DNA of 56,352 bases from Ezakiella peruensis (GTDB lineage: Bacteria > Bacillota > Clostridia > Tissierellales > Peptoniphilaceae): the NCBI RefSeq assembly GCF_900215725.1, contig NZ_LT962469.1, positions 541,012 through 597,363 of the forward strand. Direction: 5' to 3'. The position numbers and the translations under genes were made by a program. The notes below the pieces were generated by a model, which searched no databases, was not told the DNA's origin, and saw only the letters and a program-made list of their open reading frames with translations. Shown here piece after piece: positions 1 to 56,352 of the stretch (positions within the stretch are counted from its first letter, which is position 1; every line of letters starts with the position of its first letter).

Positions 1-159
1 TTTTTTAAATAAATTTCCTAAAGTTTCTTTAACCGCCAATGAGAGTTTAGTAATTTGTGGAAATTTTAAGCGGATGCTAAAAAATATTCCAGTAAATACT
101 AATAAAAATATAATTACATAATCCCAAAGGAAGTCTTTAATTTGAATAATAAATTCCAT
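1..159 (-). CDS. AGCS-family amino acid:cation symporter, N-terminus only (partial)
   Basis: The first 53 codons of a gene that runs off the left edge of the window. The ATG at 159-157 follows a strong ribosome binding site (AGGAGG, 165-170). The peptide has a short polar start, one hydrophobic segment (residues about 12-28) and then the stretch SIRLKFPQI. This layout, a tryptophan before the first helix and a TGxxFSIRLxFPQ-like sequence after it, is what I know from the sodium:alanine/glycine symporter (AGCS) family, integral membrane proteins that import small amino acids with Na+ or H+. It overlaps the end of the upstream PAP2 gene by 23 bp, so it is probably the third gene of that operon. 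The family call rests on the N-terminus alone; the rest of the protein is not visible. Confidence 0.75.
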   Translation of the reverse strand, partial: MEFIIQIKDFLWDYVIIFLLVFTGIFFSIRLKFPQITKLSLAVKETLGNLFKK

Positions 160-772
160 CAAATCCTCCTTTTGTATCTTTCTTAAATCTAAATAAAATA
201 AAATATCCGAAAATAATTGCAACAAAGACATCTGCAATGACATGCTGCTTTGTAGTTAGGGTTACTATAGGTATTAGCGTGTTATAAAAAGCTAAATATT
301 TTTCATCGTTTTTGCTTGCATAGTGATAGCAGATGCAGGATAAAAGCACATGTGATGAGGGCATTGAGGATGAGGGAGCATCCATCATATAAGTTACCTT
401 TAATGCCCAATTAAAAAAACCATCCCCCAGGTTTTGTGGCCTAACACTTACACAAAATGGTAAGAGCTTGTAGATAAAAATACAAATACTCATTGCAAGG
501 GCCAGGTCTTTAAGCATATTGTCAAGGTCTTTGTTAAATCTAAGCTTATAAATCAAATAAATGATGCCCGGATACCAAAGGTGGTAGATAATAACCGTAA
601 ATGGAATGAGGGGAATCATATCGTCCAAAAAAAGCTTTGGATCAATTGCATTAGGGGTCAAGACATTTGTCGCAACATAAGTTGTTGACGCAGATAAAAG
701 TATAAAAAACAAATAAAATCTTTTTACATAGGGGAAATTTTCTTTATCCTTAATCGACTGGGCAAAAGGCAT
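137..772 (-). CDS. PAP2-family (inositolphosphotransferase-like) membrane protein
   Basis: A 211-residue polytopic membrane protein with about five or six hydrophobic segments. The last two phosphatidic acid phosphatase (PAP2) motifs are recognisable: SMPSSHV (residues about 136-142) for the usual PSGH, and TKQHVIADV (about 173-181) for the SRxxxxxHxxxD block, keeping the two histidines and the aspartate. A VSVRP stretch near residue 110 may be the first motif. This TKQH variant is typical of the inositolphosphotransferase-like branch of PAP2, which acts on phospholipid or polyprenyl-phosphate substrates in the membrane. Substrate is unknown. The ATG at 772 has a GAGGG binding site and lies inside the last 23 bp of the upstream hydrolase gene, so translation is probably coupled. 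Confidence 0.8.
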   Translation of the reverse strand: MPFAQSIKDKENFPYVKRFYLFFILLSASTTYVATNVLTPNAIDPKLFLDDMIPLIPFTVIIYHLWYPGIIYLIYKLRFNKDLDNMLKDLALAMSICIFIYKLLPFCVSVRPQNLGDGFFNWALKVTYMMDAPSSSMPSSHVLLSCICYHYASKNDEKYLAFYNTLIPIVTLTTKQHVIADVFVAIIFGYFILFRFKKDTKGGFDGIYYSN

Positions 773-1676
773 TTGAACCCTCTATAAAGTCAAGAATAAT
801 CTTTATTGCTTCTTGCCTAGAATAGTCATGCAAAATATCGTGTCTAGCCTTGTCAAAAATTGCCAGGCTTGCATTCTTTCCCTTAGATGCATAGAAACTA
901 ACCAGGGATTTTTGCTTTGAGATGCTGCCACAAAAAGCATCATCAGATCCAGCCATAAATAAAATCTTCAGATCATCAGGCACATAGTGAATTGAAGTGT
1001 CATTTTGCATCAAGCGAATGCCATTTAAAATATCCTTATACAAAGATATAGTTGGGATGCCAAGATTTAAAGGATTTTTTCTAAAATTATCCTGCTCTTG
1101 GAGGTCACTAGAGATATAAGAGTAACCAGAAGTGTCCTTAAATTTTTTGTTTAAATGTTTAAGGACTTTGTTATATAACTTTTCAGACCTATAATGCGAC
1201 CCATATTTTCCCAGATAAAAATTCACAATCTTTTCTAAATATTGCATTTTAAGATTGCTTACATATGGCAGACTGCCGATTAAAATTGCCCCATCGATAT
1301 CTTCGCCGTACTTAAACAAAAAAGTTCTGACAAGCATAGATCCAATTCCCATACCCAAAACAAATCTTGGCTTGTCGCTGATAGTCTTCATGTATTCGTT
1401 TACAACGTGGATATCATCAGTACAGTTGTTCCATCCATTGTGCTCTCCAAAATACAAGAGTTCATCAGGGCTAGAAACGGATTTGTTGTGTCCTCTAGTA
1501 TCAGAATTTACAGTTGTTATTCCGAAACTTGCAAGCTCTTCTTGAATGTCAAAATAACGACTCGAATTATCAATTGAGTCGTGAACCAATTGAAGCACAG
1601 CTTTTTCATTTGGAGCTTCTTTTATATAAACTGGAATTTTGTGGCCATCGTTGGCATCAATAAAAAGATTTTTCAT
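750..1676 (-). CDS. Serine-aminopeptidase/monoglyceride-lipase-like alpha/beta hydrolase lacking the nucleophile
   Basis: A 308-residue protein of the S33/lysophospholipase-like alpha/beta hydrolase family: oxyanion region LVHDSIDNSSRY (residues about 30-41; usually HG rather than HD), nucleophile elbow LGMGIGSM (107-114), acid region AGSDD (242-246) and histidine ARHDILHD (277-284). In the family the elbow is G-H-S-M-G; here the serine position (residue 110) is glycine, encoded GGA. The acid and histidine are kept. Either the neighbouring Ser113 has taken over, which would be unusual geometry, or the protein is a non-catalytic homologue. It is the first gene of a minus-strand operon with the PAP2 protein and the symporter, and is driven by a good promoter at 1715-1743. 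Confidence 0.75.
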   Translation of the reverse strand: MKNLFIDANDGHKIPVYIKEAPNEKAVLQLVHDSIDNSSRYFDIQEELASFGITTVNSDTRGHNKSVSSPDELLYFGEHNGWNNCTDDIHVVNEYMKTISDKPRFVLGMGIGSMLVRTFLFKYGEDIDGAILIGSLPYVSNLKMQYLEKIVNFYLGKYGSHYRSEKLYNKVLKHLNKKFKDTSGYSYISSDLQEQDNFRKNPLNLGIPTISLYKDILNGIRLMQNDTSIHYVPDDLKILFMAGSDDAFCGSISKQKSLVSFYASKGKNASLAIFDKARHDILHDYSRQEAIKIILDFIEGSNAFCPVD

Positions 1677-1714
1677 TTTATACCTTTCTTACCTTTATTT
1701 TATTTGCTATGTAT

Positions 1715-1743
1715 ATTATAATATAAATTAGAATAACAGTCAA
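1715..1743 (-). promoter_or_regulatory. Promoter of the hydrolase-PAP2-symporter operon
   Basis: On the minus strand TTGACT (1743-1738) is followed after 17 bp by TATAAT (1720-1715), 39 bp before the hydrolase start. The -10 region overlaps a TATAAT on the plus strand (1717-1722) that may serve cutC, although its -35 is weak, so the two divergent transcripts may compete for polymerase. Confidence 0.7.
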
Positions 1744-1759
1744 AAAAGGATGTGATAAG

Positions 1760-2479
1760 ATGAATATAGAAGTTTGTGTGGATTCATTGGAGTCTGCAGT
1801 CACAGCTATAGATGCAGGAGCAGACCAAGTAGAACTTGTAAGCCTCACAAGCGTGGGCGGACTTACGCCATCTTATGGACTTGCAAAGGCCCTAGTCGAT
1901 AGAAATATAAAAACAATGGCTATGGTCAGGCCAAGGGTGGCTGGCTTTTGTTATTCAAAATACGATAGAGAAGTTATGTTAAATGATGTCAAAGCCTTTA
2001 AAGAGATGGGTGTCCATGGAGTAGTTTTTGGAGCTTTAAATTTTGATGGGTCTATCGATTATAATTTTACAGCAGACTTTGTGAAGGCGGCTGGTAATAT
2101 GGAAGTTGTTTTTCACCGTGCTTTTGAAGTTGTCAAAGATAAAGTCACGGCAGCCCAAACCTTAAAGGGAATTGGAATCACCAGAATTTTAACAAAAGGT
2201 GGAAATTCTTTAATTGAGGGTAAAGATATCATAAGAGAACTTTTAGCCATAGATGGACCGCAGATAATTTCTGGTGGTGTTAGATACAATACAGTGGATA
2301 TAATCAAAGAGCTCGGTCTGGAATATGTCCATATATCATCGAGTAAAGAATATACTGATCCATCTACCAGCAAGAGCGGAATCTATTTTGGCAAAGCCAA
2401 TGATCCGACCGATGAAGTTTATACTCTTGCAGATTATGAATATTTAAAAGATATAATTAATAAGTTGAAAGGAGAATGA
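1760..2479 (+). CDS. cutC: CutC family protein
   Basis: A 239-residue TIM-barrel protein of the CutC family over nearly the full family length. Recognisable blocks are EVCVDSLESA at the N-terminus, GGLTPSYGL (residues about 33-41), MVRPR (about 55-59), GVVFGALNFDG (about 84-94), VFHRAFE (about 117-123) and LTKGG (about 144-148). CutC was named for copper tolerance in Escherichia coli and binds Cu(I) in some homologues, but its true role is debated. The usual ELCS after the first strand is ELVS here, so that cysteine is missing. It is the first gene of a plus-strand cluster; the next start is one base after its stop. Confidence 0.9.
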   Translation: MNIEVCVDSLESAVTAIDAGADQVELVSLTSVGGLTPSYGLAKALVDRNIKTMAMVRPRVAGFCYSKYDREVMLNDVKAFKEMGVHGVVFGALNFDGSIDYNFTADFVKAAGNMEVVFHRAFEVVKDKVTAAQTLKGIGITRILTKGGNSLIEGKDIIRELLAIDGPQIISGGVRYNTVDIIKELGLEYVHISSSKEYTDPSTSKSGIYFGKANDPTDEVYTLADYEYLKDIINKLKGE

Positions 2480-2480
2480 A

Positions 2481-2804
2481 ATGTCAGATTATGAATATTA
2501 TGGAGACGATAAGGAAATTATTGACGAAGATTTGGTAGGCAACCCTAGGAACGACCTTGCCTTTGTTTCATTAATTTTATCGTGTTTATCAATTTTTTAT
2601 GTAGTTACAAAATTAAGTGGGCCAACTGCCATACTTTTTGGTATATTAGGTATATCGATTTCGCTAAGGGCTCTAAGATATAACAAAAAAAGTAGGTTAG
2701 CTAGGATAGCATTAATACTTGGAGGTATAAGTACTTTTATTGGTATTTTTTTCCTTGTGTCTTGCATATCATGCGCAGCATGCACTATTAGAAATATTAA
2801 TTAG
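2481..2804 (+). CDS. Small DUF4190-like membrane protein
   Basis: A 107-residue protein with an acidic, tyrosine-rich cytoplasmic head (residues 1-22) followed by two hydrophobic helices (about 26-62 and 72-97) separated by a basic turn (RYNKKSRLAR). This resembles the DUF4190 layout, in which a short acidic head precedes paired helices with glycine-rich turns. The end carries three cysteines in a CISCAAC stretch. The start overlaps the binding site AAGGAG in the end of cutC, so it is translated with it. No function can be assigned. Confidence 0.65.
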   Translation: MSDYEYYGDDKEIIDEDLVGNPRNDLAFVSLILSCLSIFYVVTKLSGPTAILFGILGISISLRALRYNKKSRLARIALILGGISTFIGIFFLVSCISCAACTIRNIN

Positions 2805-2812
2805 GTGGTAGA

Positions 2813-3607
2813 ATGAAATTATTTATTGATGTTTTTGGTTTTAAAATTCCTGGCTATGGATTATCAATAGCCATTGGTTTATGTTTTGTAATATTATTTT
2901 TGTACAAGCAAAGAATTTATAAGGATCTGGATTTTGATACGGGTTTATCAGCTCTCCTGTATGCTCTAATTACGGGTGGAGTTTTTGCTAAGATTTTGTA
3001 TTGGATTACAGATCCAAGTAGTTTTTTAGTACTTTTTGATTCTTCGATGGCCTTCAAAGAAAGATTTCAAATTGCCTTCCAAGGAGGACTTGTATTTATT
3101 GGTGGATTGATGGGTGCAGTGCTTGGTATGTATTTGTTTTTAAGAAGGTATAAGCATCTAGATCCATTAAAGACTATCGACATTTTTGCAATCGGCATGC
3201 CAATCCTGCAAATGTTTGGTAGGGTGGGCTGTTTCATGGCCGGTTGCTGCTATGGTATGGCTTGTGAGTCGCCAATATCTGTGGTATTTCCTCCAAGCGG
3301 ACTTGCCCCAGCCGGCATTCCACTTTTACCGACCCAATTATTTGGAGTAGCCGGAAACTTTATAATTATAATGACCTTATTACTCTATAATAAAAAAGAA
3401 AGACAAAGGGGTAGGACCTTTGGCTTGTATCTCACAATGTATAGCATTGGCAGATTTATTTTAGAGTTTTTCCGCGGAGATGAAATCAGGGGAATCTATA
3501 ACGGGCTTTCCACTTCACAATGGTTGAGCTTTCCGATTTTTGTTGCGGGAATATTCTTTTTGTTAAGAAAGGAAAAATCACATGAAAAAAATACTATTGA
3601 CCTCTAG
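2813..3607 (+). CDS. Prolipoprotein diacylglyceryl transferase family protein (cysteine-rich variant)
   Basis: A 264-residue polytopic membrane protein of the Lgt family, which moves diacylglycerol from phosphatidylglycerol to the lipobox cysteine of prolipoproteins. The family blocks are present but altered: FQGGLVFIGG (residues 89-98) in place of HGGLxFxGG, so the family histidine is Gln90; GRVGCFMAGCCYG (136-148) in place of GRxGNFxNGE; then LPTQLF and EFFRGD. The GCF.AGCCYG form is a known sub-branch in clostridia. Whether it is the main Lgt or a paralogue with another lipid-transfer role cannot be told from this window. The 3' end overlaps the next gene by 26 bp. Confidence 0.8.
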   Translation: MKLFIDVFGFKIPGYGLSIAIGLCFVILFLYKQRIYKDLDFDTGLSALLYALITGGVFAKILYWITDPSSFLVLFDSSMAFKERFQIAFQGGLVFIGGLMGAVLGMYLFLRRYKHLDPLKTIDIFAIGMPILQMFGRVGCFMAGCCYGMACESPISVVFPPSGLAPAGIPLLPTQLFGVAGNFIIIMTLLLYNKKERQRGRTFGLYLTMYSIGRFILEFFRGDEIRGIYNGLSTSQWLSFPIFVAGIFFLLRKEKSHEKNTIDL

Positions 3608-4283
3608 GATGGTAATAGCCGATGATCACGGCAAATATATCAGGCTTAGAAACGATTATGCCGAGGCCATCAGGCGTGCTGGAGGCCTTCCAATAATAGC
3701 CCAGTCTACAGAGGACGAATCTGTCATAGATGAATATATAAAACTAGCTGATGCGATTGTTTTTACCGGTGGGGAGGACATAGATCCAAATTTATATGGA
3801 GGAGATTTCCATCAATCAGTCGAATTTGTATCCTTTGAAAGAGACGCCTTCGAAAAATATTTGTATGAAAAAGCCTTTGAGAAAAAGATTCCAATGCTTG
3901 GAATATGTCGGGGTATGCAAATGATAAACGCCCTGTCAGGCGGAGATTTATATCAAGACTTACAGGCTGAATACAAGGGGGCGTCCGGCCACTCAATGGG
4001 AAGAGATTTGTCCAGGGGAATCTTGAAAATTTTCACAGAAAAAAATTCAAAGATAAATAAAATTTTGGGCGATGAAATTTTGGTCAATCAATTCCACCAC
4101 CAAGCCGTAAAAAATCTTGGAGATGGATTTGTAGCCACTGCCCACAGTAGAGACGGGGTCATAGAGGCCATGGAATACACAGGCGATCAATATATTTCCT
4201 GCGTGCAATTCCATCCTGAATCAATGATTGACCACGAAGAAAAGTTTTTAAATATTTTTAAAGACCTGGTTGAGATAGCATGA
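3582..4283 (+). CDS. Class I glutamine amidotransferase-like gamma-glutamyl hydrolase (PuuD family)
   Basis: A 233-residue protein matching the C26 gamma-glutamyl-gamma-aminobutyrate hydrolase family. The nucleophile elbow is GICRGMQ (Cys109), the oxyanion region FTGGEDIDP is at about 61-69, NQFHHQAVK at 169-177, and the remaining catalytic residues are in QFHPE (His211, Glu213). Members hydrolyse gamma-glutamyl amide bonds; PuuD acts in putrescine breakdown. No other polyamine genes are nearby, so the substrate is open. The ATG lies inside the lgt-like gene, and the stop overlaps the SDR start as ATGA, indicating a coupled operon. Confidence 0.85.
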   Translation: MKKILLTSRMVIADDHGKYIRLRNDYAEAIRRAGGLPIIAQSTEDESVIDEYIKLADAIVFTGGEDIDPNLYGGDFHQSVEFVSFERDAFEKYLYEKAFEKKIPMLGICRGMQMINALSGGDLYQDLQAEYKGASGHSMGRDLSRGILKIFTEKNSKINKILGDEILVNQFHHQAVKNLGDGFVATAHSRDGVIEAMEYTGDQYISCVQFHPESMIDHEEKFLNIFKDLVEIA

Positions 4284-4996
4284 AATATGTATTAATAACT
4301 GGAGCAAGCGGCGATATTGGCATTGAAATTACCAGGCAAATATTAAAGGAAACCGACTTTAATGTCCTTGCCATGTACAATAAAAACCTTGCAAGTATTG
4401 AAGACCTTGAAGCTGAGTGCAAGAACAGGATTCAAAAATACAAGTGCGACTTTAATTCTGACGAGGAAATCGAAGCCGCCAAAGAATTTATAAAAGATTA
4501 TAGGCTTGAATCGGCAATTTTTTGCGCTGGCTTGAGTCAAATTCAAATGATAAATAAAACGGGCATAGACGACATCAATAAAATTATTAATGTTAATCTA
4601 AAAGCACCCATTGCCCTTAGCTCACAAGTTGCAGATATAATGGTCAAAGAAAAATCCGGCTCTATAATTTATATCTCATCCATGTGGGGCCTTGATGGGG
4701 CCAGTTGTGAGTCTGTATACTCAGCAACAAAGGCGGGTATAATTGCATTTTCAAAAGCCTTATCACGGGAACTGGGTCCGTCAAATATCCGCGTGAATAC
4801 AATTTGCCCGGGTCTAATAGATACTAAGATGAATTCCAATCTATCCGCAGAGGAAAGGGAAGAATTTATTTGCCAGATTCCACTTATGAGGGCTGGCATG
4901 CCAAGTGATATTGCGGACTTAGTCTTGTTTTTGATAAATAAAAAAGCCGGCTATATAACCGGCGCAAATATAAAAGTTGATGGGGGATATATTTAG
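4280..4996 (+). CDS. SDR oxidoreductase, resembling YmfI (EF-P 5-aminopentanone reductase)
   Basis: A 238-residue classical short-chain dehydrogenase: NAD(P)-binding TGASGDIG (residues 7-14), CAG near 83-85, catalytic Ser in ISSMWG, Tyr/Lys in YSATK, and the usual RVNTICPG and C-terminal DGG blocks. The combination SSMWGLDGASCESVYS is close to the SSIWG..GASCEV.YS stretch I recall from Bacillus YmfI, which reduces the 5-aminopentanone group on elongation factor P; ordinary FabG proteins lack it. The assignment to YmfI function is therefore a reasoned suggestion; a FabG-like role remains possible. The 3' end overlaps the convergent trmB by 4 bp. Confidence 0.8.
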   Translation: MKYVLITGASGDIGIEITRQILKETDFNVLAMYNKNLASIEDLEAECKNRIQKYKCDFNSDEEIEAAKEFIKDYRLESAIFCAGLSQIQMINKTGIDDINKIINVNLKAPIALSSQVADIMVKEKSGSIIYISSMWGLDGASCESVYSATKAGIIAFSKALSRELGPSNIRVNTICPGLIDTKMNSNLSAEEREEFICQIPLMRAGMPSDIADLVLFLINKKAGYITGANIKVDGGYI

Positions 4997-5616
4997 AATT
5001 TAAAATTAATGGCCTTAATCTTAACACCTTGACTTTTAAATCTCTCTTCATAATGACTGATAACTTTGGTTGGTGGAGCATCATCGCTATGCGATATTAT
5101 ATTTCCGCCAACTTTTTTTATATATAAAATCGTATCTGTGTATAGCTCATCATCGTCAGTCCTAAAGTCAATAGTCCCAGCATCTTTTAAAATATATTTA
5201 TATTTTTTTAACCTATTCGGATAGGTTAGGCGTCTATGGTTTTGCCTATTCTTTGGCCAAGGGTTAGGGAAGTGAATGGTGATAGAATCAATTTCATTCT
5301 CTGCAAAAATTTGATCTATCCCATCAATCTCTCTGGGAATCAAAACTGCGTTTGCAATATTTTTATCCTCCAATTGATCCAAAGCATATACCAGAACACC
5401 AGCCTCACGATCCCACAAAATATAATTAACATCTGGATTTAATTCAGCCATGTGCAGGCAATAATCACCGCTCCCACAACCAATATCCAAATGAATCTTA
5501 TTGTCATTTGCAAAATAATCTTTCCACTTGCCCTTGTATTCCTTTGGCCAAAAAAGAGCCTTGCCAGAATCCAAAAGTCGGGGCACAGCAGACCATTTCT
5601 TTCTAAGTCTCATCAA
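4993..5616 (-). CDS. trmB: tRNA (guanine-N7-)-methyltransferase
   Basis: A 207-residue TrmB, which methylates G46 in the tRNA variable loop using S-adenosylmethionine. The N-terminal MRLRKKW is typical of the family; the SAM-binding loop is LDIGCGSGDY (residues about 43-52), followed by the signature NPWPKNRQNHRRLTYP (about 117-132) and the C-terminal YEERFKSQG. Two ATGs are adjacent (MM); the first is 5 bp from a GAGGTG binding site, the second 8 bp, and either could be used. It converges on the SDR gene with the stop codons overlapping, leaving no room for a separate terminator. Confidence 0.95.
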   Translation of the reverse strand: MMRLRKKWSAVPRLLDSGKALFWPKEYKGKWKDYFANDNKIHLDIGCGSGDYCLHMAELNPDVNYILWDREAGVLVYALDQLEDKNIANAVLIPREIDGIDQIFAENEIDSITIHFPNPWPKNRQNHRRLTYPNRLKKYKYILKDAGTIDFRTDDDELYTDTILYIKKVGGNIISHSDDAPPTKVISHYEERFKSQGVKIKAINFKF

Positions 5617-5814
5617 ATCACCTCATGTCAAAATTATATTAAAAACTATAAAATTAATCAAGTGTAAGAGCAGGCTAACTAAATATTTATCGTATTAATT
5701 AAAACAAAAAGGGGAGAACACAAAAACGCTTTGAAAATGTTGATATACCAAGGACTCTAGATAATAATTTTATAAAAGTTAGTCATGACGAATTGAAAAT
5801 GAAGAGAGTTTTCC
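5617..5814. other. Intergenic stretch with no recognised gene
   Basis: About 200 bp between trmB and the ferredoxin promoter. One plus-strand frame is open for about 48 codons from about 5698 into the promoter (containing RTQKRFENVDIPRTLDNN), but it has no start codon or binding site at its head. It could be the tail of a lost gene, or chance. I see no hairpin or repeat here. Confidence 0.4.
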
Positions 5815-5842
5815 TTGACATAAAGATATATTATGTTATAAT
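5815..5842 (+). promoter_or_regulatory. Strong promoter of the ferredoxin gene
   Basis: TTGACA (5815-5820), 16 bp spacer, TATAAT (5837-5842), with TG at 5834-5835 making an extended -10. Both hexamers match the sigma-A consensus exactly, fitting a highly expressed ferredoxin. Confidence 0.85.
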
Positions 5843-5885
5843 ATAAATAGAGCCTAAGAGCTTAAAAAATAAAGGAGGTAACACT

Positions 5886-6056
5886 ATGACTTATCACATT
5901 ACAGATGATTGTATCGCTTGCGGACAATGTGCATCAGAATGCCCTGTAGGTTGTATTTCAGAAGGTGACATTTACTCAATTGATGCTGATGAATGCATCG
6001 GATGCGGAAACTGTGCAGACGTATGTCCAACAGGTGCTTGTGTACCAGCTGAATAA
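5886..6056 (+). CDS. 2[4Fe-4S] ferredoxin (56 aa)
   Basis: A short gene of 56 codons, ATG at 5886 after the near-perfect binding site AAAGGAGGT. It carries two complete clusters of the clostridial type, [12 protein letters not shown] (residues 9-20) and [12 protein letters not shown] (38-49), each CxxCxxCxxxCP. The first half has an extra cysteine (Cys23, in VGCIS) and the second half another (Cys52). Such ferredoxins are small soluble electron carriers for pyruvate:ferredoxin oxidoreductase, hydrogenase and similar enzymes in anaerobes. It is transcribed alone, with its own promoter and terminator. Confidence 0.97.
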
Positions 6057-6081
6057 TTGGACTACATAGGAGACTAAAAGA

Positions 6082-6104
6082 AAAACGCCTTAGGGCGTTT
6101 TTTT
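6082..6104 (+). terminator. Rho-independent terminator after ferredoxin
   Basis: Stem AAAACGCC (6082-6089) with GGCGTTTT (6094-6101), 4-nt loop, continuing into a run of T. Confidence 0.9.
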
Positions 6105-6116
6105 AGTTCTAAAATT

Positions 6117-6149
6117 AAAGTTGTGGGAACAAAGTACCGCAGCTTTTTT
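6117..6149 (+). terminator. Second hairpin with T-tract downstream of ferredoxin
   Basis: A 10-bp stem with two G-U pairs, AAAGTTGTGG (6117-6126) with CCGCAGCTTT (6137-6146), loop of 10 nt, followed by T residues. Probably a back-up terminator, and it may also work for rpsD on the other strand. Confidence 0.6.
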
Positions 6150-6164
6150 AATAGTATGTAAAAT

Positions 6165-6191
6165 AAAATAACTCCACGAGGGAGTTATTTT
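6165..6191 (-). terminator. Terminator of rpsD (possibly bidirectional)
   Basis: Perfect stem of 11 bp, AAAATAACTCC (6165-6175) with GGAGTTATTTT (6181-6191), 5-nt loop, T-rich on the minus strand side. Its outer edge touches the rpsD stop codon. Confidence 0.8.
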
Positions 6192-6781
6192 TAGTGTGAA
6201 TAGTATTCAACAACAAGAACGTCTTGAATTTCAACTGGGATTTCATCTCTTTCTGGAGATTTGACAAGCTTAGCTGAAAATTTGTTTTCATCCTTTGTAA
6301 TGTATGGATATGGGGAAGCTTGGCCAGCGAAATTTTCTTTGAACATTTCGTTTGAACGGCTTTTTTCTCTGAGAGAGATTTCATCACCAACTTCGATTTG
6401 ATAGCTTGGACGGTCAATTTTGTGTCCGTTTACATGGATGTGTCCGTGTACTACCATTTGTCTTGCTTGACGAATTGATGATGCAAAGCCGGCTCTGTAA
6501 ACCATGTTGTCTAGTCTTGTTTCAAGAAGTTTAACAAGTGCGTGACCTGTTTGTTCTTTTGATTTTCTTGCCTTGTCAAAGTACATTAACATTTGATTTT
6601 CTGGTACTTGATAGTAGGCTCTGAGTCTTTGCTTTTCTAGGACTTGTTCACCGTAGTTTGATAATTTTTTATCAGAACGTGCAGCTCCTTTTTTCATTCC
6701 ATTGTTTGCTTTTGGAAGGTTAAATACATTAAGACCTAAACGTCTTACTACCTTCACTCTTGGTCCGTAAAAACTACTCAT
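6191..6781 (-). CDS. rpsD: 30S ribosomal protein S4 (zinc-free form)
   Basis: A 196-residue S4, a primary 16S rRNA-binding protein that nucleates assembly of the small subunit. The C-terminal S4 RNA-binding domain is clear: [33 protein letters not shown]. The N-terminal zinc-finger cysteines of the C+ form are absent. The protein lacks all cysteines, as in zinc-independent paralogues. The gene stands alone, away from any rpoA/rplQ operon, with its own consensus promoter and terminator, as is common for rpsD in Firmicutes. Whether the genome has a second, zinc-binding S4 cannot be seen here. Confidence 0.95.
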
Positions 6782-6831
6782 AATATTGAATCACCTTTCC
6801 TTAATTGGATTTGCCGCGGTATTCATTGTTT

Positions 6832-6860
6832 ATTATAGACTATATGTTTCGTATTGTCAA
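6832..6860 (-). promoter_or_regulatory. Consensus promoter of rpsD
   Basis: On the minus strand TTGACA (6860-6855), exactly 17 bp, then TATAAT (6837-6832). The leader from here to the ATG is about 45 nt, too short to hold an obvious S4-binding autoregulatory structure. Confidence 0.85.
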
Positions 6861-6931
6861 TACTTTTTGTGGAATTAAAAAAAATAACTGCTCTATATTA
6901 AAAGCAGTTATTAATTGATTTTATTTAATTT

Positions 6932-9907
6932 TTATTGCAACAAATCTATTGTGCTGGGCGGTTCTTTCTCATCTTTGTTTTCGTTATTTTCATTCTGATT
7001 TGGATCGAGCAAGTCTATTTGCCCTCCGTTTTCACCATTTTCTTCATTGTTGTTATTGTTATTCAAATAATCGTTTATATCGAATTCACCATCTCCATCT
7101 GGAGTTAATAGATCTATTATTTCGCTTTCACCAGTATTAGATTCGTTGTGTATATCACATGTCTGAGTTGGAACTCTGTATTGCATATCACTAGGGATAA
7201 CTCCGCCGTGAGATTCTGGACTATAGGGTGGGGTGGTTTGAACACGTACAATCTTGGTCCTAGTTTCTTCTGGGCAGAAATCGTTTGCTAGCATGTTTGA
7301 TTCTGTACATATCTCGACTTCTACATGAGCATCACATGGTGCTGATGGTTCGGTTCCTTTAATGAATATTTCAGAAATTACTGTTCCGCGCGGATCGCTT
7401 GAACAAAATTCGCTTGGACTTTTGCCAGACATTGTACATACTGATGAACGTACTATGCCTTCTGGCTGAGCAAATTCTGTTACGCTTGGCAGTCCCTCAT
7501 GAACTTGGCTCATTACATACTGAAATAATTGAGCAGCGATCATTGAGTTTTGTTTCATGGTGATCTTTGGACTGTCACTGCCAATCCATGTGCTTGCAGC
7601 ATAGTAATCAGTAAAGCCTGAGAACCATAAGTCCGCCGTGTATTGGGTGGTACCAGTTTTACCTGCAACTACTTGGCCAGGTATTTGTGCTCTGGTTCCA
7701 AGCCCGCGAGTTACAACTGTTCTTAAAATATCTTTCATTACATAAGCAGTTTGTGGCTTGGCTGCTTGTACTGGATTTTCTGTGTATTCCAAAAGGGTTG
7801 TTCCATCGTTATCAATAACTTTTGTATAAGATGTTGGTTTTAAATAAACGCCGTCATTTGCAATTGTACCAAAGGCTGCTGTAAGTGCAAGAGGGGAGAA
7901 GCCATTTGTCATTCCACCGAGGGCCAAGCTGGATGCGTTTTCGTCGTTAACTTCACTATTTTCAGAAGCGCTGACAAATGAATCGCGGTCTGGGTGTTCG
8001 GTATCGATGATGCCCATCCTTTCTAAATATGGCACAACTTTGTTTGGACCCATAGAATTTAAAACTTTAACTGCACTTACGTTTATAGATTGTTCAACAG
8101 CATATCTCAAGCTGTGAATTCCTCTAAATCCTAAATACCAGTTGTTTGGCCAAATTTTTCCATTGACAACAATTGGTACGTCGTCAATCGGGCTGGCAGC
8201 AGTATAACCATTTTCAAGGGCAGGCAAGTATACGCTTACCGGCTTTATGGTAGAACCTGGTTGCCTGTGGCTATCTGTTGCTCTGTTTAAAAATCTGTTG
8301 CCGTCTACGTCTCTACCACCAATCATAGCTAAGATGTGGCCTGTGTGGTAATCGACAATTATCATGGCAGATTGTGGTTGGGGAACGCCTTTTTTATTTC
8401 TGTAGACTTGGTTTCCATCGATGTGGAGGTAGTCCTCTTTATTTTTAAATAGGCTGTCGTTATTGGCTATTGCTTTTGAGCTGATAACGATTTCGCCGTT
8501 TTCAACCCAGAAGTCATCTTTGGCAATCGGTAGGCTGCCGACAATGTGGGTAACGAGTGTCTTTTTCTCATCAATTGTATAGTAGTCCTGAACGTCTATA
8601 TTTGAATTATATGCCTTTAGCTTGCTGGACTTGATACAAAGGTTGCCGTTTTCGTCGTATCTCCATTCGCCAGGAGCCAAATAAATATCATCGCTATTTT
8701 GAACGATTAAATTGTCTTTGGCCAAATATATGAAATTGCCGTTTGAATCGACTAGGTTTCCGTATGCATCGGATGTGGTGTCCAGAATAATCGGCGCCCT
8801 CATATTATCGGTATTGCCAAATAGGATTTCAACAAAATTTTTGTAGGCGTCTTCCATTATTTTTTGGTAGCCGACATTAATTGTTGAATATATTTGGATA
8901 CCGCCATAGAAGATTTTATTTTGGGCAATTTTTTTGCTCCAACCATATTTATCCATGAGGTCTTGCTCAACTTGCTTTAGGACATAGTCGGTAAAGTAGT
9001 TAGTAATGTCTGTTGTTTTTGTTTCACCAGGTTTTATTAGTGTTTTTCTATCAATACTCATAGCCTGGTCGTATTCTTCTTGTGTAATCTTACCGTACTT
9101 CAACATTTGAGAGAGTACGACATCGGTTCTTTGTTCGTTTTCTTCATTATAAACAAGGATGTAATTTTGATTTAAGAGTTCAATAAAGCCAACTTTTTCC
9201 ATGGTATTTGGATCAAAGTGTTCAGGACTGACTCTCTTGTATGGGGGATACTTGGTAGGAGATTTAACAACTCCTGCAAGCATAGCGCATTCAACTAGGT
9301 TTAAGTCCTTGGCTGATTTTGAAAAATAAGTTTGAGCAGCTTCTTCGACTCCGTAGGCGTTTTGCCCAAGGGAGACAGTATTTAAATAGGCCTCAATAGT
9401 TTGATCTTTTGACATTTTCTTTTCAAGATCAATTGACATTGTGATTTCATGAATTTTACGCTTTAATTTTCTTTCGTTTGTAAGGTAAGTATTTTTTACA
9501 AGTTGCTGGGTGATTGTGGATCCACCACGTAATTGACCACTTGAAAATGCATCGCGAAAACTAGCCATGATACCTATTAGGTCCACGCCGTCATGCTCGT
9601 AGAATCTTTCATCTTCTATGGCTAGGAAGGCTTGGATTAATTGCTTTGGCATTTGTTCGATGCCAATTACCGTTCTGTATTCAGCGGTTTCAACTTTTTC
9701 TATTAAATTACCATCTAAATCATAAATCTTTGAAGTTTCGGTTAGGTTGTTGGCAATTATATTTGGATCAACCTCATCAACTTCTTTCATAATGCTAACG
9801 ACAGATAGGGCAAGTAAGCTCCCAAATACAATGGTTACTATTAAAACAATATATATAATGTATACTATAAGTTTGCCAGGTGTTAGCACCTTATTTCTAT
9901 GTGGCAT
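6932..9907 (-). CDS. Bifunctional penicillin-binding protein 1A with repeated IDLL tail
   Basis: A 991-residue class A PBP: one N-terminal membrane anchor (residues about 13-40), a GT51 glycosyltransferase domain with catalytic Glu98 in EDERFYEHDG and GGSTITQQLVKN (about 128-139), and a transpeptidase domain with Ser552 (STIK), SIN (607-609) and KTGTT (750-754). It polymerises lipid II and cross-links the stem peptides outside the membrane. After the transpeptidase comes a cysteine-containing stretch (CTMSGKSPSEFC, 824-835), then an Asn/Glu-rich tail holding IDLL at 931-934 and 964-967 and ending in TIDLLQ. The same six residues end the VanW protein at 18552-20021. Its promoter faces that of ireB. 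Confidence 0.95.
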   Translation of the reverse strand: MPHRNKVLTPGKLIVYIIYIVLIVTIVFGSLLALSVVSIMKEVDEVDPNIIANNLTETSKIYDLDGNLIEKVETAEYRTVIGIEQMPKQLIQAFLAIEDERFYEHDGVDLIGIMASFRDAFSSGQLRGGSTITQQLVKNTYLTNERKLKRKIHEITMSIDLEKKMSKDQTIEAYLNTVSLGQNAYGVEEAAQTYFSKSAKDLNLVECAMLAGVVKSPTKYPPYKRVSPEHFDPNTMEKVGFIELLNQNYILVYNEENEQRTDVVLSQMLKYGKITQEEYDQAMSIDRKTLIKPGETKTTDITNYFTDYVLKQVEQDLMDKYGWSKKIAQNKIFYGGIQIYSTINVGYQKIMEDAYKNFVEILFGNTDNMRAPIILDTTSDAYGNLVDSNGNFIYLAKDNLIVQNSDDIYLAPGEWRYDENGNLCIKSSKLKAYNSNIDVQDYYTIDEKKTLVTHIVGSLPIAKDDFWVENGEIVISSKAIANNDSLFKNKEDYLHIDGNQVYRNKKGVPQPQSAMIIVDYHTGHILAMIGGRDVDGNRFLNRATDSHRQPGSTIKPVSVYLPALENGYTAASPIDDVPIVVNGKIWPNNWYLGFRGIHSLRYAVEQSINVSAVKVLNSMGPNKVVPYLERMGIIDTEHPDRDSFVSASENSEVNDENASSLALGGMTNGFSPLALTAAFGTIANDGVYLKPTSYTKVIDNDGTTLLEYTENPVQAAKPQTAYVMKDILRTVVTRGLGTRAQIPGQVVAGKTGTTQYTADLWFSGFTDYYAASTWIGSDSPKITMKQNSMIAAQLFQYVMSQVHEGLPSVTEFAQPEGIVRSSVCTMSGKSPSEFCSSDPRGTVISEIFIKGTEPSAPCDAHVEVEICTESNMLANDFCPEETRTKIVRVQTTPPYSPESHGGVIPSDMQYRVPTQTCDIHNESNTGESEIIDLLTPDGDGEFDINDYLNNNNNNEENGENGGQIDLLDPNQNENNENKDEKEPPSTIDLLQ

Positions 9908-9941
9908 ATAAGTCTCCTTTTATATCAATAAATATAGGTTA

Positions 9942-9970
9942 ATTATAACACATAAAATATTATTTTTCAA
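9942..9970 (-). promoter_or_regulatory. Promoter of the PBP1A gene
   Basis: Minus strand: TTGAAA (9970-9965), 17 bp, TATAAT (9947-9942), with TGT before the -10 (extended). The leader carries the binding site AAGGAG just before the ATG at 9907. Confidence 0.75.
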
Positions 9971-10032
9971 AAAAATTAATTTATTATTCGCAATTGTAAA
10001 ATTATCATTGGATTTTAACCCTTAAAAAATAT

Positions 10033-10061
10033 TCGACATTGATTTAAAAATATGTTATAAT
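10033..10061 (+). promoter_or_regulatory. Promoter of the ireB operon
   Basis: TCGACA (10033-10038), 17 bp, TATAAT (10056-10061) with TGT before it (extended -10). Divergent from the PBP1A promoter. Confidence 0.7.
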
Positions 10062-10106
10062 TATGACAATGGATATGCTGAATAAAATTTAAAAGAGGTG
10101 ATAGAT

Positions 10107-10358
10107 ATGGATTTTGATCAAACGATGAGATTTGTTTCAAAGAAGGATACAGATTCTGAGCCAAGGGAAATTTTGGAAAAAGTTTACAGGGCTCTCGAAG
10201 ATAAAGGTTATCAACCGGTAAATCAAATTATAGGATACTTCTTGTCTGGAGATCCAACATATATAACTAGTCATAACAATGCCAGAAATGAAATTGTTAA
10301 GATGGAAAGAGATGAATTGTTAGAAGCAATATTGAAGGAGTACTTGAATATTGAATAA
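10107..10358 (+). CDS. ireB: IreB family regulatory phosphoprotein (UPF0297/DUF965)
   Basis: An 83-residue protein with the near-invariant family blocks DQTMRF (4-9), PVNQIIGYFLSGDPTYITSH and the ending RDELLEAILKEYL. The reading frame stays open upstream to a GTG at 10098, but that GTG is part of the binding site GAGGTG; the ATG at 10107, six bases further on, is the natural start and gives the usual length. In Enterococcus IreB is phosphorylated by the PASTA kinase IreK and influences cephalosporin resistance; its position across from a PBP gene is suggestive. The gene leads the conserved ireB-ruvX-DUF1292 order and overlaps ruvX by 8 bp. Confidence 0.95.
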   Translation: MDFDQTMRFVSKKDTDSEPREILEKVYRALEDKGYQPVNQIIGYFLSGDPTYITSHNNARNEIVKMERDELLEAILKEYLNIE

Positions 10359-10767
10359 AACAATTCTGGGACTAGATATAGGTGATAGTACAATTGGCGT
10401 GGCCGCTAGTGATCCTAGTGGCACTATTTGCATGCCAGTTGGAGTTATAAAAAGAAAATCAAAAGCAGAGGATATGGCTGACCTGCAAAAGATTATTGAA
10501 GAGCGAAATGTGGGTACTATTGTAATAGGATTGCCACTCGATATAAATGGCGAGCTTGGTCCTCAAGCGAAAAAAGTTAAGAAGTACACCTCTAATATTC
10601 GTAAGGCTACTGATTGTGAAATTGTTTTTGTAGATGAGAGATTTACATCTAGGATGGCAAACAACACACTAAGGACCTTGAATGTAAAAAGAGGTAAGGA
10701 AAAGGGTTATGAAGATGCACTTGCTGCATCTTATATTTTAGAGCTATATATTAAAAGGAATAGATAG
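10351..10767 (+). CDS. ruvX: Holliday junction resolvase RuvX/YqgF family, TTG start
   Basis: A 138-residue RNase H-fold protein of the YqgF/RuvX family: GLDIGDSTIGVAASD (residues 7-21) with the first metal-binding aspartate, VIGLPLDINGELG, VDERFTS, and a C-terminal EDALAASYIL with the last acidic residue. The family acts in Holliday-junction resolution or pre-16S rRNA processing, depending on the organism. There is no ATG near the N-terminus; the TTG at 10351, 10 bases after AAGGAG and overlapping the ireB end, starts the protein just before the conserved first strand. Confidence 0.93.
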   Translation: MNKTILGLDIGDSTIGVAASDPSGTICMPVGVIKRKSKAEDMADLQKIIEERNVGTIVIGLPLDINGELGPQAKKVKKYTSNIRKATDCEIVFVDERFTSRMANNTLRTLNVKRGKEKGYEDALAASYILELYIKRNR

Positions 10768-10775
10768 GAGATTTT

Positions 10776-11021
10776 ATGCCAGAGAGCTTGGCTGTTTTTA
10801 ATGAAAGTGGGGAGGCTACAAACTATTTGGTGCAGGCTCGTTTTGATTTGAATGGGCAGGAGTATATTGCTATATCTTCTGCTGAGGATATGTCAGATGA
10901 GCTCTTGTTTTTGCGCGTAGAAATTGATGGGTCTGGGAATACCATCTATACCAAACCATTTCCCATGGAAACTAGAAAGTTAGAAGAAAAGTATAAGAGT
11001 ATTAAAAAATTATTAAATTAA
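10776..11021 (+). CDS. DUF1292 family protein (YrzB-like)
   Basis: An 81-residue acidic protein ending in LEEKYKSIKKLLN. Length, the FNESGEATNYLVQARFDLNGQEYIAI pattern split around a short sheet, and its place directly after ruvX match the DUF1292 family (yrzB in Bacillus), whose function is not known. The binding site AGGAG precedes the ATG, and RNase J follows 15 bp after the stop, so it sits in the middle of the operon. Confidence 0.85.
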   Translation: MPESLAVFNESGEATNYLVQARFDLNGQEYIAISSAEDMSDELLFLRVEIDGSGNTIYTKPFPMETRKLEEKYKSIKKLLN

Positions 11022-11036
11022 AATTTAGGAGGAATT

Positions 11037-12689
11037 ATGAGTAACGGAGTAAAGATTATTCCTCTTGGAGGTCTCAAAGAGATCGGTAAAAATATAACAG
11101 CATATGAATATAAAGATCAGATTGTAGTTATCGATTGCGGAATGACCTTTCCAGGAGATGAGATGTTGGGGATTGATATTGTTATCCCCGATGTAAGTTA
11201 TTTAATTGAAAACAAACACAAGGTAAAGGCGTTTTTTATAACGCACGGACACGAGGACCATATTGGGGCTATTCCTTATGTATTAAATCAAATTAATGCA
11301 CCAATATATGCGACAAAGTTGACCTGCGCCCTTATTAGGAACAAGGTCAAGGAATTTAATTTAGCTTTAAATATAAATGAAGTGAATTATGGAGATGTAA
11401 TTGATGTGGGAGCTTTTAAGGCAGAATTTGTAGCTGTCACTCACTCAATCCCTGATTCTGCTTCTATAGCTCTATACACACCTGTTGGCACTATCTTCCA
11501 AACTGGTGACTTTAAGATTGACTTGACACCTATTGATGGGGTTAGACCAGACCTAACTCGTATAGCAGAGATTGGTAAAAAGGGTGTTTCTCTCTTGTTA
11601 GCAGATTCAACAAATGTTGAAAGGCAAGGGCACACTTTAAGTGAGTCCACAATTGGAGAAACATTTAACGAATTATTTTCTAAAGCTGATGGCAGGATTT
11701 TGGTTGCGACTTTTGCTTCAAATGTGCACAGGGTTCAGCAAATTATTTCCGCTGCAGAAAAGCATGACAGGTTTGTGGCCTTGTCTGGACGATCTATGCT
11801 AAATGTAGCTAACACTGCTATTGAGATGGGATATATTAAAATAAAAGAAAAGACTTTGATTGATATTAATCAAGCTCACAATTACCCACCAAATAAGGTT
11901 TGTATTATAATGACGGGCTCACAAGGGGAGCCAATGAGTGCTCTTACCAGGATTGCAAATGATGAGCACAAGAAAATAAAATTAACAAGCAAGGATACGG
12001 TTATTATTTCAGCTAATCCAATTCCAGGAAATGAAAAATCAGTAACCGCTGTAATAAATAATTTGATGGCCAAGGATGCCAATGTAATTTATGATAAGAT
12101 TGCAAACATCCACGTTTCTGGTCACGCTTGTGCAGATGAAATTAAACTTATGCACGCACTGGTAAAACCAAAGTTCTTTATGCCAGTTCATGGTGAAATA
12201 AAGCACCTTAAAACACACGCCTTGCTCGCTCAAGAAATGGGCATGGATAAGAAAGATATTTTTGTTCAATCCAATGGCGATGTTTTGGAACTTACAAAAA
12301 GAAGCTTGAAGGTTGTTGATCACATTGCTAATGAAGATGTCTTGGTTGACGGCCTTGGTGTTGGCGATGTTGGAAATATCGTTCTACGTGATAGGAAACA
12401 CTTATCAGAGGATGGACTGATTGTTGTTACACTTACATTGTCAGCTGACGATGGTAGAGTACTTGCAGGCCCAGATATTATTAGCCGCGGCTTTGTATAT
12501 GTAAAGGAAAGTGAAGACATAATGGAATCACTTTTGAGAAAGCTAAGGTCAGTTGTTCAAAGCTTGCAAGATAGAGGAATCGATGATTGGAATACTATGA
12601 AGACTACTATAAGAGATGAGTTGCGCAAATACTTGATGAGTACAACTGGTAGAAACCCAATGATTCTAACAATCTTTACAGAGGTGTAA
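11037..12689 (+). CDS. rnj: Ribonuclease J
   Basis: A 550-residue metallo-beta-lactamase/beta-CASP nuclease. The metal-binding motif HGHEDHIGA starts at residue 70; the TGDFKID and beta-CASP blocks (SGRSM, TGSQGEPMSAL, VHVSGHA-like NIHVSGHA, MPVHGE) follow in the expected order and the C-terminal domain is present. RNase J has 5'-3' exonuclease and endonuclease activity and is a main enzyme of mRNA decay and rRNA maturation in Firmicutes. A strong TTAGGAGG site precedes the ATG. Many Firmicutes have J1 and J2; which one this is cannot be decided here. Confidence 0.95.
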   Translation: MSNGVKIIPLGGLKEIGKNITAYEYKDQIVVIDCGMTFPGDEMLGIDIVIPDVSYLIENKHKVKAFFITHGHEDHIGAIPYVLNQINAPIYATKLTCALIRNKVKEFNLALNINEVNYGDVIDVGAFKAEFVAVTHSIPDSASIALYTPVGTIFQTGDFKIDLTPIDGVRPDLTRIAEIGKKGVSLLLADSTNVERQGHTLSESTIGETFNELFSKADGRILVATFASNVHRVQQIISAAEKHDRFVALSGRSMLNVANTAIEMGYIKIKEKTLIDINQAHNYPPNKVCIIMTGSQGEPMSALTRIANDEHKKIKLTSKDTVIISANPIPGNEKSVTAVINNLMAKDANVIYDKIANIHVSGHACADEIKLMHALVKPKFFMPVHGEIKHLKTHALLAQEMGMDKKDIFVQSNGDVLELTKRSLKVVDHIANEDVLVDGLGVGDVGNIVLRDRKHLSEDGLIVVTLTLSADDGRVLAGPDIISRGFVYVKESEDIMESLLRKLRSVVQSLQDRGIDDWNTMKTTIRDELRKYLMSTTGRNPMILTIFTEV

Positions 12690-12713
12690 AAAATTTAATT
12701 TAAGGAGAGAATT

Positions 12714-13205
12714 ATGAGATACGACACAAAATATGTAACCAAGGCTGCACTCATAGCGGCGATGTATGTGGTTCTTATTGCAATTCAAATGATTCCTGCC
12801 GCCAGTTTAACTTTTGGAGCTGTTCAGCTTCGTTTGGCGGAGGGACTCACAGTGCTTCCATTTGTTGAAGCTGCTGCTGTACCGGGAGTTTTTGTTGGCT
12901 GCTTTATCAGCAATTTGATTTTAATGGCCGTTTCAGGTTTTGGACTGGTAGACCTAATATGTGGGTCACTAGTTACACTGGTTGCTGCTATTATTACCAG
13001 AAAAGCTAAAAACAAATTTATTGCATTTTTAAGCCCGGTTGTGCTAAATGGATTTTTAGTCAGCATTTGGGTTAGTTACTACACAGGTATTCCTTACTGG
13101 ACTACTGTTTTAGGAATTATGGGAGGAGAAGCACTGAGTGTATTCATTTTTGGCTACGCAATTTTATATGTGTATGAAAGGTCAAAAATATTTAGGAGGT
13201 TTTAA
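12714..13205 (+). CDS. queT: QueT-family queuosine-precursor ECF transporter substrate-binding subunit
   Basis: A 163-residue membrane protein with about five or six hydrophobic segments. The stretch QLRLAEGLTVLPFVEAAAVPGVFVG (residues 37-61) and GCFISNLI are diagnostic of the QueT family, S components of energy-coupling-factor transporters thought to import queuosine precursors (preQ0/preQ1 or queuine). The energising EcfAAT genes are not nearby, as usual for group II systems. Only 24 bp separate it from RNase J, so there is no preQ1 riboswitch in front. It overlaps mltG by one base (TAATG). Confidence 0.9.
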   Translation: MRYDTKYVTKAALIAAMYVVLIAIQMIPAASLTFGAVQLRLAEGLTVLPFVEAAAVPGVFVGCFISNLILMAVSGFGLVDLICGSLVTLVAAIITRKAKNKFIAFLSPVVLNGFLVSIWVSYYTGIPYWTTVLGIMGGEALSVFIFGYAILYVYERSKIFRRF

Positions 13206-14242
13206 TGAATACAGCAGTTAAATGGATTTTAACATTTGCACTTTTACTAGCGATTGTATTTGCTGCAATTTTTGGTTTCAAGGCTTATAATAAGAGTATG
13301 TATAAGCCTGTAGATATAAATGACACAAACCTTTATGAGTTTTCAATTTCCAAGGGCAGCTCTTTGAGCACGGTTGCCTCATCTTTGTATGATATGAATC
13401 TTATAAAAAATGGGAGTGCTTTTATTTCAAGAGTTGAAGAGCTTGGACTTGAGTCAGAAATCCAATCTGGAAAGTTTAAACTCTCCAGGTCTATGGATGT
13501 TGATCAGGTGATAAATGAGTTGACAAAAAAGCCAGAGGTAGATATGGCTGGCAGTGTTAAACTTGTAATTCCAGAAGGTTTTGAAAGAAAGTTGATTGCA
13601 GCAAGGATAGAAGAACTTGGACTTGGAAGCTCTCAAAAGTTTATGGAATTAACTGAGGATAAGGGAATTTATGAAGAAGAATTTCCATTTTTAAAAACTT
13701 TGCCTCAAGGACAAAGCTTGGAAGGCTTTTTATTTCCAGCAACTTATGAGGTTTCAGCTTCTGAAGGGGAAGAAAGCCTTATAAAAAGAATGCTTACTGC
13801 CTTTGATGTTAGGATGGAACAAAACTTCAACCAAGGATCATATAATGGTCTTGATTTAAATCAAATGATTACTCTGGCATCGATAATCGAAAGAGAAATT
13901 AAAATTGATGATGAAAGACCTCTAGCTTCTTCTGTCTTTTATAATAGAATAAATCAAGGTATGAGGCTGCAATCATGTGCAACTGTGCAATATATAATTG
14001 GTGAGAGAAAGGCTGTTTTGACAAATGAAGAGACAAAAATAGATTCGCCATACAACACTTATATAAACGAAGGTTTACCACCAGCACCAATTGCTAGTCC
14101 AGGTATGAAATCCATTATGGCTGCTATTAATCCAGCGGATACAGAGTATTTATTTTTCGTAAAGACAGGTGAAGATGGATCTCACAGTTTTTCAAAAACT
14201 TATGAAGAACATCTGGAACATAAAAAGGACATGATAAGATGA
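13205..14242 (+). CDS. mltG: Endolytic murein transglycosylase MltG
   Basis: A 345-residue single-pass membrane protein (helix at about 7-26) with a LysM-like region and the YceG/MltG catalytic domain. Family marks are LEGFLFPATYEV (172-183), the catalytic glutamate Glu229 in LASIIERE, DSPYNTYINEGLPPAPI and the C-terminal HSFSKTYEEH. MltG cuts newly made glycan strands near the membrane and is thought to release or limit PBP products; PBP1A is encoded about 4 kb away. It is co-transcribed between queT and the U32 protein, overlapping the latter by 4 bp (ATGA), the order seen around yrrL in Bacillus. Confidence 0.95.
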   Translation: MNTAVKWILTFALLLAIVFAAIFGFKAYNKSMYKPVDINDTNLYEFSISKGSSLSTVASSLYDMNLIKNGSAFISRVEELGLESEIQSGKFKLSRSMDVDQVINELTKKPEVDMAGSVKLVIPEGFERKLIAARIEELGLGSSQKFMELTEDKGIYEEEFPFLKTLPQGQSLEGFLFPATYEVSASEGEESLIKRMLTAFDVRMEQNFNQGSYNGLDLNQMITLASIIEREIKIDDERPLASSVFYNRINQGMRLQSCATVQYIIGERKAVLTNEETKIDSPYNTYINEGLPPAPIASPGMKSIMAAINPADTEYLFFVKTGEDGSHSFSKTYEEHLEHKKDMIR

Positions 14243-15450
14243 TAGAATTACTTGCACCAGCAGGAGATTTGCCTAGGCTAAAGACAGCATTAGATTATGG
14301 AGCTGATGCTGTTTATTTGGGCGGAATGAGCTTTGGCCTCAGAAAAGGCGCCACCAATTTTACAAAAGAAGAGATGATAGAGGGCGTGGAGTACGCTCAT
14401 GAGCGTGGGAAAAAAGTTTATGTAACTTTAAATATTATTCCCCACGATGAAGATTTGGAAAATCTGGATGCCTATATAAAATTTTTATCTGATGCAAAAG
14501 TGGATGGGGTTATAGTTAGCGATCCAGGAATTATGATGAAGGTAAAAGAACTTTCTGATATGGAAATTCACATTTCCACCCAAGGGTCGGTAACTAATGC
14601 TCCAACTGCAAACTTTTGGTATCAGATGGGGGCTAGACGGATTGTTCTTGCAAGAGAGTTAAGCCTTGAAGAAATAAAAAGTATTAGAGATAATATTCCG
14701 GAGGACATGGTTCTAGAAGGTTTTTGTCACGGAGCCATGTGCATGAGTTATTCAGGCCGGTGTTTGATTTCAAGCTATATGACAGGCAGAGATCCCAACA
14801 GGGGGGATTGCGCACACCCCTGCAGATACAAATATCATTTGGTCGAAGAAAAAAGACCAGGCGAATATTTTCCAATAGAAGAAGTGGATGGCGGGACTTA
14901 TATTATGAATAGTCGCGACCTAAGAACTATAGAATTTATTGATAAATTAATTGAAGCTGGTATTTATTCTTTGAAAATTGAAGGCAGAATTAAATCTGCT
15001 TATTATGTTGCAACAATTGTCAGGGCTTACAGAAAAGCCATTGACCAATATTTAAAATCACCAAGCGATTATAAGTTTGATGAAAAATATAATCAAGAAA
15101 TTGAAATGACAAGTCACAGGCCATTTACATCTGGATTTTATTTTGGGAATCCTGGAGCAGAAGGCCAATACAATCAAAGCTCTAGTTATATATCAGAGGC
15201 TCAATACAAGGGTGATGTAGTCGAAGTAAAGAACAGCAGGCTCTATGTATATTTAAAGAATGGTATAAATGAGGGCGATGAGCTGGAAATTTTTGGACCA
15301 GACACCACTGACAAGGTGGTCGTAAAAGATTTAAGGGATAAGGATGGCAGGCAAATAGATAGGGCAAATGTTCCAAAGGACACTTACTCTTTTGTCTATG
15401 AAGGCCAAGCGAAAAATAATTATTTTGTAAGAAAGGTAATTGAAAAATGA
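14239..15450 (+). CDS. Peptidase U32 family RNA hydroxylation protein (TrhP/YrrO-like)
   Basis: A 403-residue protein of the U32 family. The N-terminal ELLAPAGD and the cysteine set FCHGAMCMSYSGRC...GDCAHPCRY (from about residue 163) are hallmarks, the cysteines likely holding an Fe-S cluster. Despite the old peptidase name, members such as TrhP (tRNA 5-hydroxyuridine) and RlhA (23S rRNA hydroxycytidine) are needed for RNA hydroxylation. Its place between mltG and udk matches Bacillus yrrO/trhP2, which argues for the tRNA role. Only one U32 gene is present where Bacillus has two. Overlaps udk by 4 bp. Confidence 0.9.
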   Translation: MIELLAPAGDLPRLKTALDYGADAVYLGGMSFGLRKGATNFTKEEMIEGVEYAHERGKKVYVTLNIIPHDEDLENLDAYIKFLSDAKVDGVIVSDPGIMMKVKELSDMEIHISTQGSVTNAPTANFWYQMGARRIVLARELSLEEIKSIRDNIPEDMVLEGFCHGAMCMSYSGRCLISSYMTGRDPNRGDCAHPCRYKYHLVEEKRPGEYFPIEEVDGGTYIMNSRDLRTIEFIDKLIEAGIYSLKIEGRIKSAYYVATIVRAYRKAIDQYLKSPSDYKFDEKYNQEIEMTSHRPFTSGFYFGNPGAEGQYNQSSSYISEAQYKGDVVEVKNSRLYVYLKNGINEGDELEIFGPDTTDKVVVKDLRDKDGRQIDRANVPKDTYSFVYEGQAKNNYFVRKVIEK

Positions 15451-16070
15451 AAAGACCACTTATAATCGGTATCACAGGCGGATCAGGCAGTGGCAAGTCC
15501 ACAGTTGCAAAAAACATTATTAAAGAGATCCCAAAGATTAATGTCGCTATTATAAATCAAGATTCTTATTACAAGCCTCATGATGATTTGTCAATGGAGG
15601 AGAGGGCAAAGTTAAATTATGACCACCCACTTTCATTTGACAATGATTTGCTTGAACATCATTTACAAGAGCTTTTAAGGGGAAATTCTGTGGAAGTGCC
15701 GATTTATGATTTTACAATTCACACTAGATCAGAAGGTACTCTTACTGTTGAACCAAGGGATATTATTATCCTGGAAGGACTTTTTATTTTGTATGACGAA
15801 CGCATTAGAGACTTGATCGACATAAAGGTCTTTGTAGATACTGATTCAGATGTCCGCATTATAAGAAGAATTTTAAGGGACATGAAGGAAAGAGCTAGGA
15901 GCTTGGATTCTATTATCTTGCAATATATGACTACGGTAAGACCTAGTTATATTAATTTTGTTGAGCCTACAAAAAGATTTGCAGATATAATTGTTCCTGA
16001 AGGCGGAGAAAACAAAGTGGCTATTGATCTTTTGTCTTCAAAAATAAAATCCTCTTTGGAGGAAATATAA
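15447..16070 (+). CDS. udk: Uridine kinase
   Basis: A 207-residue P-loop kinase: Walker A GGSGSGKST (residues 11-19), the NQDSYYK acceptor-binding block (about 37-43), NYDHPLSFD (about 57-65) and YDFTIHTR (about 88-95). Udk phosphorylates uridine and cytidine to UMP and CMP with ATP or GTP (pyrimidine salvage). The ending IRRILRDMKERARSLDSII matches the lid. It is the last gene of the conserved block before the GspE/GspF remnant, whose first ATG is 2 bp after the udk stop. Confidence 0.95.
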   Translation: MKRPLIIGITGGSGSGKSTVAKNIIKEIPKINVAIINQDSYYKPHDDLSMEERAKLNYDHPLSFDNDLLEHHLQELLRGNSVEVPIYDFTIHTRSEGTLTVEPRDIIILEGLFILYDERIRDLIDIKVFVDTDSDVRIIRRILRDMKERARSLDSIILQYMTTVRPSYINFVEPTKRFADIIVPEGGENKVAIDLLSSKIKSSLEEI

Positions 16071-16072
16071 TT

Positions 16073-17367
16073 ATGAATATTAAGTTTATACAAAAATTAG
16101 TAGACTACAATAAAATAGTCGGAGATAGGGGCTTCCTTGACCCGGCTATTTTTGTAGGCAAAGTTAAAGAACCCATCCAAGATGTTAGGGGCGTCAATGC
16201 AAAAATATATAAATTGACGATTATATTTTGGTAGACTTTGATCACATGCCAAAGAGTAAAGAAATTGCGCTTATAGAAGATGAACACGGGCCGTTTTTGT
16301 ATAGGATTGTAAAAGCTAAATCCTATGCAGGAGATGACTTGGATGCGATTATAATAGATGCAATTGAAATGAGGGCAACCGATATTCACTTTGAACCCAA
16401 AGAAGATAAAATGGGAATTAGATTTAGGATTGATGGAGTATTGAAGCATATTTCTTATATGTACCAGGATTTTGATAGATTATCTAATATTATTAAAGTC
16501 AGGTCTGGCATGGATACTGTAAATAAAGAAATGCAAGACGGCAGCATGGATTTTAAAGACAATTCAAAAGATCTTAGCATTAGGGTGAGCAGTGTGCCTA
16601 CGCAATTTGGCGAAAAATTTGTCTTGAGATTACTTAACTCCAATCAAATCGAATTGGATTTGATAAAGCTGGGTATGCCAGAAGATGTCCTTGATATTTA
16701 TAAAAAATATATTAACAAAGAGGGTATGAATTTGGTGGTTGGTCCGACTGGCAGCGGTAAGAATACAACCATGCATGCAGCATTAAAGCTTCTCCCTCAT
16801 CAAGAAAAAAATATTATAAGTATAGAAGACCCAATTGAATACCGGGCAGATGACATTACTCAATTAGAAGTTGACAATTCAAGGGGAAGGACTTTTAATA
16901 AATTACTTAGGGCATCGCTCAGGCAAGACCCAGATATTATTTACATTGGCGAAATCAGGGACGAAGAGACTGCACAAGTTGCAATGAGATCAGCTATAAC
17001 AGGTCATACAGTTTTTTCAACATTGCATACAAGGGACGATAAAAATACTTATGATAGGCTTTTGGACCTGGGGGTTGAAGAATATATTTTAAAAACAGCA
17101 ATCTCCACAATTATTAGCCAACGTTTGGTGAGGACCCTCTGCGATTGTAAAATAAAAACTGAGGATGGCCACTACATGGCAAATGGCTGTGATAAATGCA
17201 ACAATGGCTATTATGGCAGGACAGGTGTCTTTGAATTGTCTGTTGCAGATGAAGGAAGAGGGGAATTTAGATTTAAAAAAATCATCGATAGGCAAGAATC
17301 TCTGAAAAGATTATATGAAGAAGGCAAGATTGATTTAAAAACCTTTGAGGAAGAAAATGATATATAA
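16073..17367 (+). pseudogene. GspE/PilB-type pilus or secretion ATPase, frameshifted near 16211
   Basis: Reading from the ATG at 16073 gives 53 codons and a TAG at 16232. The ATPase continues in another frame: codons open from 16213 (IDDYILVDFDHMPKSKE) to 17367. One missing A in the run at 16211-16213 would join the two into about 432 residues. The second part has the full C-terminal engine: MRATDIHFEP, Walker A GPTGSGKNTT, GEIRDEETAQVAMRSAITGHTVFSTLHT, QRLVRTLCDC and a CxC...CxxC zinc site. In Walker A the Ser/Thr after Lys is Asn (AAT, 16762-16764). The downstream part could still be translated from TTG 16228. Either a real mutation or a sequence error. Confidence 0.75.
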
Positions 17368-18487
17368 TTACATTGAAGAGTCACAAGATGGCTACAAGCT
17401 AGGTATAGGCCCAATAGAAGAGCCAGTTGATAGATATATTTCTATAAAACCTTTGATTGAAAGCAAAAAGGAAACTTATAGGTTCTTAAAGGGGATTGAG
17501 ATTTTAATTTCTCAGGGCGTAGACGTTTATACTGCGGTTGGCGTTTTGAGAAATTCAAATGAATACAAGAAAGAAAAGGCGACTCTGGATAAAATATATG
17601 GAAAAATGTCAGGGGGCCAAAGTTTTTACATGGCCTTGAAACTTTCAACTAGGCTGCCAGCTTATTATTTAAATCTGATAAAAGTTGCAGAGCTTAGCGA
17701 TGATTTGCTTGAACCGATGAGAGAGGCAAACAGAATTTTAGAGAGAGGCAAGTCTGTAAAAAGAAAGGTTTTTAATGCCGTATCATATCCTGCGTTTTTG
17801 TTTTTCTTATCCTTGCTTATGCTGATTGTAATGAGCAATTTTATACTTCCTATGTTTGCGTCGCTCTATGAAGGCTTTGATGCAGATTTACCGAAAGTGA
17901 CTAAGGTCGCCATAGGAATCGGCAAGGCTTTGTCAAATTATTTAATCTATTTTCTTGCAATAATTTTTATTATCTATATAGGTCTTGGATTTCTGTACAT
18001 GGTCTCATATGATTTTTATATGCTGGTGGAGACCTACAAGTACAAGTATTCTTTATTTAGAAAACTCAGACAAGATTATTTTTTAGAAGCATTTTTTAAA
18101 AAGTTTAACATTTTGTATTCTAGACTAGAAAACACTTATGCTTCTTTGGGCCACATAAGTAGTTCTGAAGAAAATTTATTTTTAAGATTAAATCTTATAA
18201 AGCTTACAAATGAAGTCCAAGCAGGCAAAGACTTTGTAAGCATAGGATCCGAATCTTATGTATTTACTGAATTTTCGACTGCACTTTTTACTGGCGTTAT
18301 GACAAGCGAAGCTATGAAAGAAGTTTCAGCAAATCTGGCAGATTTATACAAAGAATCTGTGGATAATAGGTTAGAAAATTTGGCCAAGTGGATATCACCA
18401 ATTATAACATTGATAGTTGGAGTAATTATTGGTATAATGGCTATAGGAATTGTTGCTCCGATGTTTAATTTGGCAAATATAATTTAA
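17357..18487 (+). CDS. GspF/PilC-type inner membrane platform protein
   Basis: A 376-residue protein with two GspF domains, each followed by membrane helices (about residues 140-160, 185-210 and 345-370 in this frame), as in type II secretion, type IV pilus and ComGB proteins. The frame is open back to a TTG at 17345, but the ATG at 17357 has GAGGA at the right distance, so I start there, still inside the end of gspE. The protein would be the membrane platform for the ATPase upstream. No pilin (ComGC-like), minor pilin or prepilin peptidase gene follows; the next gene is the VanW protein, so the set here is incomplete. Confidence 0.85.
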   Translation: MIYNYIEESQDGYKLGIGPIEEPVDRYISIKPLIESKKETYRFLKGIEILISQGVDVYTAVGVLRNSNEYKKEKATLDKIYGKMSGGQSFYMALKLSTRLPAYYLNLIKVAELSDDLLEPMREANRILERGKSVKRKVFNAVSYPAFLFFLSLLMLIVMSNFILPMFASLYEGFDADLPKVTKVAIGIGKALSNYLIYFLAIIFIIYIGLGFLYMVSYDFYMLVETYKYKYSLFRKLRQDYFLEAFFKKFNILYSRLENTYASLGHISSSEENLFLRLNLIKLTNEVQAGKDFVSIGSESYVFTEFSTALFTGVMTSEAMKEVSANLADLYKESVDNRLENLAKWISPIITLIVGVIIGIMAIGIVAPMFNLANII

Positions 18488-18551
18488 GTTGAATAAATAT
18501 TAGCCTATGGGGTAAATTTCATATATAGAAATTATTTTGGGAGATAAATGA

Positions 18552-20021
18552 ATGAATAAAAAAACAATAATCACGACTTCAATTATACTTGCTTTATTAA
18601 TTTTAGCAGGTGCCATATATTATTTTTACAATAATCAAAAAGAAGAGGAGAAGAAAAGGCAAATTTTATCTAGCGACCTAATTTATGATGGAATTAGCGT
18701 TGATAATATAGATTTGTCCAAAAAGACTAGAGACCAAGCATTGGAAGAGGTAAAGTCACAGGTTGAAAGTATTTTAAATAAAAATTTTAAAATTATAATT
18801 GATGAAAACACCTATGAAAGCACTTTAAAAGATCTTGGCTTAGAAATAAATTATACCAAGGCAGTAGATGATGCCTATAATTTTGGTAGAAGAGGGTCTA
18901 GTGAATCTAGGCTTGCTATTATAAATGAGGCCAAGGAAAATCCTATAAATTTTGAAACTAAGACCAGTATTAATTCCGATACTCTAAAGGCTTATATAGA
19001 AAATATAAACAAACAACTTTTAAAAGAGCCTGTTGAAGCTCATGTTGAGTTTACCGAAGAGGGATTTAATATCATAGAAGGCGAAAATGGAGTAGAAATA
19101 GATGCTGAAGACTTGGCAAAGAAGATTAAAAATGCAGTAAAATCTGGAGATGAGAGCGTCACAGCAGATGTCAAAGTAAAAGAAGCCAAGACTTCTAACG
19201 AAATGCTTGGAAGAATAAATGGAGTCATTGGAGAATTTCAAACTCCACTGGGAAATGGCACTCAAGGCAGGAATGAAAATATAAGATTATCTTGCAAGAG
19301 AATAAGCGACAGGGTTATTATGCCAGGAGAAAGTATTTCATTTAACGATGAGATGGGAGAGATAACCGCACAAAACGGTTACAAGATGGCTTCTACTATT
19401 GTAGGAGGAAAATATGTAGACTCTTTGGGCGGTGGCCTTTGCCAAACATCAACTACTCTTTACAATGCTCTTGTCAGGGCAGATGTAGAAATTATTGAGA
19501 GACACCCGCACTCAATTGCAGCTCCATATGTTGCAGTTGGAGCAGATGCTGCTGTGTGGAAGGGCGCCAAGGATTTAAAATTTAGAAATAATTGGGATTT
19601 CCCAATTATTATTAAGTCTTGGGTCGACAATAAAAATATTTATTTTAAAATATACGGCGACACCAAAGAAAAGAATTATGATATTGATTTACAAACTACA
19701 ATTGTTTCAAGAATTCCTAGAGGCCGGGTTGAAAGGCAAACAGATGCCATCCAAGCAGGACAGGAAAGAGTTGTGAGCGGAGGAAGGGATGGGATAAATG
19801 CTGTTTCCACAAAAATTTACAAAAAAAATGGGCAAAAGTTCAAGGAGATAGGCTACTTGAAAAGCTCTTACCCAATGCAAAATGCTATTGTAGAAGTAGG
19901 GACAGGCACTGTAGAGTCGGATCCAAATGCTGGTGCAGAAAATCCATCTAGCGAAAATCCAGAAACTGAAGAATCAGATGTTGATGAAAATCCAGTAGAC
20001 ACAATCGACCTACTTCAATAA
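18552..20021 (+). CDS. VanW family protein with peptidoglycan-binding-like and G5-like domains, TIDLLQ tail
   Basis: A 489-residue protein with an N-terminal membrane anchor (residues about 5-26). A peptidoglycan-binding-like (PG_binding_4) region spans about 40-220, then the VanW domain (about 225-380) with PGESISFND, GGGLCQTSTTLYNAL and RHPHS, then a G5-like segment (about 400-450). Such proteins are anchored outside the membrane and bind or modify peptidoglycan; the exact VanW activity is unknown. The last 40 residues are an acidic linker (Asp/Glu/Pro/Asn rich) ending TIDLLQ, identical to the end of PBP1A. The gene overlaps the convergent lipoprotein gene by 12 bp. Confidence 0.9.
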   Translation: MNKKTIITTSIILALLILAGAIYYFYNNQKEEEKKRQILSSDLIYDGISVDNIDLSKKTRDQALEEVKSQVESILNKNFKIIIDENTYESTLKDLGLEINYTKAVDDAYNFGRRGSSESRLAIINEAKENPINFETKTSINSDTLKAYIENINKQLLKEPVEAHVEFTEEGFNIIEGENGVEIDAEDLAKKIKNAVKSGDESVTADVKVKEAKTSNEMLGRINGVIGEFQTPLGNGTQGRNENIRLSCKRISDRVIMPGESISFNDEMGEITAQNGYKMASTIVGGKYVDSLGGGLCQTSTTLYNALVRADVEIIERHPHSIAAPYVAVGADAAVWKGAKDLKFRNNWDFPIIIKSWVDNKNIYFKIYGDTKEKNYDIDLQTTIVSRIPRGRVERQTDAIQAGQERVVSGGRDGINAVSTKIYKKNGQKFKEIGYLKSSYPMQNAIVEVGTGTVESDPNAGAENPSSENPETEESDVDENPVDTIDLLQ

Positions 20022-21458
20022 ATCTATATTTAATAAGTTATTATGACTTTCAACCATTAAAGAATTTGTCTTTGCTGAGTAAAATATATTTTTACATGGC
20101 AGTTGGACAATCGTTTTAATAGATTGATTTTTATAGATCGAGAGTTTTATTGTGCTCTCGATTTTTTCTTTTATAACAAGATTATCATTTTGGTCATAGG
20201 AAATACCTTTTATATTTCCCTGCATGATTTCTTTATTGAGTCCAGATTTTAGAGAGTATACAATGAGCTCGGCATTATTTGATCCAGGACTTTGCTTAAG
20301 GTAGGAGATGAATTCACTATTGATAACTGGCTTGGCTCCCTTGCCGAGAAAGGCTAGGCTGTAGTTTGAATCAATGCGGTATACGAGATTTCCATCTTTG
20401 CCAATGGTTTCTATTACAAGGTCCTTGCCGTTTGTAGCTATGGACTTAATCAAAAAACTCATTTGCTTAATCTCTTCTAATTCTGAGTCTTGAGATTTAA
20501 ATAATTTTGAACTTGTGCTGTTGTTGGTTATAAAGAAAATTTTATCATCGTAGACAGCAAAGTCATCTGGATATAAATCTCCTAAGTCAAAAGTTTTTAT
20601 ATCATCTGTCTCAGGATTAAAAATATAAAATTTAGATGTCGGCTCACATGATTGAAAATATATTTTAGAAGTCTTGGGGTCTCGTTTTATATTTGTAAAT
20701 TCTTCTTTAAGTTTATTTATTTTCAAACTTTCGTTTTTGGGTATATTATAGAAGTAGATGTCATCTGATTGTTTATACAAAAAGAAATCACCACTTGCAA
20801 AACCAATCGATTTATCGAAAGGTATTTTTTTTGAAATTTCAAATTTATTTTCATTTACAATTTCTTTGCTGGAATCACTGATGGCAAAACGTATGGAAGC
20901 ATTTTCTTGGTCTTGATCGACTAGCGGATAATACAGGGTCCACATTAGGCCCTTTGTAGTACGCATGAGCTTGATATCCAAGGGATCATATATTATACTG
21001 GGATATGTTTCTTTGATTATAGCCTTTGCAGTATCGGTATCCATATTTGGCCTTAAAAAATCGAAATCAGAATCCAGTCTTAATTTATAGTTTTGTTTAT
21101 TATAAGGGTTGATGCCTCTAAGAACAATTTTTATTACAGGTTTTTGTAGGCTATCATTTTTTACAACGGGGCCTTTTAATTTAACAATGATTTCATCTTC
21201 GCTTTGCTTTAGATCAAGGACTTTTATATTGGTCCTATCTGTTAATGGGCAGACGATAGTGAGCTCTACATCTATTGAGCCCACGGGTTTCATTTCCCAG
21301 GAAATTTCATTGTTGTTGTAGTCACTTATATAATCTATGGATTTTAAATCGTATTCGATGGGGATATAATTAATCCCAGTTTTAGGATCATCTTTTATAA
21401 GCACATCGCATCCAGACAAAAATATTATAAAGATAAGTAAAATTAATTTTCTTTTCAT
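20010..21458 (-). CDS. Lipoprotein of unknown function, possibly beta-propeller
   Basis: A 482-residue predicted lipoprotein: basic start MKRK, hydrophobic segment, lipobox LSGC with Cys17 as the lipid site. The first 130 residues look like a beta-sandwich. From about 230 on there are repeated short beta-strand patterns (DIYFYNIPK, KIYFQSCE, KFYIFNPET, KIFFITNNS) like a degenerate propeller. I do not recognise a named family. It converges on the VanW gene and its last codons are antisense to that gene's tail; it happens to end NIDLLK. An Lgt-family gene at 2813 could supply the lipid modification. Confidence 0.75.
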   Translation of the reverse strand: MKRKLILLIFIIFLSGCDVLIKDDPKTGINYIPIEYDLKSIDYISDYNNNEISWEMKPVGSIDVELTIVCPLTDRTNIKVLDLKQSEDEIIVKLKGPVVKNDSLQKPVIKIVLRGINPYNKQNYKLRLDSDFDFLRPNMDTDTAKAIIKETYPSIIYDPLDIKLMRTTKGLMWTLYYPLVDQDQENASIRFAISDSSKEIVNENKFEISKKIPFDKSIGFASGDFFLYKQSDDIYFYNIPKNESLKINKLKEEFTNIKRDPKTSKIYFQSCEPTSKFYIFNPETDDIKTFDLGDLYPDDFAVYDDKIFFITNNSTSSKLFKSQDSELEEIKQMSFLIKSIATNGKDLVIETIGKDGNLVYRIDSNYSLAFLGKGAKPVINSEFISYLKQSPGSNNAELIVYSLKSGLNKEIMQGNIKGISYDQNDNLVIKEKIESTIKLSIYKNQSIKTIVQLPCKNIFYSAKTNSLMVESHNNLLNIDLLK

Positions 21459-21511
21459 TTTATCACCATATTAATTTTACATAATATATTAAAAATATAC
21501 AAGGAGGGACC

Positions 21512-23494
21512 ATGAACTTTAAGTTACATTCCAAATTTCAACCTACTGGTGACCAGCCAGAAGCTATAGAAAAAATTTCCAATTCAATATTAAAGGGCGA
21601 AAGATTTCAAACTCTAAAGGGGGTTACGGGATCTGGTAAAACTTTTACTATGGCAAATATTATAAACAAAGTTCAAAAGCCAACCCTTGTAATTGCACAT
21701 AACAAAACACTTGCTTATCAGCTTTGCATGGAGCTTAGGGAATTTTTCCCTGAAAACGCAGTTGAATATTTTGTATCCTACTATGACTATTATCAACCTG
21801 AAGCCTATGTGCCATCGACAGATACTTATATAGCCAAGGACTCGGCTATTAATGATGAGATCGATAAGCTTAGGCACTCGGCTACAGCGGCTCTTTTTGA
21901 AAGAAAGGATGTAATTATAGTTGCATCTGTATCCTGCATTTATGGTTTGGGCGATCCAGAAGACTATATTGATCTGATGGTTAGTTTGAGACCTGGGATG
22001 ATTAAGGATAGGGACAAGGTTATAGAAGAGCTTATAGCCATCCAATATATGAGAAATGATATTAATTTTGAACGCGGGACTTTTAGGGTCCGTGGAGATA
22101 TTTTAGATATTTTTCCTGCCAGCGAAAGTGAAAACTGCATTCGGTTAGAATTTTTTGGAGATGAGATTGATCGTATTTCAGAAATAAATCACCTAACAGG
22201 AGAAGTGCTGGGCGAATTAAAACACGCAAGTATTTTCCCTGCATCACACTTTGCGACTTCGCAGGCTAAGATTGATCGAGCGATTACAACTATAGAAGAA
22301 GAACTCGAGGACAGACTAAAAGAACTGAGGGACATGGACCATCTCCTATATGCAGAACGTCTTGAGCAGAGGACAAGATATGACCTTGAAATGCTAAGAG
22401 AGATTGGTTTTTGCTCTGGAATTGAAAACTACTCCAGGCATATTTCAGGTCGGGCACCAGGCAGCAGGCCATATACTCTAATCGATTATTTTCCAGAAGA
22501 TTTTTTGATTATAACCGACGAAAGTCACGTAACTATTCCACAGATAAGGGGCATGTACGCAGGTGATAGGTCGAGGAAGGAGACCCTAGTTGAATACGGT
22601 TTTAGGTTGCCGTCTGCACTTGATAATAGACCGCTTAATTTTACTGAGTTTGAAAAGCTGATCCACAATATTTTATTTGTTTCAGCTACACCTGGGCCTT
22701 ATGAGTTGGAAAAATCAACCACGCTTGCAGAACAAGTCTTAAGGCCTACAGGTCTGTTGGATCCAGAAATTATTGTCCATCCAATTGAAAATCAAATCGA
22801 TGATTTGATTGAAAGGATTAAAGATAGAATTGAAAAGAACGAAAGGGTATTAGTTACAACTCTTACCAAGAAAATGGCAGAAGACTTGTCAGATTATCTT
22901 GATAATATAGGTATAAAAGTTAGATATATGCACTCGGATACAGAGACAATTGACCGGATGCAGATAATTAGAGAACTGCGTCTGGGTGAATGCGATGTAC
23001 TGGTTGGCATTAACCTTTTAAGAGAGGGTTTAGACTTGCCAGAGGTAAGTTTGGTTGCAATCTTAGACGCAGACAAAGAAGGCTTCTTAAGATCTGAAAC
23101 ATCTTTAATTCAAACTGTTGGTAGGGCCGCCAGAAATGTAAATGGCCAAGTAGTAATGTATGCAGATAGGATTACTGATAGCATGAAGAAGACCATTGAA
23201 GAAACTAAAAGGCGGAGAGAAATTCAAGAAGCCTACAACAAAGAGCACGGCATAGTTCCAAAGTCTATAGTAAAGGATGTTAGAGAAGTTATTGGAATTA
23301 TGAAGGGAGATACAAATAAAGCTCCTAAAAAGACTGAGACTCTTAGCAAAGATCAAATACTTGAAATTATTAAAGAATATAAGGCCAGCATGCTAGAAGC
23401 TGCAGAGCGTCTTGAGTTTGAAGAGGCTGCAAGGCTTAGAGATGAAATGGTTAATTGGCAAAAGAAATTAGAAAAAATTGAGAGGAAGAAATAA
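21512..23494 (+). CDS. uvrB: UvrABC excinuclease subunit B
   Basis: A 660-residue UvrB with all helicase motifs: Walker A GVTGSGKT (about residues 37-44), the beta-hairpin [16 protein letters not shown] motif, [35 protein letters not shown] and QTVGRAARN, then the C-terminal UvrC-binding helix pair ([21 protein letters not shown]). UvrB loads onto damaged DNA with UvrA and then guides UvrC incision. A strong AAGGAGGG site precedes the ATG. It is co-transcribed with uvrA, which starts immediately after. Confidence 0.98.
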
Positions 23495-23495
23495 T

Positions 23496-26315
23496 TTGAA
23501 CGAATACATTGAAATAAAAGGTGCACATGAAAATAATTTAAAAAATATTTCTGTTAATATTCCTAGGAATAAAATGACAGTTATTACAGGCCTATCGGGT
23601 TCTGGCAAGAGCTCATTGGCCTTTGATACAATTTATGCAGAAGGCCAACGCAGGTATGTAGAAAGTTTGTCTGCATACGCCAGGCAATTTCTTGGCAATA
23701 TGACAAAGCCAGCTGTTGAATATATTGGTGGACTTAGTCCGTCTATTTCAATTGATCAAAAAACTACAAATAGGAATCCACGCTCAACTGTGGGGACTGT
23801 TACAGAAATTTACGACTATTACAGGCTGCTTTACGCCAGAATTGGCAAGGTTCACTGCCCAAAATGTGGCAAGTTAATTGAAAAACAATCTATCGATCAA
23901 ATGGTCGACAAGATTATGAGTCTAGATGAAGGCGAAAAGATGATGATAGTTGCACCAATTGTCAGAAGCAAAAAAGGCGAGCATAAAAATGTTTTTAAGC
24001 AAATCCAACAAGACGGCTATGTACGCGTCTATGTAGATGGAGAACTTTATGATATTGAAAGTGTGCCAGAACTTGAAAAAAATAAAAATCACAATATTGC
24101 AGTTGTCGTCGACAGACTTATTAGAAGGGATAATATCGAAAAGCGTTTGGTTGACTCGCTTGAAACGGCTCTTGAATTAGGCAATGGCTATATAGTTGTG
24201 GAAACGTCCAAGGAAAATATTCCTTTTAGTGAAAATTTTGCATGTATAGATTGTGGAATTTCATTCGAGGAGGTTTCTACCAGACTTTTTTCATTTAACT
24301 CCCCCTTTGGGATGTGCGAAACTTGTAATGGCTTAGGATTTTTCCAAACTATTAATCCCGATAGGCTTATTACAAATGGTGAGCTTTCAATCAAGCAAGG
24401 GGCAATTGCAAGCTACGGCAATACCGACATGGATTCATTTTATATGAAGATGTTTGCTGAAATTGCCAAACACTGGAACTTTAGCTTAGATGCACCGATT
24501 AAAGAAGCTCCAAAAGGGATGATAGATGAAATTCTTTATGGGACTAATTATGCTGTTAAATTCACATATAAGTCAGGCTTTGATAGGACTGGTAGGAGAA
24601 AAACTGTAACTAGGAGATGGGAAGGCGCTGTAAACAATTTACAAGAACGTTATGACAATTCCTCTAGCGATTGGGTCCAAGAGGTAATTGGAGAATTTAT
24701 AGAGGAAGTTCCGTGTAAAACTTGCGGAGGCAAAAGACTAAACAAGGAAGCTCTTAGCGTAAGAGTTGGCGGCTTAAATATTGCTGAGCTAACTGAACTG
24801 GATGTTGAAAAAGAAATTGAGTTTTTCGAAAAACTAGAGCTCACTGAAATGGAAAATAAAATTGCAGAAGAGATTTTAAAAGAAATTAAAGAAAGGCTTG
24901 GATTTTTAAAAGATGTTGGCCTTGGCTATTTAAATCTCTCTAGGATGGCAGGAAGTTTATCGGGCGGTGAGTCACAAAGGATTAGATTGGCAACTCAAAT
25001 CGGATCAAAGTTAGTCGGTGTAACTTATGTACTTGACGAGCCATCCATCGGCCTTCACCAAAGAGACAATGCTAAACTTTTAAAAACTTTGAGAGAGCTA
25101 ACTGATATTGGCAATACTGTTTTGGTTGTAGAACACGATGAAGACACCATGAGAGAGGCTGATTATATTTTGGATATTGGACCTGGCGCTGGAGTTCACG
25201 GTGGAGATATTGTAGCTTTTGGCACGCCAAAGCAGGTTATGAGAAATAAAAAGAGTATAACTGGCCAATATTTATCTGGTAAAAAGAAAATTGAAGTTCC
25301 AAAAGAACGCCGCAAGCCAGTTGATTTTGTCACGATTAAAAACGCTCATGAAAACAATTTAAAAAATATTGATGTTAAAATTCCAACTGGAGTTATAACA
25401 GCTGTTACAGGTGTAAGTGGATCAGGCAAAAGCTCTCTGGTAAATGAGATTTTATACAAGAACTTGGCCAGAGATTTAAATAAATCTAAAATCAAGCCAG
25501 GAAAATCAGATGGAGTTGAAAATGATCAAGTCTTTGACAAGGTGGTTGTTATTGACCAATCGCCAATAGGTAGAACGCCAAGATCAAATCCTGCGACATA
25601 CACCGGAGTCTTTGATGGAATCCGTGATGTCTTTGCAATGACCAATGAAGCTAAGGCAAGAGGCTACAAAAAAGGCAGATTTTCTTTTAATGTAAAAGGC
25701 GGCAGGTGCGAGGCCTGCAAGGGCGACGGCATTATAAAAGTTGAAATGCATTTCTTGCCAGACGTATATGTTCCTTGCGAAGTATGCAAGGGCAAGAGGT
25801 ATAATAGGGAGACATTGGAAGTTAAATTTAAAGATAAAACTATTTCCGATGTTTTAGATATGACTGTTGAAGAAGCCATGTATTTCTTTGAAAACCATCC
25901 AAAGATAAGTCGTAAGCTAGAAACCATGTACAATGTTGGTTTGGGCTATATAAAATTAGGACAAAGCTCCACGAGTTTGTCTGGTGGGGAAGCACAGAGA
26001 GTTAAACTTGCGACAGAACTTTCTAAACGAGCAACGGGGAGGACCATATATATACTCGACGAACCGACCACGGGTTTGCATTCTGAGGACGTATCAAAAC
26101 TAATCCAAGTCTTGGACGAATTAGCTGAGGGTGGCAATACAATTGTTGTTATTGAGCACAATTTAGATGTTATAAAAACTTCTGACTATGTGATTGATCT
26201 TGGACCAGAAGGTGGCGATAAGGGAGGCACAGTTGTTGCCCAAGGAACGCCTGAAGAAGTTGCAAAGGTAAAAAAATCCTATACAGGACAATTTTTAAAA
26301 AAGTTACTGGATTAA
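23496..26315 (+). CDS. uvrA: UvrABC excinuclease subunit A
   Basis: A 939-residue ABC ATPase that finds DNA lesions and delivers UvrB. Both nucleotide-binding domains are complete: Walker [13 protein letters not shown] and [11 protein letters not shown], signatures [12 protein letters not shown] and [12 protein letters not shown], and the zinc-finger cysteine sets (CPKCGKL, CIDCG...[18 protein letters not shown]...CEVCKG). The frame is open to TTG 23478 inside uvrB, but TTG 23496, one base after the uvrB stop and 8 bases after GAGGAA, puts the conserved [13 protein letters not shown] near the N-terminus, so I use it. Confidence 0.97.
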
Positions 26316-26335
26316 AAATTATATAATTTAAAAAA

Positions 26336-26360
26336 GAGCCTAGGATTTTTTCCTAGGTTC
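26336..26360 (-). terminator. Hairpin terminator between uvrA and the radical SAM gene
   Basis: Stem GAGCCTAGGA (26336-26345) with TCCTAGGTTC (26351-26360). The T-run lies on the minus-strand exit side, so it mainly ends the radical SAM transcript. For uvrA it offers a hairpin with no T-tract; a second hairpin (TAGCAGGC 26373-26380 with GCTTGCTA 26396-26403) lies further on. Confidence 0.75.
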
Positions 26361-26448
26361 TAAGATAATATTTAGCAGGCATTATAAGAAATATCGCTTG
26401 CTATCTTATTCTTTAATTTTATTTTTCAATCGCCATTTAATTTAGAAA

Positions 26449-27795
26449 TTACTTGGCAATTTTTTCTTGCTTTTTACTTTGACTTTCTGCCCAAAGTTTG
26501 TCTGCTGTTGGTGACCAGGCCTCAGCAGCATTTTTGACTTTGGCACTTAGGTCATCAATATTTTCAGGTGCCTCCATATCGGTTGATTTAGCACCAGAAG
26601 CGTGAACCATTTTTTGCAGCATGCCAGGATTGTCAAGTAGGGGACATGGCTTTAGGTGATTGTCATTAAATGGTTGATTGCTTTGATATTGTTTAAAGAG
26701 GTCGCTTTGTAGACATTCAACTAAAGTGTGCTCTTTAATATTTACATTTGAATAGTGGATGAAGGCGCAGGGTTCGACATCTCCATTGGCATTAATATGC
26801 AAGTAATTTCTGCCACCTGCAATGCAACCGTGGACATATTCTCCGTCATTCCAAAAATCAATCGTAAAAATTGGTTTAGTTTTTCTATAATTTCTTATTG
26901 CATGATACATTTGTTCTCTTTGTTCAGGTCTAACCATTAAATCGGTTGTTGAATTTACACCTATTGGCATAAAAGTAAAGAACCAAGCATAGAGGGCTCC
27001 TTTTTCAATCATCCAATCAAAATAAGCTTCGCTGCTTAGAGAGTCAACATTTTGACTGGTGTAGCAGCAAGATGCACCAAAGGGTAGCTTATATTTTTTA
27101 AGAATATCCATGGCTTCTTCAATTTTTTTAAAGACTCCGTTGCCTCTTCTAAAGTCAGTTGCATCTTCAAAGCCTTCTACCGAAATGGTTGGTATAAAGT
27201 TTTTCACTCTGAGCATTTCTTTGGCGAAATCTTCGTCAATCAAAGTGCCGTTTGTAAATGAAACAAAAAGGCAGTCAGGGTGGGCTTCACATAGTTTTAT
27301 AATCCTATCTTTGGCTACTAGAGGCTCGCCGCCTGAAAAGAGATAAACTGAAATTCCCAATTCTTTTCCTTGCCTAACGATCGAATCCAGAGTTTCAAAA
27401 TCTAAATTTAATTTGTTTCCGTACTCACTGGCCCAACATCCAATACATTTTAAATTACAACCACTGGTTGGATCCATTAAAATAGTCCAGGGGATAGAGC
27501 AGTCATATTTTTTCATCATCTTAGGGCGTTTGTCCTTCCAGTTTATATACCCGTTGACAAAAAAGTTTACAAGGATGGTTTCTCTAACGCCTTTGTCTAT
27601 GTCCCAAATACTTTCTATTAATGGATACCAGTTGGAATTTTTATCCAGAGCAGCTTCTTTTATTTTGTGAAAGCTAGGGTCATCCTTGACTCCTGGCAAA
27701 TATTTTTCGGCCCAGGCAACTGCTTTTGGAATATTCTCGTCTGGATTGGAGTTTAAATAGCCTATTAATTTTTTCATTGCATAATCTTTAATCAT
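26449..27795 (-). CDS. Radical SAM protein with SPASM-like C-terminus
   Basis: A 448-residue protein. The SAM-cluster motif CxxxCxxC is at Cys113, Cys117 and Cys120 (SGCNLKCIGCW), followed by the GGEP block (SGGEPL) for SAM binding. The C-terminal part has cysteines in HGCIAGGRNYLHINANGDVEPCAFIHYSN and CPLLDNP, which looks like the auxiliary-cluster pattern of SPASM proteins that modify peptides or other enzymes. A preceding helical stretch of about 95 residues is not part of the core. No precursor peptide or partner gene is visible next to it, so the substrate is unknown. RBS GAGGAA precedes the ATG. Confidence 0.85.
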   Translation of the reverse strand: MIKDYAMKKLIGYLNSNPDENIPKAVAWAEKYLPGVKDDPSFHKIKEAALDKNSNWYPLIESIWDIDKGVRETILVNFFVNGYINWKDKRPKMMKKYDCSIPWTILMDPTSGCNLKCIGCWASEYGNKLNLDFETLDSIVRQGKELGISVYLFSGGEPLVAKDRIIKLCEAHPDCLFVSFTNGTLIDEDFAKEMLRVKNFIPTISVEGFEDATDFRRGNGVFKKIEEAMDILKKYKLPFGASCCYTSQNVDSLSSEAYFDWMIEKGALYAWFFTFMPIGVNSTTDLMVRPEQREQMYHAIRNYRKTKPIFTIDFWNDGEYVHGCIAGGRNYLHINANGDVEPCAFIHYSNVNIKEHTLVECLQSDLFKQYQSNQPFNDNHLKPCPLLDNPGMLQKMVHASGAKSTDMEAPENIDDLSAKVKNAAEAWSPTADKLWAESQSKKQEKIAK

Positions 27796-27985
27796 AAAAT
27801 TCCTCTTTTCTATGTTTTATAATTTGATAATACAAAACTCTCAGTTACCAATAAAACTCATTTACCTATGTATTTTAAAAGCTTATGAGGAGTAAAATAT
27901 TATCCTTAAAAACACTTTACCCACAAGTGTGTATAATTAAACAAACGAGTAACAATTTATATGAGATATTTTTTACGAAAAATTT

Positions 27986-28035
27986 CAAAAAAATAATGGC
28001 TTGCTAGCTAATATTTATAGCTTACAAGCCATTAT
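27986..28035 (-). terminator. Terminator of the HD phosphohydrolase gene
   Basis: Perfect 11-bp stem, ATAATGGCTTG (27993-28003) with CAAGCCATTAT (28025-28035), loop of 21 nt, followed on the minus strand by seven T. The rest of the 287-bp gap (27796-28082) shows no gene. Confidence 0.85.
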
Positions 28036-28082
28036 CAAGAAGCAAATAAAATTTAAATTTATCTGCATTTAGTTAAAAAATT

Positions 28083-28649
28083 TTATTTAAAATATTTTTT
28101 TGCGTTTTCTAAAACATAATTATAAATTTCATCATTAAATTCTTTGATTGGTTCCATGCGTTTTAAAAAACTTTCCCAGCTGACTTTATATTCTAGCCAA
28201 GTTCCACCATTGTTATAGATGTTATTTATTACGGGTTGTAAGCGATCCATGGCATTGGCGTATTTTGCCTCAGGAGTTTTGCATTCGTCAAATTCAATCC
28301 AAAGATTTTTTAAATCTTCGCCCAAATCTCCAGGCAAAATTCCATAAATTCTCTCGGCAGCTTTTTGCTCACGCTCGGCCTTGTCTTTATAGCCTTCTGT
28401 ATCGTAGGCAAAAGTATCGCCAGCATCAATTTCAACCAGGTCATGGACCAAGAGCATTCTAATGCATTTATCTATATCTACATCTCCTGCGTAGTCTTGG
28501 AAAATAATTCCCATAGTTGCGATAGAAAAACTGTGCTCAGCATCGTTTTCTCTTCTATCTAATCCAATTATTTTGGTTCTTCTTTCTATTGTTTTCATTT
28601 TTTCAATTGTTGTTACGAATTCTATTTTTTTCATTAAATTTTCTTGCAT
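28083..28649 (-). CDS. HD-domain phosphohydrolase (YfbR/HDDC2-like)
   Basis: A 188-residue HD-superfamily protein. The metal ligands appear as ENDAEHSFSIA (first His, residues about 34-44), LLVHDLVEIDAGDT (HD pair, about 66-79) and a later Asp in ANAMDRLQPV (about 132-141). Length and motif spacing match the YfbR/HDDC2 group, which removes phosphate from deoxynucleoside 5'-monophosphates. The exact substrate is not proved. The ATG at 28649 is 5 bp from GAGGTG; a second in-frame ATG (28634) has no such site. Transcribed alone. Confidence 0.85.
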   Translation of the reverse strand: MQENLMKKIEFVTTIEKMKTIERRTKIIGLDRRENDAEHSFSIATMGIIFQDYAGDVDIDKCIRMLLVHDLVEIDAGDTFAYDTEGYKDKAEREQKAAERIYGILPGDLGEDLKNLWIEFDECKTPEAKYANAMDRLQPVINNIYNNGGTWLEYKVSWESFLKRMEPIKEFNDEIYNYVLENAKKYFK

Positions 28650-28665
28650 AATTCACCTCAAATAT

Positions 28666-28693
28666 ATTATACCATATGATCTATATTTCTCAA
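28666..28693 (-). promoter_or_regulatory. Promoter of the HD phosphohydrolase gene
   Basis: Minus strand: TTGAGA (28693-28688), 16 bp, TATAAT (28671-28666), with TGG before the -10 (extended). Confidence 0.7.
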
Positions 28694-28724
28694 ATATGCA
28701 AAAAAATATTGTCTAGGTCAATGC

Positions 28725-28753
28725 TTGAAAAAACTGGGCTTTTGTGGTATATT
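28725..28753 (+). promoter_or_regulatory. Promoter of the alr operon
   Basis: TTGAAA (28725-28730), 17 bp, TATATT (28748-28753) with TGG before it (extended -10). It lies just before the binding site of alr and shows that the longer open frame upstream of the alr ATG is promoter, not coding. Confidence 0.7.
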
Positions 28754-28772
28754 TTATATGAAGGTGGAGAAT

Positions 28773-29933
28773 ATGAATTTTGAAGATATAAGGCCTTGTT
28801 GGTTGGAAATAAATTTAGATAATTTATGCCACAATATACATATTATCAAGGAACACTTAAATCCAAATAGTGAAATAATGGCAGTAATTAAAGCTAATGC
28901 ATACAATCATGATGCGATTACTATTGCAAAAAAATTGCAGGAGATTGGAGTGCACCGTTTTTGTGTGTCCATTTTAAGCGAGGGGCTTGAACTTAGAAAT
29001 GCTGGTATCAATGATCCGATTTTACTTTTAAATTATGTCAGAGATACTGAAATAAAAGAAGCTATAGTGAAAGACCTAGAAATGACTGTTTACGATATGG
29101 AGCAGGCTAGGCTTATAAATAAAATTGCTGGCGAACTAGGTAAAAAAGCTAAAATTCATATCAAGATTGATACTGGTATGAGTAGGATTGGATTTTTGCC
29201 AGGCACTGTTGCTTTTGGAAAGATAATGGAAATTATTTCTTTTGAAAACATTGAGTGCGATGGTATCTACAGTCATTTTGCAACTTCGGACATGGTTGAC
29301 CTTGGAAACACAAGGAAGCAATATCAAATATTTTCTACTTTTGTAAGTTCGATTGAACATGCTCTTGGAAAAAAATTAAAAAAACATATTTCAAATTCCG
29401 GTGCGATTATGGATTATCCTGAGTTTGATCTTGACTATGTAAGGCCTGGAATTATCATGTATGGTTATCCGCCTTCAGGTCAAATGAGAAGCAAATGGGA
29501 TTTAAAACCACTAATGACTTTGAAAGCTTTGGTCAGCAATTTAAAAATTTTACCTGAGGGAAGTGGAGTAAGTTATGGCCAAACCTTTGTTACAAAACGC
29601 ATTACAAAAGTTGCTACAATTCCACTAGGTTATGCTGATGGGATTTCACGCCTTCTATCAAACAAATTTTCAGTAAACATAGATGGGAAGAAAGCTCCAT
29701 CAATAGGTAATATTTGTATGGACCAATTTATGGTGGACGTTACTGATAATAGCGATGTAAAAATAGGCGATGAAGTAGTTATCTTTGGCTCAGGAGAAGG
29801 GGATACAACTTTACCAGAACTTGCGGCCATCATGGGTACTATCCATTATGAAATAATGTGCATGCTATCACGCAGAATTCCAAGAGTTATCATCGATAAA
29901 GGTGAGGTTAAGGATATTATAAACTATGTATAG
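28773..29933 (+). CDS. alr: Alanine racemase
   Basis: A 386-residue PLP enzyme that makes D-alanine for peptidoglycan. The N-terminal barrel begins [12 protein letters not shown]; the PLP lysine is Lys40 in [10 protein letters not shown] (commonly KANAYGHG, so Asn and Asp replace the two glycines). Later blocks are [37 protein letters not shown] and [11 protein letters not shown]. The frame is open upstream to TTG 28725, but the ATG at 28773 has AAGGTGG at the right distance and gives the family length. First gene of a tight operon reaching to tkt at 36221. Confidence 0.95.
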
Positions 29934-29944
29934 GATGTGCACAT

Positions 29945-30400
29945 ATGAATAATAAGAACAATCAAAAGCTAGATAAGGCAAGTATAAAAGAAAACAATTT
30001 GCAAAAACAGGATGTTAAAAAAATAGCCCCAAAACAAAATAGGGAGAAAATTACTATATTGAGGGGAGATTTATTTTATGCTGACCTTTCTCCAGTTATT
30101 GGTAGCGAGCAGGGTGGAGTTCGACCTGTTGTAATAATACAAAACGACATTGGAAATAAATTCTCTCCAACTACTATTGTGGCGGCTATTACATCTGTAA
30201 AAAACAAATCTAGTATGCCTACCCACGTAAATGTTGGCAAGGATGTTGGGGGTCTTCCAAAGGATTCAGTTATTCTCTTGGAGCAGATTAGAACTATTGA
30301 CAAAAGGCGTTTAAGAGAAAAAATTGGAAGGATGACCGATGCAAAGATGAAAGAAATTGATAAGGCTTTGGGAATAAGCGTCCACTTGCAGGAGGACTAA
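29945..30400 (+). CDS. mazF: MazF/NdoA-type endoribonuclease toxin with basic N-terminal extension
   Basis: A 151-residue protein whose residues from about 37 on match MazF/NdoA closely ([51 protein letters not shown]). MazF toxins cut single-stranded mRNA at short specific sequences and are held in check by MazE. Here no mazE lies in front: alr ends 11 bp earlier. Instead there is an extension of about 36 residues rich in Lys, Asn and Gln. An internal TTG (about 30058) would give a protein of normal MazF length, but its binding site AGGGAG is rather far. The stop overlaps the next ATG (TAATG). Confidence 0.92.
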
Positions 30401-31338
30401 TGGAAGATAAATATATTGAATTTTTGTCAGAAAATACTGGGATAAAAAATAAAGAAGATATTTTAAGCAAATACCAAGAAGAATCTAAATTTAGAACTTA
30501 TTGTGAAGATGATAAGATCATTGGTTTTGTTGGAGTAAATATTCGTGATTTAAATTACAGGGCCAAGGAATATAAATCTACTTTTATTGCTGATTCTAAT
30601 GTTATCAAAGACAGAAGAAGAGAGGGCATATATACAAATTTATATAGGGAATTTGAAGATCAAGTAAAAAATGAACTTATGTATGCATTACCCCTTCAGT
30701 ATGAACTTATAAACTTGGTCGATAAGCAAGATTATAAAATTGTTGGAGAGGTCAATGCTTATGCAAAGATTCTAGATCCGTCCAATGTAACTTCTAATGG
30801 AATTTTTACATTTGTAGCCAAGATAATAAATTCAATTTCAAATTTAAGGACCAAAAAAATTACTTATTCAGGCTTTGACCTTAAGGATGAACTGGACTTA
30901 AACCAAGTTGATGTACTCTTTGATAAAGTCAAGTCTGATTATGGATTTATGGCTAAGAGATCTGGAGAATGGATTTCAAATAGGATAAATAATAGACCTA
31001 ATTATAAATTTATTTCTACTTACAAGGATGGCATAGAAGGATATATAATTTATAAGGAGATAGACAAGGCTGATATAAAATACTATATGGTAATGGATAT
31101 TTTATATACTAGTGAAGAAGCTTTAGAATCTATGTATGATCACTTTTTAAAGAAAGCTAAAGATGAAAAGGTTAATTTGATTGGCATTTGGAAAAATCCA
31201 AAGACTTCAAAATTAATTAAGAATAAGAGTTTTCAAAATGCAAAGAGCTCATTTCCGCTTGTGGTAAAGAGTGGTTTATCTGAGGCCTTGAACATCGAAG
31301 AATGGTATTTACAACCTATCGAGGGGGAAACTTATTAA
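30400..31338 (+). CDS. GNAT-family acyltransferase-like protein
   Basis: A 312-residue soluble protein. The first half contains a GNAT-like core: KIIGFVGVNIRD strand, then IADSNVIKDRRREGIYTNLYREFED, where RRREGIYTNL resembles the acetyl-CoA loop (R/Q-x-x-G-x-G/A), though with changes. The second half is a further mixed alpha/beta region that could be a second GNAT fold. It sits between mazF and the glycosyltransferase::CsaB fusion with one-base TAATG overlaps at both ends, so an acyl transfer step on the wall polymer is a reasonable guess. Substrate unknown. Confidence 0.65.
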   Translation: MEDKYIEFLSENTGIKNKEDILSKYQEESKFRTYCEDDKIIGFVGVNIRDLNYRAKEYKSTFIADSNVIKDRRREGIYTNLYREFEDQVKNELMYALPLQYELINLVDKQDYKIVGEVNAYAKILDPSNVTSNGIFTFVAKIINSISNLRTKKITYSGFDLKDELDLNQVDVLFDKVKSDYGFMAKRSGEWISNRINNRPNYKFISTYKDGIEGYIIYKEIDKADIKYYMVMDILYTSEEALESMYDHFLKKAKDEKVNLIGIWKNPKTSKLIKNKSFQNAKSSFPLVVKSGLSEALNIEEWYLQPIEGETY

Positions 31339-33542
31339 TGATTAAAGTACTTCACCTTATTAGCGGTGGCGATACAGGTGGTGCAAAAACGCATATTATG
31401 ACCCTACTTAATGAGATACAAAATCACATTGACGTTAGGCTGGGAGTATTTTTTAAAGACGTATTCTTGGATGAAGCCAAGGACTTAGGGTTATCTACTG
31501 TTGTTTTTGAACAAAAGAGTAGATTTGATTTGAGTGTCGTTAATGATATAGTTGAATATGTTAATAAAGAGGGAATAGACTTGGTGCATTGCCATGGGGC
31601 AAGGGCTAATTTTATTGCCTTTTTTTTGATGAAGAAATTAAAGCATGTTAAATTTTTATCGACTGTTCACTCAGATCCAAGATTGGATTTTAAGGGAAAT
31701 TTTTATAAGCAATTGATTTTTAAAAATTTAAATACCTTTGCTCTAAAACGTTTTAAAAATTATGTAGCTGTCAGTGATGATTTTAAAAACATGCTCCTCA
31801 ATCGTGGGTTTTCCAAGAAAAATATTGACGTTGTCTACAATGGAATAAATCTTGAGGCCAAAGATAAATTTGTACCCAAAGAAGAGTTTTTAGACAGGTA
31901 TAATATTCGCCATGATGGAATTAAAATCGGAATTCTTGCAAGGCTTGATGAGGTTAAAGACCACAGGACTTTTATTAGGGCAGCTGAAGAATTTTTAAAA
32001 GAGGCTGATGCTGACTTTTTAATAGGTGGTAGCGGCGGGCTAATGGACGAGCTCAAAAAAATGACAGAAGATCTTAGAATATCAGACCGAGTTCATTTTT
32101 TGGGCGAGGTTAAAGATCCGTTTTCATTTATCAACGCCATAGATATAAATGTTTTATCGAGTTTATCAGAAAGTTTCCCTTATGTTATATTGGAGGGTGC
32201 TAAGTATTCCAAGCCCATGGTTGCGACTCATGTGGGAGGCGTTCCAAAGGTAGTAATCGATGATTATAGCGGATACACTTATGAGCCTGGCGATTATAAA
32301 AAATTAAGCGAACGCTTGCTTGACTTGGCTCAAAATGACGACAAAAGAATTCAATATGGGAAAAATCTCCATGAAATAGTTTTGAATAAATACAGCAGCC
32401 ATAGCATGTCTAGAATGCAGTTGGATATTTACAATAAGATTTTATTTGGCAAAACTATTGTGCTGTCGGGCTTTTATGGCTTTGATAACCAAGGCGATGA
32501 CGCGATTCTTGAAGCTATAGTTGGCGAACTAAAAAGAAGAGACAAAACTCTTCGTTTAAGAGTTTTATCCAACAATCCAAACAAGACTCGTGAGGTCTAC
32601 GATGTCGATGCAGTATATAGGTTTAACCCTTTTGTTGTGGGATCAACAATAAAGAAAGGAGACATGCTCATATCTGGAGGAGGCAGTTTGCTTCAAGACG
32701 TTACGAGTTCACGGTCTCTCTGGTATTATTTATATGTAATCTCTGTTGCAAAACGCAAGAATAAAAAAGTTTGTATCTATGCCAATGGAGTTGGCCCAAT
32801 AAATGGGAAATTCAATAGAAAGCTTACTAAAAAAGTTTTAAAGGATGTTGACTTAATTACATTAAGAGACGATGATTCGGCTAAGTACTTGGAAGAAATT
32901 GGAATAGCCAAAGATAAATGTCTGGTAAGGTCCGATCCAGTTTTCTTACTTAAAGAAAATACAGATGAGGCAGAGAAAATATTATCAGATATAAATATTA
33001 ATGGTGAATTTATCGTTGTAAATTTGAGGCCATGGAATGATGATGAGAAAATGATAGATCAGATGGCCTTTGCTATAAATAAACTCATGAGTGAAGGCCA
33101 CAAGATTTTGCTCATACCAATGCATATGTCCAAGGATACTCCAATATTAAAGCGACTTGAGGATAAATGTCAGAATGAAAACCTTTATTCTTACTATGAA
33201 GATATGAGCGTCACTACGCTTATGGGGATTTTTTCTAAGGCTCAGATGGTTCTAGCCATGAGACTTCACGGTGTGATTTATTCTGCGGCAGTTCATACAA
33301 AGCCACTGGCTATAAGTTATGACCCAAAAGTAAAAAGCTTTATGGAGAGCATTGACTCAGATTATATTATAGATATAAATGATATTGATGGGCAAAAAGT
33401 TTACCAAGAAATAAAAAAATGCTTAGCAGATAAAGGTTATTTAAATAATATAGAAAATAAAGACGAAGAAAGAAAGGAATTAGCAAGATTAAATGCGATT
33501 GAAGCACTTGACTTGCTAAAGGATATGAATGAGAAAAATTAA
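31338..33542 (+). CDS. Fusion of a GT4 glycosyltransferase and a CsaB-type polysaccharide pyruvyltransferase
   Basis: A 734-residue two-domain protein. Residues 1 to about 368 are a GT-B glycosyltransferase of family 4 type (start VLHLISGGDTGGAKTH, VHCHGARAN, VSSLSESFPYVILEGAKYSKP). Residues about 371-734 are a CsaB-like pyruvyltransferase (SGFYGFDNQGDDAILEAI, DMLISGGGSLLQDVTS, IYANGVGPI, RDDDSAKYLEEIG, LAMRLHGVIYSAA). CsaB puts ketal pyruvate on N-acetylmannosamine of the secondary wall polymer that anchors SLH-domain proteins. The ATG at 31338 overlaps the GNAT stop; the longer open frame inside the GNAT gene is ignored. tagA follows with a 14-bp overlap. Confidence 0.92.
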   Translation: MIKVLHLISGGDTGGAKTHIMTLLNEIQNHIDVRLGVFFKDVFLDEAKDLGLSTVVFEQKSRFDLSVVNDIVEYVNKEGIDLVHCHGARANFIAFFLMKKLKHVKFLSTVHSDPRLDFKGNFYKQLIFKNLNTFALKRFKNYVAVSDDFKNMLLNRGFSKKNIDVVYNGINLEAKDKFVPKEEFLDRYNIRHDGIKIGILARLDEVKDHRTFIRAAEEFLKEADADFLIGGSGGLMDELKKMTEDLRISDRVHFLGEVKDPFSFINAIDINVLSSLSESFPYVILEGAKYSKPMVATHVGGVPKVVIDDYSGYTYEPGDYKKLSERLLDLAQNDDKRIQYGKNLHEIVLNKYSSHSMSRMQLDIYNKILFGKTIVLSGFYGFDNQGDDAILEAIVGELKRRDKTLRLRVLSNNPNKTREVYDVDAVYRFNPFVVGSTIKKGDMLISGGGSLLQDVTSSRSLWYYLYVISVAKRKNKKVCIYANGVGPINGKFNRKLTKKVLKDVDLITLRDDDSAKYLEEIGIAKDKCLVRSDPVFLLKENTDEAEKILSDININGEFIVVNLRPWNDDEKMIDQMAFAINKLMSEGHKILLIPMHMSKDTPILKRLEDKCQNENLYSYYEDMSVTTLMGIFSKAQMVLAMRLHGVIYSAAVHTKPLAISYDPKVKSFMESIDSDYIIDINDIDGQKVYQEIKKCLADKGYLNNIENKDEERKELARLNAIEALDLLKDMNEKN

Positions 33543-34269
33543 TGTGCTTGGTGTAAAATTTTCGGATATCAATGACCATGAACTTGACGAAATTTTAAGG
33601 TCAAATATGACCGGGTCCAATAATTTTAAGATAATCACACCAAACCCAGAGATTGTTATGAGGGCCAAAAAGGACAAGAAACTTATAGAACTTATAAATA
33701 GTGCTGGCCTCGTACTAAAAGATGGAGTTGGGATTGTAATTGCCCAAAAGATTGCCGGCATAGAAGGTGAGGGCAGACAAACTGGCTTTGATACTCTAAA
33801 GAAAATTTTATCAATAGCAGATGAAAAGGCTTTGGATATTTATATAGTTGGGGCAAAACAAGAAACTCTGGACCAGGCAATAGAAAATATAAAAAAAGAT
33901 TATAAAAATTTAAATATAGTGGGGGCCCATAATGGGTATTTTGAATTAAATTCGCCCCAAGAGCAAGAAATTTTAAAGGATATAGAAAATAAAAAACCGC
34001 ACTTAGTTGTTTCTGCAATGGGTTTTCCCAAGCAAGAATATTTTATATCAAAATTAGATGGACTAACTTCAATGTCAATAGGCGTTGGAGGAAGCTTAGA
34101 TGTAATTAGTGGAAATTTAAAACGGGCACCAAAATGGGTACAAAAAATTGGCATGGAATGGTTTTATAGATTATTAAAAGAACCATCCAGAATTAAAAGA
34201 CAGTTAGTAATACCACATTTTTTAATAAAAGTAGTGACTAATAAAAAATCTATAAGGGAGGAATTATGA
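33529..34269 (+). CDS. tagA: WecG/TagA/CpsF family glycosyltransferase (GT26)
   Basis: A 246-residue GT26 protein: [13 protein letters not shown] (residues 37-49), DGVGIVIA (about 65-72), PKQEYFI and the basic C-terminal [38 protein letters not shown]. TagA moves ManNAc onto GlcNAc-PP-undecaprenyl at the inner face of the membrane, the first committed step for teichoic-acid-like and SLH-anchoring polymers. In Paenibacillus, CsaB uses exactly the TagA product, which fits its coupling here to the CsaB fusion. The ATG lies inside the end of the fusion gene, and its stop overlaps tkt. Confidence 0.93.
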
Positions 34270-36221
34270 ACAACATTGATAATCTTACAATTAATACGCT
34301 GAGAATGCTTTCTGTCGATATGATTGGCAAAGCAAACTCTGGACACCCAGGCTTACCGCTTGGAGCAGCACCTATGGCTTATGCTTTATTTAAAGATCAT
34401 TTAAAATTTAATCCAAACAAACCTCATTGGTCAAATAGGGACAGGTTTGTTTTATCAGCAGGACACGGATCAGCACTCTTGTATAGCTTGCTTCATGTCT
34501 TTGGCTTTGAACTAAGCATGGATGATTTAAAAGATTTTAGACAATTAAATTCAAAGACACCAGGTCACCCAGAATACGGCCACACATTAGGAGTTGACGC
34601 TACATCTGGACCTCTTGGTCAAGGACTTGCCATGGCTGTTGGCATGGCACTAGCAGAAGCTCATCTCCACGATACATTTAAAGGAGCAAACAATCCTGTA
34701 GACCATTACACATACGCTCTAGTAGGAGACGGATGTTTGATGGAAGGCATTAGCCACGAAGCAGCAAGTTTTGCAGGCTCCCATAAGTTAGGAAAATTAA
34801 TTGTCCTTTACGATTCAAATAATATTACAATTGATGGGTCAACTGATATTACATTTGCTGACGACACACTAAAGAGATTTGAAGCTTATGGCTGGCATAC
34901 TCAAAAGCTGGAAGACGGCACAGACATCGAAGCTATTTCAAAAGCTATTAGCAAGGCCAAAGAAGATGACAGGCCTTCATTAATAGAAATTAAAACTGTT
35001 ATTGGTTTTGGTGCAGGAAGTGTAGAAGGCAAAAATAAAAGTCATGGGGCTCCACTAAAAGAAGATGACTACAAGATTTTAAAAGAAAGACTCGGTTGGA
35101 ACTACGAATCCTTTACTGTTCCTCAAGAAGTGAAAGACCATGTAAAGGCCATTATTGATGAAAAAGTAAAGGCCTATGATGAATATAAGGCAAGTTTGAA
35201 CGAATTAAAGACAGAAAATTCAGAAAGATACGAAAAATTTGTTAAATTTATCCACACAGAGAAAGATGTTGACTTAAGTTCTTTGATGGATAAGGAGGAA
35301 AAAATTGCGACTAGGGCAGCAAGTGGTAAGGCAATTCAAGAAGTTGCAAAACAAGTTCAAAGTTTGGTTGGTGGCTCAGCTGACTTAGCTGGTTCAAATA
35401 ATACTACTATTGATGGCCAAGGATTTATTTCAAAAGACGATTACAGTCCACGCAATATTCACTTTGGTATTCGTGAATTTGCAATGGCTGCTATATCAAA
35501 CGGCATGGCCTTGCACGGAGGCGTTCGCCCATATTGCGCAACCTTCTTTGTCTTTAGTGACTATATGAAAGCAGCTATGAGACTCTCAGCTCTTATGGAT
35601 GTTCCTGTTGTTTATGTACTAACTCACGACTCAATAGGGGTTGGAGAAGACGGACCAACCCATCAACCTATAGAACAACTTGCAATGTTAAGAAGTCTGC
35701 CAAACTTTACAACAATTCGTCCAGCAGACTACAACGAAACAATCGTTGCATGGGAAGTCGCAATTAAAAATCATAAGCCAACTGCACTTGTATTAACAAG
35801 ACAAGGCTTACCAACACTTGATATAAATGCAAAAGACCTTGTAAAGGGCGCATACATTGCTAAAAAAGAAGATGAAAAGCTTGATGCAATTGTAATTGCG
35901 ACTGGATCTGAACTCTCAATAGCAATGGACGCAGCAAAGGAATTGGAGGCCTATGGAATTGGCACAAGAGTAGTCAGCATGCCTTCATGGGATCTATTTG
36001 AAGATCAAACAGATGAGTACAAACTCTCAGTTTTGCCAAAGGATACACCAAAAGTATCTGTTGAAGCACTATCCACATTTGGCTGGGATAAGTACACTCA
36101 AGGTGGAATAAAGTTAGGCATGGTTTCATTTGGAGCAAGCGGCAAGGGCGGAGATTTATTTGAACACTTCAAAATAAATTCAAAGGCAATTGTAGATGCA
36201 GTTAAAAAATCAGTTAAATAA
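34266..36221 (+). CDS. tkt: Transketolase
   Basis: A 651-residue thiamine-diphosphate enzyme of the non-oxidative pentose phosphate pathway, moving two-carbon units between sugar phosphates. The N-terminal block [17 protein letters not shown], the ThDP/Mg region [19 protein letters not shown] with [27 protein letters not shown] and [20 protein letters not shown] are all intact. The ATG overlaps the tagA stop (ATGA) with GGGAGG in front, so it is the last gene of the alr operon, closed by a long hairpin terminator. Confidence 0.97.
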
Positions 36222-36228
36222 AACAAAT

Positions 36229-36266
36229 AAAAGACTTCAAATACGTTTTTGTATTTGAAGTCTTTT
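36229..36266 (+). terminator. Terminator of the alr-tkt operon
   Basis: Perfect 16-bp stem, AAAAGACTTCAAATAC (36229-36244) with GTATTTGAAGTCTTTT (36251-36266), 6-nt loop. Confidence 0.9.
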
Positions 36267-36359
36267 GTATTTAAATTATAAAAATGCTTTAAAATTTTTT
36301 TATAGGGTATAAAACAAGTGATAGCTTTACTATACTGAATTAATTTAAAGGAGGGAATT

Positions 36360-38093
36360 ATGACAAAGAAAAAAGACGAAAAAGAAAAAATGGAAATGAA
36401 AAAAGATCCAATGAGTAAAAACAATTTAGGAGATCATCTTTCAAGTAGAAATGATACCAAAGGAAAGAATCCCAAATTGACAAAGGCATCTGGAGCTCCG
36501 ATTGAAAATAATCAAGATTCAATGACAGCAGGTCCAAGAGGTCCAATTGTATTTGAAGACACTTGGCTATTTGAAAAGAATGCTCACTTTAACAGAGAGG
36601 TTATTCCTGAAAGAAGAATGCACGCCAAAGGTTCAGGAGCTTTTGGCACATTTACTGTTACAAAAGATATTACTAAGTACACTAAGGCAAAGATTTTTTC
36701 AGAAGTTGGGAAGAAAACAGAAATGTTTGCTAGATTTTCTTTGGTTGCAGGTGAAAGAGGGTATGCAGATGCAGATAGAGATATAAGGGGATTTGCTTTA
36801 AAATTTTATACTGAAGAGGGCAACTGGGATATGGTTGGAAATAACACTCCAGTCTTTTTCTTTAGAGATCCGATGAAATTTATTGATTTAAACCATGTTG
36901 TTAAGAGAGACCCAAAGAACAACATGAGAAGCTCTAATAGCAACTGGGATTTTTGGTCATCCTTACCTGAATCATTGTTACAAGTTACAATTACCATGAG
37001 CGACAGGGGGATCCCATCATCTTATAGGTATATGCACGGCTTTGGTTCACACACTTATTCATTAATTAATGAAAAAAATGAACGCACATGGGTTAAATTC
37101 CATTTTAGATCTGAGCAAGGCATACAAAATCTAACAGATCAAGAAGCTGAAAAAGTTAAAGGAATGGATCCAGATTCTCATCAACGAGATTTATTTGAAG
37201 CTATAGAAAAAGGCGAATATCCAAAGTGGAAAATGTATATTCAAGTTATGAGTGAGAAGGAAGCTGATGAATCAGAAGTTAATCCTTTTGACCTTACTAA
37301 GATGTGGCTTAAAAAAGACCATCCATTTATAGAGGTTGGCGAATTTGAATTAAATAAAAATCCTGAAAACTATTTTCAAGATGTTGAACAGTCTGCTTTT
37401 AGTCCAGGAAATATAGTCCCAGGAATTGGATATTCACCAGACAGGATGCTGCAAGCCAGAATTTTAATGTATGGGGATGCCCAAAGATATAGACTTGGTA
37501 TTAATCACAATCAAATTCCTGTAAATTTTCCTAGGGGAATGGATCCAAAAGATTATCATCCTTGGCATAGAGATGGTAAAATGAGGGTAGATGGAAACCT
37601 AGGTGGAGAAAATAATTATGAGCCGAATTCATATGGTAATTGGACTGAAAATGAAAGAGGCTACGAACCTAAGCAAGCAGGTGGAGATGCTTATAGGTAC
37701 GATTTTAGAGAAGATGATAGTGACTACTTTACACAAACGGGTCTCTTATATAATGCTATGACAGAAGACCAAAAACAAGTATTATGCGAAAATACAGCAA
37801 GACATATGAAAGATACAACTCTACAAATTAAACATAGGTGGATTAGCCACTGTTACAGGGCTGATAAAGATTATGGAGAGAGGCTAGCAGAAGCATTAGG
37901 AATTGATATAAAAGATGTTGTCATTGAAAACTCCAAGAGAGACTCTAGAGAAAAAAATTACAAGGCAAACAATGCTCACCCAGAATTGGATAAACCGACT
38001 GAAGATTTATCAATGAAAGATTGGAAAGAAATCAAAACAGATTACGATCCAAAGAAATTTGTAGATCCTATGGATGATCCATACGTATTATAA
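36360..38093 (+). CDS. kat: Monofunctional haem catalase
   Basis: A 577-residue catalase that splits hydrogen peroxide to water and oxygen. Distal His88 lies in [14 protein letters not shown], distal Asn161 in VGNNTPVFF, and the proximal haem ligand Tyr371 in [14 protein letters not shown]. The family core starts at about residue 43 ([20 protein letters not shown]). The first 40 residues are a lysine-rich extension not usual for the family. Strong AAAGGAGGG site. A -10 like TATACT (36331-36336) has no good -35, so an activator or another sigma factor may be involved; I could not recognise a PerR box. Odd for an anaerobe-like genome and possibly acquired. Flanked by terminators on both sides. 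Confidence 0.97.
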
Positions 38094-38098
38094 TAAAT

Positions 38099-38127
38099 AA
38101 AAATAGCCCAGTTAAGGGCTATTTTTT
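38099..38127 (+). terminator. Terminator of the catalase gene (likely bidirectional)
   Basis: Stem AAATAGCCC (38101-38109) with GGGCTATTT (38116-38124), 6-nt loop, T-run on both exits; it also serves the convergent ABC exporter transcript. Confidence 0.88.
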
Positions 38128-38188
38128 GGTTTAAGTGAAAAACTTTAATTTTTAATAGATACTATGAATTAATGTTGAGCTAAACTCT

Positions 38189-39937
38189 TTACGACTGAGC
38201 TTGAACGAGTTCGTAATATTTTCCATGCATTTCCATTAGCTCATCATGGCTGCCGGATTCAATAATTTTGCCAGAGTCGATTACAATTATTGAGTCACAA
38301 TTTTTAATGGTTGAAAGCCTGTGGGCGACTATAAATGAAGTTCTATTTGCCATCAGGGCCTCAAGGCCTTTTTGTATATGTTGTTCAGTTTCTGTATCGA
38401 TTGACGCGGTTGCTTCATCCAAAACTAATATACTTGGGTCCCTGATGATAGTCCTTGCGAAGTTTACGATTTGTTTTTCCCCGAGACTTAGGCCACCGTC
38501 TTCTCCGAGGAGGTTGGTGTCCAGACCATCTTTTAATTTACTTAAAATAGATTCTCCACCACTTTTTATTAGGGCCGCTTTAATTTCTTGGTCAGTATAA
38601 TCATCGCCAAGCGTTATATTGTATCGTAAGCTACCTTTAAAAAGGATAGGATCTTGGAGGACAAGAGCCATGTGTTTTCTTAAATCAGCAGTCCTTATAT
38701 TTTGGATGTCTTGATCGTCTATTAATATTTGACCCTTGTAAGGGCTATAAAATTTAAACAAAAGAGAAATGATAGAGCTTTTGCCAGAGCCTGTGCTGCC
38801 GACAATAGCAGTAGAAGAACCGGGTTCTCTCTTGAAATTAATATCTTGTAACACAGGACTGTCTTCGATGTATTCGTGGTATACATTTTTAAATTCCACT
38901 TGGCCTTTTATATTATTAATTGCAATGAATCCATCATCTTCTTGTTCTTCTAAGAGGATTGTATTGATATGCTCAAGGCTGCTCATGCCCTTTTCAAAAA
39001 CATTTAGCCTGTTCATAAGTCTGGTCAGATATGCATATATCTGTGAAGTATACTGGATTAAAATCAGTATATATCCTACAGTAAAAGTAGTGTTTCCCCT
39101 TAGGTTACTCATACCTGCAAAATATAAAATTGCAATTATGCTCATGAGTCTAAGCATGTCCGTAATGTTATATGAAAAGAAGGAGTCAAACAATTCGATT
39201 TTTTTACCATATGTGTACAGCTCTTTGTTCTTATCAACAAACTCTTCTTCAACAGGTTCGCAAACTGCGTAAGCCTGTATGATATTTGCTCCCTTTATTA
39301 TCTCATTTAAATCGGAGGTTATAGTCGATTTTATTTTTCGGTATTTAATATTTAGATTTGATTGGTACTTGTTGTAGCTTAAAATTGTGAAGATAAATAT
39401 TGGAATTGGTACAAGCACAATGTACAGGGCTTTTGGATTTGTAAAGCTAATATAAACAATGCTACCTATTAAATAAAAGACAGCGTTTACAACAGTTGTA
39501 AATCCTATATAAAATAGTTGCTTGAATTCGTTTATATCACTTGTAGTTCGACTTGTAATTTTACCAACAGGTGTCTTGTCAAAAAATGGCATAGGAAGGT
39601 TTACTATGTGTTTAAATAAATCCCTTCTCAAGATATAGGCAATCTTGTTAGAAGTCTTTTTATAATGATGGATGAGTACATATTGCATTAACCCAAACAT
39701 AAGATTCATAAATAAATAGAAAGCTGACATCCAGAGGAATCTCTGTAAATCTATAATGCCGATTGTTGGAGAGATTTCATTGTCTATAATATTTTTTAAA
39801 ATTATTGGCAGGTAGATATTTAAAAGCATAAATCCAGTGGATAAAAACACACCAATAATAAGCTCTTTTTTTATTTTGCCTGACAAATTAAAAAGAAGGC
39901 GGATGGTACTTTTGCTATATTTTTCTTTTTTACTCAT
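38189..39937 (-). CDS. ABC exporter subunit, permease-ATPase fusion (catalytic Glu subunit)
   Basis: A 582-residue half-transporter: six membrane helices (about residues 20-300), then an ATPase domain with Walker A GSTGSGKSS, Q-loop VLQDPILF, signature LSLGEKQ (changed from LSGGQ), Walker B SILVLDEATASID with the catalytic Glu, and the switch His in VAHRLS. The frame is open upstream, but the ATG at 39937 is preceded by AGGAGGT and gives MSKKEKYSK. With the upstream partner it forms a heterodimeric exporter of the BmrCD/TM287-288 kind. Substrate (drug, lipid or peptide) cannot be told. Overlaps its partner by 8 bp. Confidence 0.93.
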   Translation of the reverse strand: MSKKEKYSKSTIRLLFNLSGKIKKELIIGVFLSTGFMLLNIYLPIILKNIIDNEISPTIGIIDLQRFLWMSAFYLFMNLMFGLMQYVLIHHYKKTSNKIAYILRRDLFKHIVNLPMPFFDKTPVGKITSRTTSDINEFKQLFYIGFTTVVNAVFYLIGSIVYISFTNPKALYIVLVPIPIFIFTILSYNKYQSNLNIKYRKIKSTITSDLNEIIKGANIIQAYAVCEPVEEEFVDKNKELYTYGKKIELFDSFFSYNITDMLRLMSIIAILYFAGMSNLRGNTTFTVGYILILIQYTSQIYAYLTRLMNRLNVFEKGMSSLEHINTILLEEQEDDGFIAINNIKGQVEFKNVYHEYIEDSPVLQDINFKREPGSSTAIVGSTGSGKSSIISLLFKFYSPYKGQILIDDQDIQNIRTADLRKHMALVLQDPILFKGSLRYNITLGDDYTDQEIKAALIKSGGESILSKLKDGLDTNLLGEDGGLSLGEKQIVNFARTIIRDPSILVLDEATASIDTETEQHIQKGLEALMANRTSFIVAHRLSTIKNCDSIIVIDSGKIIESGSHDELMEMHGKYYELVQAQS

Positions 39938-41648
39938 GGTCCACCTCCTGCAAGTGATATTGGTCGCTAAACCAACCTCCACTTGAAATCAGGTCTTCAA
40001 ATTTGCCACGTTCAGAAATTTGTCCATTATCAAGCACAATTATTTCGTCAGCATCTTTGACTACAGAAAGCCTGTGTGAGCTGATAATAATTGTAGTATT
40101 TGGAAAATTATTTGCAAGATTTTCGGAAATTTCTTTTTCTGTATTGTTGTCAACAGCAGATAGGACATCATCTAGTATCAAAAGCTCTGGATCTAAAAGC
40201 ACAGCCCTAGCTAGAGAAACTCTTTGCTTTTGTCCACCAGACAAAGTGATGCCCATTTCTCCACACTGAGTGTCTATTCCATCTGCAAAAGATGAAAGGT
40301 CATTTCTAAAAGCTGCTATATCAATAGCCTTATTATAATCGCCGTTTCTGTAAAACAAAATATTATCTTTAACAGATTTTGAAAACAAGAAGTGTTCTTG
40401 AGGGACATAGCCAATGTTCTTTCTATAAGAATCCAGATTAATATCCATAATATTATTGCCATTAATTAGCATAGATCCTTCAAAGTCATCATACTCTGCA
40501 ACAATTTGGCTAAGAAGCGTAGATTTACCAGATCCAGTCTTACCAACAAGACCAATTTTTTGACCAGCTTTGATGGAAAGGTTAATATCCTTAAGAGCAT
40601 AGGACTCAGCATTAGGATATTTAAAAGAATAGTCTTTCATTTGGATTTCATCAATACTTTTTATAACAACAGGATCAGAAGTTTTTTCTCTTTCCTTATA
40701 ATTAAGAACCTCATCAACTCTCCTTAAAGAAATTGACCCGCTCTTTGAAACCGTAATTAAATCGGCAACTGCGTAGGCAGGCCAATCGAGTTCTTGCAAG
40801 AGCATGGAGTGGGTTATGAGTTCGCCAAGGGTAATCTTGCCCTTGCTAATAAGAAAGCCCCCGACTATGATACTTAGAATTGCAAAGAAAGACATTATTC
40901 CATTTACAACTGGTACATAGAGGTTTTCAATATTATTTACTTCTAGCTCCTTGTCGTTATTTATTAAAACTTTTTCTAAGAATTCATTTAGCCGCCTACT
41001 TTTTGTATCAAAGGCTTTTATAGCTTTTATAGCCGTAAAACTTTCCAGGGCGTGTTCGTTCATTGCATCTTGCGTTTCAAGTGACTGGTCATATTTGCCA
41101 TCTAGCTTCTTTGAAATTTGCACGACTACATAAATCATTATAGGAAGGGCAGTAAGTGCAATTAAAAATAGCCATGGGCTGATGGTGGCCATAGTTATAA
41201 AATAAATTATTGGCAGAAGCACCCCCTCGGTTGTGGTCATGATTCCATAAGAAGCGACGGTCGCTATTGCATCGGCATCAGATGTTGCCTTGGTAATAAT
41301 ATTTGATGCATTATATTTAATAAAAAATGGTGGATTTTGTCTAATAGATTTTTTTAAAAGCTGAACTCTTACACTTGCGTCTACAAAATAATAATTTCTA
41401 AAAATAACATAATTATAATACGCGTCCAAGAAGTAAGTTGAAACAAGCATAAAAATAAGCCAAAAAATTGACCACATTAAAGAATCATATTCAAGTGAGC
41501 CTGCCTTAATGGCATCTGTTATATTTCCTGTAAATGTCGCGGGGAGTATTGCAAGACCGCCAGAAATTATACAAAAAGTTACAGCGATAAAGACGGAGGC
41601 CTTGTGACTACCTATTAAATTGAAATATCTTTTAAGTGTTTTAATCAT
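39930..41648 (-). CDS. ABC exporter subunit, permease-ATPase fusion (degenerate Walker B subunit)
   Basis: A 572-residue half-transporter with an N-terminal six-helix domain and an ATPase domain: Walker A GKTGSGKST, VPQEHFLF, canonical signature LSGGQKQR, Walker B LLILDDVLSAVD where the catalytic Glu is Asp, and SSHRLS switch region. In heterodimeric exporters one site is non-hydrolytic; here its two halves are this Asp and the LSLGE signature of the partner, so they match. First gene of a two-gene operon; ATG at 41648 with GAGAGGA in front. Confidence 0.93.
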   Translation of the reverse strand: MIKTLKRYFNLIGSHKASVFIAVTFCIISGGLAILPATFTGNITDAIKAGSLEYDSLMWSIFWLIFMLVSTYFLDAYYNYVIFRNYYFVDASVRVQLLKKSIRQNPPFFIKYNASNIITKATSDADAIATVASYGIMTTTEGVLLPIIYFITMATISPWLFLIALTALPIMIYVVVQISKKLDGKYDQSLETQDAMNEHALESFTAIKAIKAFDTKSRRLNEFLEKVLINNDKELEVNNIENLYVPVVNGIMSFFAILSIIVGGFLISKGKITLGELITHSMLLQELDWPAYAVADLITVSKSGSISLRRVDEVLNYKEREKTSDPVVIKSIDEIQMKDYSFKYPNAESYALKDINLSIKAGQKIGLVGKTGSGKSTLLSQIVAEYDDFEGSMLINGNNIMDINLDSYRKNIGYVPQEHFLFSKSVKDNILFYRNGDYNKAIDIAAFRNDLSSFADGIDTQCGEMGITLSGGQKQRVSLARAVLLDPELLILDDVLSAVDNNTEKEISENLANNFPNTTIIISSHRLSVVKDADEIIVLDNGQISERGKFEDLISSGGWFSDQYHLQEVDHE

Positions 41649-41769
41649 AAATCCTCTCTAAATAAATAAAAATCATATAAATGTATTTTAACATATTTAA
41701 AGAAGATATAAAAGAGCAGATTGGCTATAAATTCAAGATTTAATTTAAATGTAATAATGGTGAATTTAT

Positions 41770-41799
41770 TTGACTAATAGGGGGTCTATATTCTATAAT
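41770..41799 (+). promoter_or_regulatory. Promoter of the CNNM-dnaE-pfkA-pyk operon
   Basis: TTGACT (41770-41775), 18 bp, TATAAT (41794-41799), about 20 bp before the first start codon. No terminator is seen until after trkH, so a single long transcript is possible. Confidence 0.7.
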
Positions 41800-41819
41800 A
41801 TAAGCTAAGGAGGACTATT

Positions 41820-43028
41820 TTGAATATAGTAATAATTTTGATTTTAATTGCTATGTCTGCTTTCTTTTCTGGCAGTGAAACATCTATCACTTCGCTTAGT
41901 TCAATTAAGCTTAGGCAGCTTGTTGAATCTAAGGTTAAAAATGCGGACAAGCTTGAATATTTGATAGAGGATTCCAATAGGACAATTTCGGCAATATTAA
42001 TTGGCAATAATATTGTAAACATACTTTCTTCATCCTTGTCCACAGTTATTTTTGTGGATATGTTTGGGAAAAACGGGGTCGCTATATCGACTGTCGTGAT
42101 GACAATTTTAATTTTAATTTTTGGAGAAATTATTCCAAAAAATTTAGCTAAGGCGAACTCTACAAAATTTGCCCTCGCAGTAGCCCCTTTTATTTATTAT
42201 ATTGTTAAGGTTTTCACACCTCTTACAATGCTATTTGGAGCTCTCAGCAAGGCTATAGTAAGTGAATCTGAAGAAGACAAGATTACCGAAGATGACCTGA
42301 TAACAATTTTAAATGTCAGCCATGAAGAAGGTATACTTGAAAACGAACAAAAAGAGATGATGGAAAATGTTTTCTCTATTGCAGGTACACAAGCCAAAGA
42401 TGTTATGACCAATCGTACGAGTATTATCAGTATTCCTGTGGATTCCACTTATGATGAGGTTATGGATATTGTGAAAAACAATAACTTCTCTCGTTATCCA
42501 GTAATTGATGAGAATATTGATGACATTATTGGACTTTTATTTGCAAAGGACCTACTGGCAGTTGATAAAGAAAATTTCAATATAAGAGATCATTTGCGTG
42601 AAGCTATATTTCAATATGAATCTAGGCCAAACTTTTTACTTCTCAGTGAATTAAAAAAACATAAGATGAGTATGGCTATAATACTTGACGAGTACGGCGG
42701 GACGGCTGGACTTGTTACAGTGGAGGATATAGTCGAAGAAATAGTTGGCGATATTGACGATGAATTTGACGAAGCAGATAATTCTATTAAGCAAGTTACT
42801 GAAAACACATTTGTTATTCAAGCGGATACAGATTTAGATGATATAAATGATAGGCTTTCTACAAATCTTGAGTCCGATGAATATGAAAGTATCGGTGGAT
42901 TTGTAATTGGCCTTGCTGGAAAATTTCCAAAAGTTGGCGAGATCTACAAATATGAAAATTATACATTTATAATCGACAAGGCTAGTCCAAATAAACTTGA
43001 AAGGCTAAAGATGCGCATAGAAAGGTGA
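41820..43028 (+). CDS. CNNM/CorC-type membrane transporter (CBS domains)
   Basis: A 402-residue protein with the DUF21/CNNM membrane domain (about residues 1-165, with FFSGSETSITS and FGEIIPKNLAKAN), a CBS pair (about 190-320, with VMTNRTSIISIPVD and ILDEYGGTAGLVTVEDIVEEIVGDIDDE) and the C-terminal CorC/HlyC domain (TDLDDINDRL... to the end). Homologues such as MpfA export or sense Mg2+. The start is a TTG at 41820, seven bases after AAGGAGG, with no ATG nearby. It leads the dnaE-pfkA-pyk run, 4 bp before dnaE. Confidence 0.9.
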   Translation: MNIVIILILIAMSAFFSGSETSITSLSSIKLRQLVESKVKNADKLEYLIEDSNRTISAILIGNNIVNILSSSLSTVIFVDMFGKNGVAISTVVMTILILIFGEIIPKNLAKANSTKFALAVAPFIYYIVKVFTPLTMLFGALSKAIVSESEEDKITEDDLITILNVSHEEGILENEQKEMMENVFSIAGTQAKDVMTNRTSIISIPVDSTYDEVMDIVKNNNFSRYPVIDENIDDIIGLLFAKDLLAVDKENFNIRDHLREAIFQYESRPNFLLLSELKKHKMSMAIILDEYGGTAGLVTVEDIVEEIVGDIDDEFDEADNSIKQVTENTFVIQADTDLDDINDRLSTNLESDEYESIGGFVIGLAGKFPKVGEIYKYENYTFIIDKASPNKLERLKMRIER

Positions 43029-43032
43029 TGTA

Positions 43033-46000
43033 ATGTTTACACACTTACACCTGCACACTGAGTTTTCGCTGCTCGATGGGGCAATAAAAATCAGTGACTT
43101 GGCAGAGAAAGCAAAAGAATACAAGATGAACTCAGTAGCCATTACCGATCATGGGAATATGTACGGGGCTATTAACTTTTACAAAGAGTTAAAAAAAGCT
43201 GGCATAAAACCCATTATTGGATCTGAAGTTTATATTTCTAGAGGTGATCACAGGCTGAAAAATCCAGACGACAGGTCAGGTTATCACCTTATTTTGCTAT
43301 GCAAAAATGAAATAGGCTTGAAGAATCTGATGAAAATTTCTAGCGAAGGATTTTTAAATGGATTTTATTACAGGCCGCGTGTTAGCCACGAGTTCTTGCA
43401 AGAACACAGCGAAGGCTTAGTTGCACTTTCTGCTTGCTTGGGTGGAGAAATTCAATCCCATTATTTAAATGGTGACGAGGTTTCAGCTGTAAATGCATAT
43501 AAATGGTACGCAGATGTCTTTAAAGACGATTTTTACTTAGAAATTCAAAATCATGGCATAAGGGAAGAAGATGTGATTAGGCATTACTTCAAAACTCTTA
43601 GGGACCGTTTTGGTGCAAAACTAGTGGCAACAAATGATTGCCACTATTTAAATAAAGAGGATGCTTTTATCCAAGAAGTTCTGATGGCCATATCTATGGG
43701 CAAGACTATAAATGATGAGACCAGAATGACCTTCGCGAGTGACGAATTTTATTTCAAATCTTCAGAAGAGATGGAAGAATTATTTGCTGATATGCCAGAT
43801 GCAATAAAAAACACACAGGAGATTGCAGATAAATGCAATGTGGAAATTGAATTTGGCCACTATCATTTGCCTAACTTCGATACTCCGGGTAATATGGGTC
43901 ACTTTGAATACTTAAAAAAACAAACCCATGATGGGATTATTGAAAGATATGAAAAAGATGGCAAGGTTGCCGATGAGGTTTGGCAAAGGGTTGAAAGCGA
44001 GCTAAGCATTATTAAAGACATGGGCTTCGTGGATTACTTTTTGATAGTCCAAGACTTTATTCTCTTTGCTAAATCAAAGGGTATTCCTGTTGGCCCTGGT
44101 CGTGGATCAAGTGTTGGATCCATAGTTTGTTATGCGCTTGGCATAGTTGACTTGGACCCATTAAAATATGACTTGGTCTTTGAAAGATTTTTAAATCCAG
44201 ATAGGGTAACCATGCCTGATATAGATATTGACTTTTGCTATGAAAGAAGAGAAGAAGTTATTCAATATGTTAAAGAAAAATATGGCCACGACCATGTTGC
44301 GCAAATAATTACCTTTGGAACCATGGCTGCTAAAGGATCGATTAGAGATGTTGGTCGCGTGCTTGATATGCCTTATAATGATGTTGATAAAATCGCAAAA
44401 ATGATTCCAAATGAACTTGATATTACAATTGACAAGGCACTTAATGACAACCCAGAATTACAAGATGCCTATGACAATGATAGGGAAGTAAAAAAACTCA
44501 TCGATATTTCAAGGAGAATCGAGGGTCACGTTAGGCACGCAAGCACTCACGCAGCTGGCGTTGTTATTTCAAAAAGCCCGCTGGTAAATTACGCACCGCT
44601 GGCAACAGCTCAGGATCAACCTGTAACTCAGTATACAATGACAACACTTGAAGAACTTGGTCTTTTGAAGATGGACTTCTTGGGCTTAAGGACTTTAACA
44701 GTTATAGAAGATTCATTAAAATTAATCGAAAAAAATACTGGCCACAGACCAAGCTTTGAAGACATGAAGCTAGATGATCCAGAAACTATAAAATTATTTG
44801 CAGATGTAAATACAATTGGTATCTTCCAATTTGAATCACCTGGCATGAGGGCCTTCTTAAAAGAGCTAAAGGTAGATCGTTTTGAAGATTTAATTGCAGC
44901 TAACTCACTCTTTAGACCAGGGCCAATGGATAGCATTCCCGATTTTTGTGAACGCAAAAACTCTGATGTGAAGATAGACTATAAGCATCCAATTCTTGAA
45001 AAAATTTTAAAAGATACCCATGGAGTAATAGTTTTCCAAGAGCAAGTTATAGCCATCGTTCAACAACTTGGAGGATATACAATTGGACGAGCTGATTTGA
45101 TTAGGCGAGCCATGAGTAAAAAGAAAATGGACGTTATGGAAGAAGAAAGGCCGATATTTATCAAGGGCGCTATTGAAAAAGGGGCATCAAAAGAACTTGC
45201 AGAAGAAGTTTTTGATGATATGATTGACTTTGCAAAATATGCCTTTAACAAAAGTCACTCTGCAGCATACAGCCTTGATGCATGGAGGACTGCATGGCTC
45301 AAGACTCATTATCCTAAGGAATTTATGGCGAGCCTTTTAACTTCAGTTGCTGGTCAACAAGACAAGGTCGCTCTTTATATAGAAGAGGCAAGGCGGATGG
45401 GAATAAAAATCATTCCACCTGATGTAAATAAATCTGAATGGAGATTTACTACAGAGGGCGATGATATAAGGATGGGCTTTAAGGCAATTAAAGGCTTAGG
45501 CCACAATACAGCAGACGCTATTGTCGAGGCAAGGAAAGAAAATAAATTTACATCTCTTACGGATTTAATCAGGGCGATTTCAAAAATAGATTCAGCAGCA
45601 CTTAATAAAAGATCTTTTGAATCACTTGTGTATGCTGGAGCTTTCGATAGCTTTGGAGTAAACCGGAGGTCAGCTCTAAATCAATATGCCGTTATAATTG
45701 ACACAGTAAATATTGAGAAGAGGTCAAATGTAAGAGGTCAATTTAATATGTTCGGCTCTGAATCCGATTCTATGATTTTGGTTAACTTGGAAGAGTTTAA
45801 TAAGGATGAGCTCTTGGAATTAGAAAAAGATGTCCTGGGTGTATATGTTTCCAGCCATCCTCTGGAGTCTTACGAAGAAATAATTAAAGCTTTGCAAAAC
45901 AAAGATATTGCAACTATAAATGAAGAGTATGAAGAGTATTTATCAAATGGTATTTCATTTAATAGATACAGGCTAAAGTTGGCAGGACTTGTCTCAAGAT

Positions 46001-46449
46001 CTCGTGTATTAATCACTAGGAGAAACGAAAAGATGATGACTCTTGAACTCCAAGATTTAACTGGCAGGATAGATGCAGTTGTCTTTCCAAATGTTTATAG
46101 AAAGTACAGAGACAAGCTTGTAGATGGCAGCAGAGTTTTACTGAGCGGGGACTTGTCCTACAGCGATGTTGAAAAACCAAAGCTAATTGTAAATGAGGTT
46201 AGCGATTTAAAACAAAGGGAAACACTTTATATTAAAACAGATTCAGAAAAAAATTCTAATGAAATTAATATGGCTAGGGGCTTTATCCAATCAAACCCAG
46301 GTGACGGGGAAGTTGTATTTTATTTTTCAGATAAAGATGCGATAGGGACTTTCAAGGATGCGAGTGCCTTATATTTAAATAGTAAGAATATAGATTTTTT
46401 AGAAAAACTTTTTGGCAAAGAAAATATTAAAAGGAATGGAGACCAATGA
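43033..46449 (+). CDS. dnaE: DNA polymerase III alpha subunit (DnaE)
   Basis: A 1138-residue replicative polymerase of the DnaE type. The N-terminal PHP domain starts [15 protein letters not shown] with ITDHGNMYG; the palm has [19 protein letters not shown] and [16 protein letters not shown]; then the thumb/fingers with [15 protein letters not shown] and [10 protein letters not shown]; a helix-hairpin-helix and the C-terminal OB domain ([38 protein letters not shown]). Length and OB domain fit DnaE1. The dnaE-pfkA-pyk order is conserved in many Firmicutes. Overlaps pfkA by 4 bp (ATGA). Confidence 0.96.
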
Positions 46450-47402
46450 AGATTGCAGTTTTAACTAGTGGCGGAGATGCACCGGGCATGAACGCCTGCA
46501 TAAGAGCTGTTGTAAGGACATCCATATATCTCGGCATTGATGTCTATGGTGTTAGGATGGGATATAATGGCCTTATTGTTGATGATATGTACCAGATGAA
46601 TGTCTCAAGTGTTGCTGATATCATCCACAGGGGCGGAACTATTTTAGGGACCGCAAGAAGCGATGAGTTTATGACAGAAGAGGGACAGAAAATTGCTGCC
46701 GAGAATTTATTAAGAAGAGGAATTAATGGCCTTGTAGCAATTGGAGGTGATGGAACTCTAACCGGTGCTTCTAAGCTTTTAGACAAGGGCATAAATGTGG
46801 TTGCAATTCCAGCTACAATTGACAACGACCTAGGATACACTGACTATACAATTGGATTTATGACGGCAACTGAGACAATTGTAGATGCAATTTCTAAATT
46901 GCGTGACACATCTAGTTCTCATGGACGGGCAAATGTGCTTGAAGTTATGGGCAGAAATTGTGGAGACTTAGCACTAACTGCTGGACTTGCAGGTGGTGCA
47001 GAGACCATTATTGTCCCTGAAATACCGTTTGATGTAGACAAAATGGTTGAAAAAGCTGTTAGCGGAATTAAAAGAGGCAAGAGGCACCACATAATTGTCG
47101 TTGCAGAAGGTGCCGCAAGTGCTTATGAAATAAGTAAAGAACTTCAAAATAGGGCTGGTATAGAAACTCGAGAAACTGTTCTTGGCCACGTACAAAGAGG
47201 TGGTATGCCAACTGTTTTTGATAGACTTATGGCTTCACGCATGGGAAATATTGCAGTAAAATTATTATCTAACAATAGAACTAATATAGCTTTGGGCTTG
47301 AAGTGCAACGAGATTGTTAAATTGGATATTGATTCTGCTTTGAAGATACCAAAGAGAATTGATCAAGAAATATTTGAAATCGCAGACATATTATCTATAT
47401 AG
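46446..47402 (+). CDS. pfkA: ATP-dependent 6-phosphofructokinase
   Basis: A 318-residue Pfk[13 protein letters not shown] (residues 6-17) and GGDGTLTGA mark the nucleotide site; the Gly in GGDGT fits the ATP form, not the pyrophosphate form. [17 protein letters not shown] and MGRNCGDLA and [15 protein letters not shown] complete the substrate and effector sites. It makes fructose 1,6-bisphosphate, the committed step of glycolysis. It is expressed with pyk, the last step of glycolysis, 8 bp downstream. Confidence 0.97.
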
Positions 47403-47410
47403 GAGAAGAT

Positions 47411-49162
47411 ATGAATAGTACAAAAATTGTGGCCACTATTGGACCAGCAAGTGAGAGCGAAGAAACCTTAAAGCATATGATTTTAAATGGCCTAAATGTT
47501 GCTCGCTTAAACTTTTCTCATGGCACTCATGAGGAACACCAAGTTAGAATTGATAGGATAAAAAAAGTTAGCAAGGAATTGGGCATACCAGTTGCTATAA
47601 TGCTTGATACAAAGGGGCCCGAAATCAGAATTGGCAGATTTAGAGAAGGACCAATTAGAATAGAACAAGGGCAAAAATTTATTCTTACAACTGATGATAT
47701 ACTTGGCGATCAAAATATGGTGAGCGTTTCTTATGATGGCATAATAAATGACGTGGAATTAGGCGGCAGATTATTAATTGATGACGGTCTTGTGGAGTTT
47801 GAAATTGTAAATATTTTTTCAAATTCAATTGAGCTTAAAGCAATAAATAGTGGTGAGTTATCAGATAGGAAGGGTGTAAATATTCCTGGGGCTAAAATAA
47901 AACTGCCGACCCTAACAGAACAAGATATAAGCGATATAAAATTTGGTATAAAAAATGATGTGGACTTTTTAGCTGCAAGCTTTATTAGGAATCGCAATGA
48001 TGTTCTATCAATCAGAAAAATCTTAGAAGAAAATGATGGCTATCAAATTTCAATTATATCTAAAATTGAAAACCAAGAAGGCCTGGATAATTTAGATGAT
48101 ATACTTGCAGTTAGCGATGGTATAATGGTCGCTAGAGGAGATCTTGGAGTTGAAATTCCACCGCAAAATATTCCTCATGTGCAAAAGGAAATTATAAAAA
48201 AATGTAATTTTGCAAATAAAGTTGTAATAACAGCGACACAAATGCTTGACTCTATGACTAGAAACCCAAGACCTACAAGAGCTGAAGTAATGGACGTGGC
48301 AAACTCAATACTTGATGGGACATCTGCTGTTATGCTTTCAGGTGAAAGTGCAGCTGGTAAATATCCAATCGAGTCTATAAAAATGATGAGGAGCATTTCT
48401 ATATCGACTGAAGAGAGCCCAGAATACGAAAGAATGCAAAGAGACAGGGTAGATATTAATAGGATCACTGTTACAAATGCAATTGCAGAGGCCACTTATT
48501 CAATAGCAAAAGATTTACATGCAGCTGCAATTATTTCTGCAACTAGCAGTGGACAAACGGCCAGGGCTTTATCAAAATTTAAACCTAGGCAACCTATAAT
48601 TGCTATAACAGATGATGAACGAGTTGAAAGAAAGCTAACCATGGAGTGGGGGGTTTTTCCTGTTATTATTAAAGAAATTGATAACGCAAATGAGCTATTT
48701 AAAGCAGGCATCGAAAAATGCAAGGATATATATTTTAAGGAGGGAGATTTAGTTGTACTCACAGCAGGTATTCCATTTTCAAAGAGTGGATCCACAAACT
48801 TGCTTAGAGTAGAAGTAATCGCAAAAATGATGACAAAGGGAATGGGAATAGGAAGCGGAAAAATTACAGGTAGAGCTGTAGTTGCAAATTCGCAAGAAGA
48901 ACTTTTGAAAGATTTTAAAGATGGTGATATAATCGTTACTCTTGGAATGGATAGAGATATGACTCCTTATGCTCAGCGTGCCAGTGCTCTTATTACTGAA
49001 GAGGGTGGCCTTACAAGCAGCGGTGCAATTATCGGTTTGTCACTTGGTTTACCAACAATTGTTGGCGCTAATGATTGTACAAAGGAAATAAAAACGGGCG
49101 ACATTATAACTGTAGATATTCCTAGTGGACAAGTTTTTAAAGGGAGCGTAGAAAATGTCTAA
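47411..49162 (+). CDS. pyk: Pyruvate kinase with C-terminal PEP-utiliser domain
   Basis: A 583-residue pyruvate kinase. The barrel carries [28 protein letters not shown], the metal site [23 protein letters not shown] and the signature [13 protein letters not shown]. After the usual C domain (to about 470) is an extra segment of about 100 residues, [11 protein letters not shown]...[28 protein letters not shown], like the mobile PEP-utiliser domain of Bacillus-type enzymes. It makes ATP and pyruvate in the cytoplasm. Overlaps the deaminase gene by 8 bp. Confidence 0.97.
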
Positions 49163-49589
49163 TAAAAGACAAAGTTGGGATGATTATTTTTTAGATATTG
49201 CTGAGATAGTTGCAAAGCGCTCAACATGCGATAGGGCTTATGTTGGTTGTGTACTTGTGAACAATGATCATCGTATAGTAAGCACTGGCTACAATGGAAG
49301 TGTAAGTGGGAACCCACACTGCATTGATGTTGGTCACGTTATGCGCGATGGCCATTGTATTGCTACAATTCATGCAGAAATGAATGCTCTCTTGTACTGT
49401 GCAAAGGAAGGTATAAGCGTTAAAGGATGTACTGCTTATGTAACTCACTTTCCTTGTTTAAATTGCACCAAGAGTTTGATACAAGCCGGTATAAAAAGAA
49501 TAGTATATATAAATGCATATAGGCTTGATGATTATTCAATTGAGCTTCTAAATAAAAATAATATTGAAGTTGTTCAAATGGAAAGATAA
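49155..49589 (+). CDS. Deoxycytidylate (dCMP) deaminase, ComEB-like
   Basis: A 144-residue zinc deaminase. HAEMNALLY (about residues 74-82) gives the first zinc ligand and the catalytic Glu, and [15 protein letters not shown] (about 98-112) the two cysteine ligands. The early block [24 protein letters not shown] is typical of dCMP deaminase/ComEB. It turns dCMP into dUMP for thymidylate synthesis. Translation is coupled to pyk by an 8-bp overlap; trkA follows after 36 bp. Confidence 0.95.
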
Positions 49590-49625
49590 TCTATTTGGCT
49601 TATATGTAAATCGAGGAGATAGTTT

Positions 49626-50981
49626 ATGGAAATTGTAATTGTTGGAGCTGGCAAAGTTGGAGAAGCACTTTGCAAGGATCTGGCATCTGAAGGAAATAAT
49701 ATTGTATTAATTGAACTTAACCAAAAAACTCTTGAAAAGGTTATGGAAACATCCGATATAACAGGAGTTGTTGGCAATGGTGCAAGTATAGATATTCAGA
49801 TTGAAGCAGGTGTAGAAAACTGTGAAATGTTTATGGCTATAACTGATTCTGATGAATTAAATATTATCGCTTGCATTATTGCAAAAAAACTTGGGGCAAA
49901 GGATACGATTGCAAGGGTGAGAAACCCTGTGTATTCTCAAAATATGGATTTTGTAAAAGGTAATCTTGGCATAAAGTTTATGATAAATCCAGAAAAAGAG
50001 ACTGCATATGATATAATGAACACTCTAAAATATCCTTGCGCTTTTAGTGTGGAAAATTTCTTGTCTAATAAAGTTAATATGGTTGAGCTGGTTGTTGAAA
50101 AAGACTCGCCTTTGGATGGATTGGTTTTAAAAAATTACAATATTACTAAAGACAAAGTTCTCATCTGTGCAGTTGAAAGAGCAGGAGAGGTCTATATTCC
50201 AGACGGAAATTTTATGCTCATGGAGGGCGATAGATTTTATATTACTGGGACCAGTAAAGCTTTGAAGCAATTTATAGGAAACTGCAAATACAAAGATGGA
50301 CTAATTAAATCTGTTTTAATAGTAGGGGGCAGCAGGATTGCTTTCTACTTGATAGAATTATTATTAGAAAAAAATATAAGTGTAAAGCTTATAGAAAAAG
50401 ACCCTGAAATGGCTGAGTTTTTTTCAGAAACTTATCCGCAAATTGTAGTTATAAATGCAGATGGGACAGACCAGCAAGTTCTTTTGGAAGAGAGAATTGA
50501 AAACTATGATGCAGTTGTAAGTTTAACTGGCATTGACGAAGAAAATATTATCATATCTATGTTTGCAATCAGTCAAAATGTTTCAAAAAACATTACAAAA
50601 ATCAACAGAAATATTATGAAGGTTATAGTTGACAAACTGGGACTAGATACTATAGTTTCACCAAAAAAGATAATTGCAGACAAGATAATCAGATTTGTTC
50701 GTTCGCAAATTGATTCAAGTGGATCAAGGGTAGAGAATTTTAATAGGATTTTAGACAACGAAGTAGAAGTTATTCACTTTTCGATTACAGAAAAATCAAG
50801 AGCATTGAATATTCCGCTCAAGGACTTGCACACTATACCTGGGATATTAATAGCTTGTATAAAGAGAAATGGGTCGATTATTTATCCAGGTGGTAATGAT
50901 TCAATTCAAATTAATGATGAGGTTTTGGTTGTAACCAAGACTAAATATTTGGATAATTTTGATGAGGCAATAGTTGATTAG
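49626..50981 (+). CDS. trkA: Trk potassium uptake regulatory subunit TrkA
   Basis: A 451-residue cytoplasmic protein made of two tandem RCK units. Each starts with a Rossmann NAD-binding strand: VIVGAGKVGEALCKDLASEG (residues 4-23) and VLIVGGSRIAFYLIELLLEK (about 227-246), where the first glycine-rich loop is fuller than the second. Each is followed by a RCK_C domain. TrkA binds NAD(H)/ATP and gates the membrane channel TrkH encoded directly downstream with an 8-bp overlap. Confidence 0.95.
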   Translation: MEIVIVGAGKVGEALCKDLASEGNNIVLIELNQKTLEKVMETSDITGVVGNGASIDIQIEAGVENCEMFMAITDSDELNIIACIIAKKLGAKDTIARVRNPVYSQNMDFVKGNLGIKFMINPEKETAYDIMNTLKYPCAFSVENFLSNKVNMVELVVEKDSPLDGLVLKNYNITKDKVLICAVERAGEVYIPDGNFMLMEGDRFYITGTSKALKQFIGNCKYKDGLIKSVLIVGGSRIAFYLIELLLEKNISVKLIEKDPEMAEFFSETYPQIVVINADGTDQQVLLEERIENYDAVVSLTGIDEENIIISMFAISQNVSKNITKINRNIMKVIVDKLGLDTIVSPKKIIADKIIRFVRSQIDSSGSRVENFNRILDNEVEVIHFSITEKSRALNIPLKDLHTIPGILIACIKRNGSIIYPGGNDSIQINDEVLVVTKTKYLDNFDEAIVD

Positions 50982-52428
50982 TATGAACAGACGAGTAGTA
51001 TTATACAATATATCTAGAATACTTTTATTGGTAGGGCTCTTGCTTTTTTTACCGATTTTAGTAGCTTTATATTATAGGGAAAGTTTTTATAATATAGCTG
51101 CATTTTTAAAATCGATACTCATAATTGCACTCGTAAGCCTACCTTTTGCTATAAAGAAACCAAAAAATTCTGGAGTTTATATTAAAGAAGGCATGATTGT
51201 TGTAAGTCTTTCTTGGATTTTAATTAGCTTTTTTGGATCCTTGCCTTTTTATTTTAGTGGGCAAATTCCAATTTTGGTTGATGCATTTTTTGAAACAGCA
51301 AGTGGATTTACCACAACAGGCTCAAGTATATTGACAGATGTAGAATCTTTGTCAAATTCTATGCTATTTTGGAGGAGTTTTACCCACTTTATTGGTGGGA
51401 TGGGAGTCCTAGTATTGGTTCTTGCAATTTCACCAAACACCAGTTTAAGTGATATTCAATTTATGAAAGCAGAAGTGCCTGGGCCACAGTTTGGAAAGAT
51501 GCTTAGCAAATTAAAAAGTACTGCTCAACTTTTATATTTGATATATATTGGTATGACAATAATTTTGATTTTTGCTCTTGTAATTGCTGGAATGCCAGTT
51601 TTTGATAGTGTCCTTCATGCATTTGGCACAGCAGGAACTGGAGGCTTTGGTATAAAAGCTGCAAGTATTGGCTATTATAACTCGGCTGCTATTGAAATTA
51701 TTATTTCGATTGGGATGATTTTATTTGGGGTAAATTTCCATGTTTTTTATTTGATTTTAATTGGAAAAGTAAAAGATGCTCTAAGATCAGAAGAATTAAA
51801 AACATATTTATCTATAATTGGACTTGCAACACTTTTAATTTTTATAAATATATTACCAAGTCAAATAACTTCTGGAAGTGCACTTCGCCAATCACTTTTT
51901 AGTGTTTCATCTGTTATGACGACAACTGGCTATTCTACTGCCGATTTTAACACTTGGCCCATGTTTAGTAAGTGGGTTTTGGTAACACTAATGTTTATCG
52001 GAGGTTGTGCTGGTTCTACTGCTGGAGGCATAAAGGTCTCAAGGGTAATTATTATTTTTAAAACGGCTGTTGCTGAGGTAAAGAAAATTGTATCGCCAAA
52101 TAGGTGTGTGGTCGTTAATGTAGATAATAGAAAAGTTGAACAGTCGGTGGAAAGAGGGGTTTCAAATTATCTGCTTATATATGCAATAGTATTTATGGCA
52201 ATACTTGGACTCATATCATTTTTTACACCGGATTTTGAAACAGCCTTTACATCTGTTGCAGCAACTTTTAATAATATAGGACCTGGCCTTGGTGTTGTTG
52301 GTCCTACTGGAAGTTTTGCAATGTTTCATCCAATAGCAAAAATTATTTTGTCTTTTGCAATGATTGCAGGCAGACTTGAAATTGTTCCTGTATTATTTTT
52401 GTTTAACCCTGGTATTTGGAAAAATTAA
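50974..52428 (+). CDS. trkH: Trk potassium uptake channel subunit TrkH
   Basis: A 484-residue membrane protein with the four pore-loop repeats of the Trk/Ktr channel: FTTTGSS (about residues 111-117), GTAGTGGFG, TTTGYST and NNIGPGLG. It imports K+ with TrkA as its regulator. The start is uncertain: TTG 50974 is the right distance after GAGG and overlaps trkA by 8 bp, whereas ATG 50983 lies just past the trkA stop. Last gene of the long plus-strand run; a tRNA promoter follows. Confidence 0.95.
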   Translation: MISMNRRVVLYNISRILLLVGLLLFLPILVALYYRESFYNIAAFLKSILIIALVSLPFAIKKPKNSGVYIKEGMIVVSLSWILISFFGSLPFYFSGQIPILVDAFFETASGFTTTGSSILTDVESLSNSMLFWRSFTHFIGGMGVLVLVLAISPNTSLSDIQFMKAEVPGPQFGKMLSKLKSTAQLLYLIYIGMTIILIFALVIAGMPVFDSVLHAFGTAGTGGFGIKAASIGYYNSAAIEIIISIGMILFGVNFHVFYLILIGKVKDALRSEELKTYLSIIGLATLLIFINILPSQITSGSALRQSLFSVSSVMTTTGYSTADFNTWPMFSKWVLVTLMFIGGCAGSTAGGIKVSRVIIIFKTAVAEVKKIVSPNRCVVVNVDNRKVEQSVERGVSNYLLIYAIVFMAILGLISFFTPDFETAFTSVAATFNNIGPGLGVVGPTGSFAMFHPIAKIILSFAMIAGRLEIVPVLFLFNPGIWKN

Positions 52429-52446
52429 AATAAAATTAATTATTGG

Positions 52447-52475
52447 TTGACAATTCAAATTTAATCGTGTATAAT
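52447..52475 (+). promoter_or_regulatory. Consensus promoter of tRNA-Cys
   Basis: TTGACA (52447-52452), exactly 17 bp, TATAAT (52470-52475), about 38 bp before the tRNA. Confidence 0.85.
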
Positions 52476-52513
52476 CTTTAAGTGATGTTTGAAAAAACGT
52501 TGTTTAAAGATGT

Positions 52514-52587
52514 GGCGGCATAGCCAAGTGGTAAGGCACGGGTCTGCAAAACCTTGACCACCAGTTCAAATCTGGTTGCCGCCTCCA
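52514..52587 (+). tRNA. tRNA-Cys (GCA anticodon)
   Basis: A 74-nt cloverleaf with CCA encoded in the gene. Acceptor GGCGGCA pairs with TGCCGCC; discriminator base T84 precedes CCA, as bacterial tRNA-Cys requires. The D arm is GCC...GGC, the anticodon loop CTGCAAA (GCA), and the T arm ACCAG-TTCAAAT-CTGGT. The outermost anticodon-stem pair looks like a C/T mismatch; otherwise it is regular. Confidence 0.97.
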
Positions 52588-52593
52588 AAATTT

Positions 52594-52618
52594 AGCAAGC
52601 TGAGTGCTTGCTTTTTTT
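52594..52618 (+). terminator. Terminator of tRNA-Cys
   Basis: Stem AGCAAGC (52594-52600) with GCTTGCT (52606-52612), 5-nt loop, then a T-run. Confidence 0.88.
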
Positions 52619-52636
52619 ATTCCTTAGTGTTATAAT
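52608..52636 (+). promoter_or_regulatory. Promoter of the thrS T-box transcript
   Basis: TTGCTT (52608-52613), 17 bp, TATAAT (52631-52636) with TGT before it (extended -10). The -35 lies inside the 3' arm of the tRNA-Cys terminator. Confidence 0.65.
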
Positions 52637-52642
52637 TTGTAT

Positions 52643-52857
52643 GAACTGAATACTAAGTATTGAAGCGTATTTAAACTTACATTTTCAGAGAGGTCCTTGG
52701 AGCTGCGATAGGGCTAGTGTGAATTTAATTGTACCGGCGCTTTTGTAAGATGCAAGAAATTGCAAACCGTATCCTTTACGTTAAAGGTTTGAGAAGTAAT
52801 TAGGGTGGAACCACGGATTTAAAGATCATTCGTCCCTTGGGGAGGTGGTCTTTTTTT
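52643..52857 (+). promoter_or_regulatory. T-box riboswitch (threonine) leader of thrS
   Basis: The T-box itself, AGGGTGGAACCACG, is at 52802-52815, followed by the terminator hairpin with T-run (about 52821-52857). Upstream is a stem I with CTTACA (about 52675) pairing with TGTAAG (about 52745) and an AGAGAGG element. A candidate threonine specifier ACC is at 52733-52735. Uncharged tRNA-Thr would pair with the specifier and the T-box bulge and so prevent termination, raising thrS expression. The specifier assignment is tentative. Confidence 0.92.
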
Positions 52858-52888
52858 GTTGATAAAATTAATTTTTTAAGGAGGATAT

Positions 52889-54802
52889 ATGAGAAAATTA
52901 ACTTTACCTGATGGAAGCATCAGGGAATTTGATGATAGCATGGATGTGTATGATATTGTAGGGGAAATTTCTGCAGGCCTACAAAGAAATGCTACAGGAG
53001 CAGTACTTGATGGACACGTAATTGGCATGCAAGATGTGCCAAGTCACGATGGTAAGTTTGAAGTTTTAACTTTTGATGACATGGAAGGGAAAAAAGTTTT
53101 TTGGCACACATCTGCTCACTTGATGGCTCTAGCTATTCAAAGATTATTCCCAGGAGTTAAATTTGCAATTGGCCCTGCAATTGACCAAGGTTTTTATTAC
53201 GATTTTGATACTGAACACAGATTTACTCCAGAAGATCTAGAAAAGATCGAAGCAGAAATGAAAAAAATCGTTAAAGAGGGAAATGAACTCAAGAGATTTG
53301 AAATGGAAAGGGATGAAGCTATCGAACATTTCAAAAAACTAGATGAAAAATACAAGGTAGATTTAATCGAACATTTCCCATCAGGAGAAGTTATTTCGTT
53401 CTATCAATTAGACGAGTTTGTCGACCTTTGCAGAGGACCACACTTAAAGGACGTTTCAAAGATAAAAGCCTTTAAGCTTTTAAGTGTTGCTGGTGCTTAT
53501 TGGCGTGGAGACGAAAAAAATGAAATGCTTCAAAGAATTTACGGAATAAGTTTTCCTAAAAAGTCAATGCTAGATGAATATTTAGATATGCTTGAAGAGG
53601 CTAAGAAGAGAGACCATAGAAAACTTGGTAAGGAACTTGATTTATTTAGCATTCATGAAGAAGCTCCGGGAATTCCTTTCTTCCATCCAAACGGCATGAT
53701 TTTGAAAAACGAACTTTTAAATTGGTGGAGAAATATATTAATTGATAATGGCTATGGAGAAATTCAAACTCCTATTATTATGAATGAAGATTTATGGCAT
53801 CGTTCAGGTCACTGGGATCACTATAAAGAAAACATGTACTTTACAAGTGTTGATGACGTTCCATTTGCCATTAAACCTATGAACTGCCCAGGTTCTACGA
53901 TTGTTTATGCAAATGACCTTCATTCATATAGAGATTTGCCAATTAGACTTTCAGAATTTGGCCTTGTTCACAGACATGAATTATCTGGTGCCTTACACGG
54001 ACTTATGAGAGTTAGGTCTTTCACTCAAGATGATGCTCATATTTTCTGCCTTCCATCACAAGTTGAAGATGAAATTAAAAAGATGGTAAAGCTAGCAGAC
54101 TATATGTATAAAACTTTTGGATTTAAATATACTGTTGAACTATCCACAAGACCAGAAGATTTCATGGGCGAAATTGAAACATGGAATATAGCAGAAGAGG
54201 CCCTTGAAAATGCCCTCCATGACATGAATATAGATTTTAAATTAAATGAAGGCGACGGCGCTTTCTATGGTCCTAAGATTGACTTCCACCTAGAAGATGC
54301 AATTGGCAGAACTTGGCAATGCGGAACAATTCAATTGGACTTCCAAATGCCAGAGAACTTTGACCTTGTATATGTTGATGAAAACAATGAAAGAAAGCGT
54401 CCAGTTATGCTTCATAGGGCAATATTTGGATCTATCGAAAGATTTATGGGCGTTCTCATTGAACACTTGGCAGGCAAGTTCCCACTATGGTTAGCTCCAG
54501 TACAAGTTGAAGTCATACCTGTCAGTGAAAAGACAAATGAATATGCAAGGGAAGTTTACAAGACCCTTAAAGAAAATGGAATTAGAGTTCATTTGGATTC
54601 CAGAGATGCTAAAATGGGAGCCAAGATTAGAGAAGCACAACTAAAAAAGATTAATTATATGTTAATACTTGGTGAAAACGAAAAAGAAAATAAAAACATT
54701 TCTATTAGAAAGAGAAATGGAGAAAACGTCAATGATGCAGATCTAAATTCATTTATAAAAGATTTGCATGATGAAATAAAAACAAAAAGGATAGGTGATT
54801 AA
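52889..54802 (+). CDS. thrS: Threonyl-tRNA synthetase
   Basis: A 637-residue class II synthetase: N-terminal TGS domain (LTLPDGSIREF), the editing domain with HTSAHLMALAIQRLFPG and the catalytic core with motif 2 HRHELSGALHGLMRVRSFTQDDAHIF and motif 3 HRAIFGSIERFMGVLIEH, then the anticodon-binding domain. GGAGG precedes the ATG, directly downstream of the T-box. pepV starts on the base after its stop, so the dipeptidase falls under threonine control too unless an internal promoter exists. Confidence 0.98.
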   Translation: MRKLTLPDGSIREFDDSMDVYDIVGEISAGLQRNATGAVLDGHVIGMQDVPSHDGKFEVLTFDDMEGKKVFWHTSAHLMALAIQRLFPGVKFAIGPAIDQGFYYDFDTEHRFTPEDLEKIEAEMKKIVKEGNELKRFEMERDEAIEHFKKLDEKYKVDLIEHFPSGEVISFYQLDEFVDLCRGPHLKDVSKIKAFKLLSVAGAYWRGDEKNEMLQRIYGISFPKKSMLDEYLDMLEEAKKRDHRKLGKELDLFSIHEEAPGIPFFHPNGMILKNELLNWWRNILIDNGYGEIQTPIIMNEDLWHRSGHWDHYKENMYFTSVDDVPFAIKPMNCPGSTIVYANDLHSYRDLPIRLSEFGLVHRHELSGALHGLMRVRSFTQDDAHIFCLPSQVEDEIKKMVKLADYMYKTFGFKYTVELSTRPEDFMGEIETWNIAEEALENALHDMNIDFKLNEGDGAFYGPKIDFHLEDAIGRTWQCGTIQLDFQMPENFDLVYVDENNERKRPVMLHRAIFGSIERFMGVLIEHLAGKFPLWLAPVQVEVIPVSEKTNEYAREVYKTLKENGIRVHLDSRDAKMGAKIREAQLKKINYMLILGENEKENKNISIRKRNGENVNDADLNSFIKDLHDEIKTKRIGD

Positions 54803-56197
54803 ATGGATTTTTTAAAATGGATTGATGAACACAAGGAAGAAATGATTGAAGACTTGGGCAAATTAATTGCCATTGATTCAGTCGAAGGCGAACCAACAGC
54901 AGACGCACCTTTTGGCAATGGACCTAAAGAAGCCCTAGAAGCTTTTTTGGAGATTGGTAAAAGAGATGGATTTAGAATCGACAACCTACAAAACTACGCT
55001 GGTGATATAGAATTTGGCGAAGGCGATGAAACTGTAGGCATATTGGCTCACGTTGACGTTGTACCTGCTGGTGGCAACTGGGATACTGATCCATTTGAAA
55101 TGATCAATGATGGAGAGTATCTGCAAGGTCGTGGAACCCAAGACGATAAGGGACCAGCAATTGCTGCTTATTATGCAATGCGTGCTCTAAAAGAAACAGA
55201 TGAAAAATTAATCAGAAAAATTAGATTGATTTTGGGAACCAACGAAGAAACTGGTTGGGGCGGAATGAATTATTATGTAAAGAATAAGGCTATGCCTGAT
55301 TTTGGATTTACTCCAGATGCTGAATTCCCGGTTATCTTTGGAGAAAAAGGAATCATTACTGGTACTTTAAAATTAAAATATAATTTCAAAGACACAATGG
55401 TTAAAGCAGTTAAAGGTGGAAATGCTCCTAATATGGTTCCAGACTTCTGCACAATTGTAATGGACGGATCTAAAGTTACTAATGAAGTAAAATCAATTGC
55501 AACTTTGCCTGATTTCAAGGTTGAAGAAAAAGGTGGAGAAGTTCATATTACAGCAAAAGGTATTAGTGCACACGGTTCAAAACCAGAACTTGGTGTAAAT
55601 GCGATTTCAAAACTTATGGAACAACTAGCAAAGTTGATGCCAGTAGAAGATTCTTTCAGGGCATTTGCAGAATTTTATAATGAAGTTATGGGCTTCCACA
55701 TGCACGGTGAAGGACTAGGCATCGACTATGAAGACGAATTGAGTGGCAAGTTAAACTTCAATGTAGGCATGATTTCAAATACAGATAAGGAAATTGACAT
55801 TGTATTAAATATGCGCCATCCTCTTAAAGGTGTTAAAAAAGAAGAAATTATGGATAAAATCAATAAGGGAACCAGTGAATACAAGGGAGAATTTACAAGA
55901 ACAGGTGGAGAAGATCCACTCTTTATTGATCCAGAAGGAAAGCTTGTTTCAATTTTGATGGACGCCTATCAAAAACAAACAGGCGACACAGAGTCAAAAC
56001 CAATGACAATTGGTGGCGGAACTTATGCAAAAGCTATGAAAAACTGCGTAGCTTACGGAGCTATGTTCTTGGATGATGAAGACAGAATGCATCAAAAAAA
56101 TGAAAGAATTAAAATTGATCGCTTAATGGATGCTGCAAAAATTTATGCGATTGCATTAAAAAACTTAGCATCTGAAGAAAAAGTGCTTGACAAATAA
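54803..56197 (+). CDS. pepV: Sapep/PepV-type M20 metallo-dipeptidase
   Basis: A 464-residue M20-family peptidase with long inserted domain. Metal ligands appear in AHVDVVPAG (about residues 77-85), GRGTQDDKGPAIA (about 110-122, DD being the bridging Asp), NEETGWGG (about 148-155, catalytic Glu) and DAEFPV. The end carries GGGTYAKAMKN. PepV-type enzymes split dipeptides with broad specificity in the cytoplasm. The gene begins directly after thrS; its last codons contain the -35 of the next transcription unit. Confidence 0.92.
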   Translation: MDFLKWIDEHKEEMIEDLGKLIAIDSVEGEPTADAPFGNGPKEALEAFLEIGKRDGFRIDNLQNYAGDIEFGEGDETVGILAHVDVVPAGGNWDTDPFEMINDGEYLQGRGTQDDKGPAIAAYYAMRALKETDEKLIRKIRLILGTNEETGWGGMNYYVKNKAMPDFGFTPDAEFPVIFGEKGIITGTLKLKYNFKDTMVKAVKGGNAPNMVPDFCTIVMDGSKVTNEVKSIATLPDFKVEEKGGEVHITAKGISAHGSKPELGVNAISKLMEQLAKLMPVEDSFRAFAEFYNEVMGFHMHGEGLGIDYEDELSGKLNFNVGMISNTDKEIDIVLNMRHPLKGVKKEEIMDKINKGTSEYKGEFTRTGGEDPLFIDPEGKLVSILMDAYQKQTGDTESKPMTIGGGTYAKAMKNCVAYGAMFLDDEDRMHQKNERIKIDRLMDAAKIYAIALKNLASEEKVLDK

Positions 56198-56215
56198 TTA
56201 AGCATGTGGTATACT
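56187..56215 (+). promoter_or_regulatory. Promoter of the downstream leader transcript
   Basis: TTGACA (56187-56192, in the last codons of pepV), exactly 17 bp, TATACT (56210-56215) with TGG in front (extended -10). Confidence 0.8.
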
Positions 56216-56221
56216 CATGCT

Positions 56222-56330
56222 TGTGAAGAAAAGTAGAAGGCCCCTTCTCACCTTATCACCTGTTGTGCATAAGGTTACAACAAAATCTTATTTATTGATT
56301 TTTTAAAAGGGCCTTCTGGGCTCTTTTTTA
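56222..56330 (+). promoter_or_regulatory. Structured attenuator-like leader RNA of the next gene (possibly infC/L20 leader)
   Basis: Starting about 7 bp after the promoter, about 110 nt can fold into exclusive structures. A terminator AAAAGGGCC (56305-56313) with GGCTCTTTT (56319-56327) plus T-run competes with a long-range pairing of AGAAGGCCC (56235-56243) with GGGCCTTCT (56309-56317). Between them, ACCTTAT (56250-56256) pairs with ATAAGGT (56269-56275), and its loop TGTTGT (56261-56266) can pair with ACAACA (56277-56282), a pseudoknot. After thrS, an infC-rpmI-rplT operon under L20 control is the natural guess, but no coding part is visible. A purine-rich ribosome-site-like stretch ends the window. 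Confidence 0.65.
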
Positions 56331-56352
56331 TATTTTGGAAGGGGGAAAGGAA

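Follow-up and report, generated by a model that had tools for sequence, protein, structure and literature searches.

The class A penicillin-binding protein PBP1A and a VanW-family protein of Ezakiella peruensis carry the identical C-terminal end TIDLLQ, in each case on an acidic, low-complexity tail. Both are encoded in the window, that is, the whole 56,352-nucleotide stretch of DNA analysed here (contig NZ_LT962469.1). In our assessment there is an even chance that this tag serves outside the cell as a short linear docking motif and that one putative receptor holds both enzymes; the binding, the single receptor and the resulting co-recruitment are what we infer.

The two proteins and their tails

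The features of the window on which the analysis is based are the following.

6932..9907, minus strand: PBP1A, class A penicillin-binding protein (Pfam Transgly 2.9e-59, Transpeptidase 7.6e-34)
~9233-9712 and ~7586-8365, minus strand: GT domain and TP domain of PBP1A (Pfam)
6935..7144, minus strand: low-complexity tail of PBP1A, 70 aa (29% D+E, 21% N, 3% K+R)
6935..6952, minus strand: tag copy 1, TIDLLQ, C-terminus of PBP1A; motif kept in 6/6 genomes of the genus
7001..7021, minus strand: tag copy 2, QIDLLDP, PBP1A tail; missing in the close sister species G005
7100..7123, minus strand: tag copy 3, EIIDLLTP, PBP1A tail; proximal, adjoining the folded domain
18552..20021, plus strand: VanW-family protein with N-terminal TM helix (Pfam domains, structure model)
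18813-19157, 19269-19655 and 19698-19904, plus strand: PG_binding_4, VanW and G5 domains of this protein
19428..19451, plus strand: GGGLCQTS with the invariant Cys297 (alignment of VanW rows)
19923..20018, plus strand: acidic tail of the VanW protein, residues 458-489 (pLDDT <50, disordered in the model)
20001..20018, plus strand: tag of the VanW protein, C-terminal TIDLLQ (translation, genus comparison)
20010..21458, minus strand: convergent lipoprotein with predicted C-terminal beta-propeller, ending in NIDLLK

According to the translation of the window, PBP1A (991 aa) ends in EKEPPSTIDLLQ and the VanW protein (489 aa) in ENPVDTIDLLQ, so the common ending after acidic linkers is as the first-pass annotation had described it. 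The names it gave to the two proteins also agree with Pfam, which assigns Transgly and Transpeptidase to the one and PG_binding_4, VanW and G5 to the other. The DNA of the tag reads ACAATAGATTTGTTGCAATAA in one gene versus ACAATCGACCTACTTCAATAA in the other, and the different codon usage already remarked upon amounts to four of six codons, all synonymous.

PBP1A combines glycosyltransferase and transpeptidase on one chain with Pfam scores far above the cut-off, as is the criterion for class A. Its tail is presumably disordered, judging from composition, and is expected outside the membrane from the topology read by eye from the N-terminal TM stretch. The VanW protein shows the features of the VanW-family L,D-transpeptidases, namely a VanW domain, a PG4 domain, a membrane anchor, and a Cys and a His. 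Its structure model has a mean pLDDT of 87.6, with residues 458-489 including the tag below 50. In C. difficile, VanW domains were recognised in 2024 as a second L,D-transpeptidase family, which has PG4 domains and an active site formed by Cys and His (PMC12729407; also PMC11986978). Cys297 and His320 of the present protein are invariant in 34/34 aligned rows and, by comparison with that work (PMC12729407), appear to be the catalytic pair. The protein is thus probably an L,D-transpeptidase making 3-3 links; some VanW proteins lack L,D-transpeptidase activity (PMC12729407), which counts against the docking interpretation. As VanW domains are known as L,D-transpeptidases, the tag pairs PBP1A, which polymerises glycan and forms 4-3 links as a D,D-cross-linking enzyme, with a probable L,D-cross-linking enzyme.

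The tail of PBP1A carries two additional copies, IIDLLTP and QIDLLDP, and the motif is therefore not solely C-terminal. When copies were counted as [IVS]D[LIV][LIF] after the last CDxHN, 3, 2, 2, 2, 1, and 2 were found in the genomes G000, G005, G001, G002, G003, and G004 of the genus, respectively, whereas shuffled PBP1A tails contained a mean of 0.004-0.027. At the position of copy 3 a similar word is present in 6/6 genomes, in degenerate form in G003 (PEIFNP).

Conservation in the genus and parallel change in genus g16

The family search covered 130 genomes, six of which belong to the genus of the window (g1), G000 being our genome and G001-G005 those of sister species. Both proteins end in [TAS][IV]D[LIV][LIF] plus one or two residues in 6/6 of them:

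G000: VanW protein TIDLLQ, PBP1A TIDLLQ
G005: VanW protein TIDLIQ, PBP1A TIDLLQ
G001: VanW protein TIDLFSE, PBP1A TIDVFN
G002: VanW protein TVDIFAD, PBP1A AVDIFNP
G004: VanW protein TIDLLQ, PBP1A TIDLFN
G003: VanW protein AVDLLQ, PBP1A SVDLFE

The proposal of a motif kept at the protein level is therefore borne out in 5/5 sister species. When the last 60 residues were shuffled, the genus motif stood at the end in 0.00005-0.0017 of the shuffles, depending on the protein (12 proteins). Chance is untenable in view of these frequencies and of the presence of the motif on both proteins in all six genomes. Tags of the same species agree at 24/30 positions in g1, a value equalled by 16/720 pairings, with relatedness not removed.

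Across g1, the catalytic domains show 67-100% identity in the stretches compared, and the linkers preceding the tags barely align beyond the closest pair. Counting gaps as mismatches, the identity to our species was 0.20-1.00 for the tag versus 0.18-0.58 for the linker in PBP1A, and 0.40-1.00 versus 0.03-0.70 in the VanW protein. By exact match the tag exceeded the linker in 10/10 comparisons, with a thin margin for the VanW protein of G005 and for PBP1A of G002; the latter (0.20 for the tag, 0.18 for the linker) counts against the docking interpretation. The tag thus shows three features of a short linear motif: a disordered setting (from the model for the VanW protein, from composition only for PBP1A), recurrence on unrelated proteins, and conservation above its flanks.

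In the genus g16, for which three genomes were listed with a VanW match (some genomes lacking one are omitted from the lists), PBP1A ends in VKILP in 3/3 genomes and the VanW protein in AVMLP, AVVLP or AVILP. The same two proteins consequently have a shared ending in 9/9 genomes read of g1 and g16, and from one genus to the other its sequence has changed in step on both proteins. The exact word TIDLLQ, on which the first-pass annotation had focused, is only one variant. In a PBP1A tree calculated without tails, g1 and g16 were grouped with a support of 100/99, and one origin followed by parallel divergence is accordingly the simplest history; the VanW tree neither supported nor contradicted a sister relation. 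In g1 no more than about 15 kb separates the two genes, against ~110-120 kb in g16, so genomic linkage does not explain the sharing. Two ligands co-evolving with one receptor would be expected to show such a change in step.

Neither ending was found in 25/34 chosen PBP1A rows and 25/34 chosen VanW rows from the family and order, and the other family and order tails read were mostly acidic, lysine-rich or N-rich, with no shared ending. The ends of the two proteins were compared in 28 genomes; they are both hydrophobic in the nine g1 and g16 genomes and in 1/19 others; in this exception (G040) the two ends are unlike each other. In G089, from another genus, the VanW protein ends in TVNLLP and the PBP1A end is untagged, which counts against the docking interpretation.

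Occurrence of the motif on other proteins

A profile of 14 positions was built from 18 tag copies of g1. In the six g1 genomes, 22 matches were obtained at E<=10, of which 17 fell in PBP1A or the VanW protein, one in a 41-codon frame and four in other proteins. In our genome only two proteins matched. At E<=0.1, the 130 family genomes yielded 19 matches, comprising 16 PBP1A/VanW sites, one exported protein of G002 and two proteins of other genera read as thymidine kinases, in which the word lies within a folded enzyme and was dismissed as chance. One row from which the profile was built, the PBP1A end of G003, was not recovered. The corresponding g16 profile (E<=10) had six matches in the three genomes, every one in PBP1A or the VanW protein. 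As the profiles were made from these tails, the recovery of PBP1A and the VanW protein is no evidence; the scarcity of other matches is informative.

All four other proteins matched in g1 have a start resembling a signal peptide (by eye). In G002, an 812-codon frame, the exported protein also matched at E<=0.1, contains PGTVDILS soon after this start. Of the three G004 proteins, one has 225 aa and a glucosaminidase match below threshold, and another, judged by eye, has SLH and CAP domains. The third is a surface protein of 3582 codons in which SpaA and SdrD_B domains were recognised and, below threshold, a thioester domain. Directly after its signal peptide, this third protein carries four tandem N-terminal copies (TVDLFNPELG..KTVDLIPGEDD..TVDLLTPSEE..KTVDLLNPEQP), and its C-terminus, YPATGG followed by a membrane helix, resembles a sortase-type anchor (by eye). 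The profile match of this adhesin is weak (E 6.6), but the four tandem copies make it convincing.

Pattern searches were less selective. The stop-codon pattern [IV]D[LIVMF][LF]x-stop, which covers one residue after the core (variants with none or two are partly covered by the profile), had 35 matches in our genome versus 46 in the reversed control. All 35 were inspected (three genes of the window and 32 elsewhere), and seven that ended in TGG were dropped. Four of the remaining 28 lie in frames of >=60 codons, a limit below which genes are not excluded: PBP1A, the VanW protein, the convergent lipoprotein, and an enzyme ending in VEVDLLL, which we take to be HemW-like. This enzyme is the one cytoplasmic-looking protein with such an end in our genome. 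The g16 pattern gave 56 matches in G083; among the 28 distinct ones read, only PBP1A and the VanW protein lay in frames of >130 codons, and six more were in open frames of 66-126 codons, presumed to be non-genes; the profile search is the cleaner test. A T[IV]Dxx.P pattern had 12 matches in six genomes versus seven in the reversed control and is therefore of little use alone.

The ending was neither rare in orthologues nor common in cytoplasmic proteins, the two outcomes that had been named beforehand as speaking against the proposal; one enzyme in our genome and two thymidine kinases elsewhere are the cytoplasmic cases. Since it is kept in sister species and not spread among such proteins, a docking motif for a shared partner, as put forward by the first-pass annotation, fits the data, although its strictly C-terminal nature does not hold with internal copies in PBP1A and N-terminal ones in the adhesin. 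The PDZ-like reader suggested there fared worse. A PDZ ligand has a free C-terminal hydrophobic residue and occupies the C-terminal position only. The tag ends in Q, N, E, D or P, and this variation, together with the internal and N-terminal copies, makes a reader that depends on the C-terminus, such as PDZ, unlikely.

The lipoprotein convergent with the VanW gene was considered as a third carrier of the tag and rejected. Its gene stands next to that of the VanW protein in 6/6 g1 genomes and overlaps it by the last 12 bases in our species. Four of the five sister species lack the ending, which survives, as NIDLLN, in the close sister G005 alone, and NIDLLK forms the last strand of the predicted propeller; the likeness is therefore regarded as a coincidence. 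As a receptor or partner of the tag, the beta-propeller lipoprotein is a weakly supported candidate. The two genes do not overlap in G003 and G004, yet the tags persist, and in g16 no relative of the lipoprotein was found within ~10 kb of either the PBP1A or the VanW gene, with the tags present.

Interpretation of the shared ending

Under the docking interpretation, PBP1A and the VanW protein, both membrane-anchored, would extend flexible acidic tails outward, and a common receptor outside the membrane would bind the hydrophobic-acidic word at or near the tail end. The receptor would thereby bring 4-3 and 3-3 cross-linking together at one place. The two enzymes might share, or compete for, one receptor site; more than one word on PBP1A could provide tighter binding or bridge receptors, and the receptor could determine in what ratio the two enzymes are present where growth takes place.

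Several other explanations were weighed. The hydrophobic ends of the two proteins might pair directly, homotypically or heterotypically as a short beta zipper, with no third partner. The identical sequence on both proteins, its parallel change between genera, the hydrophobic core and the 1-3 exact copies of the word on PBP1A per species would agree with this, but acidic linkers on both proteins should repel each other and all twelve g1 ends have an Asp where g16 PBP1A has a Lys, so that we regard direct pairing as unlikely. We are similarly sceptical of a processing or turnover signal, by which one extracellular protease would trim or degrade both enzymes together. Hydrophobic words do stand close to the ends of two exported proteins, and for streptococcal PBP1a, O-glycosylation appears to protect the tail from proteolysis (work summarised in PMC12539705); the internal copies of PBP1A and the N-terminal ones of the adhesin are ill suited to a tail-specific protease, however, and the last residue varies. 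Quite unlikely, in our view, is a domain of PBP1A itself as the receptor, to which its own tail would bind in cis until displaced in trans by the VanW protein, which would thus dock onto PBP1A. Such an arrangement would account for a tag mainly on these two proteins, E. coli LdtD binds PBP1B directly (PMC6428754), and PMC12539705 reports that PBP1 has a GI domain close to the GT domain in Peptoniphilaceae and related families. Against it, four exported proteins of G002 and G004 with no recognised PBP domain match the profile, one of them by eye only.

Rather than a protein hub, the tag could also bind a polymer of the wall or surface, or a component of an outer layer, and long exported proteins would in this way be held at their free ends. 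On PBP1A (TM by eye), the VanW protein and the G004 adhesin (anchor by eye) it does stand opposite the anchored end, but more than the two profile matches of our genome would be expected, and we consider this improbable as well. Finally, the ending might have no function and be a product of chance or of a residual similarity between low-complexity tails, or else of a DNA constraint imposed by the overlapping lipoprotein gene. Acidic tails of other genera are also alike by BLOSUM (19 in G118, equal to G004 and G084 and above G020), and the 12-base overlap exists in our species. The persistence of the tags where the overlap is absent or no lipoprotein relative was found nearby, and the near restriction of paired hydrophobic ends to g1 and g16, make this explanation very improbable.

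Beyond docking of these two enzymes, there is a tentative wider reading, about which we are on balance doubtful: an extracellular docking code, in which one receptor would capture, by the word on their free tail ends, the cell-wall cross-linkers and, in some species, also a giant adhesin with a sortase anchor and a hydrolase-like protein. The word and its receptor would have changed together between the sister genera, and the code would join D,D- and L,D-cross-linking.

Acidic flexible linkers that end in a short conserved hydrophobic hub motif, as the tag does, are known from the C-terminal tip of SSB and the C-terminal peptide of FtsZ. These are cytoplasmic and represent one protein with many partners, whereas here two enzymes carry one tag. 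No such tag is described among the matches listed in the open-access literature, subscription papers lying mostly outside this scope. The GpsB-binding motif of B. subtilis PBP1, YrrS, and YpbE is similarly one short motif on several wall-synthesis proteins with one hub (PMC12457691), but there the cytoplasmic domain of GpsB is the reader, while the present tag is on tails expected outside the membrane, including that of an L,D-transpeptidase-type enzyme. With cytoplasmic shared hub motifs such as that of GpsB already known, the new aspect would be a hub motif that is extracellular and common to a PBP and an L,D-transpeptidase-type protein. For the coordination of two wall cross-linking chemistries, a six-residue tag with a natural swap between genera offers a directly testable handle and a bait for finding the receptor.

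The closest relatives of the VanW protein in function may be the L,D-transpeptidases LdtCd4 and LdtCd5 of C. difficile, which likewise have a membrane anchor, a PG4 and a VanW domain and a Cys-His active site; set beside their description in PMC12729407, the present protein features a G5 domain as well as the tail with the tag. Disordered C-terminal tails outside the membrane, as in PBP1A, are known as extracellular IDRs from class A PBPs of B. subtilis, C. difficile, and streptococci (PMC12539705). Disorder, gap sensing or glycosylation are the terms in which that paper describes them, with no mention in the available part of a motif common to another enzyme, and the tag gives part of such a tail a specific candidate function. 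Removal of the C-terminal IDR of C. difficile PBP1 caused no laboratory growth defect, which counts against the docking interpretation, but made the cells slightly more curved (PMC12539705). The LdtD-PBP1B/LpoB-PBP6a repair machine of E. coli does unite an L,D-transpeptidase with a class A PBP in one complex, in which LdtD binds the class A enzyme PBP1B with 112 nM (PMC6428754). LdtD is of the YkuD type (PMC12729407), unlike the VanW protein, and the part of PMC6428754 available does not mention a shared tail motif. For C. difficile, the authors of PMC12539705 suggest that L,D-transpeptidases possibly reach their sites via interaction with PBP1 or PBP3.

Gene neighbourhood of VanW

Throughout the genus (six genomes), the VanW gene was adjoined by a gene for a lipoprotein, and the two ends converge and overlap in the window. 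Directly upstream of VanW, two genes were named by eye.

16228-18487, GspE/PilB-like and GspF/PilC-like genes, directly upstream of VanW
20010-21458, minus strand, lipoprotein without a Pfam match, with a beta-rich N-terminal part and a predicted C-terminal propeller

The lipoprotein, which we take to recall LpqB, is fast evolving, with 22-31% identity to its counterparts in the four more distant genus genomes. A PilC-like frame was found upstream of VanW in five of the six genus genomes (the window's own and loci L015, L016, L018, and L019), while the remaining one, L017, carried an ABC transporter-like frame instead.

Where the VanW and lipoprotein genes overlap, their ends form an imperfect palindrome at 20001-20027, which reads IDLLQ-stop on the VanW strand and IDLLK-stop on the lipoprotein strand. 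Among the six genus genomes, the only one other than the window's own with a comparable layout was G005, a close sister, where the two ends read IDLIQ and IDLLN.

Tag-like words on other proteins

Words resembling the tag (TIDLLQ or similar) were also observed on the products of the following genes.

L370:1302-12050, sortase-type surface protein of the genus member G004, 3582 codons, with four tandem tag copies at the mature N-terminus
2813-3607, gene resembling that of prolipoprotein diacylglyceryl transferase (assigned by eye), overlapping the next gene, product ending in NTIDL

In the surface protein, the tag copies are followed by a thioester domain (sub-threshold match) and numerous SpaA domains. 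The C-terminal end of prolipoprotein diacylglyceryl transferase should, by its topology, be cytoplasmic, and the NTIDL ending is therefore probably due to chance. In G089 (L078), a genome from another genus, VanW ends in TVNLLP, which closely resembles the tag, and the PBP1A end is without it.

PBP1A tails in other families of the order

A different recurring word of aromatic type (DWLNDWFNN or DWFNNWII), read by eye, follows the last PBP1A domain at loci L053-L056, L058-L060, and L063, all from other families of the order. This word may represent a docking motif older than the tag in the corresponding position.
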